This document shows, piece by piece, positions 1-52,543 of a stretch of DNA of 52,543 nt. The translations under genes and the position numbers were made by a program. The notes below the pieces were generated by a model that saw nothing but the letters and a program-made list of their open reading frames with translations, was not told where the DNA came from and did no database searches. Source of the stretch: Robiginitalea sp. (lineage in GTDB: Bacteria > Bacteroidota > Bacteroidia > Flavobacteriales > Flavobacteriaceae); assembly GCA_024642005.1 (NCBI GenBank), contig JAHECA010000025.1:1-52543 (forward strand), given 5' to 3'. Each line of letters opens with the position of its first letter. The stretch's first letter is position 1.

Positions 1-2
1 GC

Positions 3-365
3 GCCCTATGGAACCACAACACCTTCAGCAATATTGAGAAAAGCGAGATCGGTCATGTGAATGCGGTAATCGCGCTGATGGAAACCTACAGCCTGGAATA
101 TGAACTGGCCGAAGCTGGCACCTTCCTGAACCCCGAATTGCAGCACCTCTATGAAACCCTGGTGGCCGACGGGTCTGTTGACCTGGGTTCGGCGCTCCGG
201 GTCGGCGCCCGTATTGAAGATATGGACATTTACGACCTGGAAGCATTCCTTGTCGAGACCTCTAACCCACTGCTTTTGGATGTTTTTGCCAGCCTGCAGT
301 GCGGTTCGCGCAACCACCTGAGGGCTTTCACGGCCTCTTTGGAAGCTTTGGGGGAAAGCTATTAG
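3..365 (+). CDS. DUF2202 ferritin-like protein, C-terminal part (5' end outside window)
   Basis: The reading frame is open from the left edge (frame starting at base 3) to a TAG at 363-365, giving about 120 residues. The segment reads as helical repeats with NIEKSEIGHVNAV near the start and a closing NHLRAFTASLEALG. This matches the second half of the DUF2202 family, a ferritin-like four-helix bundle in which Glu and His residues on paired helices bind a metal pair. The GTG at base 57 is internal, because clear family homology lies upstream of it, so the gene is cut by the window and no start can be given. The physiological role of the family is unclear. No partner gene is visible downstream; a GC-rich hairpin follows at 477. 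Confidence 0.75.
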   Translation, partial: ALWNHNTFSNIEKSEIGHVNAVIALMETYSLEYELAEAGTFLNPELQHLYETLVADGSVDLGSALRVGARIEDMDIYDLEAFLVETSNPLLLDVFASLQCGSRNHLRAFTASLEALGESY

Positions 366-766
366 CCCGAATTCATAAGCCCAGAGGCCTATCAGGATAT
401 TCTCGACGGCAGCCGCGAACGCTGTAACCAATAGTTCGAAAAACTGCTTTGGACCTGCAGTCCTTTGCTGTAAGTTATTCCTGGGGAGAGGGGGCTTTCC
501 CCCCAGGAATTATCCTGAAGTTGGCGACTGCTTCGGGCCCTAACAGTAACTTGTCTGTTCCTGATTGAGGTGCCCGAAAATACGTTGCGGCAAACAAGCG
601 TACCTTATGCCCGGGGGAAAGGGGCGGCAGCCCCGGGGAGCGGACAACCAGTTGCCTCCTGAGTCATACGCCCCCCTCTTATCTTCCCACGTACCGGCAT
701 AGTCAGCAGGGCCTCCTTACCCACTGCCGGCCGAAACCACCCGTAAACAGGGCCTCACCCCTTTGC
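366..766. other. Non-coding stretch between the DUF2202 gene and the RND efflux operon
   Basis: About 400 bases without a supportable gene. The stretch holds the hairpin at 477-510 and a second G/C-rich inverted repeat (cccgggg at 610-616 with ccccggg at 631-637). Short ORFs here have no recognisable product. The promoter of the efflux operon begins at 767. Confidence 0.6.
477..510 (+). terminator. GC-rich hairpin, possible terminator of the DUF2202 gene
   Basis: The arms ATTCCTGGGG (477-486) and CCCCAGGAAT (501-510) are perfectly complementary over 10 bp, and the loop contains further G/C-rich pairing. There is no T tract, so intrinsic termination is only a possibility. It lies 112 nt after the stop codon. 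Confidence 0.4.
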
Positions 767-810
767 GTAACCGATGTTACTGACCCCGGCAACCCCCCTG
801 CCTACTTTTG
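767..810 (+). promoter_or_regulatory. Promoter of RND operon 1 with a Crp/Fnr-like dyad
   Basis: A perfect dyad GTAAC-CGAT-GTTAC occupies 767-780. After exactly 22 nt comes TACTTTTG (803-810), a full match to the Bacteroidota -7 consensus TAnnTTTG. The implied transcription start (about 815) falls after the possible ATG at 774 and before the ATG at 834, which fixes the gene start at 834. The dyad centre lies 29.5 bp upstream of the -7 box, the same geometry as three other promoters in this window. The half-site resembles the TTAAC-N4-GTTAA type of the Crp/Fnr family, so activation by such a regulator is inferred. Confidence 0.65.
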
Positions 811-833
811 CCCTGAATTTAATACCAAACACT

Positions 834-2159
834 ATGATTCGATTCCGCTGCCTCGCCGTCTTGCTACTGGCAGGGGCTCCATTCGGATGGGCACAGGAAG
901 TTTCCCTCGGTCGGGAAGACCTACGAAGCCGGATACTGGAAGCCAATACCGATCTGAAAATCTCAGAGGCCGCCTACCGGCAGGCCCAGGGAGAATACCA
1001 GCAAACCAATGCCATCTTTTTGCCGAACATCACTGCTTCGCATACGGCCATGGTAACCACAAACCCCTTGATGGCCTTCGGTTCCAAGCTGAACCAGGGT
1101 ATTTTAACCCCGGCCGATTTTGACCCGGCCCTGCTCAATAATCCCGATCGCACCGAAAATTTTGCCACCCGGCTCGAAGTGAGCCAGCCACTGTTGAACC
1201 TGGACGGTTTTTACCAGCGTCGGGCCGCGCGCTTTAAAATGCAGGCAGCCGACCTGCAAAGCGAAAGGCGCCGCGATTACCTGAACCTGGAATCTGAGCA
1301 GGCTTTCATGCAACTGCAATTGGCCCACAAAGGGGTACAGGTGCTTGAAAAGGCCCTGGAAGCCGCCCGGGCCAACCAGAAACTGGCCGAGAGCAACTTT
1401 CGCCAGGGCTATCTGCAAAAATCGGATGTGCTGGCCGTAAACGTGCGGGTTACGGAGGTGGAAAACCAACTGCGAACGGCCCGAAGCCAGGTGGCCAATA
1501 CCTCGAATTACCTCTCCTTTTTGATGAACGAAACCCCGGGAGCCACCTACCTGCCCACTGACAGCCTGATGCCCCAGCCGGCCCCTGATACCAACCCCCT
1601 GCGCGTCTCGGAAGAACGGGCCGACATCCAGGCCATGGCCGATGCCGCACTGGCTCGGAAAAATGTACTCTCGGCCGATAAGATGTCTTTCCTGCCCCGG
1701 CTGAACGCCTTTGGCTCATACGAGCTCTACGACGACCAGCTCTTTCAATTCGGCGCCTCGGGCTATACGGTGGGCGCTCAGCTGAGCTGGAATATCCTGG
1801 ACGGCAGCAAGCGCTTCGGGAAGGCCCAAAGCAGCCAGGCCGCCTACGACCAGGCCCTGCTGGAGCAGGAACAATACCTGGCCCAGAGCCGCCTGGAACT
1901 CGAACGCGCCAAACGCTCCTTTGCCGACGCCCGCGGGAAACTGGAAATGACCGCCCTGGCCCGGGAACAATCGCGCGAGGCCCTGCGCATCCGCACCAAC
2001 CGCTTCAGGGAGGGCCTGGAGAAAACATCCGACCTGCTGGTTGCGGAAACCTCCCTGGCGCAGAAAGAACTGGAATACTACCAAACGGTGTTCGAGCACA
2101 ACTACGCCCTGGCCTACCTGGAATTCCTGTCGGTGCAATCCGAAAATCAAACCCCTTAA
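834..2159 (+). CDS. TolC-family outer-membrane efflux channel (RND operon 1)
   Basis: Outer-membrane exit duct of a tripartite efflux pump, 441 aa from ATG 834. The in-frame ATG at 774 is rejected because a perfect -7 box lies between the two starts and because the signal peptide (RFRCLAVLLLAGAPFGWAQ) starts right after the second Met. The body shows the two-fold repeated TolC/OEP pattern: long Ala/Gln/Glu-rich helices (for example around LEKALEAARANQKLAESNFRQG), a strand segment, then a second helical repeat ending LEFLSVQ. It is a Sec-exported protein rather than a lipoprotein. The adaptor gene follows after 27 nt, so one operon. The pump substrate is unknown. Confidence 0.9.
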   Translation: MIRFRCLAVLLLAGAPFGWAQEVSLGREDLRSRILEANTDLKISEAAYRQAQGEYQQTNAIFLPNITASHTAMVTTNPLMAFGSKLNQGILTPADFDPALLNNPDRTENFATRLEVSQPLLNLDGFYQRRAARFKMQAADLQSERRRDYLNLESEQAFMQLQLAHKGVQVLEKALEAARANQKLAESNFRQGYLQKSDVLAVNVRVTEVENQLRTARSQVANTSNYLSFLMNETPGATYLPTDSLMPQPAPDTNPLRVSEERADIQAMADAALARKNVLSADKMSFLPRLNAFGSYELYDDQLFQFGASGYTVGAQLSWNILDGSKRFGKAQSSQAAYDQALLEQEQYLAQSRLELERAKRSFADARGKLEMTALAREQSREALRIRTNRFREGLEKTSDLLVAETSLAQKELEYYQTVFEHNYALAYLEFLSVQSENQTP

Positions 2160-2186
2160 ACCTAAAAAACAGAAAACCGCAATAGC

Positions 2187-3266
2187 ATGAAAGCAATATA
2201 TACCTTCCCACTTGTACTCACAGCCCTCTTTTTGGGCAGCTGCGGGGGCGACTCCAAGGAAACCGCCGGCAGCCAGAACCCGGTGGCCGTAGCAGTTCGC
2301 ATCGCTGGCGGGGCTACTGACGGGTCTTCTTTTAACGCCAGCGGGCGGGTCGAAGCGGCCCAACAGGTCACCCTGGGAACCCGCAGCATGGGTTATGTGC
2401 GCCAGATCCATGTGAAGGTGGGCGAAAAGGTTGCCAAAGGCCAGCTTTTGGTGAGCCTCGACAATGCCGACCTGCAGGCCAAACTGGCCCAGGCAGCCGC
2501 TTCCATCACCGAGGCAGAGGTCGCCTATACCAATGCTGATAAGGACTACGAGCGCTACCAGGCCCTCTTTGCCGACCAGAGCGCCACCCAGAAAGAACTC
2601 GACGATATGACTGCCCGCTATCGCATGGCTCGGGCCCGGCTTGAAGCCGCCCGGCAGATGCGCAACGAGGTGGAGGCCCAGTTCGCCTATGCCCGCATCA
2701 AAGCCCCCTTTGCAGGGGTGGTAACCAACACCTTTGCCGAAGAAGGAGACCTGGCCAGCCCGGGCCAGCCCCTGGTGGCCGTAGAGGCTCCGGGCCGCTT
2801 CGAGGTAAAGGCCCAGATACCTGAAAATGTGATCAGCCAGGTGGCCGAGGGTGACCCGGCCGAGGTATGGGTCAAGACCCTGGGCAAAAAGCTGAAAGGG
2901 TCGGTGAGCGAGCTGAGTACCTCGGCGCGCAATACGGGCGGACAATACCAGGCCACCATAAGCCTTGAAGAAACCGACAAAGAGCTGCGCTCGGGCATGT
3001 ACGCCACGCTGATCTTCCAGCGCAAGGCCGGTTCGGCCCCCGCCGACACCCTGCTCTTACTACCTGCCGAAGCGCTGGTGCAACGGGGGCAACTCAGCGG
3101 GGTATTTACCGTGAGCCAGAGCAATACAGCCCTGCTGCGCTGGCTCCGGATCGGCCGCACGTACGGCGACCAGGTAGAGGTGCTTTCCGGGCTCCGCCCA
3201 GGGGAAACCTACGTATACTCAGCCACTGGCAAACTGTACAACGGGGCGCCGCTCCAAATCCAGTAA
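2187..3266 (+). CDS. RND efflux periplasmic adaptor (MFP) lipoprotein (operon 1)
   Basis: 359 aa membrane-fusion protein that joins the inner-membrane RND pump to the outer-membrane channel. The N-terminus has a lipoprotein signal with lipobox LGSC (Cys near residue 19). The family layout is visible: a beta-barrel/lipoyl half (VRQIHVKVGEKVAKGQLLVSLDNADLQ, about 65-95), an alpha-helical hairpin (about 95-165, Ala/Glu/Arg-rich), the second lipoyl half (ARIKAPFAGVVTNTFAEEGDLASPGQPL, about 168-200), then beta-barrel and membrane-proximal domains. It sits 27 nt after the channel gene and 15 nt before the pump gene, so the three are co-transcribed. Confidence 0.92.
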   Translation: MKAIYTFPLVLTALFLGSCGGDSKETAGSQNPVAVAVRIAGGATDGSSFNASGRVEAAQQVTLGTRSMGYVRQIHVKVGEKVAKGQLLVSLDNADLQAKLAQAAASITEAEVAYTNADKDYERYQALFADQSATQKELDDMTARYRMARARLEAARQMRNEVEAQFAYARIKAPFAGVVTNTFAEEGDLASPGQPLVAVEAPGRFEVKAQIPENVISQVAEGDPAEVWVKTLGKKLKGSVSELSTSARNTGGQYQATISLEETDKELRSGMYATLIFQRKAGSAPADTLLLLPAEALVQRGQLSGVFTVSQSNTALLRWLRIGRTYGDQVEVLSGLRPGETYVYSATGKLYNGAPLQIQ

Positions 3267-3281
3267 ACTAAATACAAACCG

Positions 3282-6200
3282 ATGAAAGAAGGATTAGCCG
3301 GTAAAATAGCCAAGGGGTTTATCGACTCCAAGCTCACCGTCTTGCTGATGATCGTATTTATGGTTATCGGCGTATACAGCTCGTTTTTGATCCCACGGGA
3401 GGAAGAGCCCCAGATTGATGTGCCCATGGCCGACATTTTCGTGGGTTACCCGGGGGCCAGCCCCACCGAGGTGGAATCGCGCGTGGTCAAACCCCTGGAG
3501 AAGCTCATCTCCAACATCCCCGGGGTCGAATATGTGTATTCCACATCGATGGACGAACAGGCGATGGTTATTGTCCAGTTCTACGTGGGACAAGACATCG
3601 AGCGCTCGTTTGTGAAGCTCTACAACGAGATCAACAAACATATGGACCGCATGCCCCAGGGGGTTACCTTCCCCCTGGTGAAAACCCGGGCCATCGACGA
3701 CGTGCCCATGCTGGGCATTACCCTCTGGAGCGACGCATACGACGATTACCAGCTCAGGCAGCTCTCCGAGCAGCTCACCGACGAGATCGAAAAGGTGGGC
3801 GACGTGTCCATTACCAAAAAGATCGGGGGCCGCGAGCGCCAGCTGCGGGTAGTCCTCGACAAAGACAAAATGGCGGCGAGCGGGCTCGACTTATTGTCGG
3901 TGGCCCAGCGCATCCAGGCCAGCAATGCCCAGCTGGGCTCGGGCAGCTTCGACCAGGCCGATACCGAATACCTGGTAAAAACCGGCAGCTTCCTCAAATC
4001 GGCTGAAGATGTGGAAAACCTGGTGGTCGGGGCTCAGGACGGGCTGCCAATCTACCTCCGGCAGATCGCCCAGGTGCTCGATGGGCCCGAACAGCCCAAT
4101 GAGTACGTATCGCTCGGGTTCGGCGGGGCCAGCGCCCAGACCCAGTTGTACCCGGCTGAATACCCGGCGGTAACCATCTCAGTGGCCAAGCGCAAAGGCG
4201 CCGACGCCATGAAGATTTCCGACCTGATCCTGGCCAAGGTGGAACACCTGAAAAAAGACCTCATCCCCGATGAGGTGCATGTGGAAGTTACCCGGAACTA
4301 CGGGGAAACGGCCTCACAGAAAGTATCCGAATTGCTCATGCACCTGATCGGCGCGATATTGGCGGTTACCCTGGTGGTGATGCTGGCCATGGGCTGGAGG
4401 GGCGGCCTGGTGGTATTCCTCTCGGTGCCCGTCACCTTCGCCCTGACCCTGCTCAGCTACTACATGCTCGACTACACCCTGAACCGGATAACCCTGTTCG
4501 CCCTGGTGTTTGTGACGGGGATTGTGGTAGACGACTCCATCATTATTGCCGAGAACATGCACCGCCACTTCAAGATGAAGCGGCTGCCCTTTAAACAAGC
4601 GGCCCTGTACGCCATAAACGAGGTGGGGAACCCCACCATCCTGGCCACCTTTACGGTAATCGCCTCGGTGCTGCCCATGGCCTTCGTCTCGGGGCTCATG
4701 GGGCCCTATATGTCGCCCATGCCCATTGGGGCGTCCATCGCCATGATGCTTTCCCTGTTTGTGGCCCTGACCATTACCCCTTACCTGGGGTACCTCTTCC
4801 TGCGCGAAAAGGAGAAAAAGGGCAAACCGGCCAAGGTGCACCCTGCCGTGGAAGATACCTTTATCTACCGCTGGTACGACCGCCTGGAACGGCCCCTGCT
4901 CGAGAACCGCAAGAAGCGCTACATCTTTTTGGGCATCAACCTATTCCTGTTGGTCGGTTCGGTAATGCTGTTCTTTACCAAGTCGGTGCTGGTTAAAATG
5001 CTGCCCTTCGACAACAAGAACGAATTCCAGGTGGTTATCGACATGCCCGAGGGCACCACCCTGGAACGCACCTCGGCCGTGTCGCGCGAAATCGGGCAGT
5101 ACCTGCGTACCCAGCCCGAGGTGGTGAATTACCAGGCCTATGTGGGTACCTCTGCCCCCATCACCTTCAACGGCCTGGTACGCCACTACGACCTGAGGGG
5201 CGGCAGCAACATGGCCGACATACAGGTGAACCTCACCGACAAGCACAACCGCTCCGAGCAGAGCCACGACCTGGCCAAGGCCATGCGGCCGGGCATCCAG
5301 AAAATCGCTGCCGTCTACGGGGCCAACGTGAAGCTGGTAGAAGTGCCCCCTGGCCCGCCCGTGCTATCGACCATCGTGGCTGAGATTTACGGCCCCGACT
5401 ACGATGGGCAGATTGCCCTGGCCGACCAGGTTTCGGGCCTGCTCCGTTCGACCACCGACGTGGTCGACGTAGACTGGATGGTCGAAGCCGACCAGACCGA
5501 GTACAATTTTGTGGTCGACAAGGAAAAGGCCATGCGCTTCGGCCTGGCGCCCCGGCAACTGGTCCAGACCATGAACATGGCCCTCTCGGAGCACCCGGTT
5601 ACCGCCCTCTATGACGAAAACGCCTCGGAGCAGGTGGGGCTGGTGCTGGGCCTTTCCGAGGCCGAAAAGTCATCGGTTTCCGACCTGGCCCAAATACACG
5701 TCCGCTCCGAGCAGGGGCAGATGCTCCCCATAGGCGATTTCGTGTCGGTAGAACCGGTTACACGGGCCAAGAGCATCTACCGCAAGAACCAGAAACGGGT
5801 GGTTTATGTGATGGCCGACATGGCCGGGGAGCTGGAAAGCCCGGTCTACGCCATCCTGGGCATGGAAGACCGCCTGAAAGGCCTGGCGTTGCCCACCGGG
5901 TATAAGCTGGAAGAACAATACATGCACCAACCCGATTACGAAGACGACTACACCGTTAAATGGGATGGGGAATGGCAGGTTACCCTGGAGGTATTCCGCG
6001 ACCTGGGCCTCGCCTTTGCGGGGGTTATCGTAATCATCTATATGCTTATCGTGGGCTGGTTCCAGAATTTCAAAGCCCCTGTGGTGATGATGGTGGCCAT
6101 TCCGCTGTCGCTGGTGGGCATCGTGCTGGGCCACTGGATGCTGGGCGCCTTCTTTACGGCCACTTCCTTCATCGGGATGATTGCCCTGGCGGGGATCATG

Positions 6201-6482
6201 GTGCGGAACTCCGTGCTGCTGATCGACTTCATCAACCTGCGAATGGACGAAGGCATCCCGCTGAAACAAGCCGTAATCGAGGCCGGTGCCGTGCGTACCA
6301 CGCCCATCCTGCTCACGGCAGGCACCGTGGTAATCGGGGCCTTCGTGATTTTGTTCGACCCCATTTTCCAGGGGCTGGCCATCTCCCTGATGGGAGGGAC
6401 CATTGCCTCCACCATCCTCACCCTCTTGGTGGTTCCCCTGGTGTATTACAGTATCGAAAAGAAAAAACACCGCAATGAATAA
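3282..6482 (+). CDS. RND efflux transporter, AcrB/AcrD/AcrF superfamily (operon 1)
   Basis: 1066 aa inner-membrane proton-driven efflux pump of normal family length. A first membrane helix (about 15-35) is followed by a large periplasmic porter loop, a helix bundle around 345-520, a second large loop and a final helix bundle (about 860-1055). The proton-relay pair in helix 4 is intact as D417-D418 in the motif GIVVDDSII. The helix-10 position normally occupied by Lys in AcrB reads VRNSVLLIDF here, as in non-drug branches of the superfamily, so the substrate class stays open. The next gene starts inside its stop (ATGAATAA overlap), pointing to translational coupling. Confidence 0.93.
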   Translation: MKEGLAGKIAKGFIDSKLTVLLMIVFMVIGVYSSFLIPREEEPQIDVPMADIFVGYPGASPTEVESRVVKPLEKLISNIPGVEYVYSTSMDEQAMVIVQFYVGQDIERSFVKLYNEINKHMDRMPQGVTFPLVKTRAIDDVPMLGITLWSDAYDDYQLRQLSEQLTDEIEKVGDVSITKKIGGRERQLRVVLDKDKMAASGLDLLSVAQRIQASNAQLGSGSFDQADTEYLVKTGSFLKSAEDVENLVVGAQDGLPIYLRQIAQVLDGPEQPNEYVSLGFGGASAQTQLYPAEYPAVTISVAKRKGADAMKISDLILAKVEHLKKDLIPDEVHVEVTRNYGETASQKVSELLMHLIGAILAVTLVVMLAMGWRGGLVVFLSVPVTFALTLLSYYMLDYTLNRITLFALVFVTGIVVDDSIIIAENMHRHFKMKRLPFKQAALYAINEVGNPTILATFTVIASVLPMAFVSGLMGPYMSPMPIGASIAMMLSLFVALTITPYLGYLFLREKEKKGKPAKVHPAVEDTFIYRWYDRLERPLLENRKKRYIFLGINLFLLVGSVMLFFTKSVLVKMLPFDNKNEFQVVIDMPEGTTLERTSAVSREIGQYLRTQPEVVNYQAYVGTSAPITFNGLVRHYDLRGGSNMADIQVNLTDKHNRSEQSHDLAKAMRPGIQKIAAVYGANVKLVEVPPGPPVLSTIVAEIYGPDYDGQIALADQVSGLLRSTTDVVDVDWMVEADQTEYNFVVDKEKAMRFGLAPRQLVQTMNMALSEHPVTALYDENASEQVGLVLGLSEAEKSSVSDLAQIHVRSEQGQMLPIGDFVSVEPVTRAKSIYRKNQKRVVYVMADMAGELESPVYAILGMEDRLKGLALPTGYKLEEQYMHQPDYEDDYTVKWDGEWQVTLEVFRDLGLAFAGVIVIIYMLIVGWFQNFKAPVVMMVAIPLSLVGIVLGHWMLGAFFTATSFIGMIALAGIMVRNSVLLIDFINLRMDEGIPLKQAVIEAGAVRTTPILLTAGTVVIGAFVILFDPIFQGLAISLMGGTIASTILTLLVVPLVYYSIEKKKHRNE

Positions 6483-6792
6483 ATTCACCAAACTCATAAT
6501 CGTAACGGCTGTGGAACAGTTCCGCAGCGAGGTTCTGCGCCTGTTCAACAAAGCCGGGATCGAGAGCTTCAGCGGCTCGGAGATCGACGGCTACAAAACC
6601 GCGCCCCCGGTGCTGATGACCTCCAGCTGGTTTCCCAGCGAAAAAGGCGGGAACGAATCGCACCTGTATTTTTCCTTTACCGACCAGGCCCACATAGACG
6701 TGCTGTTCGAGCTCATCGGAGCCTTTAACCAGACCCTGGAGACCGACAACCCCGTGAAAGCCATCGTGGTACCCATAGAACGGTCCATCTAA
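6475..6792 (+). CDS. Small PII-like (ferredoxin-like fold) protein coupled to the RND pump
   Basis: 105 aa starting MNKFTKLIIVTAVEQ. The start at 6475 overlaps the pump stop by 8 nt (ATGAATAA), so translation is coupled. Predicted strands and helices alternate as in PII/CutA-like proteins: a first strand LIIVTAV, the helix FRSEVLRLFNKAG, then a strand and a turn rich in charged residues, a helix containing HIDVLFELIGAFNQ and a closing strand VKAIVVPIE. PII-like proteins of the DUF3240 type are known beside heavy-metal RND pumps. By analogy this one may sense a ligand and act on the pump, but neither ligand nor function can be read from the sequence. The call rests on fold pattern and context. 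Confidence 0.6.
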   Translation: MNKFTKLIIVTAVEQFRSEVLRLFNKAGIESFSGSEIDGYKTAPPVLMTSSWFPSEKGGNESHLYFSFTDQAHIDVLFELIGAFNQTLETDNPVKAIVVPIERSI

Positions 6793-6818
6793 GGCCCCCA
6801 ACCGGATGGCCGCTTTCG

Positions 6819-6845
6819 AAAACCGGGACTTGACGTCCCGGTTTT
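6819..6845 (+). terminator. Intrinsic terminator of RND operon 1
   Basis: Perfect 11-bp stem AAAACCGGGAC (6819-6829) / GTCCCGGTTTT (6835-6845) with a 5-nt loop, continuing into a T run on the + strand. It separates the efflux operon from the porin gene. Confidence 0.85.
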
Positions 6846-6881
6846 TTACTATTGGGATACATCAAATTCATTTCTGCACAC

Positions 6882-6925
6882 CTGATAATTATCAGAAGTT
6901 GGGCATCGAATAATCCCCAATTTTG
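6882..6925 (+). promoter_or_regulatory. Porin promoter with an FNR-like palindrome
   Basis: CTGATAATTATCAG (6882-6895) is a perfect 14-bp palindrome with the core TGAT-N4-ATCA. Exactly 22 nt later lies CAATTTTG (6918-6925), a 7/8 match to the -7 consensus. The same core and spacing occur at 42324 and 43395 in front of nos-locus genes. Activation by an FNR/DNR-type regulator is inferred. Confidence 0.65.
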
Positions 6926-6947
6926 TTCGTGTAATTAAATCGGGGCC

Positions 6948-8381
6948 ATGCAGAACCTCAGCATACCGGGCCGGTTACTACTCCTGGGAATCTTCCTCCT
7001 GGGCCCGCGCCCATCCCTACAGGGGCAACACCACGACGCAGATTCCATACTAAAACAGAGCATCCTGGAAAGCGAGCGCGAAGGATCGCACGGCACAATT
7101 GCGCGTGCCAAGGACTTTTTCGCCTACGGGACCATTACGGGGCATTTGCGGAACTATTTCATGAGCACCTTCAACAGGGGCGACCTGACCGATTACTACG
7201 CCAATGCCATAGGGGGAACCATGGGGTTCCGTTCGCCCGACTTTTACGGATTTGAATTCGGCACTGCCGGGATTTTCACCTACAAGGCGTTTTCATCTGA
7301 CCTGAACAAGGTTGACCCGGCCACTGGTGAAGTAGCCTTTTGGGAGCACGAACTGTTCGACGTAATCGACACCGACAATTTTAACGACCTCGACCGCCTG
7401 GAGTCGCTTTACCTCCGCTACAGTTTCAGCAAGGGGTATATCACCTACGGCAAGATGGAGATTGAAGACACTCCCCTTATGAACCGGTCAGACCAGCGGA
7501 TGAACGCCTTTTCCTTCAAGGGGATTTGGTTGCATTACGCCCTGGACGAAAACAACCGCTTCCACTTTACCTGGATCGACCGGATCTCGCCCCGGGGCGT
7601 GGTAGAATGGGTCGATTTCCATGAGGGCATAGGCCTGAGCGACCAGGGTTTCCAGCCCGATGGAACCGAAGCCGACTATTTTGAGCATGTCGATTCAGAC
7701 GGGCTGGCCATGCTCGGATACCTGGGCCAGCGCCACAACTTCAGCCTGCAATTTTACCAGTGGTACCTCGACAACCTTTCCTACACTTCATGGCTGGGCC
7801 TGGAATACCGCAAAGCCAACTGGAGCCTGGGTTTGCAGGGAGTGCTCCAGTTCCCGGACGCCCACCAGAGAGACCTGGAATACGACCAGCGCTACATTCA
7901 GCCGGGGGAGCATGGGCAGGTGCTCAGCGGGCAGGTGAAGTACGATGCCGCCGACTGGCACCTCAGGGCCGCTTTTACGGAGGTGTTCAAAGGGGGGCGC
8001 TTCCTGTTCCCCCGTGAACTGGGCCGCGACAATTTCTATACCTCCCTCCCCCGTTCCCGCCTGGAGGGGTTCGGCGACACGCACGTGTTAACCCTGGGGG
8101 GGGAATATGTCCTTACCCGCGACGGCCTTACGGCCGGGCTCGACTACACCCGCCTCTGGGGCCCGCAGACCGGTACCTTTACCTACAACAAATACGACCT
8201 GGATGCCTACTGGCAGGTGAATGCGCGTCTGCACTACGCCTTTGGCCACTTTTTCGACGGCCTGAGCATCGACATGCTGTACGTGTATAAGCAAAACAGG
8301 AACGACACCTCGCCCGGGGCAATTTTCAACCGCAGCAACTACCACCAGTTTAACCTGGTAACCACCTTTGTCTTCAATTAG
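6948..8381 (+). CDS. OprD-like outer-membrane porin
   Basis: 477 aa with an N-terminal signal peptide (hydrophobic stretch LLLLGIFLLG, then cleavage near LQGQ). After a short linker it shows NYFMSTFNRGDLTDYYANA and later alternating amphipathic strands with many aromatic ends, finishing NLVTTFVFN, as expected of an outer-membrane barrel whose last residue is aromatic or near so. The N-terminal pattern is that of OprD-family porins, which admit small solutes. It has its own promoter after a terminator, so it is not part of the efflux operon. The promoter shares an FNR-like site with the nos locus, suggesting a role under low oxygen. The solute is unknown. Confidence 0.75.
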   Translation: MQNLSIPGRLLLLGIFLLGPRPSLQGQHHDADSILKQSILESEREGSHGTIARAKDFFAYGTITGHLRNYFMSTFNRGDLTDYYANAIGGTMGFRSPDFYGFEFGTAGIFTYKAFSSDLNKVDPATGEVAFWEHELFDVIDTDNFNDLDRLESLYLRYSFSKGYITYGKMEIEDTPLMNRSDQRMNAFSFKGIWLHYALDENNRFHFTWIDRISPRGVVEWVDFHEGIGLSDQGFQPDGTEADYFEHVDSDGLAMLGYLGQRHNFSLQFYQWYLDNLSYTSWLGLEYRKANWSLGLQGVLQFPDAHQRDLEYDQRYIQPGEHGQVLSGQVKYDAADWHLRAAFTEVFKGGRFLFPRELGRDNFYTSLPRSRLEGFGDTHVLTLGGEYVLTRDGLTAGLDYTRLWGPQTGTFTYNKYDLDAYWQVNARLHYAFGHFFDGLSIDMLYVYKQNRNDTSPGAIFNRSNYHQFNLVTTFVFN

Positions 8382-8393
8382 CCGGGGCAATAA

Positions 8394-8423
8394 AAAAGCC
8401 GGGGCGAAACCGTCCCGGCTTTT
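8394..8423. terminator. Bidirectional terminator between the porin and RND operon 2
   Basis: Perfect 10-bp stem AAAAGCCGGG (8394-8403) / CCCGGCTTTT (8414-8423), with A residues before and T residues after. It serves the converging transcripts of the porin (+) and the OprM-type gene (-). Confidence 0.85.
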
Positions 8424-8465
8424 CTCTGGGGAATCTGCTCGACCGGCACGGCAGCCGAACCCATC

Positions 8466-9923
8466 TTACATGCCCTGTGTGTTCCAACCCCCGCCCAGGG
8501 CGTGGTAGAGGTCGATGCGCGCCAGCATCTGCGATTTCTTGGTCTCGACCAGCTCGATGCGCGCTTCCAGAGCTTCGCGCTGGGTGAGCAGCACCTCCAG
8601 GTATTCGACCCGGGCCGACTGGAACAGGCGGGTAGAGAGGTCGATCGATTCGGTCAGGGCGCTCACCTGTCCGTATTTCCTGTCGTAACTGTTGCGCAGG
8701 TTTTCGATATTCGACAATTCATTGGCCACTTCGATATAGCCGCTCAGAATGGCCTTTTCGTATTCGAACACAGCCTGGATCTGCCGGTCATTGGCCGTGT
8801 TATAAGCTGCCTTCAGGGCATTTCGGTTGATCAGGGGCCCCACCAGTTCGGCCACGGCCCCATATAGGAGCGACTCCGGGGTACTGGTCAGGAAAGTGGG
8901 CTTGAATGCCTCGAGGCCCACCCCTGCGCTGATGCCCACCGAAGGGTAAAAATTGGCCCGGGCCACCTTTACGTCGAGTTTGGCAGCTTCCAGCTCAAAC
9001 TCGGCGCGTCTCACGTCGGGCCGGTTCTGCAACAATTGGGCGGGGATGCCGGAATAGACCGTGTCCAGTGCCACTTCGATGAACTGGTCGGAGTTCCGGT
9101 CTATGTGCCGGGGTGTATGCCCGATCAGAAAGTTGATCCGGTTCTCGGTTTCAACGATCTGCTGCAGGATGTCGAACTTATGGCTTTGGTTTTTGAGCAC
9201 CTCGGCCTCGAAGCGTTTTACGGCCAGCTCGGTGGCTCGTGCGGCCTGCTTCTGCAGGCGAACGATGGCCAGGGCGTTCTGCTGAATTTCCAGGTTCTTC
9301 TCGATAAAGGCCAGCTGGTTGTCGAGGGCCACCAATTCATAATACGAACTGGCAATTTCGGCCACCAGGCTGGTCACCATGAAATTCTTCCCTTCTACCG
9401 AGGAGAGGTACTCGTATACGGCGGCCTTCTTGGAATTGCGGAGCTTTTTCCAGATGTCCAGCTCCCAGGAGGCCACAATGCCGGCCCTGTAGTTGGGCAG
9501 CGGATCGGGAAATTCCTCCCCGTCTCGGATGGTGAGCTGTTCTTCTACCGAACCGTTGCGGGTGTACCGGCCCACCTTCTCTACTTCGGCTGAGGCCTGC
9601 ACGTTCACAAAAGGAAGGTATTCTCCCTTGCGGGCCCTGATCTCATTCTGGGCCACGTCTACCTGCTGCAGCATGATGTTGAGTTCCTGGTTGCGCACCA
9701 GGGCTGTATCGATCAGGGTTCGCAGTTTCGGGTCGCTGAAAAAGGTGTCCCAGCTCACGGTAGCCGAGTTCAGGGTGTCGCCCGGCCGGCTGCTGAAGGC
9801 ACCCGGCAACTCGCGATTGGCCTCCCGCAGTTCCCGGGAGGGAACGCAGGAGGTGAGGGCGGTCAGCAGCAGGGCTGCCCCTGCTACCCCGATTTTGGTT
9901 CTAGTTGAGATGCTTTTATTCAT
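8466..9923 (-). CDS. OprM/NodT-family outer-membrane efflux lipoprotein (RND operon 2)
   Basis: 485 aa, last gene of the second tripartite pump. It has a lipoprotein signal ending LTALTSC (Cys about residue 26), as in NodT/OprM-type channels. Two OEP repeats follow: helices around ALVRNQELNIMLQQVDVAQNEIRARKG and, in the second half, LLQNRPDVRRAEFELEAAKLDVKVARANFYPSV, the signature of this family. The start codon overlaps the stop of the pump gene by 8 nt (ATGAATAA), the same junction sequence as between pump 1 and its PII-like partner. It forms the outer-membrane duct; substrate unknown. Confidence 0.92.
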   Translation of the reverse strand: MNKSISTRTKIGVAGAALLLTALTSCVPSRELREANRELPGAFSSRPGDTLNSATVSWDTFFSDPKLRTLIDTALVRNQELNIMLQQVDVAQNEIRARKGEYLPFVNVQASAEVEKVGRYTRNGSVEEQLTIRDGEEFPDPLPNYRAGIVASWELDIWKKLRNSKKAAVYEYLSSVEGKNFMVTSLVAEIASSYYELVALDNQLAFIEKNLEIQQNALAIVRLQKQAARATELAVKRFEAEVLKNQSHKFDILQQIVETENRINFLIGHTPRHIDRNSDQFIEVALDTVYSGIPAQLLQNRPDVRRAEFELEAAKLDVKVARANFYPSVGISAGVGLEAFKPTFLTSTPESLLYGAVAELVGPLINRNALKAAYNTANDRQIQAVFEYEKAILSGYIEVANELSNIENLRNSYDRKYGQVSALTESIDLSTRLFQSARVEYLEVLLTQREALEARIELVETKKSQMLARIDLYHALGGGWNTQGM

Positions 9924-12900
9924 CTTCTTTTTTTGTGGTTATCTTTTTCAAAAGTTTGTTGATTTCGCGCAGACGGGCACTGATACGGCTTTCGCTGTCT
10001 TCTTTATGGAAGAGCTCTTCAGAAACCGGCTCGGTCGCCTCATCTCTGATAAAGCTGCGGCCATCGGCCATCTTGGCGAATACATAGTACAGGCCCGGGA
10101 TGACCAGCACCCCGAATACCGTACCGATCAGCATGCCCCCCAGGGCCGATCCGCCAATGGTCCGGTTGCCGATTGCCCCTGCACCAGTGGCTACTACCAG
10201 GGGAATGAGGCCTGCGATAAAGGCGAAAGAGGTCATCAAGATGGGGCGGAACCGCACCTTAGAGCCCTCGACGGCCGCCTCCAGTATGGTGGCGCCCTCT
10301 CGTCGCCTTTGTACGGCAAATTCCACGATGAGCACCGCGTTCTTGCCGAGGAGGCCCACCAGCATGATAATCCCGATCTGGGCGTACACGTCGTTGGCCA
10401 GGCCCATCATCTTAAGCATCATAAAGGAGCCGAATACCCCGATGGGCAACGAAAGGATTACCGCCAGCGGCAGCAAAAAGCTCTCGTACTGGGCGGCCAG
10501 CACCAGGTACACGAAAATGAGCACCACGATAAAGATGTAGAGCGATTCGTTTCCCCTGCGGGCCTCGTCGTACGAGAGGCCTTCCCAGGCGATGTCGTAT
10601 CCGCGCGGCAACCTGGTGGCTGCAACCTCTTTTATGGCGTTTATCGCATCGCCGCTGGTAAAACCATTGGCGGGCAGGCCCTGGATGGCCGCGGAGTTGT
10701 ACAGGTTGTACCGGGTAATCTCGTTGGGGCCCAGGCGCTTTTCCATCTTCATGAAGGAAGAATAGGGCACCATCTCCCCTTCCTCGTTCTTCACGAAGAG
10801 TTTCTCCAGGTCTGAAGGCAGGGCCCGGTATTCCGGGGCTGCCTGGGTATACACCTTGAAGAAACGGCCGAAGCGGATAAAGCCCTGCTCGTAGGTACTC
10901 CCGATCAGGATGTTCAGGTTTTCCATGGCCTTGCCGATGGATACGCCTTTCTGCATGGCGGCCTTGTTGTCGATCTTCAGTTCGTATTGCGGGTAGTTGG
11001 CCGCAAAGAAGGTGAAGAGGCCGGTGAGTTCCTTCCGCTCCCTGAGGGCATCCATGAAGTCGTTGTTCACTTTTTCAAAGGAATGGTAATCGGAAGAGCC
11101 GGTTTTGTCGAGCAACCTGAGGGAAAAACCGCCCGACGACCCGAACCCGGGCACAGCCGGCGGTTCGAAGTATTCGATTACGGCACCCAGATTCTTGGTC
11201 TCGGCTTCGAGCTCTTCCATGATTTCGTGTACCGAGTGCTTGCGCTGCGACCAGGGCTTCAGGTTAATCAGACAGGTCCCGGCATTGGAGCCGCGGCCCT
11301 CGGTCATGATCTCGTACCCGGCCAGGGACGAAACCGATTCCACCCCTTCCACCTCCTCGGAAATCTTCTGGAGTTTGCGGGCCACGTCATTGGTCCGCTC
11401 CAGGGTAGAACCCGGAGGGGTCTGGATAATGGCGTAGATCATCCCCTGGTCTTCGTTGGGGATAAACCCGGCCGGCAGCACCTGGTTGGTAAAGAAGATG
11501 CCCGCGCAGAAGGCGATCAGCACGCCGAATGTAATCACACGCCGGTTTACGATGCGCTTCAGCAAACCTTCATACCGTCCGGTAAGCAAGTCGAACTTGC
11601 CGTTAAACCAGTCGATAAAACGGTCTACGGGGCTTCGGCGCTTCTTGTGGTGGGGCTTGAGCATCATGGCGCAGAGCACCGGGGTCAGGGTCAGGGCCAC
11701 CACGGCCGAGATTATGATGGAACCGGCCATGGTAATGGAGAACTGCCGGTAGAAAACCCCTACCGGTCCGGTCATGAACGAAATAGGGATAAACACCGAA
11801 ACCATGACCAGGGTAATGGCGATAATGGCCCCGCCAATTTCGCCCAGTACGGCTGTAGAGGCCTTGTAGGGCGTCATGCCCTCGTGCAGCTTCACGTGCA
11901 CGGCCTCCACCACCACAATGGCGTTGTCTACCACGATCCCGATGGCGAGCACCAGGGCAAAGAGCGTGATCAGGTTGATGGAAAGATCGAAGAGCTGCAT
12001 CACAAAAAAGGCCCCGATAAGCGATACGGGCACTGCGATAATGGGGATGAGCGTAGACCGCCAGTCGCCCAAAAAGAGGAACACCACGATGGCCACCAGA
12101 ATAAAGGCGTCGCGCAGGGTGTGCAGTACCTGGTCGATGGAGGCATTCAGGAAGTTCGATACGTCATAGCTGATCTGGTACTCGATGCCCGGGGGGAAAT
12201 CGGCCTCCATCTCGGTTAGCTTGGCCTTTACAGCGGCGATTACGTCGCTCCCGTTGCTCCCCAGGGTCTGCTTGAGCACGATGGACGCCGAGGGTCGCCC
12301 GTCCAGGTTGGAATAGATGTCGAAAAACTCGCTGCCCAGCTCCACATCGGCCACGTCGCCCAGGTGCAGGATCTCTCCTTCCTCGTTGGCGCGGATAATG
12401 ATATTGCTGTACTGCTCGGGTTCGTTGTACTGCCCTTCGTAGACCAGCACATATTCGAGCGACTGGGCCTTAATGCCCGAACTGCTCCCGAGCCGGCCGG
12501 GCCGGGCAATGATACTCTGCTCCTGCATGGCTTCGAGCACCTCTTCTGCCGAGACGCTGTAGGCCCGCATGCGGTCGGGCTTGAGCCAGACCCGCATGGC
12601 GTACTTGCGGCTCCCTAAAATCTGGGCGCTGGCTATACCGTCGATCCGCTGGATTTCGGGCATGATGCTCGTATAGGAATAGTTGTAGAGGAAAAGCTCG
12701 TCCTGCCCCTTCTGCTTGCCGTACAGGTTAATGTACATGAGCATACTGGGCTGGACGGGGGTAATCACCAGCCCTTCCCGCTGCACCAGGGGCGGAAGGT
12801 TGGGCATTACCTGGTCTACCCGGGTCTTGACCCGCACCACGGCCTGGTTGGGGTCGGTACCCGGTTCAAAGATGACGCGGATGGTGCCCTCTCCGGCACT

Positions 12901-13149
12901 GGTGGCGTCGGTAGACACGTAGCGGCTGCCCTGTACCCCGTTGATGGCGGTTTCGAGCGGGATCAGCGTGGATTTTACCAGTACGTCGGCACTGGCCCCC
13001 GGATAGGCGATAAAGATGTTTACCGTGGTAGGGGCAATCTCCGGGAATTGGGAAACCGGCAGCTGCATCATCGCCAGCAAGCCGGTAAACACGATTATTA
13101 CCGAGATGACGATGGCCAGAACCGGCCTTTTTATGAATTTGCTAAACAT
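9916..13149 (-). CDS. RND efflux transporter, AcrB-like HAE1 type (operon 2)
   Basis: 1077 aa inner-membrane pump. It opens MFSKFIKRPVLAIVISV with the early motifs of the hydrophobe/amphiphile efflux family (FPEIAPTTVNIFIAYPGAS). The helix-4 motif reads GIVVDNAIVVVE: D408 is kept, but the adjacent residue, Asp in E. coli AcrB, is Asn409 here. The helix-10 Lys is kept (GKNAVLIVEFA). A charged tail of about 50 residues, rich in Glu/Arg/Lys, extends past the last membrane helix into the cytoplasm. It lies 21 nt after the adaptor gene and overlaps the channel gene. Multidrug-type export is likely but not proven by the sequence. Confidence 0.93.
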   Translation of the reverse strand: MFSKFIKRPVLAIVISVIIVFTGLLAMMQLPVSQFPEIAPTTVNIFIAYPGASADVLVKSTLIPLETAINGVQGSRYVSTDATSAGEGTIRVIFEPGTDPNQAVVRVKTRVDQVMPNLPPLVQREGLVITPVQPSMLMYINLYGKQKGQDELFLYNYSYTSIMPEIQRIDGIASAQILGSRKYAMRVWLKPDRMRAYSVSAEEVLEAMQEQSIIARPGRLGSSSGIKAQSLEYVLVYEGQYNEPEQYSNIIIRANEEGEILHLGDVADVELGSEFFDIYSNLDGRPSASIVLKQTLGSNGSDVIAAVKAKLTEMEADFPPGIEYQISYDVSNFLNASIDQVLHTLRDAFILVAIVVFLFLGDWRSTLIPIIAVPVSLIGAFFVMQLFDLSINLITLFALVLAIGIVVDNAIVVVEAVHVKLHEGMTPYKASTAVLGEIGGAIIAITLVMVSVFIPISFMTGPVGVFYRQFSITMAGSIIISAVVALTLTPVLCAMMLKPHHKKRRSPVDRFIDWFNGKFDLLTGRYEGLLKRIVNRRVITFGVLIAFCAGIFFTNQVLPAGFIPNEDQGMIYAIIQTPPGSTLERTNDVARKLQKISEEVEGVESVSSLAGYEIMTEGRGSNAGTCLINLKPWSQRKHSVHEIMEELEAETKNLGAVIEYFEPPAVPGFGSSGGFSLRLLDKTGSSDYHSFEKVNNDFMDALRERKELTGLFTFFAANYPQYELKIDNKAAMQKGVSIGKAMENLNILIGSTYEQGFIRFGRFFKVYTQAAPEYRALPSDLEKLFVKNEEGEMVPYSSFMKMEKRLGPNEITRYNLYNSAAIQGLPANGFTSGDAINAIKEVAATRLPRGYDIAWEGLSYDEARRGNESLYIFIVVLIFVYLVLAAQYESFLLPLAVILSLPIGVFGSFMMLKMMGLANDVYAQIGIIMLVGLLGKNAVLIVEFAVQRRREGATILEAAVEGSKVRFRPILMTSFAFIAGLIPLVVATGAGAIGNRTIGGSALGGMLIGTVFGVLVIPGLYYVFAKMADGRSFIRDEATEPVSEELFHKEDSESRISARLREINKLLKKITTKKEDE

Positions 13150-13170
13150 GGACTCTTTTTTTGGCCGGTA

Positions 13171-14256
13171 TTACTCGGCGTACAACTCGAGGTTAGACAA
13201 TACCTTGGCGGGCTCCACAAAATCGGGGTTAACCTTGCCGCCATTGCGGACCATCCGGATGCCTTCCAGCAAAATGTGATCCTGTTCGGAAAGGCCCTCC
13301 TTCACCACGAAGAGGTGCGGGAGCTCAGCCGCGATGGCAATCTCTTTCTGGTGGGCCACATTGTCTTTGTCGATTACGAAAACATAGGTTTTATCGAGCA
13401 CCTGAAAAGTGCTTCGCTGCGGTATGATCAGGGCATGCGGCAGCGGCACTTGCATTAAAATGCTGCCGGTTTCGCCATGTCTCAGCATGCCTTTCGGGTT
13501 GGGAAAGGTGGCCCGGAAGGCGATGTTGCCTGTCTGGTTGTTGAACTCGGCTTCGATAGTTTCCACCATCCCGGGCTGGTCAAATTCCTTGCCGTTGGCC
13601 ATCAGGAGTGCCACTTCCTGGCGGTTCACCTTGCCTGAAAGCGTCATGTAGTCGAGATATTCGGCTTCGGGTACATTAAAATAGACCCACATCTGGGTAT
13701 TGTCGGAAAGGGTGGTCAACAGATCGCCCTCGTCGAGCAGGCTGCCCTCCCGCACGTGCAGGTGGTCCATGATCCCGTCGAAGGGAGCGCGGATGTCGGT
13801 AAAGCTCAAATGGGTCTGTGCCAGGGACACCTCGGCCTTTGCTTTTTCGAGGTTGGCTTTCGACATGGCCAGCTCGTTTGCCGAGACCACATTGCCGTCG
13901 GCCAGCATTTTGGTGTTCTTGTACTCGATTTCGGCCACCTGGGCTTCGGCCTGGGCTTTCTGCAGTTCGGCCTGGTAAACGTTGGGCATGATGTAGAACA
14001 TCTGCTGGCCTTTTTTTACAAACTGCCCCTCATCTACATAGATGTGTTGCAGGTACCCTTTTTCCAGGGCCCGCAGCTCGATATTCCGGATGGAATGAAT
14101 CTGGCAGACGTAGTCTTTGGTGATGGAGGTGTCGCGGTACACCGGACTGGTGACCAAAAATTTGGTTTCTTCCGCTTTTTCTTTTTTTTCGGATGAGCAG
14201 CTCGTCTGGAAAAACAGTGCAGACAGGCCGATAAACAAGGGAAGGGTCTTCCTCAT
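13171..14256 (-). CDS. RND efflux adaptor (MFP) lipoprotein (operon 2)
   Basis: 361 aa, first gene of the second efflux operon. A lipoprotein signal ends FFQTSC (Cys about residue 20). Then come a lipoyl half (LEKGYLQHIYVDEGQFVKKG, about 63-85), a helical hairpin (about 95-150), the second lipoyl half (FTDIRAPFDGIMDHLHVREGSLLDEGDLL) and a beta-barrel domain. This is the AcrA/MexA-type layout. It lies 21 nt upstream of its pump gene. No local TetR/AraC-type repressor is present and the preceding 145 nt show no convincing operator. Confidence 0.92.
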   Translation of the reverse strand: MRKTLPLFIGLSALFFQTSCSSEKKEKAEETKFLVTSPVYRDTSITKDYVCQIHSIRNIELRALEKGYLQHIYVDEGQFVKKGQQMFYIMPNVYQAELQKAQAEAQVAEIEYKNTKMLADGNVVSANELAMSKANLEKAKAEVSLAQTHLSFTDIRAPFDGIMDHLHVREGSLLDEGDLLTTLSDNTQMWVYFNVPEAEYLDYMTLSGKVNRQEVALLMANGKEFDQPGMVETIEAEFNNQTGNIAFRATFPNPKGMLRHGETGSILMQVPLPHALIIPQRSTFQVLDKTYVFVIDKDNVAHQKEIAIAAELPHLFVVKEGLSEQDHILLEGIRMVRNGGKVNPDFVEPAKVLSNLELYAE

Positions 14257-14401
14257 TACATTGATTTTAAAGATGGATTGGGTGATTCAAGGGTTGGGAG
14301 CCGCCACGCTGCAAGAAGGGCAGGGACGGGCCCGGGGGCAGGCATGCCTGCCTTGAGGAGGGGCCGGGCAACAGCTAAAGCGAGCTGCCGGCCGGGAGCT
14401 T

Positions 14402-14842
14402 CTAAATGCGGTAAACCTGGTACAGGACGTGCCTGCGGGTCAGGGTACGGGTAACGGGGGCATAGCGCGCACCCGATAAGCGGTCGTGGTCACCTCCCGC
14501 GGCCAGGGTGGCCAGGGTGCAAAAAAAGGCAGACGTACCGCTGCCTGAATGCGTAAGAAACTTGAAGGAAACCCCGCCAGAACTTACTTCTTCTTCTTCT
14601 TCCTTTTCGTAGGGACCGGCTTCTGCAATTTTGGTATTGGCCTGTGGAAAATCGGCCCTTTTAAAGATGTCGGGGCTGTCGGCAATCGCGAGGGGTTCCG
14701 CCTGGGCATCGCCTGCAATACGCTGGTAAAGGGTCTCGGGCAAACCCGCGGACGGGTCCAGAGCCAGGGCATGCGCGGTAATTCCGAAAGCGAGCAGACA
14801 CAGCTGCAGCAGAAAACCGAATCGTTTCAAGGACGGGTACAT
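14402..14842 (-). CDS. Hypothetical small secreted protein with an acidic run
   Basis: 146 aa from the ATG at 14842; a longer form from 14881 would add 13 residues ahead of the signal peptide. A signal peptide is plain (RFGFLLQLCLLAFGITAHA). After it come a region with a run of Glu (KEEEEEVSSG, encoded by a CTTCTT-type repeat near 14587) and a C-terminal part rich in Thr, Arg and aromatics ending LYQVYRI. I do not recognise the family. A perfect -7 box (TAGTTTTG) lies just upstream on the same strand. It stands alone between the efflux operon and the divergent antiporter gene. Confidence 0.55.
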   Translation of the reverse strand: MYPSLKRFGFLLQLCLLAFGITAHALALDPSAGLPETLYQRIAGDAQAEPLAIADSPDIFKRADFPQANTKIAEAGPYEKEEEEEVSSGGVSFKFLTHSGSGTSAFFCTLATLAAGGDHDRLSGARYAPVTRTLTRRHVLYQVYRI

Positions 14843-14850
14843 TCGGGGAC

Positions 14851-14858
14851 CAAAACTA
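14851..14858 (-). promoter_or_regulatory. -7 box for the small secreted protein
   Basis: The minus strand reads TAGTTTTG, a full match to TAnnTTTG, 8 nt before the ATG at 14842. This would make the mRNA leader only a few bases long, and it argues against the start at 14881. Confidence 0.35.
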
Positions 14859-14949
14859 GCGCAGGGCGCGCAGATGTACAAGTCCCTATTGTTAATAATG
14901 GTTAAATTTCAAAATAGCATACCGAAACGGGCCATTGAAAAGCCTTTTA

Positions 14950-14957
14950 TATATTTG
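14950..14957 (+). promoter_or_regulatory. -7 box for the Na+/H+ antiporter gene
   Basis: TATATTTG is a full match to TAnnTTTG, with the ATG 57 nt downstream. No dyad is present 22 nt upstream, in contrast to the Crp/Fnr-type promoters elsewhere in the window. Confidence 0.45.
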
Positions 14958-15014
14958 GGGGGAAATTACCGGGCCATCACCCCGTTGTAATAAACCAACT
15001 CCCTGCACCCACAT

Positions 15015-16271
15015 ATGGACCTTTTCACCATCGCCTCTATTCTGGTTCTCATATCGGCCCTTTTCGGATACATGAATAGCCGCTTCCTCAAACTGCCCAA
15101 CACCATAGGGCTCACCGTAATCACCATCGCCTTTACCCTGGTGGTTTTCGCCCTGAGCTACCTGGATCCGCGCCTGCTCAGTGCCGAGCGCTACATGATA
15201 ACCCATATCGACTTCAAAAGCGTGCTGCTCGATCACATGCTCGGCTTCATGCTGTTTGCGGGCGCCCTTCACACCGACCTTAAAAAACTCAACGAACAGA
15301 AATGGCCCGTACTGGTATTTTCTACCTTCGGGGTACTGGTTTCAACCTTCCTCATCGGGGGGGCTACCTATTACCTGCTACCCTGGCTGGGTTTGGAGGT
15401 GGGTCTGCTGCCCTGCCTGCTCTTCGGCGCCCTGATCTCCCCTACCGATCCCATCGCGGTGCTGGGCATCCTGAAAAAAGTCGGGGCCCCAAAAAAACTC
15501 GAGATCAAGATTGTCGGGGAATCCCTGTTCAACGATGGGGTGGGCGTTGTCGTTTTCCTCACCCTCTACAGCCTGGCAACCGGATCGGAAGCCGATTTTT
15601 CGGTCGGGGAGGTGGTGCAGCTATTTGCCGTTGAAGTATTTGGCGGCCTGTTGCTCGGCATGGCGCTGGGCTGGATCACTTTCCGCATGATGAGCGCCAT
15701 AGACGATTACGCCATTGAGGTCATCCTGACCCTGGCTGCGGTAATGACAGGGATGACACTGGCAGGGCACCTCCATGTATCAGGCCCCCTGGCCATGGTC
15801 GTGGCCGGCCTGATGATCGGCGGACCACAGGCCCGCAGCCGGGCCATGTCGGTAACCGTTGAGACCTACGTGGACAAATTCTGGGAACTGATCGATATCC
15901 TGCTCAATGCCCTGCTCTTTGTGTTGATCGGACTCGAAATCCTGGTACTGGAATACCGCACGGAATACCTGCTGGCAGGATTGCTCATGATCCCCATTGC
16001 CCTGTTGTGCCGGCACCTGTCCCTGCTGCTGCCCATTGCCCTGTTCGAAAAGCGGCTGGGCTTTGTTCCACACACCCACCTGGTTATGACCTGGGGCGGG
16101 CTCAGGGGAGCCATTTCCATTGCCCTCGCGCTCGGCCTGTCGGAATCCATGAACCGGGAGCTCTTTTTGCTGGTCACCTACGTGGTGGTCATTTTCTCCA
16201 TCATCGTACAGGGGCTCAGCGTGGAATGGCTGGTCGCACGGCTGAACAAATACTGGAAAACCGAAGCTTAG
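15015..16271 (+). CDS. CPA1-family Na+(K+)/H+ antiporter (NhaP-like)
   Basis: 418 aa polytopic membrane protein with about 12-13 hydrophobic segments from residue 3 to 410. Family motifs are visible: GALISPTDPIAVLGILKKVG (about 140-160), and GESLFNDGVGVVVFLTLY (about 172-190), where the Asn-Asp pair is the ion-binding site of CPA1 antiporters. It exchanges cytoplasmic Na+ or K+ for protons and serves pH and salt homeostasis, which fits a marine organism. There is no long cytoplasmic tail. Its stop overlaps by 4 nt the stop of the converging esterase gene. Confidence 0.9.
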   Translation: MDLFTIASILVLISALFGYMNSRFLKLPNTIGLTVITIAFTLVVFALSYLDPRLLSAERYMITHIDFKSVLLDHMLGFMLFAGALHTDLKKLNEQKWPVLVFSTFGVLVSTFLIGGATYYLLPWLGLEVGLLPCLLFGALISPTDPIAVLGILKKVGAPKKLEIKIVGESLFNDGVGVVVFLTLYSLATGSEADFSVGEVVQLFAVEVFGGLLLGMALGWITFRMMSAIDDYAIEVILTLAAVMTGMTLAGHLHVSGPLAMVVAGLMIGGPQARSRAMSVTVETYVDKFWELIDILLNALLFVLIGLEILVLEYRTEYLLAGLLMIPIALLCRHLSLLLPIALFEKRLGFVPHTHLVMTWGGLRGAISIALALGLSESMNRELFLLVTYVVVIFSIIVQGLSVEWLVARLNKYWKTEA

Positions 16272-17545
16272 TCGACCAGCGCCTGGTAAACCAGGTTTCG
16301 CAGCACGGCATGGTCAGACACCCCAGGGCCAGGGCGAACCTGGGTAAAATACACCACAATGAGTTCTTCGGCCGGGTCAACCCAATACGTGGAATGATAG
16401 GCGCCGCCCCATCCGAAGGTACCCTCAGAGCCATATGTGCCGTTCTTGCCCATGTCGGTCACAACCGAATAGCCCAGACCAAAGCCCGAGCCCTGGTTCC
16501 AGCCCGCGCTTTCCGGCAGATGGTTTACGGTCATCAGCCGTACCGTGCGGGGCGAAAGCAGCCGCACCCCGTTAAGCTCACCGCCATTCTCCATCATCTG
16601 CAAAAACCGGTAGTAGTCGGTGGCGCTGGATACCAGCCCAGCCCCGCCTGAATAGCTGGTACGCGGGCCTGAGATGTACTGGCCCTGGGTATCCATGCCC
16701 GGGCCTTCCGGGGCGCGCTTCAGGCCCCCCGCTTCGTCCGGATTGAAGACCGCTGCCAGGCGCGGCGCCTTGCCCGAAGGGAGGTAGAAATAGGTGTCGT
16801 TCATCCCCAGGGGCGTGAAAATTCGCTCCTTCAGGAAGCGGTCGAGCGGGAGGCCCGATGCCACTTCGATCACCGCCCCAAGGATGTCGGTGGAATAGCC
16901 GTAAACAAATTGCACCCCAGGTTGGGCATCCATGGGCAGGGCGGCCATGCGGCGCACCGTTTCAAGGATGGGTTCATCCCGGTCGGCAAAGTACCAGCCC
17001 TGTATCCCGGCGGCCTTCCAGGCCTCGGCGGCCACGCCGTAGCCGTAGCCAATGCCTGCCGTATGCGTGAGCAGGTCGCGCAGGGTTATGGACCGTTCGG
17101 CCGGAACCACCTCATAGCCCCCATCGGGTTTTGCTACCGCCACCGAGGTTTTCGCGAATTCAGGGATAAAACGGGAAAGCGCATCGCCAATGTGCAGCTT
17201 TCCTTCTTCCTGCAGCAACAAGATGCCGGTACTGATGATGGCCTTGCTCTGGGAGGCAATGCGGAACAGGGCATCGGTGGCCATGGGGGTGCGGTTGGCG
17301 GGGTCGGTATAGCCGAAGGCCTTGTGGTAAACCACCTGGTCTTTGCGGGCCAGCAAGATGACTCCGCCCGGGAGTGCTCCCTTTGCTGCATAGTGCTGAA
17401 AGGTGGCGTCGAGACGTTCCAGGCGCTCTTGTGAGAAGCCCAGGTTCGCCGGGTCGGCAACCTGGAGTTCCTGGGCGACCAGCGTGCAAACGGCTGCCAG
17501 AAAAACGGCGAGTACCCCGAGGGTTTTGTTTTTGAAAAGTGTCAT
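16268..17545 (-). CDS. Serine hydrolase of the class C beta-lactamase / family VIII esterase type
   Basis: 425 aa exported enzyme with signal peptide TLGVLAVFLAAVCTLVAQ. The nucleophile motif S-x-x-K is S98-Q-S-K101 (RIASQSKAI). The second motif region around Y215-G-Y217-S218 supplies the catalytic Tyr. LLTHTAGIGYGYG and the C-terminal WGGAYHSTYWVDP are typical of EstB-like family VIII esterases and penicillin-binding-protein-like hydrolases. It probably cleaves ester or amide bonds in the periplasm; the substrate cannot be told, and beta-lactam resistance should not be assumed. The gene is monocistronic, convergent with the antiporter and divergent from the first GH78 gene. Confidence 0.88.
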   Translation of the reverse strand: MTLFKNKTLGVLAVFLAAVCTLVAQELQVADPANLGFSQERLERLDATFQHYAAKGALPGGVILLARKDQVVYHKAFGYTDPANRTPMATDALFRIASQSKAIISTGILLLQEEGKLHIGDALSRFIPEFAKTSVAVAKPDGGYEVVPAERSITLRDLLTHTAGIGYGYGVAAEAWKAAGIQGWYFADRDEPILETVRRMAALPMDAQPGVQFVYGYSTDILGAVIEVASGLPLDRFLKERIFTPLGMNDTYFYLPSGKAPRLAAVFNPDEAGGLKRAPEGPGMDTQGQYISGPRTSYSGGAGLVSSATDYYRFLQMMENGGELNGVRLLSPRTVRLMTVNHLPESAGWNQGSGFGLGYSVVTDMGKNGTYGSEGTFGWGGAYHSTYWVDPAEELIVVYFTQVRPGPGVSDHAVLRNLVYQALVD

Positions 17546-17677
17546 ATCGGTGTGGTTTAGATGGTTTTGGCCAGGGAGGTGAAGAACCCGGTCAAGTTCT
17601 GCCTACCAAAGGCCCTGTAATTTAAACAAAAAAGCTATTTTAAAGGAGCCGAATTTCGGCTTGCCAACCTGTTACCT

Positions 17678-20065
17678 ATGAAAACACTTCCCCGCCTGCT
17701 CGCGTGCATACTGTTAATGTACCTGCCGCATACCGGAAATTCCCAGGCCCTGGACTGGATCAACCCGGAATTGTTCCACACCTGGACCGCCAAATGGATC
17801 GCTCATCCCGACGACCCGGGGCGGGAATACGGGGTCTACCACTTCAAAAAGGAATTCCGCCTGGATAAATCTCCAGCTACTTTCGTGGTCCACGTCTCGG
17901 CCGACAACCGCTATAAGCTTTATGTGAACGGGCAGTACGTGACCTTCGGCCCGGCACGTGGCGACCGGCTGAACTGGAGGTATGAAACCCTCGACCTGGC
18001 CCCCTACCTGCATGCGGGCGACAACATGGTGTCGGCCACGGTTTGGAATTTTGCCGGCTATCGACCCGTGGCCCAGCACTCCGTTCGGACCGGCTTTATT
18101 CTACAGGGGAATACGGAAGCCGAACGGATGGCCGATACCAATAGCAGCTGGATGGTGTTCAAAGACGAGGCATACACCCCCCTTACCACCGACCTGAACG
18201 CCTATTATGTGGTGGGGCCCGGGGAAGAATTCAACGCCTATGCACACCTCTGGAACTGGATGCAGCCCGGCGCCTATGTAACCCGTTTCATGTCCGTACA
18301 GGAGGGTGAAACGGGGCGGCCGACCATGAGCCTGGAACGCCACGGGGGGGTTGCAGACCATGTACTGGTGCCACGCACCATACCCCTGATGGAGGAACGG
18401 CCCCAGCGGTTCAAAGCCATCCGGAGGCAGGAAGGCATCGGGGTAGCAGCCGCTTTCCTCGAAGGGCAGGCCCCCGTGGAAGTACCGGCCAACACCAAGC
18501 TAACCCTGCTGCTCGACCAGGGGCACCTGACCAATGCATACCCGGAGCTGGCTTATTCGGGCGGGGCCGGGGGGCTAATCCGCATCACCTATGCCGAAAG
18601 CCTCTTTGCCGAAGACGGACAAAAATACAACCGGGACGAGGTAGACGGCAAAACCATACGGGGCGGCAGTGACCTGATCCACCCTGACGGGGGCAACGAC
18701 CGCTCCTTTGAGACCCTGTGGTGGCGGACCTTCCGCTATGTGCAACTGGAAGTAGAAACCGGCGGGCAGGCCCTCATACTCCACGACTTCCGGTCGCGCT
18801 TTACCGGTTACCCCCTTAAAGAAACAGCGGTCTTCCAGTCAGACCGGCAGGAACTTGGGCCCATCTGGGAGGTGGGCTGGCGCACCCAGCGCCTGTGCGC
18901 AGGGGAAAATTACTTCGACTGTCCCTATTACGAGCAATTGCAATACGCCGGAGATACCCGTATCCAATGCCTGATCTCCACTTATGTTTCGGGCGATACA
19001 CGGCTCTTTAAGAATGCCCTGCTCGCCTACCGCGACTCCAAATTCCCTTTCGGGCTCACCCAGAGCCGCTACCCCAGCTATGACCCCCAGCTTATCCCAC
19101 CCTTTTCGCTGGTCTGGATTACCATGCTGCACGACTACTGGATGCTTACCCCCGATGCCGAAACAGTGCAAGGCCTCGTGCCCGAGGTGCTGAGTGTGCT
19201 GGAATGGTACGAGCGCCATATCGACGCCACCGGCCTGCTCGGCAAGATGGAATGGTGGAACTTTGTGGATTGGGTGGAATATGAGGGCTGGCAATCCGGG
19301 GTCCCACCCGGGGCCCGTGACGGGCATTCGGCCCTGATAAGCCTTCAGTACCTGTACACCCTGCAGAAGGCCGTGGGATTGTTCGAGCATTTCGGGTACG
19401 ACGGACAGGCCCGGCGTTTCCGGGAGCGGGCAGCCGCTCTGCAGGAAGCGCTGCGCACCCAGTGCTGGGATGCCGGAAGAGGCCTGTTTGCCGATACGCC
19501 TGAAAAACGACTTTTCAGCCAGCATGCCAACAGCCTGGCCGTGCTCACCGGTACCGCCCCGCCGGAAGGAAGGGCCGGGATCATGCAACGGGTCTTGGAA
19601 GGAAAAGACATGGCCCACACCTCGTATTATTTTTCCTTCTACCGCGCTGAGGCTATGGAAAAGGCCGGGATGTCAGACCAGTACCTGGAAACCCTGGCCC
19701 CGTGGCAGACCATGCTCAACAATGGCCTTACCACCTTTGCCGAGGAACCCGAGCCCACGCGTTCCGACTGCCACGCCTGGAGCGCCTCGCCCCTATACCA
19801 CTTCTTATCGCTGGTGTGCGGGGTAAAGCCCGGTGGCCCAGGGTTCAGCAGCGTGCGTATCGCGCCCCACCTGAACGGCCTGAAAAACGTGAACGCGCAG
19901 ATGCCCCACCCGTTGGGCACTATTGATGTACAATGGGAGGCAGCAGGAAACGGCGGCCTCAACGGCCGTGTTACCCTGCCCGAGGGCCTGGAGGGGACGC
20001 TGGAATGGCAGGGGCGCTCCTATCCGCTTGTGGCAGGGGAAAACCCGATAAAGCTGCGCCCTTAA
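17678..20065 (+). CDS. GH78-like alpha-L-rhamnosidase (first, divergent member)
   Basis: 795 aa exported glycoside hydrolase with signal MKTLPRLLACILLMYLPHTGNSQ. It starts with a jelly-roll-like module (TAKWIAHPDDPGREYGVYHFKKEF, about 35-140), then beta-sandwich modules, an (alpha/alpha)6 barrel (about 400-720) and a C-terminal beta domain. In place of the usual DCPxRDERxGWTGD motif it reads FDCPYYEQLQYAGD, keeping Glu419 and the final Asp but losing the RDER block. It therefore belongs to a side branch, and rhamnose specificity is less secure than for the two larger GH78 proteins. A short inverted repeat (GCCGAA-T-TTCGGC, 17648-17660) precedes the start. It converges with the oxidoreductase gene, with stops overlapping by 4 nt. 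Confidence 0.8.
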   Translation: MKTLPRLLACILLMYLPHTGNSQALDWINPELFHTWTAKWIAHPDDPGREYGVYHFKKEFRLDKSPATFVVHVSADNRYKLYVNGQYVTFGPARGDRLNWRYETLDLAPYLHAGDNMVSATVWNFAGYRPVAQHSVRTGFILQGNTEAERMADTNSSWMVFKDEAYTPLTTDLNAYYVVGPGEEFNAYAHLWNWMQPGAYVTRFMSVQEGETGRPTMSLERHGGVADHVLVPRTIPLMEERPQRFKAIRRQEGIGVAAAFLEGQAPVEVPANTKLTLLLDQGHLTNAYPELAYSGGAGGLIRITYAESLFAEDGQKYNRDEVDGKTIRGGSDLIHPDGGNDRSFETLWWRTFRYVQLEVETGGQALILHDFRSRFTGYPLKETAVFQSDRQELGPIWEVGWRTQRLCAGENYFDCPYYEQLQYAGDTRIQCLISTYVSGDTRLFKNALLAYRDSKFPFGLTQSRYPSYDPQLIPPFSLVWITMLHDYWMLTPDAETVQGLVPEVLSVLEWYERHIDATGLLGKMEWWNFVDWVEYEGWQSGVPPGARDGHSALISLQYLYTLQKAVGLFEHFGYDGQARRFRERAAALQEALRTQCWDAGRGLFADTPEKRLFSQHANSLAVLTGTAPPEGRAGIMQRVLEGKDMAHTSYYFSFYRAEAMEKAGMSDQYLETLAPWQTMLNNGLTTFAEEPEPTRSDCHAWSASPLYHFLSLVCGVKPGGPGFSSVRIAPHLNGLKNVNAQMPHPLGTIDVQWEAAGNGGLNGRVTLPEGLEGTLEWQGRSYPLVAGENPIKLRP

Positions 20066-21390
20066 ACTGCCTTCGTTACGCCGGGGATCGGAATCGGATA
20101 ATTCCCGTCTGCATCTGGCAGGCTCGGGGGTACCGTGTTCCAGTCGACCATCTCGGGCATGATCCGCAATTCGGAATTCAACGCCTGGTCCCAGGTAACC
20201 ACCTGGCCGCTGTAAGTAGCCATTCGGCCCATGATGGCCGTGAGGGTACTGTAGGCCCCGTAGTAAGCATCATTGATCTGCCCGCCAGCACGGATCGAGG
20301 CAAATAACCTGTTGTGTTCTTCCTGATACGGGTTGTGCCCCTCCGGGTTGCTGATTGTGGCGGTTTCGTTGCCTTGCAGGTCGAGCAGGCGGGCCACGCC
20401 AGCGTCGTTGGTCTCCACGGCACCTTTAGTTCCCTGGAACATTTCTCCCACCCGGCTCATGGTACCCGGTTGGTGACGGCACTGGCTGGCCACCACTGCA
20501 CCGCCCGGGTAGGTGTACTCCACAAAATGGTGGTCGAAAATCTCCCCGTGGTCGGGGCCGGTACGCACCTGGCGGCCGCCCATTCCCTGGGCCGAGGCCG
20601 GGTATTCCCCTATAAACCAGTTGGCCACGTCTATGTTGTGGATGTGCTGCTCCAAAATGTGGTCGCCGCAAATCCAGTTGAAGTAGTACCAGTTGCGCAT
20701 CTGGTATTCGAGTTCGCTCTGGCCTGCCACGCGCGGGCGTACCCACACCCCGTCGTTGTTCCAGTATACCTGCCCGGAACGGATAGTGCCGATGGCCCCG
20801 GCCCGGAGCTGTTCGAGGGTCTTCAGGTAATTGACCTGGTAGCGCCTTTGCAGGCCTACCACCACGTTGAGTTTTTTTTCATCGGCCAGGCGCGCCGTTT
20901 CCAGCACCTTGCGGATACCCGGTGAATCGGTGGCCAGGGGTTTTTCCATGAAAACGTGCTTGTTCTGCGAGATGGCATATTCGAAGTGATAGGGCCTGAA
21001 GCCGGGCGGGGTGGCCAAAATGACCACATCGGCCAGGTCCATGGCCTTGCCGAAGCCGTCAAAGCCGACGAACTTATTCGAATCGGGCACATTCATCTGC
21101 CCGCTGCCCTGGTATTTCTCCATCAGGTTGGTATAGCTGTCGGTTAGCCTGTCTTCGAACAGGTCGGCCATGGCCACCAATTCGACCTGGTTATCGGCTT
21201 CCAGGGCCTGGTTGGCAGCTCCGGTGCCACGTCCGCCGCAGCCAACCAGGGCAAGTTTCAGTTTGCGGTCCTGGAAAACGCGGCCCATGGCCCCCAGCTC
21301 AAAGGAAGGTAACACCAGGCTGGAAGCGGCCAGGCCGGAATTGCGGATAAACGTGCGACGGGAAGCATCGGGCGATTTGTTGGTTTTCAT
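20062..21390 (-). CDS. Tat-exported Gfo/Idh/MocA-family oxidoreductase
   Basis: 442 aa from ATG 21390; a longer frame reaches 21519 but lacks a plausible start there. A twin-arginine signal (SRRTFIRNSGLAASSLVLPSF) implies folded export with its cofactor. A Rossmann motif follows (LALVGCGGRGTG, about 55-66), and the family Glu-Lys-Pro motif is seen in HVFMEKPLATD (about 145-155). Such proteins oxidise or epimerise sugars and related polyols using NAD(P), or act as GH109-type glycosidases; the exact substrate cannot be read. It follows the SUMF1-like gene by 29 nt on the same strand, so the two form an operon. Confidence 0.85.
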   Translation of the reverse strand: MKTNKSPDASRRTFIRNSGLAASSLVLPSFELGAMGRVFQDRKLKLALVGCGGRGTGAANQALEADNQVELVAMADLFEDRLTDSYTNLMEKYQGSGQMNVPDSNKFVGFDGFGKAMDLADVVILATPPGFRPYHFEYAISQNKHVFMEKPLATDSPGIRKVLETARLADEKKLNVVVGLQRRYQVNYLKTLEQLRAGAIGTIRSGQVYWNNDGVWVRPRVAGQSELEYQMRNWYYFNWICGDHILEQHIHNIDVANWFIGEYPASAQGMGGRQVRTGPDHGEIFDHHFVEYTYPGGAVVASQCRHQPGTMSRVGEMFQGTKGAVETNDAGVARLLDLQGNETATISNPEGHNPYQEEHNRLFASIRAGGQINDAYYGAYSTLTAIMGRMATYSGQVVTWDQALNSELRIMPEMVDWNTVPPSLPDADGNYPIPIPGVTKAV

Positions 21391-21419
21391 GTTTCGTATC
21401 GGTTTAAGGGTTATGGGTA

Positions 21420-22397
21420 TCAGGGAACGTCCCAGTATTGCGCATATTCTTCGGGGGAAGGCGGATGCAGGGGCCGCACGATGCGAAAGCCCGCGAAAGG
21501 CGCATCGGTGAACCACCACTTGCTCCTGGGGAACTGGGGGTCACGCTGCTTCCATACCGGGTCTGAAGGCAGGCGGGCAGCCGAACGCAGGTCGGCAGCA
21601 GCCCCCTTGAAATGGCCTCCTCTCAGCACACCTGGGTATTCGGTTCTGGCAGGGTTGTAAGCCCCTGCTTCCGGGTCGTAGCCGGCCGGATCGTAGGTGT
21701 CAAGGGTCCACTCGGCCACGTTGCCCAGTATGTCGTACAGGCCCCACGGGTTCGGTTTCTTCGTGCCTACTTCCCGGTAACGCCCCCCGCTGTTACCGCC
21801 ATACCAGGCATAGGCGTCCAGGGAATCGGTTTCCGTACCAAAAAAATAGGGGTCTGCCGACCCGGCCCGTGCGGCGTACTCCCACTCGGCTTCGGTGGGC
21901 AGGCGGTAGAAATGGCCGGTTTGGGCCGAGAGCCACTGGCAGAACCGGGCGGCGGCCTTGCGGGTTACATTGCCGACGGGCAGGCCCGGGCCGGTGCCCA
22001 TGCCCAGGCTCATGTCCACGTAGGGCACGGTAGCCCCCGACACGGCATCGGTCTCGATTTTGACCGTCTCGCCAGAGCGTGCATCCGTGTAGTCGGCTTC
22101 AGGCGGTGCGGCCGACGGGCCTCGGGGGCGGTTCAGGTACTGCTGGTAGAGCTCCCAGGTGATCTCCTTCTCAGACATCCAGAAGGCAGCCACCTCGAGG
22201 AGGCGGGTTGGCGACTCCTCACTCCGGTGCCCTGTCTCATGGGCAGCACTGCCCATGGTAAAGGAGCCGGATGGAATGGGGACCATGTTGAGTTGGAGGT
22301 CAGAACCCCCCAGCTTTTGTATATAACCGTGGTGTTTCTGGGCCGAAAGGAGCGACCCGGAAAGCGTCAGAAAAATAAGTATGGCATAGTGGCGCAT
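21420..22397 (-). CDS. SUMF1/formylglycine-generating-enzyme-like secreted protein lacking the catalytic Cys pair
   Basis: 325 aa with signal peptide YAILIFLTLSGSLLSAQ. The FGE-sulfatase fold motifs are present: MVPIPSGSFTMGS (about 38-50), YRLPTEAEWEYAARAG (about 163-180), NPWGLYDILGNVAEWTLD and the closing AGFRIVRPL. The stretch that carries the two active-site cysteines in true formylglycine-generating enzymes reads LRGGHFKGAAADLRSAARL, with no Cys. Sulfatase activation is therefore unlikely, and a binding or structural role is more likely. No sulfatase gene is in the window. It heads a two-gene operon with the oxidoreductase downstream. Confidence 0.85.
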   Translation of the reverse strand: MRHYAILIFLTLSGSLLSAQKHHGYIQKLGGSDLQLNMVPIPSGSFTMGSAAHETGHRSEESPTRLLEVAAFWMSEKEITWELYQQYLNRPRGPSAAPPEADYTDARSGETVKIETDAVSGATVPYVDMSLGMGTGPGLPVGNVTRKAAARFCQWLSAQTGHFYRLPTEAEWEYAARAGSADPYFFGTETDSLDAYAWYGGNSGGRYREVGTKKPNPWGLYDILGNVAEWTLDTYDPAGYDPEAGAYNPARTEYPGVLRGGHFKGAAADLRSAARLPSDPVWKQRDPQFPRSKWWFTDAPFAGFRIVRPLHPPSPEEYAQYWDVP

Positions 22398-22454
22398 GGT
22401 CCCTGAAAGGTACGGTTTCCCCCGGAATTTACCGAAGGTCAGCCTGAAAAGAAA

Positions 22455-22474
22455 AAGGCCCCGGGCGGGGCCTT
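22455..22474 (-). terminator. Terminator downstream of the rhamnosidase and esterase remnant
   Basis: Perfect 8-bp stem AAGGCCCC (22455-22462) / GGGGCCTT (22467-22474). Read on the minus strand it ends in a T-rich run (TTTTTCTTTT). It closes the transcript coming from 25569 before the SUMF1-like gene. Confidence 0.75.
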
Positions 22475-22657
22475 CTCCAAGCTAACTCATCCAGGTATTG
22501 CCGGCAATCCTTGGACTAAACTCAATGATTTACGTACGGGCCGAGACTTGCCGTTGGCCTATATTTCCGTAAAATAAAAACTGTTGGCCTGTCAGGCCAA
22601 TCTTTGGTGAAATTTCACAATCTGCTTCCATTTTGTTTTGAATATCAATTGTATAGC

Positions 22658-22804
22658 CTATTGCCCAAGAAAGCCATGCGACCCGAGCCAGGCCTGAAAG
22701 GCATCGATCCAGGCATCTGAGGGCAGGCCAAGTTTGCGCATGCCAAACCCGTGTCCGCCCTGTTTGTAGCGGTGCAGCTCCACCGGGAGTTTGGTCTGTT
22801 TACA
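22658..22804 (-). pseudogene. Decayed 3' end of an alpha/beta-hydrolase (acetyl-xylan-esterase-like) gene
   Basis: On the minus strand, 48 codons ending in TAG (22658-22660) translate to a C-terminal fragment containing LHRYKQGGHGFGMRKLGLP and DAWIDAFQAWL. The GGHGFG block carries the catalytic His typical of dienelactone-hydrolase/acetyl-xylan-esterase proteins, and the tail spacing matches the end of that family. No start, oxyanion or nucleophile region exists: upstream, the same frame runs into a stop at 22829-22831, inside the rhamnosidase coding sequence in another frame. The simplest reading is a deletion that removed most of an esterase gene and joined its 3' end to the rhamnosidase 3' end. 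Confidence 0.7.
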
Positions 22805-22821
22805 GGACCGGGTGGGCTGAA

Positions 22822-25569
22822 CTATTCCTCATCCTGGCCCATGCGGCTGATTTCGGCCGGCACATCAAAAACATAGCTTCCCGAATCCAGCTGCAGGTGT
22901 ACACGCCCGTCTGAATCTTGCAGAAGTCGAACACCCGCAGCCCGGGCGAGGGCTCGCCCGCCCTCCCGGATCGATTCTGGAGTCCCATAGGGGAACACCA
23001 GTTCGGCCGTAGTATTGACCGGAACCCGGAGCTGCAGCATGAAGCGTCCCCCTTCAAATGCCCAGGAACTCACGATTTCACCGTAGAAGGACTGCATCCG
23101 CCCCTCGGCCCGCTCCAGCCCGGCCCCGGGCGTGGGGGCAATCCGGAAATGGCGGTACCCCGGTCCGTCTTCCAGGGCCTGGATGCCTGCAATGTGCTGG
23201 TACATCCAGTCGCCTATGGCCCCATAGGCGTAGTGGTTGTATGAATTCATGGTGGGCACCTGAAAGCTGCCGTCGGGCTTAATGCCGTCCCAGCGCTCCC
23301 AGATGGTGGTGGCCCCCATGGTAACCGGATACAGCCAGGAGGGGTATGAGCGCTGCATCAGCAGGCGGTAGGCCACCTCCGGATGGCCGAAGCGGCTCAG
23401 CACATGTGCCAGGTAGGGCGTACCCAGAAAACCGGTGGTCAGGTGGTAGCCGTAGTCCTCAATGTTCGCAACCAGGCGGTCGGCAGCCTGCTGGCGCTGC
23501 CCTTCAGGGAGCATATCGAACTGCAGGGCCAGCACATAGGCCGTCTGGGTGCCCGAGACCAGGCGGCCCGAGTCGGTCAGGTATTCGCGCCGGTAGGCCT
23601 CTTTTACCTGCTCCAGCAGGCGGGAATAGGCCTGGACATCTTCCGTCTGGCCCAGTACCCGGGCGGCTTTCAGGAGCAACCCTGTGGAATAGGCATAAAA
23701 GCTCTGGGCGATTAGGTATTTGTCGGTTACGGCCGAGCGGCCGTCGTTGTCGTCGTGAGGCCGGTAAAAAAGCCAGTCACCGAAATGGAAGCCCGTATTC
23801 CAGAGGTTTTCGGTGCTGCGCGAGCGGATGTACTCGACCCAGGCCTTCATGCTCGGGTACTGGGTTTGGAGCAATTCGCGATCGCCGAAGAGCAGGTAGC
23901 TCTCCCAGGGGATGATGGTCGAGACATCTGCCCACCCGGCGCTTCCGGCTGCCTGGGGCCCCAGCACATTGGGAACCACAAAGGGCACCGAGCCGTTGTC
24001 GAGCTGGTCGGCAGCCAGGTCTTTGAGCCATTTCGAAAAGAAGGCATTCACGTTGCGGTTATAGGCCGCTGTGCGGAAAAAGGCCTGGGCGTCGCCCGTC
24101 CAGCCGAGGCGTTCGTCCCGCTGCGGGCAGTCGGTGGGCACATCGAGGAAATTGCCGCGCAGCCCCCACTGGATGTTGTGTTGCAGCTGGTTCAGCAAGG
24201 GGTCAGAAGTGGTCAGCGAGCCGGTCTGCTCCAAATCGGAATACAAGGCGATGCCGGTCATGTTATCTGCCGAGGGCGTAAACCCGGCCACCTTCACATA
24301 CCGGAAACCGTAAAACGTAAAATGGGGTTCCAGCACCTGGTCGGTGCTTCCGTCGAGGATGTAGGTCGCTTTCTGGTCGGCCGCCCGCAGGTTGTCGGTG
24401 TAGAAATTGCCTTCTTTGGTAAGCACCTCGGCGTGCTGCAGGCTTACCTGCTGGCCAGTGGTGCCGCTTAATTTCAATTGTACCCAACCGACCAGGTTTT
24501 GCCCGAAATCGACCACCGTGTCGCCCTCGGGCGTGGTGAGGATTTCCAGCGGCTTAAAAGTCTCGTGCTTGCGCACGGGTTCGTTCTCGGTGGCGATCAG
24601 GTTGGCTTTTCCAAAGGCTTCCACCCGAACCGGCTGCCAGGCGCTGTCGTCGAAGCCGGCCGTATCCCAGCCTGGGAACTCGAGGGTTGAGTCATAGGTT
24701 TCCCCGTCGTAAAGCTCCGCGTTCAGGATGGGGCCCGTGCGGCTTACCCAACTGCCGTCGCTTACCACCCGTTCGGCTGTGCCGTCGGCATAGGTGATAT
24801 CGAGCTGCAGCAGCAGGGAAATATCCTTACCGTAATGGTTGCGGCTGTCGCCCCAGGCCAGGTAATCGCGGTACCAGCCGTTGCCCAATACAGCCCCGAC
24901 GGCATTGGCGCCCTGCCGGAGCAGGCCGGTAATGTCGTACTGCTGGTATTGCAGGCGTGTAGCATAGCTGGTCCAGCCCGGGGAGAGGTAGGCGTCGCCC
25001 ACCCGCTGCCCGTTGATGCGGGCCTCGTACATACCGTGGGCCGTGATGTAGGCCGTAGCACGCTGTATGGGTTTATCGACCTGGAAATCCTTCCGGAAAT
25101 ACGGGCTCGGGCGTTTGATGGTATCTGTTTCGGGGGCGGGGCCGATCCATTGGGCAGCGAACTCCGTATCGGGGTTGAGCAGGCCCATCTGCCAGTAACC
25201 TGCCGGGGCCCAGGCCGAGCGCTTGCCGCGCTGGTCCCAGGTGCGCACCTGCCAGAAGTAGGTGAGGCCGCTTTCCAGGGCGGGGCCGGCGTAGGGCACC
25301 CGCACCGATTCGCTCGAATCGACCCTGCCCGAATCCCAGACCAGGGCTTTGCCCCCCTTGAGTGCCTCGGGCGAAGCCGCCACCTGCACCTGGTAGGCCG
25401 TTTGTGCGGCGCCCCGCACCTCAGAGGCCAGGGCCCAGGTCAACCGCGGGGCTTGTGTGGTTACGCCGCGTGGGTTCAGCCGGTTTTCGACCCAGCTTTT
25501 TTCGATCGTGAGCTGGGCCTGAAGGGTCAGGGCCATCAGCACAAAAAGGGTGGTTAGCCAGTACTTCAT
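22822..25569 (-). CDS. GH78 alpha-L-rhamnosidase (second)
   Basis: 915 aa from ATG 25569 (KYWLTTLFVLMALTLQAQ signal peptide); the longer frame to 25626 would put 19 residues before the signal. Exported, inverting alpha-L-rhamnosidase. The modules in order are an Ig-like N-domain (about 25-140), a lectin-like domain (ATAYITAHGMYEARINGQRVG, about 155-310), a second beta domain (about 320-430), the (alpha/alpha)6 catalytic barrel with DCPQRDERLGWTGD (E486, D493) and a C-terminal beta domain. The last 12 residues (PAEISRMGQDEE) extend beyond the usual end SGSYVFDV and border the esterase remnant, so they may derive from a deletion junction. A rhamnose-type operator precedes the promoter. Confidence 0.93.
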   Translation of the reverse strand: MKYWLTTLFVLMALTLQAQLTIEKSWVENRLNPRGVTTQAPRLTWALASEVRGAAQTAYQVQVAASPEALKGGKALVWDSGRVDSSESVRVPYAGPALESGLTYFWQVRTWDQRGKRSAWAPAGYWQMGLLNPDTEFAAQWIGPAPETDTIKRPSPYFRKDFQVDKPIQRATAYITAHGMYEARINGQRVGDAYLSPGWTSYATRLQYQQYDITGLLRQGANAVGAVLGNGWYRDYLAWGDSRNHYGKDISLLLQLDITYADGTAERVVSDGSWVSRTGPILNAELYDGETYDSTLEFPGWDTAGFDDSAWQPVRVEAFGKANLIATENEPVRKHETFKPLEILTTPEGDTVVDFGQNLVGWVQLKLSGTTGQQVSLQHAEVLTKEGNFYTDNLRAADQKATYILDGSTDQVLEPHFTFYGFRYVKVAGFTPSADNMTGIALYSDLEQTGSLTTSDPLLNQLQHNIQWGLRGNFLDVPTDCPQRDERLGWTGDAQAFFRTAAYNRNVNAFFSKWLKDLAADQLDNGSVPFVVPNVLGPQAAGSAGWADVSTIIPWESYLLFGDRELLQTQYPSMKAWVEYIRSRSTENLWNTGFHFGDWLFYRPHDDNDGRSAVTDKYLIAQSFYAYSTGLLLKAARVLGQTEDVQAYSRLLEQVKEAYRREYLTDSGRLVSGTQTAYVLALQFDMLPEGQRQQAADRLVANIEDYGYHLTTGFLGTPYLAHVLSRFGHPEVAYRLLMQRSYPSWLYPVTMGATTIWERWDGIKPDGSFQVPTMNSYNHYAYGAIGDWMYQHIAGIQALEDGPGYRHFRIAPTPGAGLERAEGRMQSFYGEIVSSWAFEGGRFMLQLRVPVNTTAELVFPYGTPESIREGGRALARAAGVRLLQDSDGRVHLQLDSGSYVFDVPAEISRMGQDEE

Positions 25570-25611
25570 AGTGGTTTGGTTGTGGTTGTTAATACTCAGC
25601 AATGGGCAAAG

Positions 25612-25654
25612 CAAGGATAATGACAACTATCCGGTTCGCCGTTCCGTACTGTTC
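25612..25654 (-). promoter_or_regulatory. GH78 promoter with the shared rhamnose operator
   Basis: On the minus strand, GAACAGTACGGAAC (25641-25654) lies 21 nt upstream of TATCCTTG (25612-25619), a 7/8 match to the -7 consensus. The same element and spacing occur at 28594 and 39765. On the + strand a second -7-like box, TATCTTTA (25677-25684), lies 22 nt from the element and could serve the divergent dehydrogenase gene. Confidence 0.7.
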
Positions 25655-25727
25655 GGGCCTGCTGGCTTTAAAATTCTATCTTTAGGGGCACCGGTTCGGT
25701 TCACCCCTCCCCGGCAGCAGGCCTGGT

Positions 25728-27488
25728 ATGAATGTACAAAAAACACCCCTGATTTGGTTGTCGAAAATCGCGGCGCTAAGCCTGCTGCCGCTGGGTGCCT
25801 CCTGTGGGCCGGTAACCCCCCGGGAAACCGTCGCAAACGAAACCCTTGCTGATCAATACGCCACAGACGAGCTCTCGATCCAGCACGGGATGGAGCTCTT
25901 CAATACGCATTGCGCCAGCTGCCACAACTTTTCGGGGGCCGAGATTGGGCCTTCCTTAAGCGGGGTCACCTCCGAGGTCGGCAAGCAATGGCTGGAAACC
26001 TACCTCCACAACCCGACCGCCATGATACAGGGCGGAGACGAGCGGGCCGCCGAGCTTTTTGGCCGATACAAGCTTTACATGCCTTCCTTCCCGCAAATCA
26101 AGGGCGACGACCTGGAGCACCTGCTCGGCTTCATCCACAAATTCTCTGAGGCGGAAAAACGCAATACCAGCGCACGCGCCGGGGGGCTCATCAACCCCAT
26201 CCCGGAACCCCTGCCCGACTCGGGGCTGGTGCTGGAACTTGAGGAATGGTTCACCGCCCCGGCCAGCTCGGCCACCCCTCCCCTGGCCCGTATCAACAAG
26301 CTGGCCGGGTACGGCAAGGGTAAAAGGGAGCGCCTCTTCCTGGCCGACCAGCGGGGTTCGCTCTACAGGGTGGCGGGCGACTCGCTTTGCGTTTTCTTGG
26401 AACTCAGGCAGGAGGAACCCCTTCTTATCGACCACCCCGGCTTGGGCACCGGCCTGGGCAATTTTGCCTTCCACCCCGATTTTGACCGTAACGGCCTGCT
26501 CTATACCACGCATACCGAGCCTGCTGGCTCGGCCCCGGCCGATTTCGCCCTGCCCGACAGCACCCAGGCAGCACTGCAGTGGGTCCTCACCGAATGGCGG
26601 GCCGACCAACCGGCGGCAGAAAGTTTCACCGGCAGGCGGCGCGAGCTGCTGCGGGCCGACATGGTGACGCAGATTCACGGCTTCCAGGAGCTCACTTTCA
26701 ACCCCCTGGCCCGGCCCGGGGAAGCCGATTACGGCATGTTATACCTGGGCATCGGCGACGGGGGCGCCGGCCTGGGCGGCCACCCCGAACTTTGCGATAA
26801 CCCCGGGCGCATCTGGGGCAGCGTGCTGCGCATCGACCCGCTGGGCGCGAGCAGCAAGAACGGTCAGTACGGCATTCCGGCCGACAATCCGTTTACCTCC
26901 CGGAAAGGGGCCCTGGGCGAGATCTGGTGCCGGGGTTTCCGCAACCCCCACCGCATTACCTGGGATACCGGGGGCAGCGGCCTGATGTTCATCACCAATA
27001 TCGGGCAGCACAGCGTGGAGGAAGTTAACCTGGGCCAAAAAGGGGCCGACTATGGCTGGCCAGTGCGCGAGGGTACCTTCCTCTTCGACGTACACGCCAA
27101 TTCGGAACTGGTTTATCCCCTGGAAGGCTCCGATTCGCTGTTTACAGCGCCTGCCCTGCAATACGACCACGACGAGGGCAACGCCGTCTCAGGGGGGTAT
27201 GCATACCGCGGTAACCGCATAGGGGCCCTGGGGGGGTATTACCTCTTCGGAGACATTCCCCGGGGTACGCTGTTCGCTGCACCCGTTTCCGAACTCGGGA
27301 AAGGCAGGCCCGGCCCGGTATACCGGATGGCACTCGAAATCAAGGGTCGGGAAACAACCCTGGCCGATCGCTCCCTCGACGCCCGGGTAGACCTGCGTTT
27401 TGCTGCAGACGCCTCGGGGGAACTGTACCTGTTCACCAAGAATGACGGGAAGGTCTATAAGGTGGTGGGGGCACGCCGGGCCAGGTAG
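25728..27488 (+). CDS. Cytochrome c-sorbosone/glucose dehydrogenase fusion lipoprotein
   Basis: 586 aa. A lipoprotein signal ends PLGASC (Cys26). A class I cytochrome c domain follows, with the haem motif C62-A-S-C-H66 and a candidate axial Met in KLYMPSFPQ (about residues 119-127). From about residue 200 to the end is a beta-propeller of the PQQ-dependent sorbosone/aldose dehydrogenase type (FRNPHRITWD, NIGQHSVEEVNLGQKGADYGWPV). The architecture implies periplasmic sugar or alcohol oxidation with electrons passed through the attached haem. The gene is divergent from a GH78 gene and shares its intergenic operator, so a sugar freed from rhamnosides is a plausible substrate; this is inference. 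Confidence 0.85.
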   Translation: MNVQKTPLIWLSKIAALSLLPLGASCGPVTPRETVANETLADQYATDELSIQHGMELFNTHCASCHNFSGAEIGPSLSGVTSEVGKQWLETYLHNPTAMIQGGDERAAELFGRYKLYMPSFPQIKGDDLEHLLGFIHKFSEAEKRNTSARAGGLINPIPEPLPDSGLVLELEEWFTAPASSATPPLARINKLAGYGKGKRERLFLADQRGSLYRVAGDSLCVFLELRQEEPLLIDHPGLGTGLGNFAFHPDFDRNGLLYTTHTEPAGSAPADFALPDSTQAALQWVLTEWRADQPAAESFTGRRRELLRADMVTQIHGFQELTFNPLARPGEADYGMLYLGIGDGGAGLGGHPELCDNPGRIWGSVLRIDPLGASSKNGQYGIPADNPFTSRKGALGEIWCRGFRNPHRITWDTGGSGLMFITNIGQHSVEEVNLGQKGADYGWPVREGTFLFDVHANSELVYPLEGSDSLFTAPALQYDHDEGNAVSGGYAYRGNRIGALGGYYLFGDIPRGTLFAAPVSELGKGRPGPVYRMALEIKGRETTLADRSLDARVDLRFAADASGELYLFTKNDGKVYKVVGARRAR

Positions 27489-27548
27489 CGGAACCCTATC
27501 CCAAATAATCGCGGTCCTTTACTTGCTTTATCGAGGTAACGACCTAAC

Positions 27549-28571
27549 CTATAACGAATTCCGCGCTATCACGTAAAACGGATTTGCCACAGGTTGCCCG
27601 CCCTGGCCCAGGACGAGGTCGGCCGCCTGCCGGCCCAGGTTTTCGAAGTCGGTGGAGATCACCGTGATGCCTTCGCGCAGTATTTCCTTTACCGGGGTGT
27701 CGTTGTAGGAGATGATGCCCACCTGCTCGCCCAGTTTCAGGCCCGAAGCGCTGATTTTCTTGAGCAGGGTCACCAGGTCGTCTTCCTTCAGGTTGATATA
27801 AGCCGTGCCGGCCTCGAGTTCCTCGCCGCCTATCTCTTCCACAATGCCGAAATCGTAGGCGAACTCCCCGCAAAAACGGATAAAACCTTTTTTGATCTCC
27901 ACAGGATGGTAGGTGTGCTCGCTGCGGAGCATTTTGAGCCGGCGGTATTTGCGCAGGCGCGGGTTGAGTTCCACCAGGGCGCCGTAGATGTCCTGCTCGA
28001 AATCCTGGTACACCGTTGCTGCACGCGGGCAGGGACCCGGAAGCCGTTTGTCGAGGACCACCAGCTTTTCCGCCGGGATGGTTTCGGCCAGGAACTGGCA
28101 GAGGTCGTCTCCCCCTTCCTCGAAATGGCAGATTATCACGTAATGGGTATACTCCCGGGTCTGACTGTGCCTCAGGAGTTCCTTGAAATGCCGGTAATTG
28201 TTCTCGTAGATGAAAAAGTCGATGGTGGCCTTGTCGCCCAGGCGCTGGGAAAATGCGTCATAGATAATCTTTTTGTGGGCGCTGAGCTTGTTGAAAATCA
28301 AAAATACCTTGGCCTTCAGGGTAAGGCGGTCGTTCCTGATATAGTAGCCCTTGCCCGGTACCGATTCGATGATGCCGCCTGCCTTGAGGTGGTCGTAAGC
28401 CCGCACCACGGTATCGCGGGAGATGTCGAATTCGATAAGCAGGGTGTTTACCGAGGGCAGTTTATCGCCCTGGCGCACCCGCCCGCTGCCGATGGCCGAC
28501 AAGACGGAATCTACGATCTGCTGGTATTTGGGTACCTTCGATTCTTCCTTGATGTCGATGAACTCGATCAT
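27549..28571 (-). CDS. GntR-family regulator with a sugar-binding domain, probable rhamnose regulator
   Basis: 340 aa. The N-terminal winged helix of the GntR type covers about residues 12-80 (KYQQIVDSVLSAIGSGRVRQGDKLPSVNTL with recognition helix ISRDTVVRAYDHL). A LacI/periplasmic-binding-protein-like effector domain fills the rest (about 95-335: TLKAKVFLIFNKL, FENLGRQAADLVLGQGGQP). This pairing is common for sugar regulators in Bacteroidota. It is divergent from the rhamnose operon, with the putative operator 23 nt before its ATG, so autoregulation is likely. The effector is probably L-rhamnose or rhamnulose, inferred from its neighbours. Whether it represses or activates cannot be decided from the sequence. 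Confidence 0.87.
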   Translation of the reverse strand: MIEFIDIKEESKVPKYQQIVDSVLSAIGSGRVRQGDKLPSVNTLLIEFDISRDTVVRAYDHLKAGGIIESVPGKGYYIRNDRLTLKAKVFLIFNKLSAHKKIIYDAFSQRLGDKATIDFFIYENNYRHFKELLRHSQTREYTHYVIICHFEEGGDDLCQFLAETIPAEKLVVLDKRLPGPCPRAATVYQDFEQDIYGALVELNPRLRKYRRLKMLRSEHTYHPVEIKKGFIRFCGEFAYDFGIVEEIGGEELEAGTAYINLKEDDLVTLLKKISASGLKLGEQVGIISYNDTPVKEILREGITVISTDFENLGRQAADLVLGQGGQPVANPFYVIARNSL

Positions 28572-28593
28572 AATTTCTTACCTTAACGCTACT

Positions 28594-28636
28594 GAACAGT
28601 ACAGAACAGGTATTCCCCCGCCGGGGGTTACTTTTA
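28594..28636 (+). promoter_or_regulatory. Rhamnose operon promoter and operator
   Basis: GAACAGTACAGAAC (28594-28607), 21 nt, then TACTTTTA (28629-28636; 7/8 match to TAnnTTTG), with the ATG at 28664. It differs by one base from the element before the second GH78 gene and has the same spacing and orientation. The left part also forms the small palindrome TACTG-AA-CAGTA (28590-28601). Confidence 0.72.
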
Positions 28637-28663
28637 ACCTGTAATGTTAGCAATTTTTTGACA

Positions 28664-30763
28664 ATGAAAACCCAAACATTCAGGCATGTGGATTACCTCT
28701 GGGATGAGCAAAAAGCTGCAGCCCTGGGTGACGACCAGGTGGGCCTGTTCCTGTACCGCTCGAACCTGCTGGGGGCCGACCTCCGCATTACCAACTACGG
28801 GGGCGGCAACACAAGTTGCAAAACTTTTGAGCAAGACCCCCTGACCGGCGATGAGGTGGAAGTGATGTGGATCAAGGGCTCCGGGGGCGACATTGGCACC
28901 CTTACCCGGGCCGGCATTGCCGGCCTGTATACCGGGCGGCTGCGCAACCTCAAAAAAGTATACCAGGGCCTGCACGACGAAGACCGCATGGTGGGCCTGT
29001 TCAACCACTGCATTTACGACCTCGACAGCCGGGCGCCTTCCATCGATACCCCCCTGCATGGGCTACTGCCCTTCAAACATATAGACCACCTGCACCCCGA
29101 CGCCCTCATCGCCGTGGCGGCTGCCAAAGACAGCCAGGCCGTGACCCGCGAGATTTGGGGAGACAGCATGGGATGGGTGCCCTGGCAGCGACCTGGCTTC
29201 GACCTGGGGCTGCAACTTGAAAAATGCCTGGCCGACAACCCGGGCATACGGGGCATCGTCCTGGGCAGCCACGGGCTCTTCACCTGGGGAGACACGTCTT
29301 ATGAGTGCTATATGAACAGCCTGGAGGTCATCGAAATGGCTTCGGAATATATCGCTGCGAAGATTGCCGTTAAAGGAAGTGTTTTCGGCGGGCAGAAAAT
29401 AGCGCCCCTCCCTCCGGAAGGGCGCCAGGAACAGGCCGCCCTGCTCATGCCGCTGCTGCGGGGGCTTTGCTCGTCTGAGCGCCGCATGATCGGGCATTTC
29501 GACGATTCACTCCCCGTGCTGGAATTCTCAGGCAGCCACGACCTGGCGAAACTCGCACCCCTGGGTACCTCCTGCCCCGACCACTTTTTGCGCACCAAAA
29601 TCCAGCCCCTGGTGCTCGACCTCAGGCCCGAAGCAGACCTCAGCGACCCGAAAAGCATCCTTAAACAGCTTGAACCGGCCTTTGAGCAGTACCGGAAAGA
29701 ATACGCCGCCTACTATCAAAGCTGCAGGCACGACAACAGCCCGGCCAGGCGCGACCCGAACCCGGTGATCATCCTGTACCCGGGGGTGGGCCTCTTTAGC
29801 TTTTCCAAAGACAAACAGACTGCCCGCGTGGCCAGTGAATTTTATGTAAACGCCATTAACGTGATGCGCGGGGCCGAGGCCATTTCCTCGTATACAGCCC
29901 TGCCCCGGCAGGAGGCCTTCGACATCGAATACTGGCTGCTCGAAGAAGCCAAGCTGCAGCGCATGCCCAAACCCAAAGCCCTTTCGGGCAAAATCGCCCT
30001 GGTGACCGGGGCCGGGGGCGGCATCGGCAAGGCCATTGCCGACCGCCTGGCCGAAGAAGGGGCCAACGTGGTGCTGGCCGACATTGCCGAAGACCGGCTG
30101 CAGCAGGCAGCTACTACCTTTAAACCCGATGTGGCCGCCACAGCCGTTTGCGACGTAACCAAAAATGCCTCGGTAAAGGCGGCCTTCAAAGTGGCCTGCC
30201 TGTCGTTCGGCGGGGTAGATATTGTGGTGCACAGCGCCGGCCTGGCTATCTCCAAACCTTTGGAAGAGACCACCGAAAAAGACTGGGACCTCCTGCAGGA
30301 CGTGTTGGTAAAAGGGCAGTTTGAACTGGCCCGGGAGGCTGTGGCCATCCTGCGCAAGCAGGGCCTGGGAGGTGACATCATCAGCATCGCCAGCAAGAAC
30401 GGCCTGGTGGCCGGCCCCAACAACGTGGGCTATGGCACCGCCAAAGCCGCCCAGCAGCATATGGCCCGCCTGCTGGCAGCCGAGCTTGGGCCCGAAAAAA
30501 TACGTGTGAACACGGTAAACCCAGACGGGGTTATCGTAGGCAGCAAGATCTGGGAAGGCGCCTGGGCCGAAGGGCGCGCCCGGGCCTATGGCATTTCCGT
30601 GGAAGAGCTGCCGGCCTATTACGCCAGGCGCAACCTGATGAACGAAATCATTTATCCCGAAGATATTGCCGGCGGGGTTTTCGCCCTGGTGGGCGTTTTG
30701 GGCAAATCGACGGGGAATATCATTAACGTAGACGGAGGTATGGCCAATGCCTTTGTCCGCTAG
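28664..30763 (+). CDS. rhaEW: Bifunctional rhamnulose-1-phosphate aldolase / L-lactaldehyde dehydrogenase
   Basis: 699 aa from ATG 28664 (a TTG six bases upstream is unlikely). The N-terminal half (about 1-400) is a class II aldolase domain with metal-type His motifs IDHLHPDALIA and LGSHGLFTWGDT. It splits rhamnulose-1-phosphate into DHAP and L-lactaldehyde. The C-terminal part (about 430-699) is a short-chain dehydrogenase: nucleotide motif TGAGGGIG from T448 and catalytic Y590-G-T-A-K594. It oxidises lactaldehyde to L-lactate with NAD+. The fused form is known as RhaEW in rhamnose pathways of several phyla. First gene of the operon; an 84-nt gap with a strong hairpin separates it from the isomerase gene. 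Confidence 0.92.
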   Translation: MKTQTFRHVDYLWDEQKAAALGDDQVGLFLYRSNLLGADLRITNYGGGNTSCKTFEQDPLTGDEVEVMWIKGSGGDIGTLTRAGIAGLYTGRLRNLKKVYQGLHDEDRMVGLFNHCIYDLDSRAPSIDTPLHGLLPFKHIDHLHPDALIAVAAAKDSQAVTREIWGDSMGWVPWQRPGFDLGLQLEKCLADNPGIRGIVLGSHGLFTWGDTSYECYMNSLEVIEMASEYIAAKIAVKGSVFGGQKIAPLPPEGRQEQAALLMPLLRGLCSSERRMIGHFDDSLPVLEFSGSHDLAKLAPLGTSCPDHFLRTKIQPLVLDLRPEADLSDPKSILKQLEPAFEQYRKEYAAYYQSCRHDNSPARRDPNPVIILYPGVGLFSFSKDKQTARVASEFYVNAINVMRGAEAISSYTALPRQEAFDIEYWLLEEAKLQRMPKPKALSGKIALVTGAGGGIGKAIADRLAEEGANVVLADIAEDRLQQAATTFKPDVAATAVCDVTKNASVKAAFKVACLSFGGVDIVVHSAGLAISKPLEETTEKDWDLLQDVLVKGQFELAREAVAILRKQGLGGDIISIASKNGLVAGPNNVGYGTAKAAQQHMARLLAAELGPEKIRVNTVNPDGVIVGSKIWEGAWAEGRARAYGISVEELPAYYARRNLMNEIIYPEDIAGGVFALVGVLGKSTGNIINVDGGMANAFVR

Positions 30764-30793
30764 ACAGCGACTGTTTAGTTTTAATTCGAGGGT

Positions 30794-30830
30794 GAATGAC
30801 CCCGGTCCCACCCGGGCCCGGGGTTCATTC
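30794..30830 (+). other. Strong intra-operon hairpin between rhaEW and rhaI
   Basis: The arms GAATGACCCCGG (30794-30805) and CCGGGGTTCATTC (30818-30830) pair over 12 bp with one bulged T. There is no T tract, so it is more likely an mRNA-stability or processing element than a full terminator. Confidence 0.5.
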
Positions 30831-30847
30831 CAACAAGACCGGAACCT

Positions 30848-32128
30848 ATGAGAATATCGCAAGACCAGATTGCCGCTTTGAATGCCGTGAAGCTGGAGGA
30901 GCAGGCAGCGGCCTATACCCACCTGGCCGGACAACTGGAGCGCGAGGGCTTCGACCCTGGCCAGCTGGTCAGGAAGGTACGGGAATTTCAGGTTGCCGTC
31001 CCGAGCTGGGCCCTGGGGGCCGGGGGCACCCGCTTCGGCCGTTTTTCCCAGCCCGGCGAACCGGGCAGCCTGGAACATAAAATGGAAGACGTGGGCCTGC
31101 TGCACAGCCTGAGCGGGGCTGCCGGGGCCATTTCCCTGCACATCCCCTGGGACATCCCGCAAGACTTCGCGGCCATCAGGCAGCTGGCAGCTTCCCTTGG
31201 GCTGGTTTTCGACGCGGTAAACTCCAATACCTTCCAGGATCCGAAGGGCGGGAGGGCGAGTTACCGGTACGGGTCGCTGAGCGCCACAGACGCCGCTGCC
31301 CGAAGGCAGGCAGTGGAACACAATATCGAGGTAATCCGCATAGGCGAAAAGCTCGGCTCGAAAAGCCTTACGGTCTGGCTGGCCGATGGGGCCAATTTCC
31401 CCGGCCAGACGAATTTCCAGCAGGCCCTTGCCCATACGACCGAAAGCCTGCAGGAGGTCTACGCGGCAATGCCCGAAGCCTGGAAGCTCTTTATCGAATA
31501 CAAACCCTACGAACCCAATTTTTACAGCACGGTAATCCCCGACTGGGGAACCTCCCTCATGCTGGCGGAAGCCTGTGGCCCAAGGGCCTACACCCTGGTC
31601 GACCTGGGCCACCACCTGCCCAACACGAATATCGAACAGATTGTGGCCACCCTGATGTGGAAGGGCAGACTGGGCGGGTTCCACTTCAACGACAGCAAAT
31701 ACGGAGACGACGACCTGACGGTGGGCAGCATCAAGCCCTATGCCCTCTTTTTGATCTTCAGCGAGCTGGTATACGGCCTGATGAACAATCCGCAAAACCC
31801 GGTTCCCGCCTGGATGATCGATGCCAGCCACAACATCAAGGACCCGCTGGAAGACCTGCTGCAGTCGCTCGAGGCCATTCGGGAAGCCTATGCCAAGGCC
31901 CTGCTGGTCGACCGCCGGGCCCTTGCTGCCGCCCAGCAGGCGCACGATCCGGCCGGCTGCCAGGAACTACTCCAGCATGCCTTCCGAACCGATGTGCGCC
32001 CCCTGCTCAGGCAGGCACGCCTGGAAGCCGGGGCGGCCCTCCGCCCGCTGGAAACCTACCGGATCCTGGAAGTGCGCAGGGAGCTCACGCGCGAACGGGG
32101 GGCCGGTTCGGTAGCCACAGGACTTTAA
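30848..32128 (+). CDS. rhaI: L-rhamnose isomerase (RhaI type)
   Basis: 426 aa cytoplasmic TIM-barrel isomerase that converts L-rhamnose to L-rhamnulose. The sequence follows the Pseudomonas-type RhaI rather than E. coli RhaA: VPSWALGAGGTRFGRF (about 50-66), SLTVWLADGANFPGQTNF (about 176-194), the Glu of FIEYKPYEPNFYST and the metal-ligand region LVDLGHHLPNTNIEQI and GGFHFNDSKYGDDDLTVGS. Mn2+/Co2+ dependence is known for the family. It lies between the aldolase fusion and the kinase gene, which begins 9 nt after its stop. Confidence 0.93.
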   Translation: MRISQDQIAALNAVKLEEQAAAYTHLAGQLEREGFDPGQLVRKVREFQVAVPSWALGAGGTRFGRFSQPGEPGSLEHKMEDVGLLHSLSGAAGAISLHIPWDIPQDFAAIRQLAASLGLVFDAVNSNTFQDPKGGRASYRYGSLSATDAAARRQAVEHNIEVIRIGEKLGSKSLTVWLADGANFPGQTNFQQALAHTTESLQEVYAAMPEAWKLFIEYKPYEPNFYSTVIPDWGTSLMLAEACGPRAYTLVDLGHHLPNTNIEQIVATLMWKGRLGGFHFNDSKYGDDDLTVGSIKPYALFLIFSELVYGLMNNPQNPVPAWMIDASHNIKDPLEDLLQSLEAIREAYAKALLVDRRALAAAQQAHDPAGCQELLQHAFRTDVRPLLRQARLEAGAALRPLETYRILEVRRELTRERGAGSVATGL

Positions 32129-32137
32129 CAACAGGCG

Positions 32138-33493
32138 ATGGGAAGGGAAGTAACGGCCGTTTTCGACATCGGTAAGACCAACAAGAAGTTCTTCCTCTTC
32201 GACCGGGATTTCCACGAGGTACACCGGGAATATACCCACCTGGAGACCGTGCCCGATACCGAAGGCTACCCCTCCGAAGATTTACAGGGCCTTACCTTGT
32301 GGATGCGGGAGGTGATCGACAGGGCGCTCGGGCAGGAAAAATGGGACGTTAAAGCCCTGAATTTCTCATCCTACGGGGCCAGCCTGGTACACCTCGATGC
32401 AAACGGGAAACCGCTGACGCCGCTGTACAATTACACCAAACCCTACGAGACGGCCCTGGAAGACGCTTTCTATAAACAATACGGGCCACAACAAGAATTT
32501 GAAAGGCATACCGGCACCAGCCGCTCGGGCATGCTCAATTCGGGGCTGCAACTCTACTGGCTCAAGCACCGCCGGCCGGAGGTGTTTCAAAAAATCAAGG
32601 TTTCCCTCCACCTGCCCCAGTACCTGAGCTACCTCGTAACCGGCAAGCCCGTGAGCGATTTTACCAGTCTGGGGTGCCACACGGCCCTCTGGGATTACCG
32701 GCACAACCGCTACCACCCCTGGGTGGCTGCCGAGGGTATCGACCGGGTACTGGCGCCCATCGTGCCCACTGAAACGGCATACCCGGTTACCTTCCGGGGC
32801 AAAGCCCTGCGCGTGGGGGTGGGCATACACGACAGCTCTGCTGCTTTGCTGCCGTACCTGAGAAGTATTGAAAATCCTTTCGCCCTGCTCTCTACCGGCA
32901 CCTGGAGCGTGGCCCTGAACCCCTTTGCCGACGGGCACCTTTCTGCCGAAGACAGGCGGCACGACTGCATCAATTACATGCGCACCAACGGGCAGCCGGT
33001 AAAAGCAGCACGCCTCTTCCTTGGCAACGAATTCAAGCTGCAACTGGAAGCCCTCATGACCCGTTACGGGGCCGGTGCGCACGCCTACAGGGAGGTATCT
33101 TTCGATGCCCGCCTGTTGGAGCGCATCCGAACCGAAGACCGCCGCCTGTTCCACTGGGAAAGCCTGGATGAAGCGTGCCCTCCAACAAGCCGGTGGGAAT
33201 GGCCCGACTATACGGGGGCCTACCACCAGCTCCTGTACGAGTTGTGCCGGCTGCAGGCCAGCCGCCTTCAGGCGATACTCCTTGACACACCGATTGACAG
33301 GCTTTACGTAGACGGCGGTTTTGCCGGCAACCCTGTTTTCCTGGCAATATTAAGCCGTATGGTCTCACCCATGCAGCTGCGCACCACCGATTCCTCCCTG
33401 GGGTCGGCCCTGGGTGCTGCCGTGGTCATGTCAGACAAGCCCCTGCAAAAAGGCTTCCTGAAAACCCACTACGCCCTTCAAGAACACCCTTAA
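32138..33493 (+). CDS. rhaB: Rhamnulokinase-type FGGY carbohydrate kinase
   Basis: 451 aa FGGY kinase of the ASKHA fold. The N-terminal phosphate loop reads AVFDIGKTNKKFFLFD (about 6-21), the sugar-binding middle region contains FSSYGASLVHLD and GIHDSSAALLPYL, and the C-terminal adenosine motif reads LYVDGGFAGNPVFLAILS. It phosphorylates rhamnulose at O1 with ATP, giving the substrate of the aldolase gene two places upstream. The sequence is closer to the fuculose/rhamnulose group than to xylulokinases, and the context decides for rhamnulose. The next gene starts 16 nt downstream. Confidence 0.88.
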   Translation: MGREVTAVFDIGKTNKKFFLFDRDFHEVHREYTHLETVPDTEGYPSEDLQGLTLWMREVIDRALGQEKWDVKALNFSSYGASLVHLDANGKPLTPLYNYTKPYETALEDAFYKQYGPQQEFERHTGTSRSGMLNSGLQLYWLKHRRPEVFQKIKVSLHLPQYLSYLVTGKPVSDFTSLGCHTALWDYRHNRYHPWVAAEGIDRVLAPIVPTETAYPVTFRGKALRVGVGIHDSSAALLPYLRSIENPFALLSTGTWSVALNPFADGHLSAEDRRHDCINYMRTNGQPVKAARLFLGNEFKLQLEALMTRYGAGAHAYREVSFDARLLERIRTEDRRLFHWESLDEACPPTSRWEWPDYTGAYHQLLYELCRLQASRLQAILLDTPIDRLYVDGGFAGNPVFLAILSRMVSPMQLRTTDSSLGSALGAAVVMSDKPLQKGFLKTHYALQEHP

Positions 33494-33509
33494 ACAAACC
33501 CCTCCTGAT

Positions 33510-34652
33510 ATGGATTTCGACACCCGCTACCCCTCCGTTGAAGCCCTGCGCGAAAAGGCGCGTCGCCGTATGCCGCGCTTTGCCTTCGATTACCTCGACG
33601 GGGGCTGCAACGAAGATGTGAACCTGCACCGCAACACGGCCGAGCTGCGTGAGGTTCGCCTTGAACCCCGCTACATACGCGGCTTTAAAGGGGCCGACAC
33701 CCGCTGCGAATTGTTCGGGCACCGCTACGATGCCCCCTTCGGGGTTGCCCCTGTGGGCCTGCAGGGCCTCATGTGGCCGAACGCCCCGGAAATTTTGGCA
33801 CGGGCTGCCTGCAAGCACAACATCCCCTTCGTTTTAAGCACCGTAACCACCCTGTCGATCGAACGGGCCGCGGAACTAACCGAAGGTCGCGCCTGGTTCC
33901 AGCTGTACAACCCGGTGGAAGAAGGCGTGCGCAAAGACGTAATCGGCAGGGCCGCTGCGGCAGGCTGCCCGGTGCTGGTGGTGCTCTGCGATGTACCCAC
34001 CTTCGGCTACCGGCCGCGCGACATCAAAAACGGGTTGGCCATGCCCCCGAAAATGTCGCTCACAAATATCCTGCAGGTCCTGGGCAAGCCCCGCTGGGCC
34101 CTGCAAACGCTCAAATACGGGCAGCCGGCTTTTGAAACCATCAAGCCGTACACGCCCAAAGGCCTCGACCTGAAACAACTGGGCCTTTTTATGAACCAGA
34201 CCTTTTCGGGCCTGCTCGACCCGGAAAAGATCAAGCCCATCCGCGACCTGTGGCCCGGCAAACTGGTGCTGAAAGGGGTGGCCTCCGAATGGGATGCGCA
34301 ACAGGCGCTGGAACTCGGCTTCGACGGCATTATCGTTTCGAACCACGGCGGGCGGCAACTCGACGCCGGGGAAGCCACCATTAAGCCCCTGCAACGCCTG
34401 GCCAGGGCCTACGGCGACAAGCTAACCGTGATGGTCGACAGCGGGCTCAGGGGCGGACCCGACGTAGCGCGGGCCATGGCCTCGGGCGCTGCCTTTACCT
34501 TCATGGGCCGCAGCTTCATGTACGGTGTGGGGGCATTAGGCGCAAGAGGCGGCGAGCACACCATCTCCATGCTGAAAACCCAATTCCGGCAAAATATGGA
34601 ACAACTCTGCTGCGAGCGCGTGGCAGACCTTCCGGGCCATCTGATAAAATAA
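33510..34652 (+). CDS. lldD: FMN-dependent L-lactate dehydrogenase / alpha-hydroxyacid oxidase family
   Basis: 380 aa flavoprotein of the LldD/glycolate-oxidase family. It opens RRRMPRFAFDYLDGGCNED, and the catalytic base H279 lies in SNHGGRQLD, followed by FMN-phosphate contacts in VDSGLRGGPDVARAMA. It oxidises L-lactate to pyruvate, passing electrons to the quinone pool or oxygen. Its place in the rhamnose operon fits: the lactaldehyde dehydrogenase half of the first gene makes L-lactate, and this enzyme carries it to pyruvate. It is flanked by 16-nt gaps on both sides. Confidence 0.88.
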   Translation: MDFDTRYPSVEALREKARRRMPRFAFDYLDGGCNEDVNLHRNTAELREVRLEPRYIRGFKGADTRCELFGHRYDAPFGVAPVGLQGLMWPNAPEILARAACKHNIPFVLSTVTTLSIERAAELTEGRAWFQLYNPVEEGVRKDVIGRAAAAGCPVLVVLCDVPTFGYRPRDIKNGLAMPPKMSLTNILQVLGKPRWALQTLKYGQPAFETIKPYTPKGLDLKQLGLFMNQTFSGLLDPEKIKPIRDLWPGKLVLKGVASEWDAQQALELGFDGIIVSNHGGRQLDAGEATIKPLQRLARAYGDKLTVMVDSGLRGGPDVARAMASGAAFTFMGRSFMYGVGALGARGGEHTISMLKTQFRQNMEQLCCERVADLPGHLIK

Positions 34653-34668
34653 TAAAAACCAACCAACC

Positions 34669-36087
34669 ATGTCTGAATTTGATATCGAAGAACAGATCGA
34701 GGAATTGGCCGGGGGCGAATTCGAACGCCGTCCCGTGCCCGCTTCCCGCCTGAAAAGCTGGAAGAGCTTTCTGGGCATGTACGCCGGGGAGCATGCCGCC
34801 GGTACCGAATTCGTGATCGGCCCGCTCTTTCTGACCACCGGGGTAAGTGCCTTCGACCTGATCGTGGGCCTGCTTGTGGGCAACCTGCTGGCCGTGCTGT
34901 GCTGGCGGTACCTAACGGCGGAAATTGCCGTAAAGCACCGGCTTACCCTGTATTACCACCTCGAAAAAATTTGCGGGAAAAAGCTGGTGATCGGCTACAA
35001 CCTGGCCAACGGCATCCTGTTCTGCTTCCTGGCCGGGGCCATGATCACCGTCTCGGCGACCGCCGTGGGGGTTCCCTTCGACATGGCCATGCCCAAGCTC
35101 ACCGACACGATGCCCAACGGGGTAACCTGGGTCGTTATCGTACTGGTCGTGGGGGCCATGATCTCGATCATTGCAGCCAAAGGGTACGATACGGTTTCGA
35201 GGGCTGCCAACTGGATGTCGCCCATTATCGTGCTGGCCTTCCTGGCCTGTGGCATCGTAGCCCTGCAGCAGCTCGACATCCATTCCTTCCGGGAATTCTG
35301 GGATCTCTGGGGAGAAGGCTCCGAACCTTTCCCGGGGCAGATCAAATACACCTTCTGGCATGTGGTGCTCTGGTCGTGGTTCGCCAATGCGGCCATGCAT
35401 ATCGGCATGTCTGACCTCTCGGTTTTCCGCTTTGCCAAAAAAGCCAGCAGCGGCTGGACCACGGCCGCCGGTATGTATGTTGGCCACTACATGGCGTGGA
35501 TTGCGGCAGCCCTGCTATACGCCGTGTTCCTACGTACCCCCGAGGCCCAGGCAGCCCTGGGCATGGGTGAAGCGCCCCTTGTGGCCCCGGGGCCCCTGGC
35601 CTATAGCGCCCTGGGCTTTTTCGGCATCGTGGCGGTGGTGCTGGCCGGCTGGACCACAGCCAACCCGACCATCTACCGGGCCGGCCTGGCCTTCCAGGCC
35701 ATTCTGCCCAAAGCCTCCACCTTCTGGGTGACCATCCTGGCGGGTACCATCGCCACCGTTGCGGGCCTTTTCCCGGCCTTTGCCATGAAATTGCTTGACT
35801 TTGTAGCCTTGTACGGGTTTATTTTGGCCCCTGTGGGAGCCGTAATCGCCTTCGAGCATTTCTTCGGGAAACGGGCCGGCATAATCCCCAACTATGCGGA
35901 ATTCCACAACCTGGGGGTCAACCGGGCCGTGTTGCTGGCCTGGCTGCTTAGCGCGGCAGGCTTTTACGCCCTCTCCGTGTGGCAGGACATCTTCCTCTCG
36001 TTTTTAACCTTCCCGGCCTGGGTCGTCAGTGGCCTGTTGTTCCTTTGGCTGAGCCGGCTTTCCCATGCCAAACCGGCCCCGGCATAA
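34669..36087 (+). CDS. NCS1/cytosine-permease-like transporter in the rhamnose operon
   Basis: 472 aa inner-membrane protein with about 12 hydrophobic helices after a charged N-terminus of roughly 45 residues. The first helix region (GMYAGEHAAGTEFVIGPLFLTTGVSAFDLIVG) and later GWTTANPTIYRAGLAF resemble the nucleobase:cation symporter-1 (LeuT) fold. It is the last gene of the rhamnose operon (16 nt after lldD) and ends at a terminator. No RhaT- or MFS-type rhamnose importer is present, so this protein is the obvious candidate importer of L-rhamnose, or possibly a lactate carrier. NCS1 proteins usually move nucleobases or hydantoins; the sugar role is inference from context. Confidence 0.75.
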   Translation: MSEFDIEEQIEELAGGEFERRPVPASRLKSWKSFLGMYAGEHAAGTEFVIGPLFLTTGVSAFDLIVGLLVGNLLAVLCWRYLTAEIAVKHRLTLYYHLEKICGKKLVIGYNLANGILFCFLAGAMITVSATAVGVPFDMAMPKLTDTMPNGVTWVVIVLVVGAMISIIAAKGYDTVSRAANWMSPIIVLAFLACGIVALQQLDIHSFREFWDLWGEGSEPFPGQIKYTFWHVVLWSWFANAAMHIGMSDLSVFRFAKKASSGWTTAAGMYVGHYMAWIAAALLYAVFLRTPEAQAALGMGEAPLVAPGPLAYSALGFFGIVAVVLAGWTTANPTIYRAGLAFQAILPKASTFWVTILAGTIATVAGLFPAFAMKLLDFVALYGFILAPVGAVIAFEHFFGKRAGIIPNYAEFHNLGVNRAVLLAWLLSAAGFYALSVWQDIFLSFLTFPAWVVSGLLFLWLSRLSHAKPAPA

Positions 36088-36112
36088 CGTGCAAATGCCA
36101 TCCATCTCATAA

Positions 36113-36138
36113 AAAAGCCCTTCGCGAGAAGGGCTTTT
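36113..36138. terminator. Bidirectional terminator at the end of the rhamnose operon
   Basis: Perfect 11-bp stem AAAAGCCCTTC (36113-36123) / GAAGGGCTTTT (36128-36138) with loop GCGA, flanked by an A run on the left. It serves the permease (+) and the converging GH78 gene (-). Confidence 0.88.
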
Positions 36139-36142
36139 GCGA

Positions 36143-39100
36143 TTATTCCACACGGAATTCGTAGGTGCCCGAAGCGAGCTCGAGTTGCACCTTTTCGCCG
36201 CTTTCACTGAGCTGGCTGATTCCCGGCACTTTGCGGAGACGATGTCCGCCCTCGGTAACCTGCTTCACGCGTTTTGCAGGCAGGCGCAGGGTGGCCGTGG
36301 TATTCGGGGGCACCGTAAAGCGGAACAGGGTGGCCTCCCCTTCGAATTCCCAGCCGCTGGCAATGCGGCCGTACGGGCTGTCGTAATACCCTCTGGCAAA
36401 GGTGAGCCCCTTTTCCGGGTCGGGCACTGGCTCCAGCCTGAAATGCCGGAAGCCGGGCGAGGCCGAATCGCGGCGGATGCCCAGGGAATAATTGTACATC
36501 CAGGCTCCCACGGCCCCGAAAGAGTAATGGTTGAAAGAGTTCATGCTGTTGTTCCCGCCAAAGCCGTCTTCGTTCGTATAGGAATTCAGGCGTTCCCAAA
36601 TGGTGGTGGCCCCGTTGATTACCGGGTAGAGCCAGGACGGATATTCCCGCTGGCGCAGCAGGCGGTACGCATCGGTGTCGTTGCCCGTTTTGGAAAGGGC
36701 CGGGTTTATGGAGGCCGTACCGATAAAGCCGGTCATCAGGGAATAGGCCGGTCGCAATACACCCGAATCGTCCCGGTTTTGCCGCTGCACGGCTTCGGCC
36801 AGGTGGCGCGCCGCAGCTGCTTCGTGTTCCGGGTTGAAGATCCCGAAATTAAGCGGGATGGCATACGATGCCTGGGTATCGACCCAATCGCCGGCCCTTG
36901 GGGCGGTGTAACCCGGGGGCGGCGGGCCGAACATCCTGCCCGCATAACCCGAATGCACGGTGCGTCCGGTTTTGGCATCGACATAGGTGCGGTTGAAATA
37001 GGCTTTGCGCTCCTGGAAGCGTTCGAGGTAGCGGGCCGCTTCGGCATCCTTGCCCAGCAGGCGGGCAGTTTCGGAAAGGATCCACAGGTCGTAGGCGTGG
37101 TAGGCCGTCCAGAGTAGCGTGTTGTCGTTCTTTGCATTTTCCGGGCTCAGCCAGTCGCCCAGGGGGCCTTCATCGATGCGCCCGGAAGCCGGGTCTACCC
37201 GCGAATCAAGAAAAGCCAGGTAGCGGGCCATGGCTTCGTAATGTTCATCCAGAACGCGCACGTCCCCGTACTGCTGGTACACCTCCCAGGGCACTATGAT
37301 CCCGGCGCTGCCCCAAAGGGTGCCCCCGAACCCGCCACCGACCGGGGCGACGTCTGTAAAGCGGCCGTCCTCGCGCTGTATGTCGCGCATGGCCAGCATG
37401 TGGCGCGCGAGGAAAGGGGCTACACCGGCCAGGTAGGTGGCCGCCTGAGAAAACACATTGATGTCGCCGCTCCACCCCATGCGCTCGTTGCGGGCCGGTG
37501 TATCGGTGGGAATAGACAGGAAATTGGCCCGCAGCGACCAGGTGATGTTTTCCCAGAATCTGTTGATGAGCGGGTCGGAAGTTTCATACTCCGAATCGAG
37601 GCGGTCGATGGAACTGATAACCAGTCCTTCCACGGCCTCGGGGGCCGGGGGCTGGTCCAGGCCGCTCAACTCCAGGTAGCGGTACCCGTGAAAGGTAAAA
37701 CGGGGTTCGACCGTTTGGTCACCCCCTTTCAGGATAACCAGGTCTTGGGTAAGTGCGGCCCTGATGTTCTCGAGCATGATCATCCCTTCGTTCCCCTTGT
37801 ATGCAGGCAGGTCGGGGTAGCGCACCTCAGCATAGCGCAGGACCAGGGTGTCGCCGGCACGCCCGTCCCGGATCGAAATCCGGGGAACCCCGACCATGTT
37901 CTGGCCCATGTCGTATACGAATATCCCGGGGCGCACCTCTTCGACACCGCGGGCTTTCAGGGTGGCAACATGCGACGGGGGCAACCCGATCTGGCCGATC
38001 AGCTGCTGATTTGAAAAGGAAAGCCCCGGGAAGGTAGTCCCTTCCAGGGGTACGGCTGCAGCCGGTTTCCAGGCACTGTCGTCATAGCCCGGTTCGGACC
38101 AGTTGCCGAGGGCTGCCTCCCGGCGTGCGTCATACACTTCCCCCTGGAAAAAACTGCCGCTTCGAATCGGGCCTTCCGTATACAGTTTCCAGGCATCCGG
38201 ATTTGTAGCCACAACCGTCTGGGTGCCATCTTCGTAAGTGATTTCGAGCAGGGCCCTGAGCGATTGGCGGTCTCCGAAATAATTCCAGTTGTCGCCGCTG
38301 TAGGTAATATTTCCCGACCACCAGCCTTCACCCAGCCAGCCCCCCAGCACGTTTTCTGCCCCGGGCCGGAGCTGGTCGGAAAGGTCGTAAGTCTGGTATT
38401 GCTGGTGCCGGTTGTACTGGGTAAGGCCGGGTGTAAACCAGGCATGCCCCACCCTGCTGCCATTCAGGTACATCTCGTAGATGCCCCGGGCGGTTACATA
38501 AAGTCGGGCACCGGCCACCGGCTTGTCGGCCACCCGGAAGGAAGTGCGCAGCATGGGGGCGGCATTGCGGCTCGGATCGGCCGTGAGCAGCAAGCCCTGC
38601 TCCCCCCCGCTGAGCCGCAAACCTGCGGGCAGGTGTTGCACCTGCGGGGCAAGCCGGTCGGCAAAAATGCCATCATATGCCTGTACCCCGGCAGGGTGTT
38701 CGGAAAACAGCACGTTGGACGGCTCCCGGGTATAGCGCACTTCATACTGGCTGAAGGTGGCCGCCTGGCCTGGCGGCAGGCGAAAGCCGATGTCGGCCAG
38801 CAGCGGAAAGCTGATGTAGTCCTGCCCGCGGCCCACAGGGTTTACATTTACGCCCCGGGGAGCAAAGGGGCTGTCAGACTCGCTCTGGGTAATCTCGTTC
38901 TCGGCCTGGTTCCCGTCGAGGAACACCCGTATCATCCCAAAGGTGGAAGTCAGGTTAACCCGGTGCGGGGCATAGCGGTTGGCCGAATTGACCAGGGCTT
39001 CCGGGATGTCGAAGCTTTTAAAGGGTATATCGGGCGAATCTGCGGGGGCATAGCCTACCCGGTAGAGGTGCAACCGGGCCTGCCCGCCGGCATCCAGGGC

Positions 39101-39748
39101 CGAAATATCGAGCTCCACGGCCAGGTAATGGCCGTTTCGCGCCGTTTCCACCCCTTGAATGTTATAGTCCCTCCGAAGCAGGCGCATGTCGTTGGCCCCC
39201 AGGACAAATGCCGCGCGCCGGCTGCCCGTTCCCCGATCAAGCTGCAGGGTATAACTGAGCCGGAAGACCGACAGGGCGTGCGCATTAAAAGGCAGGTCGC
39301 CGTCTCCCCCCCCTAGCCATTGCGCCCCTTGCCAGGCTTCCGAATCTGGGTCGGGGTCGAGCAGGCCGGTTTCGAACCACGAGGTCTGCCGGTGCGGCTT
39401 CATGTCCTGGTCCCAGGCGGTCACTTCCCAGGCATAGCGGGTTTTGGGCTGCAGGGACGTGCCCCCGTAAGGCACCAGCACCGACTGTCCGCTGCCTACC
39501 CGGCCGGTATCCCAGACCACTTCGCCCGACGGGGCGCTAACCTGAAGCCGGTAGGCTTGCTGGCTTATGCCTCGTGCCCCGGCAGCTGCCGTTAGCTGCC
39601 AGGTAAAGCGGGGGGCGGCCACATCGAGTCCTAGGGGCCGGTCGAGATACTCGGTACGGAGGTTGTCGACACCTGCCTGCGCCAGTGAGACCGAAGGAAA
39701 GAGCAGCAGGGCCAGGCAGGCCAGATGGAAAAGAAGGGACAGTCGCAT
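36143..39748 (-). CDS. Large GH78 alpha-L-rhamnosidase (third)
   Basis: 1201 aa exported enzyme with signal LSLLFHLACLALLLFPSVSLAQ. An Ig-like N-domain (about 25-130) is followed by an extra beta-rich module (about 145-350: RLSYTLQLDRGTGSRRAAFVLG) that the second GH78 protein lacks. Then come the rhamnosidase N-domain (PVAGARLYVTARGIYEMYLNGSRVG), a further beta domain, the (alpha/alpha)6 barrel and a C-terminal domain ending ASGTYEFRVE. The catalytic motif reads DTPARNERMGWSGD, with E755 kept. The insertion probably helps bind larger rhamnosides or polysaccharides (inference). Its promoter has the shared rhamnose operator, so it belongs to the same regulon as the catabolic operon. Confidence 0.92.
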   Translation of the reverse strand: MRLSLLFHLACLALLLFPSVSLAQAGVDNLRTEYLDRPLGLDVAAPRFTWQLTAAAGARGISQQAYRLQVSAPSGEVVWDTGRVGSGQSVLVPYGGTSLQPKTRYAWEVTAWDQDMKPHRQTSWFETGLLDPDPDSEAWQGAQWLGGGDGDLPFNAHALSVFRLSYTLQLDRGTGSRRAAFVLGANDMRLLRRDYNIQGVETARNGHYLAVELDISALDAGGQARLHLYRVGYAPADSPDIPFKSFDIPEALVNSANRYAPHRVNLTSTFGMIRVFLDGNQAENEITQSESDSPFAPRGVNVNPVGRGQDYISFPLLADIGFRLPPGQAATFSQYEVRYTREPSNVLFSEHPAGVQAYDGIFADRLAPQVQHLPAGLRLSGGEQGLLLTADPSRNAAPMLRTSFRVADKPVAGARLYVTARGIYEMYLNGSRVGHAWFTPGLTQYNRHQQYQTYDLSDQLRPGAENVLGGWLGEGWWSGNITYSGDNWNYFGDRQSLRALLEITYEDGTQTVVATNPDAWKLYTEGPIRSGSFFQGEVYDARREAALGNWSEPGYDDSAWKPAAAVPLEGTTFPGLSFSNQQLIGQIGLPPSHVATLKARGVEEVRPGIFVYDMGQNMVGVPRISIRDGRAGDTLVLRYAEVRYPDLPAYKGNEGMIMLENIRAALTQDLVILKGGDQTVEPRFTFHGYRYLELSGLDQPPAPEAVEGLVISSIDRLDSEYETSDPLINRFWENITWSLRANFLSIPTDTPARNERMGWSGDINVFSQAATYLAGVAPFLARHMLAMRDIQREDGRFTDVAPVGGGFGGTLWGSAGIIVPWEVYQQYGDVRVLDEHYEAMARYLAFLDSRVDPASGRIDEGPLGDWLSPENAKNDNTLLWTAYHAYDLWILSETARLLGKDAEAARYLERFQERKAYFNRTYVDAKTGRTVHSGYAGRMFGPPPPGYTAPRAGDWVDTQASYAIPLNFGIFNPEHEAAAARHLAEAVQRQNRDDSGVLRPAYSLMTGFIGTASINPALSKTGNDTDAYRLLRQREYPSWLYPVINGATTIWERLNSYTNEDGFGGNNSMNSFNHYSFGAVGAWMYNYSLGIRRDSASPGFRHFRLEPVPDPEKGLTFARGYYDSPYGRIASGWEFEGEATLFRFTVPPNTTATLRLPAKRVKQVTEGGHRLRKVPGISQLSESGEKVQLELASGTYEFRVE

Positions 39749-39764
39749 AGTTATAATATTTGTT

Positions 39765-39824
39765 CAATAATACGCAGAATGTGCCTGGATACTGTTCCGT
39801 ACTATACGGCGTTCCGTACATTCC
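39765..39824 (-). promoter_or_regulatory. Promoter of the third GH78 gene with rhamnose operator copies
   Basis: On the minus strand, GTATAGTACGGAAC (39794-39807), 21 nt, then TATTATTG (39765-39772; 7/8 match to TAnnTTTG), with the ATG at 39748. A second copy of the core (GTACGGAAC on the minus strand) lies at 39811-39819. Spacing and orientation equal those at 25612 and 28594. Confidence 0.68.
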
Positions 39825-39865
39825 ACAAAAAAAGTAGTGACCGCGGAGACAGTGGCATGCCTGCC

Positions 39866-40300
39866 TCAGTGCTGGGCCTGCTTTTCCCAATTCGCATCGG
39901 CCTTCCTGAGCAGGCTTTCCTCCTTTTTTTTCCACTTTTTGAGGGCATTGCCCGAAAAGAGGAACACACGGCCGTCTACCGCCCTGAAGGCCTCGGGGTC
40001 TACCGCCACGCGGGACCCCGACCGGGCCATGGCATAGGCGCACCACCCGCCATAGGCGGGCAGGTACCGCTCCGCATCGGCCTGGAACAGATGCTGGTTG
40101 CGCTCGGAGGTAAAGCGGTAGGTGACGCCCCGGTGGGTAGCCTCCCATTCCCGGCTGCCCTTGACGGCGGTGCCCCTGAAGTAGTTCACCACGTCATACC
40201 CTTCCAGGGCCAGGCCTTCTTTCTGGTTGACCGCACCTGTATCCTGGCCCCTCAGGACCAGGGCGCTGCTCAGGGTTAGAAGCAATAGCAAGGTCTTCAT
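39866..40300 (-). CDS. YHS-domain secreted protein
   Basis: 144 aa from ATG 40300 (signal TLLLLLTLSSALVLRGQ); the longer frame to 40378 would precede the signal. The YHS pattern is clear: LEGYDVVNYFRGTAVKGS (about 32-50), VTYRFTSERNQHLFQADAERYLPAYGGWCAYAM (about 60-95), with a single Cys. YHS domains often bind metal or accompany metal-handling proteins. The C-terminus is Lys/Glu-rich (KKWKKKEES). It is expressed alone or at the end of the carboxylesterase transcript (gap 154 nt). Function unknown. Confidence 0.8.
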   Translation of the reverse strand: MKTLLLLLTLSSALVLRGQDTGAVNQKEGLALEGYDVVNYFRGTAVKGSREWEATHRGVTYRFTSERNQHLFQADAERYLPAYGGWCAYAMARSGSRVAVDPEAFRAVDGRVFLFSGNALKKWKKKEESLLRKADANWEKQAQH

Positions 40301-40454
40301 AGTCTCAGGTGTCTGGTTGTTGGAAGCCGTTGCGGGGCGCTGTGCGCCAATCGACTTCAAGCAAAACGGATACCCCATTCGGCAGCCTCAGAATGGGATT
40401 TTTGATTCATTTTCCATTTCCCTTTGCCCGGGAACCGGAATGTGGGGAAGACGC

Positions 40455-42134
40455 TCAGGGCAGCATTGCCCGTGCTTCCCGGTCAGGATCTTCGGCTACC
40501 GAGCAGGCGTCGTCGAGTATCATCACCTCTCCTTTTTCGGGGGTGTAGGCGGGCCATTGCGGCAGACCGGGCGTATTCGGATCGCCCGTCTTCATAAACT
40601 GGAGCAGGGCGTCGGACATCTTCTCGGAAAGCTGGCGCGGTCGGGCCCCTCCGCCCGTGTGGGTAAGCATCAGGTCGGTATTGTAGAACCAGAAGCAAAT
40701 ATCCAGGCAGTGGAAGGCGCGCATGCGGTTGTTGAACATGGGCGGCTGCCAGCCGAACCAGGCAGTGTACACCGGCGCCTGCTGCACGCTTTTGGCGTTG
40801 GCTGTTTCCACCACAGCCTTCCGGTTGCTGGCGATCAGGCACATCAGCTCGATGGGCTTTGCCTCGGGAAATACGCTGGCATAGGCATCGTAGACCTCAG
40901 GGGCCTTCTCGCCCAGGCCGCCCCTGAAGCCGGCCCTCTCCTTCAGCATCTCCCTGGCGGCATCGGCTGTGATTTGTTCGAGCTCAGGATCGGTGCGCGA
41001 CATGGCCCATTCCTCGAAGGTGCTGCAAATAAGCATGGGCACCTCTGATGAAACCCCACCGGCTTCCGAATAGAAGGTACCCGCAGGAATGTGCAGGCCG
41101 TCGGCTACCGGGCGGAAGCCGCCGCGGAAACCGCCTTCGCCCCCCTCCTTCACATAGGCCTCCTGGGCACGGTAGGCCAGGGCCAGGTACTCCTGCCAGG
41201 GCATTTCCTGCAATTTATCGATTTCGGATGGCTGCAACCCGGCCTCCTTAAGGATATAGCCGCCGAGCTTCTGCGAGTTGGCAGGGTCCAGGGCCCCGGT
41301 AGTGGAACCGCTGAGCGGCACCACCTTGTGAACCAGGCCCGAGGCAGCCGGCATGGCCGCCAGGGTGCAAACCTTGGCCCCGCCCCCGGACTGCCCCATG
41401 ATGGTAACATTGCCCGGGTCGCCGCCGAACTGGGCGATGTTGTCGCGTACCCATTCCAAAGAGGCCACCATGTCGAGGGCCCCCACGTTACCGGAGTGCC
41501 TGTATTTTTCACCCCCGGCCCCAGATAGGTCTGAAAAACCGATGGGGCCCAGGCGGTGGTTGATGGAAACGAAGACCACATTGCCCTTTCGGCTCAGGTT
41601 CTCGCCCATATAGCCGTCTTGTTCGATGGCATTGCCATTGGTATAGCCCCCCCCGTGGAACCACACCATTACCGGGCGTTTTCCACCGTCGGCCAGGGCT
41701 GGGGTCCAGACATTAAGCTTCAGGCAGTCTTCACTCACATCGTCGTAATTCCAATGGTCGGCGTAGGAGGCCCAGACGTTGGCGTAGCGGTTTTCCATGA
41801 TTTGGGGAGCGGTATTGCCCCACCATACTGCCGGGCGGACAGCCTCCCAGGCATCCGGTTTCTGCGGCGGCATAAAGCGGTTCTTCCCCCCCGTATCAGC
41901 CCCGTAGGGGATGCCCCGAAACTGGTAGATATCTCTGAGCTGCAAACCCCTAACCTTGCCGTAAGCGGTCTGGGCAACGGCGATGTCGTCGCCGACAAAG
42001 AGGATTTGTCCTTCTTCGGCAGTTTCGGCCACAGCTGTAGCCGCAGGCTGGCAGGAAGTCAGGGAAATCCCCGAAGCTACCCCGGCTGTACCGGCGCCCA
42101 GAGCCTGGATAAAATTGCGTCTGTTGGTTTTCAT
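40455..42134 (-). CDS. Tat-exported type B carboxylesterase
   Basis: 559 aa from ATG 42134, at which a twin-arginine signal begins (NRRNFIQALGAGTAGVASGISLTSC). That signal ends in a possible lipobox Cys. The alpha/beta-hydrolase features of para-nitrobenzyl esterase/cholinesterase-type enzymes are present: QLRDIYQFRGIPYG (entry strand), oxyanion loop WFHGGGYTNGN and nucleophile S249 in GQSGGGAKV. It hydrolyses carboxylic esters outside the cytoplasm. Its placement beside rhamnosidases suggests removal of acyl groups from plant or algal glycosides, but no regulatory motif ties it to that regulon. Confidence 0.88.
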   Translation of the reverse strand: MKTNRRNFIQALGAGTAGVASGISLTSCQPAATAVAETAEEGQILFVGDDIAVAQTAYGKVRGLQLRDIYQFRGIPYGADTGGKNRFMPPQKPDAWEAVRPAVWWGNTAPQIMENRYANVWASYADHWNYDDVSEDCLKLNVWTPALADGGKRPVMVWFHGGGYTNGNAIEQDGYMGENLSRKGNVVFVSINHRLGPIGFSDLSGAGGEKYRHSGNVGALDMVASLEWVRDNIAQFGGDPGNVTIMGQSGGGAKVCTLAAMPAASGLVHKVVPLSGSTTGALDPANSQKLGGYILKEAGLQPSEIDKLQEMPWQEYLALAYRAQEAYVKEGGEGGFRGGFRPVADGLHIPAGTFYSEAGGVSSEVPMLICSTFEEWAMSRTDPELEQITADAAREMLKERAGFRGGLGEKAPEVYDAYASVFPEAKPIELMCLIASNRKAVVETANAKSVQQAPVYTAWFGWQPPMFNNRMRAFHCLDICFWFYNTDLMLTHTGGGARPRQLSEKMSDALLQFMKTGDPNTPGLPQWPAYTPEKGEVMILDDACSVAEDPDREARAMLP

Positions 42135-42323
42135 AAATGTGGTTCTATGTTTCCGAAGCTTAGCCCGGCTGGTTTCTCTGGCAAAAAGATACGAAGAATC
42201 GGCTTGAAATGTAAAAACTACACTGTACTTTATCACACAACAGCATCGCCATCCCGGAACACCCGTTTGACAGGTTTATAGGTTATAAAGAAGTTTGGTG
42301 TAGCGCAGATTCCCGGTCGTACT

Positions 42324-42367
42324 ATGAGGAATATCAGGCTGTGGGCAACAATTTGGGCCTATATTTG
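42324..42367 (+). promoter_or_regulatory. Promoter of cytochrome c no. 1 with an FNR-like dyad
   Basis: ATGAG-GAAT-ATCAG (42324-42337) matches TGAT-N4-ATCA with one mismatch. After 22 nt follows TATATTTG (42360-42367), a full match to TAnnTTTG; the ATG is at 42390. Geometry is identical to the nos operon promoter. Confidence 0.62.
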
Positions 42368-42389
42368 TACCGAAAAATGACTGTTATCG

Positions 42390-42896
42390 ATGCGATATAG
42401 TATCCTTTTTGCCTCCCTCCTGTTGACCGTGCTGGCCGTGGGATGCCGGGAAAAGGTAGAAACCAGCGGGGAGGGCTTTTCTGTGAACCGGCGCAGCGCC
42501 AAACCGGCAGCCGAAGCCCCTGCGCCCCTAACGGGCACCCCTGCCTCACAAAGGGTAGACCTGGTTTCCAAGGGAGTGGGGCCTGTAACGTCCATGGAGC
42601 TACCCGATGCCCTGAACGCAGACCTCCTGGCCAAAGGAGAGCGGTACTACAACCGCCTGTGCGTGGCCTGCCACCGCATCGGGAAAAAATCCATCGGCCC
42701 GGCGCTCAATGGCATTCTTGCCCGCCGCAGCCCCGAATGGATCATGAACATGACTATGAAGCCGGAAGAAATGGTCAAAAAGGACCCCCTTGCGCGCGAC
42801 CTGCTGCAAGAATACGATGGCTCCCCAATGGCCAACCAGGGCCTGAGCCGCGACCAGGCGCGGGCCATCCTGGAATACCTGCGTACCCTGAAATAA
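42390..42896 (+). CDS. Lipoprotein cytochrome c no. 1 (nos locus)
   Basis: 168 aa monohaem cytochrome. A lipoprotein signal ends VLAVGC (Cys19). A Pro/Ala-rich linker (about 20-55) leads to a class I haem domain with C91-V-A-C94-H95 and a candidate axial Met in GSPMANQGL (about 144-152). It is a near relative of the cytochrome at 43461, with the same length, linker and ending (AILEYLRTLK). It is likely an electron donor to NosZ on the periplasmic side. It has its own promoter with the same FNR-like architecture as the nos operon and is convergent with the Rrf2 gene. Confidence 0.88.
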   Translation: MRYSILFASLLLTVLAVGCREKVETSGEGFSVNRRSAKPAAEAPAPLTGTPASQRVDLVSKGVGPVTSMELPDALNADLLAKGERYYNRLCVACHRIGKKSIGPALNGILARRSPEWIMNMTMKPEEMVKKDPLARDLLQEYDGSPMANQGLSRDQARAILEYLRTLK

Positions 42897-42911
42897 ACCG
42901 GATCCTTTCTT

Positions 42912-43343
42912 TCAAAGTGGAAAAATCGGGTGCTTTTCGGGAATGCCGTCCACCAGCGATGCCAGGGTGGTAGCTTCGAGCGCCTTGTTGAAGGCCATCT
43001 TGCTGGGGCCCAACAGGTGGTGCATGACACAAGGGTTATCGGTATCGCAGCTGCTGATCCCCAAAACGCAGGCATTGACAGCATCTTCCCCCTCTATGAC
43101 TTTTACCACATCCATGAGGGTGCGTCTCCTGTTCTCCTTACTGAGGTAAAAGCCTCCCCCACGGCCCTTGGCTGAAGAGATGACGCCATGCCTGGACAAG
43201 TCCTGGAGCAATTTGGCCAGGTACGACTCCGATACGCTTACCTCCGTGTGCATGTCGCGTACCAGAATCCGGTTCTGGTCATCGGTTTTCAGGGCCAGGT
43301 ATATTACAGCCTTAATGGCGTATTTGGCAGATTTAGTAATCAT
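42912..43343 (-). CDS. Rrf2-family regulator with three Cys (putative Fe-S, NO or redox sensor)
   Basis: 143 aa from ATG 43343 (MITKSAKYAIKAVIYL is the classic Rrf2 start; the frame extends upstream to 43367). A winged helix covers about 1-80 (VSVSESYLAKLLQDLSRHGVISSAKGRGGGFYL). The ligand loop is ACVLGISSCDTDNPC, spacing C-x6-C-x5-C, close to NsrR/IscR proteins that hold an iron-sulfur cluster. NsrR-type members sense nitric oxide, which fits its place inside a denitrification locus. It is divergent from the nos operon. A dyad overlapping its own -7 box suggests autorepression. Confidence 0.88.
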   Translation of the reverse strand: MITKSAKYAIKAVIYLALKTDDQNRILVRDMHTEVSVSESYLAKLLQDLSRHGVISSAKGRGGGFYLSKENRRRTLMDVVKVIEGEDAVNACVLGISSCDTDNPCVMHHLLGPSKMAFNKALEATTLASLVDGIPEKHPIFPL

Positions 43344-43372
43344 TTGGTACGTCAAAAACAAATCCAAAGATC

Positions 43373-43392
43373 AAAAGATATTTTTATCCTTT
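43373..43392 (-). promoter_or_regulatory. Rrf2 promoter overlapped by a GATA-N4-TATC dyad
   Basis: AAAAGATA-TTTT-TATCCTTT (43373-43392) is a dyad with 7 of 8 matching pairs. Its left arm on the minus strand, TATCTTTT, is a 7/8 match to TAnnTTTG, 30 nt before the ATG at 43343. It is a candidate binding site for the Rrf2 protein itself. Confidence 0.5.
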
Positions 43393-43394
43393 GT

Positions 43395-43438
43395 ATGATT
43401 TTTATCATGTTTTAGGCGTGGTGTCCCCGTTACTTTTG
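43395..43438 (+). promoter_or_regulatory. nos operon promoter with an FNR-like dyad
   Basis: ATGAT-TTTT-ATCAT (43395-43408) is a perfect dyad. After 22 nt follows TACTTTTG (43431-43438), a full match to TAnnTTTG; the ATG is at 43461. With a start near 43443 the dyad is centred near -41.5, the class II position for FNR-type activators. Confidence 0.7.
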
Positions 43439-43460
43439 TCCCAAAACAAGTACATATTTT

Positions 43461-43970
43461 ATGAAACGAATCTTTAGATACACCACCCTGGCCCTGTCTG
43501 TACTCGCCCTGAGTTGCGGCGGCAAGGAAGAGAAGAAATCGGACGGTTTCCAGATGGAGCGCAAGGGCGCTGCCACGCCAACCGAGACACCAGCGGCCCA
43601 GCCTGCCACCACTCCCCCCTCAAAACGGGTAGACCTCGCCAATAAAGGCGTAGGCCCGGTGAGTGCTGTAACCCTGCCGGCTGAAATCGATACGGAACTG
43701 GCCGCAACCGGGGAAGCTGTTTACAACCAGATGTGCCTGGCCTGCCACCGGATAGGCCAGAAATTTATCGGCCCTGCCCCGAATGGCGTGCTCGAGCGCC
43801 GCTCTCCGGAGTGGGTCATGAACATGATCCTGAACCCGGAGCGCATGGTTCAGGAAGACCCCCTGGCCAAAGAGCTGCTGATGGAATTCAACGGCTCCCC
43901 AATGGCCAACCAGGGCCTGACCGAAGACCAGGCCCGGGCAGTACTCGAATACTTCCGAACCTTAAAATAA
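43461..43970 (+). CDS. Lipoprotein cytochrome c no. 2 (first gene of nos operon)
   Basis: 169 aa paralogue of the cytochrome at 42390. The lipobox is LALSC (Cys near 18), followed by a Lys/Glu-rich then Pro/Thr/Ala-rich linker and the haem motif C92-L-A-C95-H96. GSPMANQGL supplies a likely axial Met, and the end is AVLEYFRTLK. A 28-base block around GSPMANQGL (43893-43920) is identical to the first gene (42819-42846). As the first gene of the nos operon, 6 nt before the fasciclin gene, it probably delivers electrons to NosZ. Confidence 0.88.
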   Translation: MKRIFRYTTLALSVLALSCGGKEEKKSDGFQMERKGAATPTETPAAQPATTPPSKRVDLANKGVGPVSAVTLPAEIDTELAATGEAVYNQMCLACHRIGQKFIGPAPNGVLERRSPEWVMNMILNPERMVQEDPLAKELLMEFNGSPMANQGLTEDQARAVLEYFRTLK

Positions 43971-43976
43971 CACCCT

Positions 43977-44561
43977 ATGAAAACAATCCCTCAACTGAAA
44001 ACCATGCTGGGCCTGCTGGCCATGCTGCTCTGGATTAGTGCCTGCAAACAGGGCCCTCAATCTGAAGGCACCTCGGGCCAGGAGTCCCAGGCTTCTGAAA
44101 CCCCAGCCAAGACTTCGGGCCAGGCCTTCATAGAAGGCGATGTGGGCAAGCCCAATGTTTTGCAGATCGCCATCGGTTCACCCGACCACTCCACCCTGGT
44201 GGCAGCCGTGCAGGCAGCCGACCTGGAGAATGCCCTGGTCAATGCCGGACCGCTCATGGTTTTTGCGCCGACCAATGAGGCTTTCGCCGCCCTTCCCGAA
44301 GGCACGGTGGAAAACCTGCTGAAACCCGAAAACAAGGACGCCCTGGCGAACATTTTAAAATACCATGTTACCCCGGGCAACTACAGCAAGGAATTTTTGA
44401 AGAAGTTCAAGAAACTCGGGCAGGCCAATAACCAGGATGTGCTAATTGAAGTAAAAGGCGACGACGTATTTGTGGGCGGCGCCAAGATTCTGGCCAGCGT
44501 ACCGGCCGGCAACGGCATTGTGCATGTGATCGACAAGGTAATGCTGCCGCCCTCTGAATAG
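43977..44561 (+). CDS. Fasciclin-domain lipoprotein of the nos operon
   Basis: 194 aa. A lipoprotein signal ends LWISAC (Cys about 23), followed by a Ser/Thr/Glu-rich linker. A single fasciclin domain spans about 65-192: the H1-type motif MVFAPTNEAFAALPEGTVENLL and the H2 end ILASVPAGNGIVHVIDKVMLPP. Fasciclin domains usually mediate adhesion or protein contact. Here the gene sits between a cytochrome c and nosZ, so it may hold these electron-transfer partners together at the membrane; that role is inference. The next gene (nosZ) starts 31 nt downstream. Confidence 0.88.
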   Translation: MKTIPQLKTMLGLLAMLLWISACKQGPQSEGTSGQESQASETPAKTSGQAFIEGDVGKPNVLQIAIGSPDHSTLVAAVQAADLENALVNAGPLMVFAPTNEAFAALPEGTVENLLKPENKDALANILKYHVTPGNYSKEFLKKFKKLGQANNQDVLIEVKGDDVFVGGAKILASVPAGNGIVHVIDKVMLPPSE

Positions 44562-44592
44562 TCATTTCTAAACCAACAATAATCTAGAAGTA

Positions 44593-46548
44593 ATGAAAAA
44601 AACAATCTATTCTTTCCTGGCCCTGTTTACGCTGGCATCTTTCTTTTTTGCCTGCGGGGAAGGCCAGCAGGGTTCCAACGGAGCCCTTACCTCCAATGCC
44701 GCCGAACGCGTGTATGTGGCACCGGGGGAACACGACGAGTTTTACGCCTTTATCTCGGGCGGGTTCAGCGGGCAACTATCCGTTTACGGGTTACCTTCCG
44801 GCCGGCTGTTCAAGGTAATCCCCGTTTTCTCTCAGGATGCTGAAAAAGCCTGGGGGTACAACGAGGAAACCAAGCCCATGCTGAACACTTCCCACGGTTT
44901 TGTGCCCTGGGACGACTCGCACCACCCGGATATTTCTCAAACCAATGGCGAACTGGACGGCAGGTATGTTTTCATCAACGGGAACAATACCCCCCGTATC
45001 GCCAAGATAGACCTCAGCGTCTTTGAGACCACTGAAATCATCGAGATCCCGAACAGCGCCGGGAACCACAGCTCGGCCTTTGTGACCGAAAACACCGAAT
45101 ACGTGGTGGCCGGAACCCGTTTCTCCGTGCCGGTACCCCAACGGGATATGCCCATTAACGAGTACAAGGGGAACTTCAAAGGAGCCCTGACGTTTATCAG
45201 CGTAGACCCCGAAGACGGTGGCATGAACATCAAATTTCAGCTGATCATGCCGGGCTTTGACTACGACCTTTCCCACCCGGGCCGCGGTGCATCGCACGGC
45301 TGGTTCTTCTTCACCACTTACAACTCTGAGGAAGCCAATTCGCTCCTGGAGGTTAACGCCTCACAGAACGACAAAGACTTCATCGCCGCAGTGAACTGGA
45401 AAAAGATCGAGGAATTCGTGAACAATGGCGGCGGCACCAAAATGCCGGCCAACTATGCGCACAACGTGTACGACGACAACACCCATATGGCCACTTCGAC
45501 CATGGAAAAAGAGGTGTTGGTTGTGAACCCGGCCGAGGTACCCGGTGCCGTATACCTGCTGCCCACGCCCAAATCGCCCCACGGCTGCGATGTGGACCCC
45601 TCCGGCGAATACATCATCGGGGCAGGCAAACTCTCTGCCGACATTACCGTTCACTCCTTTACCAAAATGCTCGACGCCATCGAGAACCAGAAGTTTGACG
45701 GAGACGCCTACGGCATCCCGATTCTGAGCTTTGAAGACGTACGGGCCGGTACCGTTAGCCAGCCTGGCCTCGGCCCCCTCCATACCGAGTTCGACGGACA
45801 GGGCAATGCCTACACTACCTTCTTTATTTCGTCTGAAGTGGTGAAATGGAAACTCGGCACCTGGGAAGTGGTGGACCGCCAGCCCTGCTTCTACTCCGTA
45901 GGGCACCTGATGATTCCGGGAGGCAACTCCCGCAAGCCCTTCGGCAAGTACGTGGTGGCCATGAACAAGATCACCAAAGACCGCTACCTGCCCACCGGGC
46001 CTGAAGTAACCCAGTCTGCCCAGTTGTACGACATTTCGGGTGAAAAAATGGAATTGCTGCTCGACTTCCCGACCGTGGGCGAGCCCCACTATGCCGCCGG
46101 TATTGCCGCCGACATCGTTAAGGAGCGCTCCCGGAAGATTTTCGAATTGCAAAACAACAAGCACCCCTTTGCGGTTACCTCCGATGCCGATGCCCGGGTA
46201 GAGCGCAAGGGTAATGAGGTGCACATCTACATGACCATGATCCGCAGCCACTTCAACCCTGACAATATCGAGGGCGTGAAGGTGGGCGACAAGGTGTTCT
46301 TCCACGTGACCAACCTGGAACAGGATTACGACGTGCCCCACGGCATCAGCGTAATCGGTGCCAACACCTCCGAATTGCTGATTATGCCCGGCCAGACCGA
46401 AAGCTTTGTGTGGGAGCCCAAGCAACCGGGGGTATGGCCGTTCTACTGTACCGATTTCTGTTCGGCCCTCCACCAGGAAATGCAGGGATACATCCGCGTA
46501 TCGCCGGCCGCATCGGGTACTGAACTCAAATGGTCACTGGGCGAATAG
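44593..46548 (+). CDS. nosZ: Nitrous oxide reductase, clade II (Sec-type)
   Basis: 651 aa multicopper enzyme that reduces N2O to N2 in the periplasm. The signal is Sec-type (SFLALFTLASFFFAC) without twin arginines, with a Cys at 21 that could be lipidated. The CuZ beta-propeller His ligands are visible: H110-H111 in DDSHHPD, then RGASHGWFF, KSPHGCDVD, LGPLHTEFD. The C-terminal cupredoxin domain keeps the CuA site: H583 in DVPHGIS, then C619, C623, H627 and M630 in CTDFCSALHQEM. All copper ligands appear intact. It is third in the operon and is followed by a terminator-like hairpin. Confidence 0.97.
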   Translation: MKKTIYSFLALFTLASFFFACGEGQQGSNGALTSNAAERVYVAPGEHDEFYAFISGGFSGQLSVYGLPSGRLFKVIPVFSQDAEKAWGYNEETKPMLNTSHGFVPWDDSHHPDISQTNGELDGRYVFINGNNTPRIAKIDLSVFETTEIIEIPNSAGNHSSAFVTENTEYVVAGTRFSVPVPQRDMPINEYKGNFKGALTFISVDPEDGGMNIKFQLIMPGFDYDLSHPGRGASHGWFFFTTYNSEEANSLLEVNASQNDKDFIAAVNWKKIEEFVNNGGGTKMPANYAHNVYDDNTHMATSTMEKEVLVVNPAEVPGAVYLLPTPKSPHGCDVDPSGEYIIGAGKLSADITVHSFTKMLDAIENQKFDGDAYGIPILSFEDVRAGTVSQPGLGPLHTEFDGQGNAYTTFFISSEVVKWKLGTWEVVDRQPCFYSVGHLMIPGGNSRKPFGKYVVAMNKITKDRYLPTGPEVTQSAQLYDISGEKMELLLDFPTVGEPHYAAGIAADIVKERSRKIFELQNNKHPFAVTSDADARVERKGNEVHIYMTMIRSHFNPDNIEGVKVGDKVFFHVTNLEQDYDVPHGISVIGANTSELLIMPGQTESFVWEPKQPGVWPFYCTDFCSALHQEMQGYIRVSPAASGTELKWSLGE

Positions 46549-46579
46549 CCAACAGGGCCTACTAACTCAAATTAGTCAC

Positions 46580-46607
46580 AAGGGCCGGCTTTCGGGCCGG
46601 CCCTTTT
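46580..46607 (+). terminator. Hairpin after nosZ, possible partial terminator
   Basis: Perfect 10-bp stem AAGGGCCGGC (46580-46589) / GCCGGCCCTT (46596-46605) followed by TT. Downstream nos genes continue on the same strand with no clear promoter of their own, so partial read-through is likely. Confidence 0.65.
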
Positions 46608-46631
46608 ATGCAAGCCTAATCCAATAAAGCC

Positions 46632-47222
46632 ATGAAAAAGGGAAAAATCATCATGTTTCTGGCAGCCTTGCTACCCATGCTGCTCTTTGTGTTTCCACTT
46701 TGGAAAATCACGCTGGAGGCGCCGCAATACCCCACCCCCCTGGGCATGTACATCTACATTAACGACTTTGCCGACGCCAACCCGCACGATATCAAGAACA
46801 TCAACCTGATGAACCATTATGTGGGCATGAAGTACATCCCGGACGCCATCCCCGAATTCAAGATCTTTCCCATAGGCATTGCCATCACCACCCTTATCGG
46901 TTTGGTAATAGGCATCTGGGCACGCTACCGCTGGTACCTGTACTGGTTTATCATGATGGTACTGGTAAGCACCGTTGGGCTAATAGACTTTTACCGCTGG
47001 GAATATGAGTACGGGCACGACCTCGATCCGAAGGCCATCATGAAATTCACGAACCCCGACGGGTCGGTCATGGGCTTTCAGCCTCCTTTTTTCGGCACCA
47101 AGCACATCCTGAACTTCACCGCCCACTCCTACCCGCAGTTGGGGGCCTATTGCCTGGCCGGCGGCATCGCCCTGGGCCTGGTGGCCTGGTGGGTGGCACG
47201 CAGGGAAAAACGAAACGCCTAA
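46632..47222 (+). CDS. nos-cluster membrane protein of unknown function
   Basis: 196 aa with four likely membrane helices: about 7-24 (IIMFLAALLPMLLFVFPLW), 80-98 (IFPIGIAITTLIGLVIGIW), 102-120 (WYLYWFIMMVLVSTVGLI) and 168-188 (LGAYCLAGGIALGLVAWWV). A conserved-looking loop contains PLGMYIYINDFADANPHDIKNINLMNHYVGM. Membrane proteins of this kind commonly accompany nosZ and nosL in Bacteroidota nos clusters. No catalytic motif is visible. It might serve copper delivery or electron supply in place of NosR; function not assignable. It lies 10 nt before nosL. Confidence 0.75.
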   Translation: MKKGKIIMFLAALLPMLLFVFPLWKITLEAPQYPTPLGMYIYINDFADANPHDIKNINLMNHYVGMKYIPDAIPEFKIFPIGIAITTLIGLVIGIWARYRWYLYWFIMMVLVSTVGLIDFYRWEYEYGHDLDPKAIMKFTNPDGSVMGFQPPFFGTKHILNFTAHSYPQLGAYCLAGGIALGLVAWWVARREKRNA

Positions 47223-47232
47223 AAGCCCCGGA

Positions 47233-47664
47233 ATGATTCGCCTACTTGCTACCCTTGCCCTGTTCCTACTGGCGGCCTCCTGTAAAATTGCCCCTGATCC
47301 CATTGCCTTCGGCACGGATGCCTGCCATTTCTGCCACATGACCATCGTTGACCGGCAACATGCCAGCCAGCTGGTTACCGGCAAGGGCAAGGCATTTAAG
47401 TTCGATGCCGTGGAGTGCATGCTGTACCACCTGCAGGACGCCCCAGCCGACTCCAGGGCCCTTTACCTGGTGTCCGATTTCAACCAGCCGGGCACCCTTC
47501 TCGAGGCCGAAAATGCCTCCTACCTGATCAGTGAAAACCTCCCCAGCCCCATGGGGGCGTTCCTGACAGCCTTTGCTTCACAGCCCGACGGCCTGGAAGC
47601 CCAAGAGCAATATGGCGGAACCCTGTACGACTGGGCAGGCCTGCAAGAACACCTGAAACCCTGA
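47233..47664 (+). CDS. nosL: NosL-family copper chaperone lipoprotein
   Basis: 143 aa. A lipoprotein signal ends LLAASC (Cys17). The NosL metal-binding motif is C31-H-F-C34-H35-M36 (DACHFCHMTIVDRQ), followed by FKFDAVECMLYHL. NosL carries Cu(I) to NosZ in the periplasm. The segment also satisfies the C-x-x-C-H pattern used for covalent haem c, because His replaces the more usual residue before Met. Whether haem is attached is unknown. The stop is 4 nt before the cupin gene. Confidence 0.9.
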   Translation: MIRLLATLALFLLAASCKIAPDPIAFGTDACHFCHMTIVDRQHASQLVTGKGKAFKFDAVECMLYHLQDAPADSRALYLVSDFNQPGTLLEAENASYLISENLPSPMGAFLTAFASQPDGLEAQEQYGGTLYDWAGLQEHLKP

Positions 47665-47668
47665 GAAA

Positions 47669-47962
47669 ATGACAGAAATTCGTACCGAGCTCGCCACACA
47701 AACGATCGACGGACTACAGGTGCTGAAACTTTTCAGGAACGCCGCCCTGGAACTGCTCAGCATAAGTCTGGACGCAGGCTTGGTTTTTCCCGAACACACT
47801 TCCCCTACTGAGGCGGTTTTGCTCGTGCTGGAAGGCCGTATCCTGTTCCATATCGAGGGCAGGCAAATCACCGTCAACCCCTTGGAATTTATTAGCTTTC
47901 CGCCCAAAACGCCCCATTGGGTAAAAGCCGAGGCTCCGTCCAAATTTCTGATCATGCGCTGA
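47669..47962 (+). CDS. Small cupin protein in the nos operon
   Basis: 97 aa single cupin barrel without a signal peptide, so cytoplasmic. The two cupin motifs are visible: motif 1 around GLVFPEHTSPTEAVLLVLEG and motif 2 around NPLEFISFPPKTPHWVKA, each with one clear His plus Glu/Pro positions of a metal site. Cupins of this size bind metal or small effectors. Placed between nosL and nosD with a 4-nt gap upstream, it is co-transcribed, but a role in N2O reduction is undefined. Confidence 0.8.
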   Translation: MTEIRTELATQTIDGLQVLKLFRNAALELLSISLDAGLVFPEHTSPTEAVLLVLEGRILFHIEGRQITVNPLEFISFPPKTPHWVKAEAPSKFLIMR

Positions 47963-48008
47963 GCCCGTTTCGCCCAATCAGGATTCTCATTACCTTCGCA
48001 ACACAACT

Positions 48009-49256
48009 ATGCATGCACTTCGCCTGACAGCCTGCATCTTCGGGATGCTCTTTTTTTGGACCAGCCGGGCCTCGACCTGGGTGGTGTGCCCCGACTGCGA
48101 GCTTTCCAGCATCCGGGAGGCCATTCAGCGGGCAGCACCCCACGATACCCTGCTGATAAAGGCCGGTACCTACCTCGAATACGACATCCGCATCGACAAA
48201 CCCCTGACGCTGCTGGGCCAGGACAGGCCGGTTATCGACGGGCAGAAGAAAGGGGAGATCGTTACCATTCTGGCCGACAGCGTTACCCTGGAAGGGCTGT
48301 CGATAAGGCATGTCGGGGTGAGCTATACCACCGATTACGCCGCGATCCGGGTAGTTAAGCGGAAGCACTTCCGCATTCGCGACATCGATATGGAAGACCT
48401 GTTTTTCGGGATCTACCTGGAAAAGGCTCAGCAAGGGGAAGTAACCGGCAACCGCATCAGGGGGCAGGCCCGGGAGGAATATAATTCCGGCAACGGCATC
48501 CAGCTTTGGTACTGCAAGGACGTGCAGGTGGGCGAAAATGAAGTCAGCGGGATGCGCGACGGCATCTACCTCGAATTTTCAGACCGCATCCGCATACAGA
48601 ACAACCGCAGCATGAACAACCTGCGCTACGGCCTGCACTTCATGTTCTCGAACGACGACTCCTATACCGGCAACCGTTTTGAATCGAACGGGGCCGGGGT
48701 GGCCGTGATGTTTTCCAAAAACATCAAGATGCAGGGCAACACCTTTCGCAAAAACTGGGGGACCGCCAGTTTCGGCCTGCTGCTGAAAGAGATCAACGAC
48801 GCTGAAATCTCGGGCAACACCTTTGAGGAGAATACCGTGGGGATCAGCATCGAAGGCTCGAACCGGATCGAGTACCTGCGCAACGATTTCGCGGGCAACG
48901 GGTGGGCTATCAAGGTACGGGGGGCCTGTTATGCGAACACCTTCCGGGCCAACAACTTTTTGAACAATTCTTTCGACCTGGCCTACAACAGCAAGGTGAA
49001 CGACAACCGTTTTGAACAAAACTACTGGAGCAACTACACGGGGTACGACCTCGACCGCGACGGGGTGGGCGATGTGCCCTACCGCCCGGTGAAGCTCTTT
49101 TCCTATATTGTGAACCGGACCCCCGAGACCATTGTGCTGCTGCGGAGTCTGTTCATGGAACTCATCGATTTTTCCGAAAAGGTTTCCCCGGTTTTCACCC
49201 CCGATAACCTGCAGGACGAACGCCCTTTAATGAAACGTGTACATGATCGAGGTTGA
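48009..49256 (+). CDS. nosD: NosD periplasmic copper-maturation protein
   Basis: 415 aa with N-terminal signal ACIFGMLFFWTSRAS. The body is a right-handed parallel beta-helix of CASH/NosD repeats: repeated short blocks such as GNRIRG, GIYLEFSDRIRIQNN, GLHFMFSNDDSYTGNRF, GNTFRKN and SGNTFEENTVGISIEGS, with Asn stacks. The end carries NYWSNYTGYDLDRDGVGDVPY, typical of NosD. It works with the NosFY transporter in building the CuZ centre of NosZ. The reading frame overlaps nosF by 14 nt. Confidence 0.93.
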   Translation: MHALRLTACIFGMLFFWTSRASTWVVCPDCELSSIREAIQRAAPHDTLLIKAGTYLEYDIRIDKPLTLLGQDRPVIDGQKKGEIVTILADSVTLEGLSIRHVGVSYTTDYAAIRVVKRKHFRIRDIDMEDLFFGIYLEKAQQGEVTGNRIRGQAREEYNSGNGIQLWYCKDVQVGENEVSGMRDGIYLEFSDRIRIQNNRSMNNLRYGLHFMFSNDDSYTGNRFESNGAGVAVMFSKNIKMQGNTFRKNWGTASFGLLLKEINDAEISGNTFEENTVGISIEGSNRIEYLRNDFAGNGWAIKVRGACYANTFRANNFLNNSFDLAYNSKVNDNRFEQNYWSNYTGYDLDRDGVGDVPYRPVKLFSYIVNRTPETIVLLRSLFMELIDFSEKVSPVFTPDNLQDERPLMKRVHDRG

Positions 49257-49953
49257 AAATCTGCATAAAAAATTTGGCAAGAATGCGGTGCTTACGGGCC
49301 TTTCCCTTAAAGTTGAGGGGGGCGGCATATACGCCGTTCTGGGCCCGAACGGCTCGGGCAAGACCACCCTTATCAAAAGCATTTTAGGCATGGTGGTGCC
49401 CGACCAGGGGCTCATCAGGGTAAATGGCCAACCTACGCACAGGAAATGGAAGTACCGGGAAGAGCTGAGTTACCTGCCGCAAATAGCCAATTTTCCGGGC
49501 AACCTGAGCGTGTCGGAATTACTGGACATGATTGTGGACCTGCGTCGCCAGCCGGCCCGGCAGCAGGAGCTCATTGCCGAATTCGGGCTGGAACCCTTCC
49601 TGAATAAAAAGCTGAGCAACCTTTCGGGCGGGACGCGGCAGAAGGTAAACCTGGCCCTCACCTTTATGTTCGACAGCCCGGTGTACATTCTGGACGAGCC
49701 GACCAACGGGCTGGACCCTGCCTCCCTGATCAGGCTGAAAGAGCGCATCCGCCTCGAGCAATCGCGCGGCAAGCTCTTTTTGGTGACCACGCACATCATG
49801 CAGTTCGTGGAAGAACTTGCAGACGAGGTAATTTACCTGCTCGAAGGAAAGATCTATTTTAAAGGCACCCTTGAAGCCCTTCGCCAACGCACAGGCCAAA
49901 ACGATGTGGAACACGCCATCGCGGCCATCTCAACCCAGGAACCCAATGCTTAA
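49243..49953 (+). CDS. nosF: NosF ABC transporter ATP-binding protein
   Basis: 236 aa from ATG 49243 (a GTG two codons earlier is less likely). Walker A is GPNGSGKTTL (about residues 34-43), the Q-loop is in YLPQIANFPG, the signature is LSGGTRQKVN, Walker B is VYILDEPTNGLD and the switch His is in VTTHIMQF. It energises the NosFY transporter that supports copper-sulfur centre assembly in NosZ. It overlaps nosD by 14 nt and nosY by 8 nt, indicating tight translational coupling. Confidence 0.95.
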   Translation: MIEVENLHKKFGKNAVLTGLSLKVEGGGIYAVLGPNGSGKTTLIKSILGMVVPDQGLIRVNGQPTHRKWKYREELSYLPQIANFPGNLSVSELLDMIVDLRRQPARQQELIAEFGLEPFLNKKLSNLSGGTRQKVNLALTFMFDSPVYILDEPTNGLDPASLIRLKERIRLEQSRGKLFLVTTHIMQFVEELADEVIYLLEGKIYFKGTLEALRQRTGQNDVEHAIAAISTQEPNA

Positions 49954-50728
49954 AATCTTAAAATACAGCTTTTACGACCTGATGCGCAGCCGGTGGAGCT
50001 ATGTTTATTTCCTGTTTTACCTGGCCCTTGGGTTTGTGCTGCTCTTCCTGAACAACGACCTCTCCAAGGCGGTTATCACCCTGATGAACATTATCGTGGT
50101 ACTGGTGCCCCTGATCGGCACCATTTTCGGGATCATGTACTACTACAATTCCCGGGAATTCACCGAGCTGCTGCTGGCCCTGCCGGTGCGTCGCTCGTCC
50201 ATTTTCCTGGGGCAGTATTTCGGGGTGGCCGGCTCCCTGTCCCTAAGCCTGTTGCTGGGCCTCGGCATCCCCTTTGCAGCCTACGGGCTGTTCCGCAGCG
50301 GCGCCGTCTGGGATTTTGGCCTGCTGCTGGTAACCGGTGCCTTCCTGACCCTTATTTTTACGGCCCTCTCGTTCAATATTGCCCTGGCCAATGAAAACCG
50401 CATCAAGGGATTTGGCTATGCAGTGCTGCTCTGGCTGCTGCTGGCCGTTATATACGACGGGCTCTTCCTGCTGTCGCTGATACTGCTTGAAGAATACCCC
50501 CTCGACAATTTTTCCCTGGCCGCCACCCTGCTCAACCCGGTCGACCTCTCCCGGACGCTTATTTTGCTCAAGTTGGATATTTCGGCCCTGATGGGCTATA
50601 CGGGGGCCGTTTTCAAGGAATTTTTCGGCACGCACATGGGGCTGCTGGTTTCCCTGGGCGCCCTGGTACTCTGGACCTGCCTCCCCATCTGGCGTCTTGC
50701 GGTGCGCTGCAGGAAGCAAGATTTTTAA
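49946..50728 (+). CDS. nosY: NosY ABC transporter permease
   Basis: 260 aa from ATG 49946, inside the nosF stop (AATGCTTAA). Six hydrophobic helices are recognisable, from YVYFLFYLALGFVLLFL near the start to LLVSLGALVLWTCLPIW at the end. IMYYYNSREFTELLLALPVRRSS is typical of ABC-2-type permeases such as NosY. It forms the membrane channel of NosFY and partners NosD. The next membrane-protein gene follows after 8 nt. Confidence 0.92.
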   Translation: MLKILKYSFYDLMRSRWSYVYFLFYLALGFVLLFLNNDLSKAVITLMNIIVVLVPLIGTIFGIMYYYNSREFTELLLALPVRRSSIFLGQYFGVAGSLSLSLLLGLGIPFAAYGLFRSGAVWDFGLLLVTGAFLTLIFTALSFNIALANENRIKGFGYAVLLWLLLAVIYDGLFLLSLILLEEYPLDNFSLAATLLNPVDLSRTLILLKLDISALMGYTGAVFKEFFGTHMGLLVSLGALVLWTCLPIWRLAVRCRKQDF

Positions 50729-50736
50729 TCCCACAC

Positions 50737-51954
50737 ATGAACCCGGCTCGTGCAACACTGCAAACCGACCTGAGGTATGCCCTGGGCTTTTTCGCCCTGG
50801 CTGCGGCTTTCGGCCTGGTGCTTCGGTCGTACCCGCTGTTTGAAATCCCCTTTACGTATAAATATTTGGTCCACGCCCATTCGCATTTGGTCTTGCTGGG
50901 GTGGGTCTACCTGGCCCTGCAGGCCCTGATCGTCTCGCAATGGCTGCCCCACGTTGCGCTTAGCCGGGCTTACCGGCTCATCCGGACGGGGGTGCTGGTT
51001 TCCCTTGCCGGCATGCTCTGCACCTTCCCGATAATGGGGTATGCCCCCGCTTCCATCTTTTTCTCGACCCTGTTCCTGTTTGTTTCCTACGCTTTCCTGG
51101 CCTTTTTTCTGAAACACGCCTCCCGGGAGGCACGCCACATGCCGAGCTACCGCCTGGTCAGGGCCGGGCTCTGGTACATGGCCGCCTCGAGCCTCGGACC
51201 CTGGGCCCTGGGGGCCATCATGGCCACTTTGGGGCCGGCTTCGATCTGGTATCGGATGGCCGTCTATTTTTACCTGCATTTCCAGTATAACGGCTGGATG
51301 CTGATGGCCTTGGCCGGTTTGTTCCTGTTGCTGTATGAACAAAACGGCTCGGTTTTGCCCGAGAGCATTTTCCGACCCCTGTTCAGGCTCCTGCATGCAG
51401 GTGTCATTCTGACCTTCCTGCTCTCTACCCTTTGGGCCGGGCCGCCCCTGGCCGTGCATGGGGTTGGGGCCCTGGGCGCACTGCTCCAGCTTGTTGCCCT
51501 CGGGTGGCTGGCGACCTGGCTCTCTGGACAACCTTTGCCCGCTGGCCTCAACCCCGCCGCCAGGACCATGGCACTTACAGCCTTGGCGCTGCTGGCCGTC
51601 AAAGTCTTGCTGCAATTGCTAAGCGCCCTGCCGGGGTTTACCCGTCTGGCCGTATCGTTCCCCGACTTTATACTCGCCTACCTGCACGGTACGTTCCTGG
51701 GGGTAATCGGCCTGTTGCTTTTTACCCTTATGGCCGTTTGGGGGTTGCTAAACATGGGGCGGGCATGGCTGGTACTCTACCTGGCCGGGTTTGCCGCCAC
51801 CGAAGCCCTGCTGGTCTACCGGGGCCTGTGCGGCTGGTTCGGAATCCTGCCCTTTGCAGGAACCCAGGAAGCCCTATGGGCGGGCAGCTTATTGCTGTTT
51901 GCAGCAGTGCTTTGGGCCTGGATCTGCAGCCTGCAGGCGGCCACAAAGCCGTAG
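50737..51954 (+). CDS. Polytopic membrane protein resembling haem-copper oxidase subunit I, function unknown
   Basis: 405 aa with about 11-12 hydrophobic helices and almost no soluble domain. Histidines sit at helix positions reminiscent of haem-copper oxidase subunit I or NO reductase: H46/H48/H50 in YLVHAHSHLVLLGW, H181 in YFYLHFQYNGWML, H220, H241 and H317 in YLHGTFLGV. The tandem HH copper-B pair and the HxH haem pair of true oxidases are not seen, so catalysis of that type is doubtful. It is the last gene of the nos operon (8 nt after nosY). It might bind haem and feed electrons to the periplasmic cytochromes; that is inference. Confidence 0.6.
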   Translation: MNPARATLQTDLRYALGFFALAAAFGLVLRSYPLFEIPFTYKYLVHAHSHLVLLGWVYLALQALIVSQWLPHVALSRAYRLIRTGVLVSLAGMLCTFPIMGYAPASIFFSTLFLFVSYAFLAFFLKHASREARHMPSYRLVRAGLWYMAASSLGPWALGAIMATLGPASIWYRMAVYFYLHFQYNGWMLMALAGLFLLLYEQNGSVLPESIFRPLFRLLHAGVILTFLLSTLWAGPPLAVHGVGALGALLQLVALGWLATWLSGQPLPAGLNPAARTMALTALALLAVKVLLQLLSALPGFTRLAVSFPDFILAYLHGTFLGVIGLLLFTLMAVWGLLNMGRAWLVLYLAGFAATEALLVYRGLCGWFGILPFAGTQEALWAGSLLLFAAVLWAWICSLQAATKP

Positions 51955-52015
51955 GCTGAAGCCAAGTGGGGGGGTATGGCCCCCACCCCGTCTACAAGAT
52001 AATTCGCCACGCTGC

Positions 52016-52050
52016 AAAGGCCTGGCACCCGCAAAACAATCCAGGCCTTT
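52016..52050 (+). terminator. Terminator-like hairpin after the nos operon
   Basis: Perfect 10-bp stem AAAGGCCTGG (52016-52025) / CCAGGCCTTT (52041-52050) with a 15-nt loop. A smaller GC hairpin (GTGGGGG 51966-51972 / CCCCCAC 51980-51986) precedes it. Confidence 0.6.
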
Positions 52051-52071
52051 CCGGTCACTTGTCAACAACTT

Positions 52072-52105
52072 CCCCTGGCCCCGGCCAAGGGGGTTCCATT
52101 TTTTT
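52072..52105 (+). terminator. Second hairpin with T tract before the dehydratase gene
   Basis: CCCCTGGCC (52072-52080) pairs with GGCCAAGGGG (52083-52092) with one bulge, and a T7 tract follows at 52099-52105. A -7-like box (TACTTTTT, 52109-52116) for the next gene comes directly after. Confidence 0.5.
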
Positions 52106-52184
52106 CCGTACTTTTTTAACCCTGAAACAAACCCCGGGTCCCCCACGGTCGCAGGGCGGTTTTCGGGCAAAAACCTCATCGAAC

Positions 52185-52543
52185 ATGAAAGATAAAACCT
52201 TGCGCAGCCAGGGCTGGTTTGGCAGGAAGGGCAAAGACGGCATCATATACCGTTCCTGGCTCCGTAAAAGCGGCCTACCCGACCACGCCTTCGACGGCCG
52301 ACCCGTTATCGGCATCTGCAACACCTGGTCTGAGCTCACCCCCTGCAATTCCCATTTCAGGGAACTGGCCGAACACGTGAAGCGGGGCGTATTTGAGGCC
52401 GGGGGCTACCCCCTGGAATTCCCGGTTATGTCCCTGGGGGAAACCCAGATGAAGCCCACCGCCATGCTTTACAGGAACCTGGCCTCCATGGATGTGGAGG
52501 AGAGTATCCGGGCCAACCCCATGGACGGGGTGGTGCTGCTGTG
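52185..52543 (+). CDS. IlvD/Edd-family sugar-acid dehydratase, N-terminal part (3' end outside window)
   Basis: 119 codons from ATG 52185, running off the right edge. The segment LRSQGWFGRKGKDGIIYRSW and IGICNTWSELTPCNSHFREL marks the IlvD/Edd family; the two Cys lie where an iron-sulfur cluster ligand is expected. The opening RSQGWFG with YRSWLRKSGLPDHAFDGRPV is characteristic of the pentonate/hexonate dehydratase branch (L-arabonate or D-xylonate type) rather than of dihydroxyacid dehydratase for branched-chain amino acids. It removes water from an aldonic acid to give a 2-keto-3-deoxy acid. The substrate cannot be fixed. It has its own promoter-like box after two hairpins. Confidence 0.85.
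   Translation, partial: MKDKTLRSQGWFGRKGKDGIIYRSWLRKSGLPDHAFDGRPVIGICNTWSELTPCNSHFRELAEHVKRGVFEAGGYPLEFPVMSLGETQMKPTAMLYRNLASMDVEESIRANPMDGVVLL

Follow-up and report, generated by a model that had tools for sequence, protein, structure and literature searches.

A conserved FNR-type promoter site joins nitrous oxide respiration and a porin in Robiginitalea and probably has two Crp/Fnr-family readers

Background

In Escherichia coli, FNR targets include HemN, OmpW, hydrogenase and respiratory genes, and in its class II promoters the bound site is centred at about -41.5. A glutamate and an arginine of the FNR/CRP recognition helix contact the TGA core of the site. In the Alphaproteobacteria, the iron-sulfur protein FnrN and the cluster-less FixK are described as recognising very similar sites, and FixK answers to the two-component pair FixL/FixJ (PMC4999443). 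Regarding nitrous oxide reductase, nosZ of Paracoccus denitrificans is reported to be under the control of FnrP and NNR (PMC3541799) and belongs to clade I (PMC11539149). Clade II N2O reducers are regarded as important for limiting the release of N2O, and in the Campylobacterota Crp/Fnr proteins (Wolinella Nss; Nitrosophilus labii) have been implicated in the control of their nosZ; the sites there are TTGA-N6-TCAA, and for N. labii, where they overlap the predicted nosZ start, negative control has been proposed (PMC11539149). Among the matches listed for the open-access literature, none dealt with FNR or REC-Crp control of nos, or with any other nos switch, in the Bacteroidota, which is weak evidence of absence. 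REC-Crp fusions are not mentioned in the available passages of PMC9239204, which deals with two-component and other signalling systems.

Here we analyse a contig of Robiginitalea sp. (Flavobacteriaceae; JAHECA010000025.1, assembly GCA_024642005.1), whose whole stretch of 52,543 nucleotides is called the window below. A first-pass annotation of the window had proposed that three promoters, those of a nos operon, a second cytochrome c and a porin, share an FNR-like control site. We give a probability of roughly 75% to the reading that these promoters, together with that of a divergent Rrf2-family gene, belong to a genome-wide low-oxygen regulon of class II architecture, most likely read by two Crp/Fnr-family proteins.

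Results and discussion

Composite promoters in the window

The three promoters had been described, at 6882, 42324 and 43395, as a dyad followed at a fixed gap by a TAnnTTTG-type -7 box, and the coordinates bear this out (Table 1). The gap from the 12-base core to the box is 23 nt in all three plus-strand promoters, which equals 22 nt when the 14-base dyad of the first-pass annotation is used. Its order of box scores has to be corrected: the 7/8 match belongs to the porin promoter (6918), and the order for 6882, 42324 and 43395 is 7/8, 8/8 and 8/8. The observation holds for all three promoters, and a fourth had been missed: read on the minus strand, the nos dyad has a 7/8 box at the identical distance of 23 nt, before the divergent Rrf2 gene. 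The dyad centre is 29.5 bp upstream of the -7 box in the sites counted, and because of this spacing the predicted position is -41.5, that of class II. The argument that identical spacing makes chance unlikely also holds, as the composite TGATN4ATCA-N23-TAnnTTTG, with at most one mismatch, has four occurrences in the window, and 100 dinucleotide-preserving shuffles gave none. The dyad alone is weaker evidence than the composite (24 matches at up to one mismatch versus 9.8 expected).

Table 1. Coordinates and assignments of the features discussed. Positions without prefix refer to the window; other features carry a genome and contig prefix or a locus number.
Feature	Position	Strand	Remarks
FNR-type dyad, porin promoter	6883..6894	+	core TGATAATTATCA
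-7 box, porin promoter	6918..6925	+	CAATTTTG, 7/8 match
Outer-membrane porin, probable distant OprD family relative	6948..8381	+	477 aa
FNR-type dyad, second cytochrome c promoter	42325..42336	+	core TGAGGAATATCA, 1 mismatch
-7 box, second cytochrome c promoter	42360..42367	+	TATATTTG, 8/8 match
Second cytochrome c, paralogue of nos cytochrome	42390..42896	+	PF00034
Rrf2-family regulator, three clustered cysteines	42912..43343	-	PF02082; TIGR00738 above cut-off
-7 box, Rrf2 promoter	43365..43372	-	GATCTTTG, 7/8 match, 23 nt from nos dyad
20-bp inverted repeat, candidate operator	43373..43392	.	AAAAGAT-N6-ATCCTTT, just upstream of nos dyad
FNR-type dyad, nos promoter, common to divergent Rrf2 promoter	43396..43407	+	core TGATTTTTATCA
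-7 box, nos promoter	43431..43438	+	TACTTTTG, 8/8 match
nos cytochrome c, first gene of nos operon	43461..43970	+	PF00034
Fasciclin-domain protein	43977..44561	+	PF02469
nosZ, Sec-dependent nitrous-oxide reductase	44593..46548	+	TIGR04246, 946 bits, cut-off 625
NosL	47233..47664	+	PF05573
NosD	48009..49256	+	PF05048
NosF-type ABC ATPase	49237..49953	+	PF00005
NosY-type ABC membrane protein	49871..50728	+	PF13346/PF12679, weak, below cut-off
FNR-like protein	G000:C9:226210-226896	-	229 aa; divergent from CcoI-type gene, beside CcoN
REC-Crp fusion	G000:C21:27837-28904	+	356 aa; REC, cNMP_binding and HTH_Crp_2 in one protein
PEPCK_ATP	L004		Pfam
Radical-SAM protein, read as HemN	L005		Pfam
OmpW	L008		Pfam
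Multihaem cytochrome	L009		Pfam
Ribonucleotide reductase	L010		Pfam
POR-type oxidoreductase / 4Fe-4S ferredoxin, divergent pair, one common dyad	L012, L013		Pfam
TauE	L014		Pfam
[NiFe] hydrogenase small subunit / HypA, divergent pair	L113, L119		Pfam
CcoI-type metal ATPase, cbb3 cluster	L114		Pfam
COX1/CcoN, cbb3 cluster	L115		Pfam; small ORF between site and CcoN
c-type cytochrome	L116		Pfam
FadL-type protein	L120		Pfam
Usp	L122		Pfam
CBS	L123		Pfam
RseC	L128		Pfam

Conservation of the nos promoter

The reductase of the window matches TIGR04246, which we take to be the model of clade II NosZ. Up to 4.5 kb upstream of nosZ were compared in 51 relatives and the own locus (52 stretches). The TGATN4ATCA composite at exactly 23 nt is found in 42 of these, a count taken anywhere on the nos strand of the stretch and including a few places far from nos (G095, G119); the 26 other spacings between 10 and 36 nt gave 0-3 matches each. 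When the search is limited to the nos promoter region and to the form TGAY/RTCA at one mismatch or fewer, 45 of the 52 loci retain the site, the seven without it being G075 (where the contig ends), G086, G112, G091, G095, G031 and G140. In 47 aligned nos promoters TGA and TCA are present throughout, and position 4 is T or C in 45; this alignment was taken at up to two mismatches, so that the invariance of the core is partly selected. The outer bases fall outside the searched positions and are A before the dyad (44/47) and T after it (47/47), not T...A. The same 47 promoters have a T-rich stretch at +14 to +17. Regarding the second cytochrome c, it is 54-56% identical to the nos cytochrome and represents a local duplicate; the own locus is the only one of the 52 upstream stretches to show two copies.

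A further element of the nos promoter is the inverted repeat, which in the own locus lies between the nos dyad and the -7 box of Rrf2. At up to two mismatches and within 60 nt upstream, it was found in 31 of the 47 nos promoters, 28 of them at an offset of 23-24 nt from the dyad, and it is strong in the genus. An Rrf2 gene is present in 25 of the 52 upstream stretches; of the 31 repeat-bearing promoters, 18 adjoin such a gene and 13 lack an adjacent one. The repeat suggests a further regulatory input at nos, and our guess is that the Rrf2 protein is its ligand. Given the location of the repeat between dyad and -7 box, bound Rrf2 could shut off its own gene and make contact with the nos activator. 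A genome-wide Rrf2 regulon working through the repeat is not supported: the own genome has 11 repeat matches versus 17 with the reversed pattern, and the 10 genomes of the genus together show no excess (182 repeat matches versus 216 controls). As to the protein itself, its translation has the cysteines spaced C-x6-C-x5-C and it scores below the NsrR, IscR and RirA cut-offs; the spacing differs from those of NsrR and IscR.

The porin and its promoter

Close orthologues of the porin were identified in G009, G001, G005 and G007 (57-61% identity). A site with the same spacing, in the TGAY/RTCA form, precedes all four, with one mismatch in G009, G001 and G005 and two in G007, and, as in the window, a possible start codon follows some 60-65 nt downstream. 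In the own genome and in G009, G001 and G005 it is at its first T that the -7 box departs from the consensus (xAnnTTTG). At 11 more distant homologous porin loci no site was found at two mismatches. The description of the protein as OprD-like, made in the first-pass annotation, has gained indirect support: the window porin alone gave no family match in Pfam and other family searches, four of nine aligned proteins reach PF03573 (OprD) with an E value of 0.5 or lower (6.1e-12 for the best of them), and the porin profile matches the OpdP porin 3syb at E 9e-4.

Directly before the porin, at 774-6482, is a CusCBA/CzcCBA-like efflux set with outer membrane factor, HlyD and AcrB families. There may be a metal link to the copper-dependent NosZ.

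Genome-wide distribution of the site

The first-pass annotation had asked whether the composite, searched genome-wide, precedes respiratory genes, and would have been refuted by many random matches unconnected with gene starts. In the 3.44-Mb own genome, TGATN4ATCA-N23-TAnnTTTG with at most one mismatch occurs at 18 places, and the reversed-pattern controls gave 0. When the spacer was left free between 8 and 38 nt (31 spacings) and TANNTTT was demanded exactly, ten exact matches were obtained, six of them at 23 nt, with 0 reversed controls. The nos sites of relatives suggested a wider consensus, TGAYWWWWRTCAT-N22-TANNTTTG, which at two mismatches gives 33 sites in the own genome versus one control. 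At one mismatch it yields 1390 sites versus 82 with the reversed pattern in 149 genomes (own included), and within the own family (90 genomes) 1243 versus 55.

Combining the composite scan (18 sites) with the wider consensus (19 further sites), and leaving out C74:6803, which had no locus, 37 own-genome sites were placed against gene starts, defined as the ATG, on the same strand, of an ORF 90 codons or longer. An ORF start lies 43-250 nt downstream in 31 of the 37, versus 9.9% of random positions in the same loci. With this result and the reversed-pattern controls the site passes the refutation test. In one of the loci (L016) the ORF counted is an overlapping frame, and the cytochrome start at 65 nt is also in range. 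The six misses are L003, L006, L008, L011, L130 and L131; L006 (Usp) and L008 (OmpW) fail because the first start of their ORF precedes the range used.

Pfam was run on 20 proteins downstream of own-genome sites. Many of the genes are respiratory or anaerobic (Table 1). No Pfam family was obtained for the proteins downstream of L117, L121 and L018, and the genes after the sites of L002, L003, L007 and L011 have no obvious anaerobic role; these four sites may be chance matches. The divergent pairs L113/L119 (hydrogenase small subunit and hypA) and L012/L013 (KorA-type oxidoreductase and ferredoxin) have one dyad per pair, from which a 23-nt spacer leads to a -7-like box in either direction.

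Two candidate regulators

A single Crp/Fnr protein encoded elsewhere in the genome had been predicted to act at these sites. Such a protein exists, but the likely regulators are two. The own genome has six cNMP-binding matches. It encodes an FNR-like protein with PF00027, PF13545 and PF00325 above cut-off, that is, a cNMP-type sensor fold and a Crp-type HTH. The curated Fnr model NF008365 is its best match, yet at 101.8 bits it stays below the cut-off of 228. E. coli FNR has its cysteine ligands at positions 20, 23, 29 and 122. In an alignment with FNR structures, C5, C8 and C107 match the cysteines of three ligand positions, and there is no Cys at the third N-terminal one. In the best 30 FNR-like orthologues C5, C8, C54 and C107 are all Cys (30/30). 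C54 may be the replacement fourth cluster ligand, and the protein presumably senses oxygen through an iron-sulfur cluster. At E 1e-30 or better, 87 of the 149 genomes have an FNR-like match, a class set by this threshold only, which takes in distant homologues of 33-36% identity (G040, G045, G060, G084).

The other candidate is the REC-Crp fusion, whose gene overlaps the end of a histidine kinase gene just upstream; this kinase has several PAS domains and one GAF domain. The phospho-acceptor set D9, D52 and K104 is invariant in seven of seven aligned fusions, and REC-Crps do not conserve the C54 and C107 positions of the FNR-like protein. The motif of the recognition helix is E[ST]-x-IR in 28 of the best 30 FNR-like proteins and in all 30 REC-Crps examined; in its longer form it is GTATES-x-IR in 28/30 of the former and ATE[ST]-x-IR in 23/30 of the latter. 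As both helices keep the same glutamate and arginine, one box could serve both proteins. REC-Crp matches at E 1e-50 or better occur in 42 of the 149 genomes. The kinase and fusion genes lie in a block (L111, C21:24000-36576), annotated by eye, near acetate kinase, phosphotransacetylase-like and universal stress genes, an apparent block of anaerobic metabolism.

Beyond the family, we analysed the best 80 of at least 581 named-genome stretches that encode some relative of the fusion, among which there may be other receivers. Bacteroidota names are borne by 77 of the best 80, and of the other three, two are metagenome bins with the labels Delta- and Alphaproteobacteria and the third is an unnamed bacterium. 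The best two matches in named genomes are Flavobacteriaceae, including Allomuricauda, which we assign to that family. Many of the 80 loci are incomplete; 78 have a kinase core just upstream, CcoN is nearby in 21, HemN in seven and NosZ in four, and the composite box occurs 37 times in these loci versus 0 reversed controls.

Co-occurrence of regulators and sites

The number of sites per genome follows the regulators present. The 28 genomes with both have a median of 18 sites, and 27 of them have at least seven. With the FNR-like protein only (59 genomes) the median is 7, with at least seven sites in 31 and fewer in 28; with REC-Crp only (14 genomes of 14 different genera, one of which, G008, at 74% completeness, could be missing its FNR gene) it is 12, each having 7-22; with neither (48 genomes) it is 0, and one genome reaches seven. 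The contrast between the REC-only genomes and those with neither is strong (Fisher p 5e-13, ignoring shared ancestry). Within the own family, where 14 of the 90 genomes examined have REC-Crp without an FNR-like match, these 14 stand against 14 with neither, 13 of which have 0-3 sites (Mann-Whitney p 1e-4, again ignoring shared ancestry). The nos box is likewise present in 21 of 21 genomes with both regulators, in 10 of 11 REC-only and in 14 of 20 FNR-only. Comparing the nos motif of FNR-only and REC-only genomes gave no clear difference; the R position is G in 4/14 versus 6/10, too few to use. Two genomes depart from the trend. G057 (82% complete) has 30 sites and neither regulator, its best match being a 228-aa Crp with a different helix, so that either sequence is missing or there is a third reader. 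G019 has a 233-aa Crp/Fnr homologue (32% identical) and no sites.

Proposed mechanism and alternatives

We propose that Crp/Fnr-family activators would bind A-TGAY-WWWW-RTCA-T about 41.5 bp upstream of the predicted start, and that the bound activator would recruit RNA polymerase at the Bacteroidota TAnnTTTG promoter by class II activation. One reader would be the FNR-like protein encoded beside the cbb3 oxidase genes, presumably answering to oxygen; the other would be the REC-Crp fusion, which the multi-PAS histidine kinase from the adjoining upstream gene would phosphorylate. The fusion may take the place of FNR, by analogy with FixLJ-FixK in rhizobia. The first-pass finding was right and somewhat understated: the regulon is widely conserved and of FNR type, and two alternative readers are most likely. 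A broader proposal seems to us about evenly poised between true and false. It holds that low-oxygen respiration in the Bacteroidota, clade II N2O reduction included, uses one promoter grammar, read interchangeably by an FNR variant with a moved ligand (C-x2-C-x45-C-x52-C, from the N-terminal loop to the sensor barrel) and by a kinase/REC-Crp pair that would be a collapsed FixLJ-FixK.

The most serious alternative, which we nevertheless consider improbable, is that the FNR-like protein alone uses the box and that REC-Crp has another binding target and simply accompanies an anaerobic way of life. The FNR-like gene does adjoin cbb3 genes, and this protein alone goes with at least seven sites in 31 of 59 genomes; however, all 14 REC-Crp genomes without an FNR-like match keep their sites, the box is kept in all but one of the 11 nos promoters of REC-only genomes, and the recognition helices of the two proteins are alike. 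Less probable again is that nos is chiefly under the divergent Rrf2 protein, with the FNR-type box secondary there. The fixed distance of the inverted repeat upstream of the box, its strength in the genus and the Rrf2 gene in nearly half (25/52) of the nos upstream stretches fit this idea, but 45 of 52 nos loci retain the box, 31 of 47 promoters have the repeat at up to two mismatches, 13 of them without adjacent Rrf2, and the repeat is not enriched genome-wide.

It is very unlikely that the nos and porin sites are really controlled by another Crp/Fnr paralogue of the own genome, encoded on C59 or C3. The six cNMP-binding matches leave room for it, but the helix of the C59 protein is different (SSRVVISR) and no HTH_Crp_2 match was obtained for the cNMP-binding protein of C3. 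It is hardly credible at all that chance in AT-rich intergenic DNA accounts for the sites: the dyad alone is indeed frequent, but the fixed-spacing composite is absent from every shuffle and the wider consensus exceeds its control many times over (1390 versus 82). Shuffles and reversed-pattern controls rule out chance for the site set as a whole; single weak sites may be chance.

Comparison with known systems

The box, the spacing rule and two named regulator genes make the proposal directly testable and provide a simple pattern for predicting low-oxygen genes in the phylum. The proposal bears on how flavobacteria turn on the removal of the greenhouse gas N2O, and, if true, the exchange of REC-Crp and FNR would be an example of oxygen control rewired around unchanged target sites.

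Compared with the Campylobacterota, the site described here is different and has a conserved, predicted upstream activator position. Paracoccus denitrificans likewise places nosZ under an oxygen-type Fnr, and its second Crp/Fnr-type regulator answers to NO; we know of no REC fusion in its nosZ control. The class II FNR promoters of E. coli likewise combine a TGAT-N4-ATCA core, a centre at about -41.5 (here predicted) and a Crp/Fnr protein, and their targets resemble the predicted ones here (HemN, OmpW, hydrogenase and respiratory genes). In contrast to the E. coli box TTGAT-N4-ATCAA, the outer bases here are A...T instead of T...A and either T or C stands at position 4; the promoter is of the Bacteroidota TAnnTTTG type, and the protein lacks the Cys29 position and has the conserved Cys54 instead. 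Regarding FixL-FixJ-FixK, a kinase core stands upstream in 78 of the best 80 loci, and separate FixJ and FixK are absent, one 356-aa fusion being present instead. Unlike FixLJ-FixK, the Bacteroidota have receiver and Crp/Fnr in one polypeptide, with no FixJ-to-fixK transcription step. Overall, the arrangement looks like the FnrN/FixK logic of the Alphaproteobacteria with receiver and Crp/Fnr joined.
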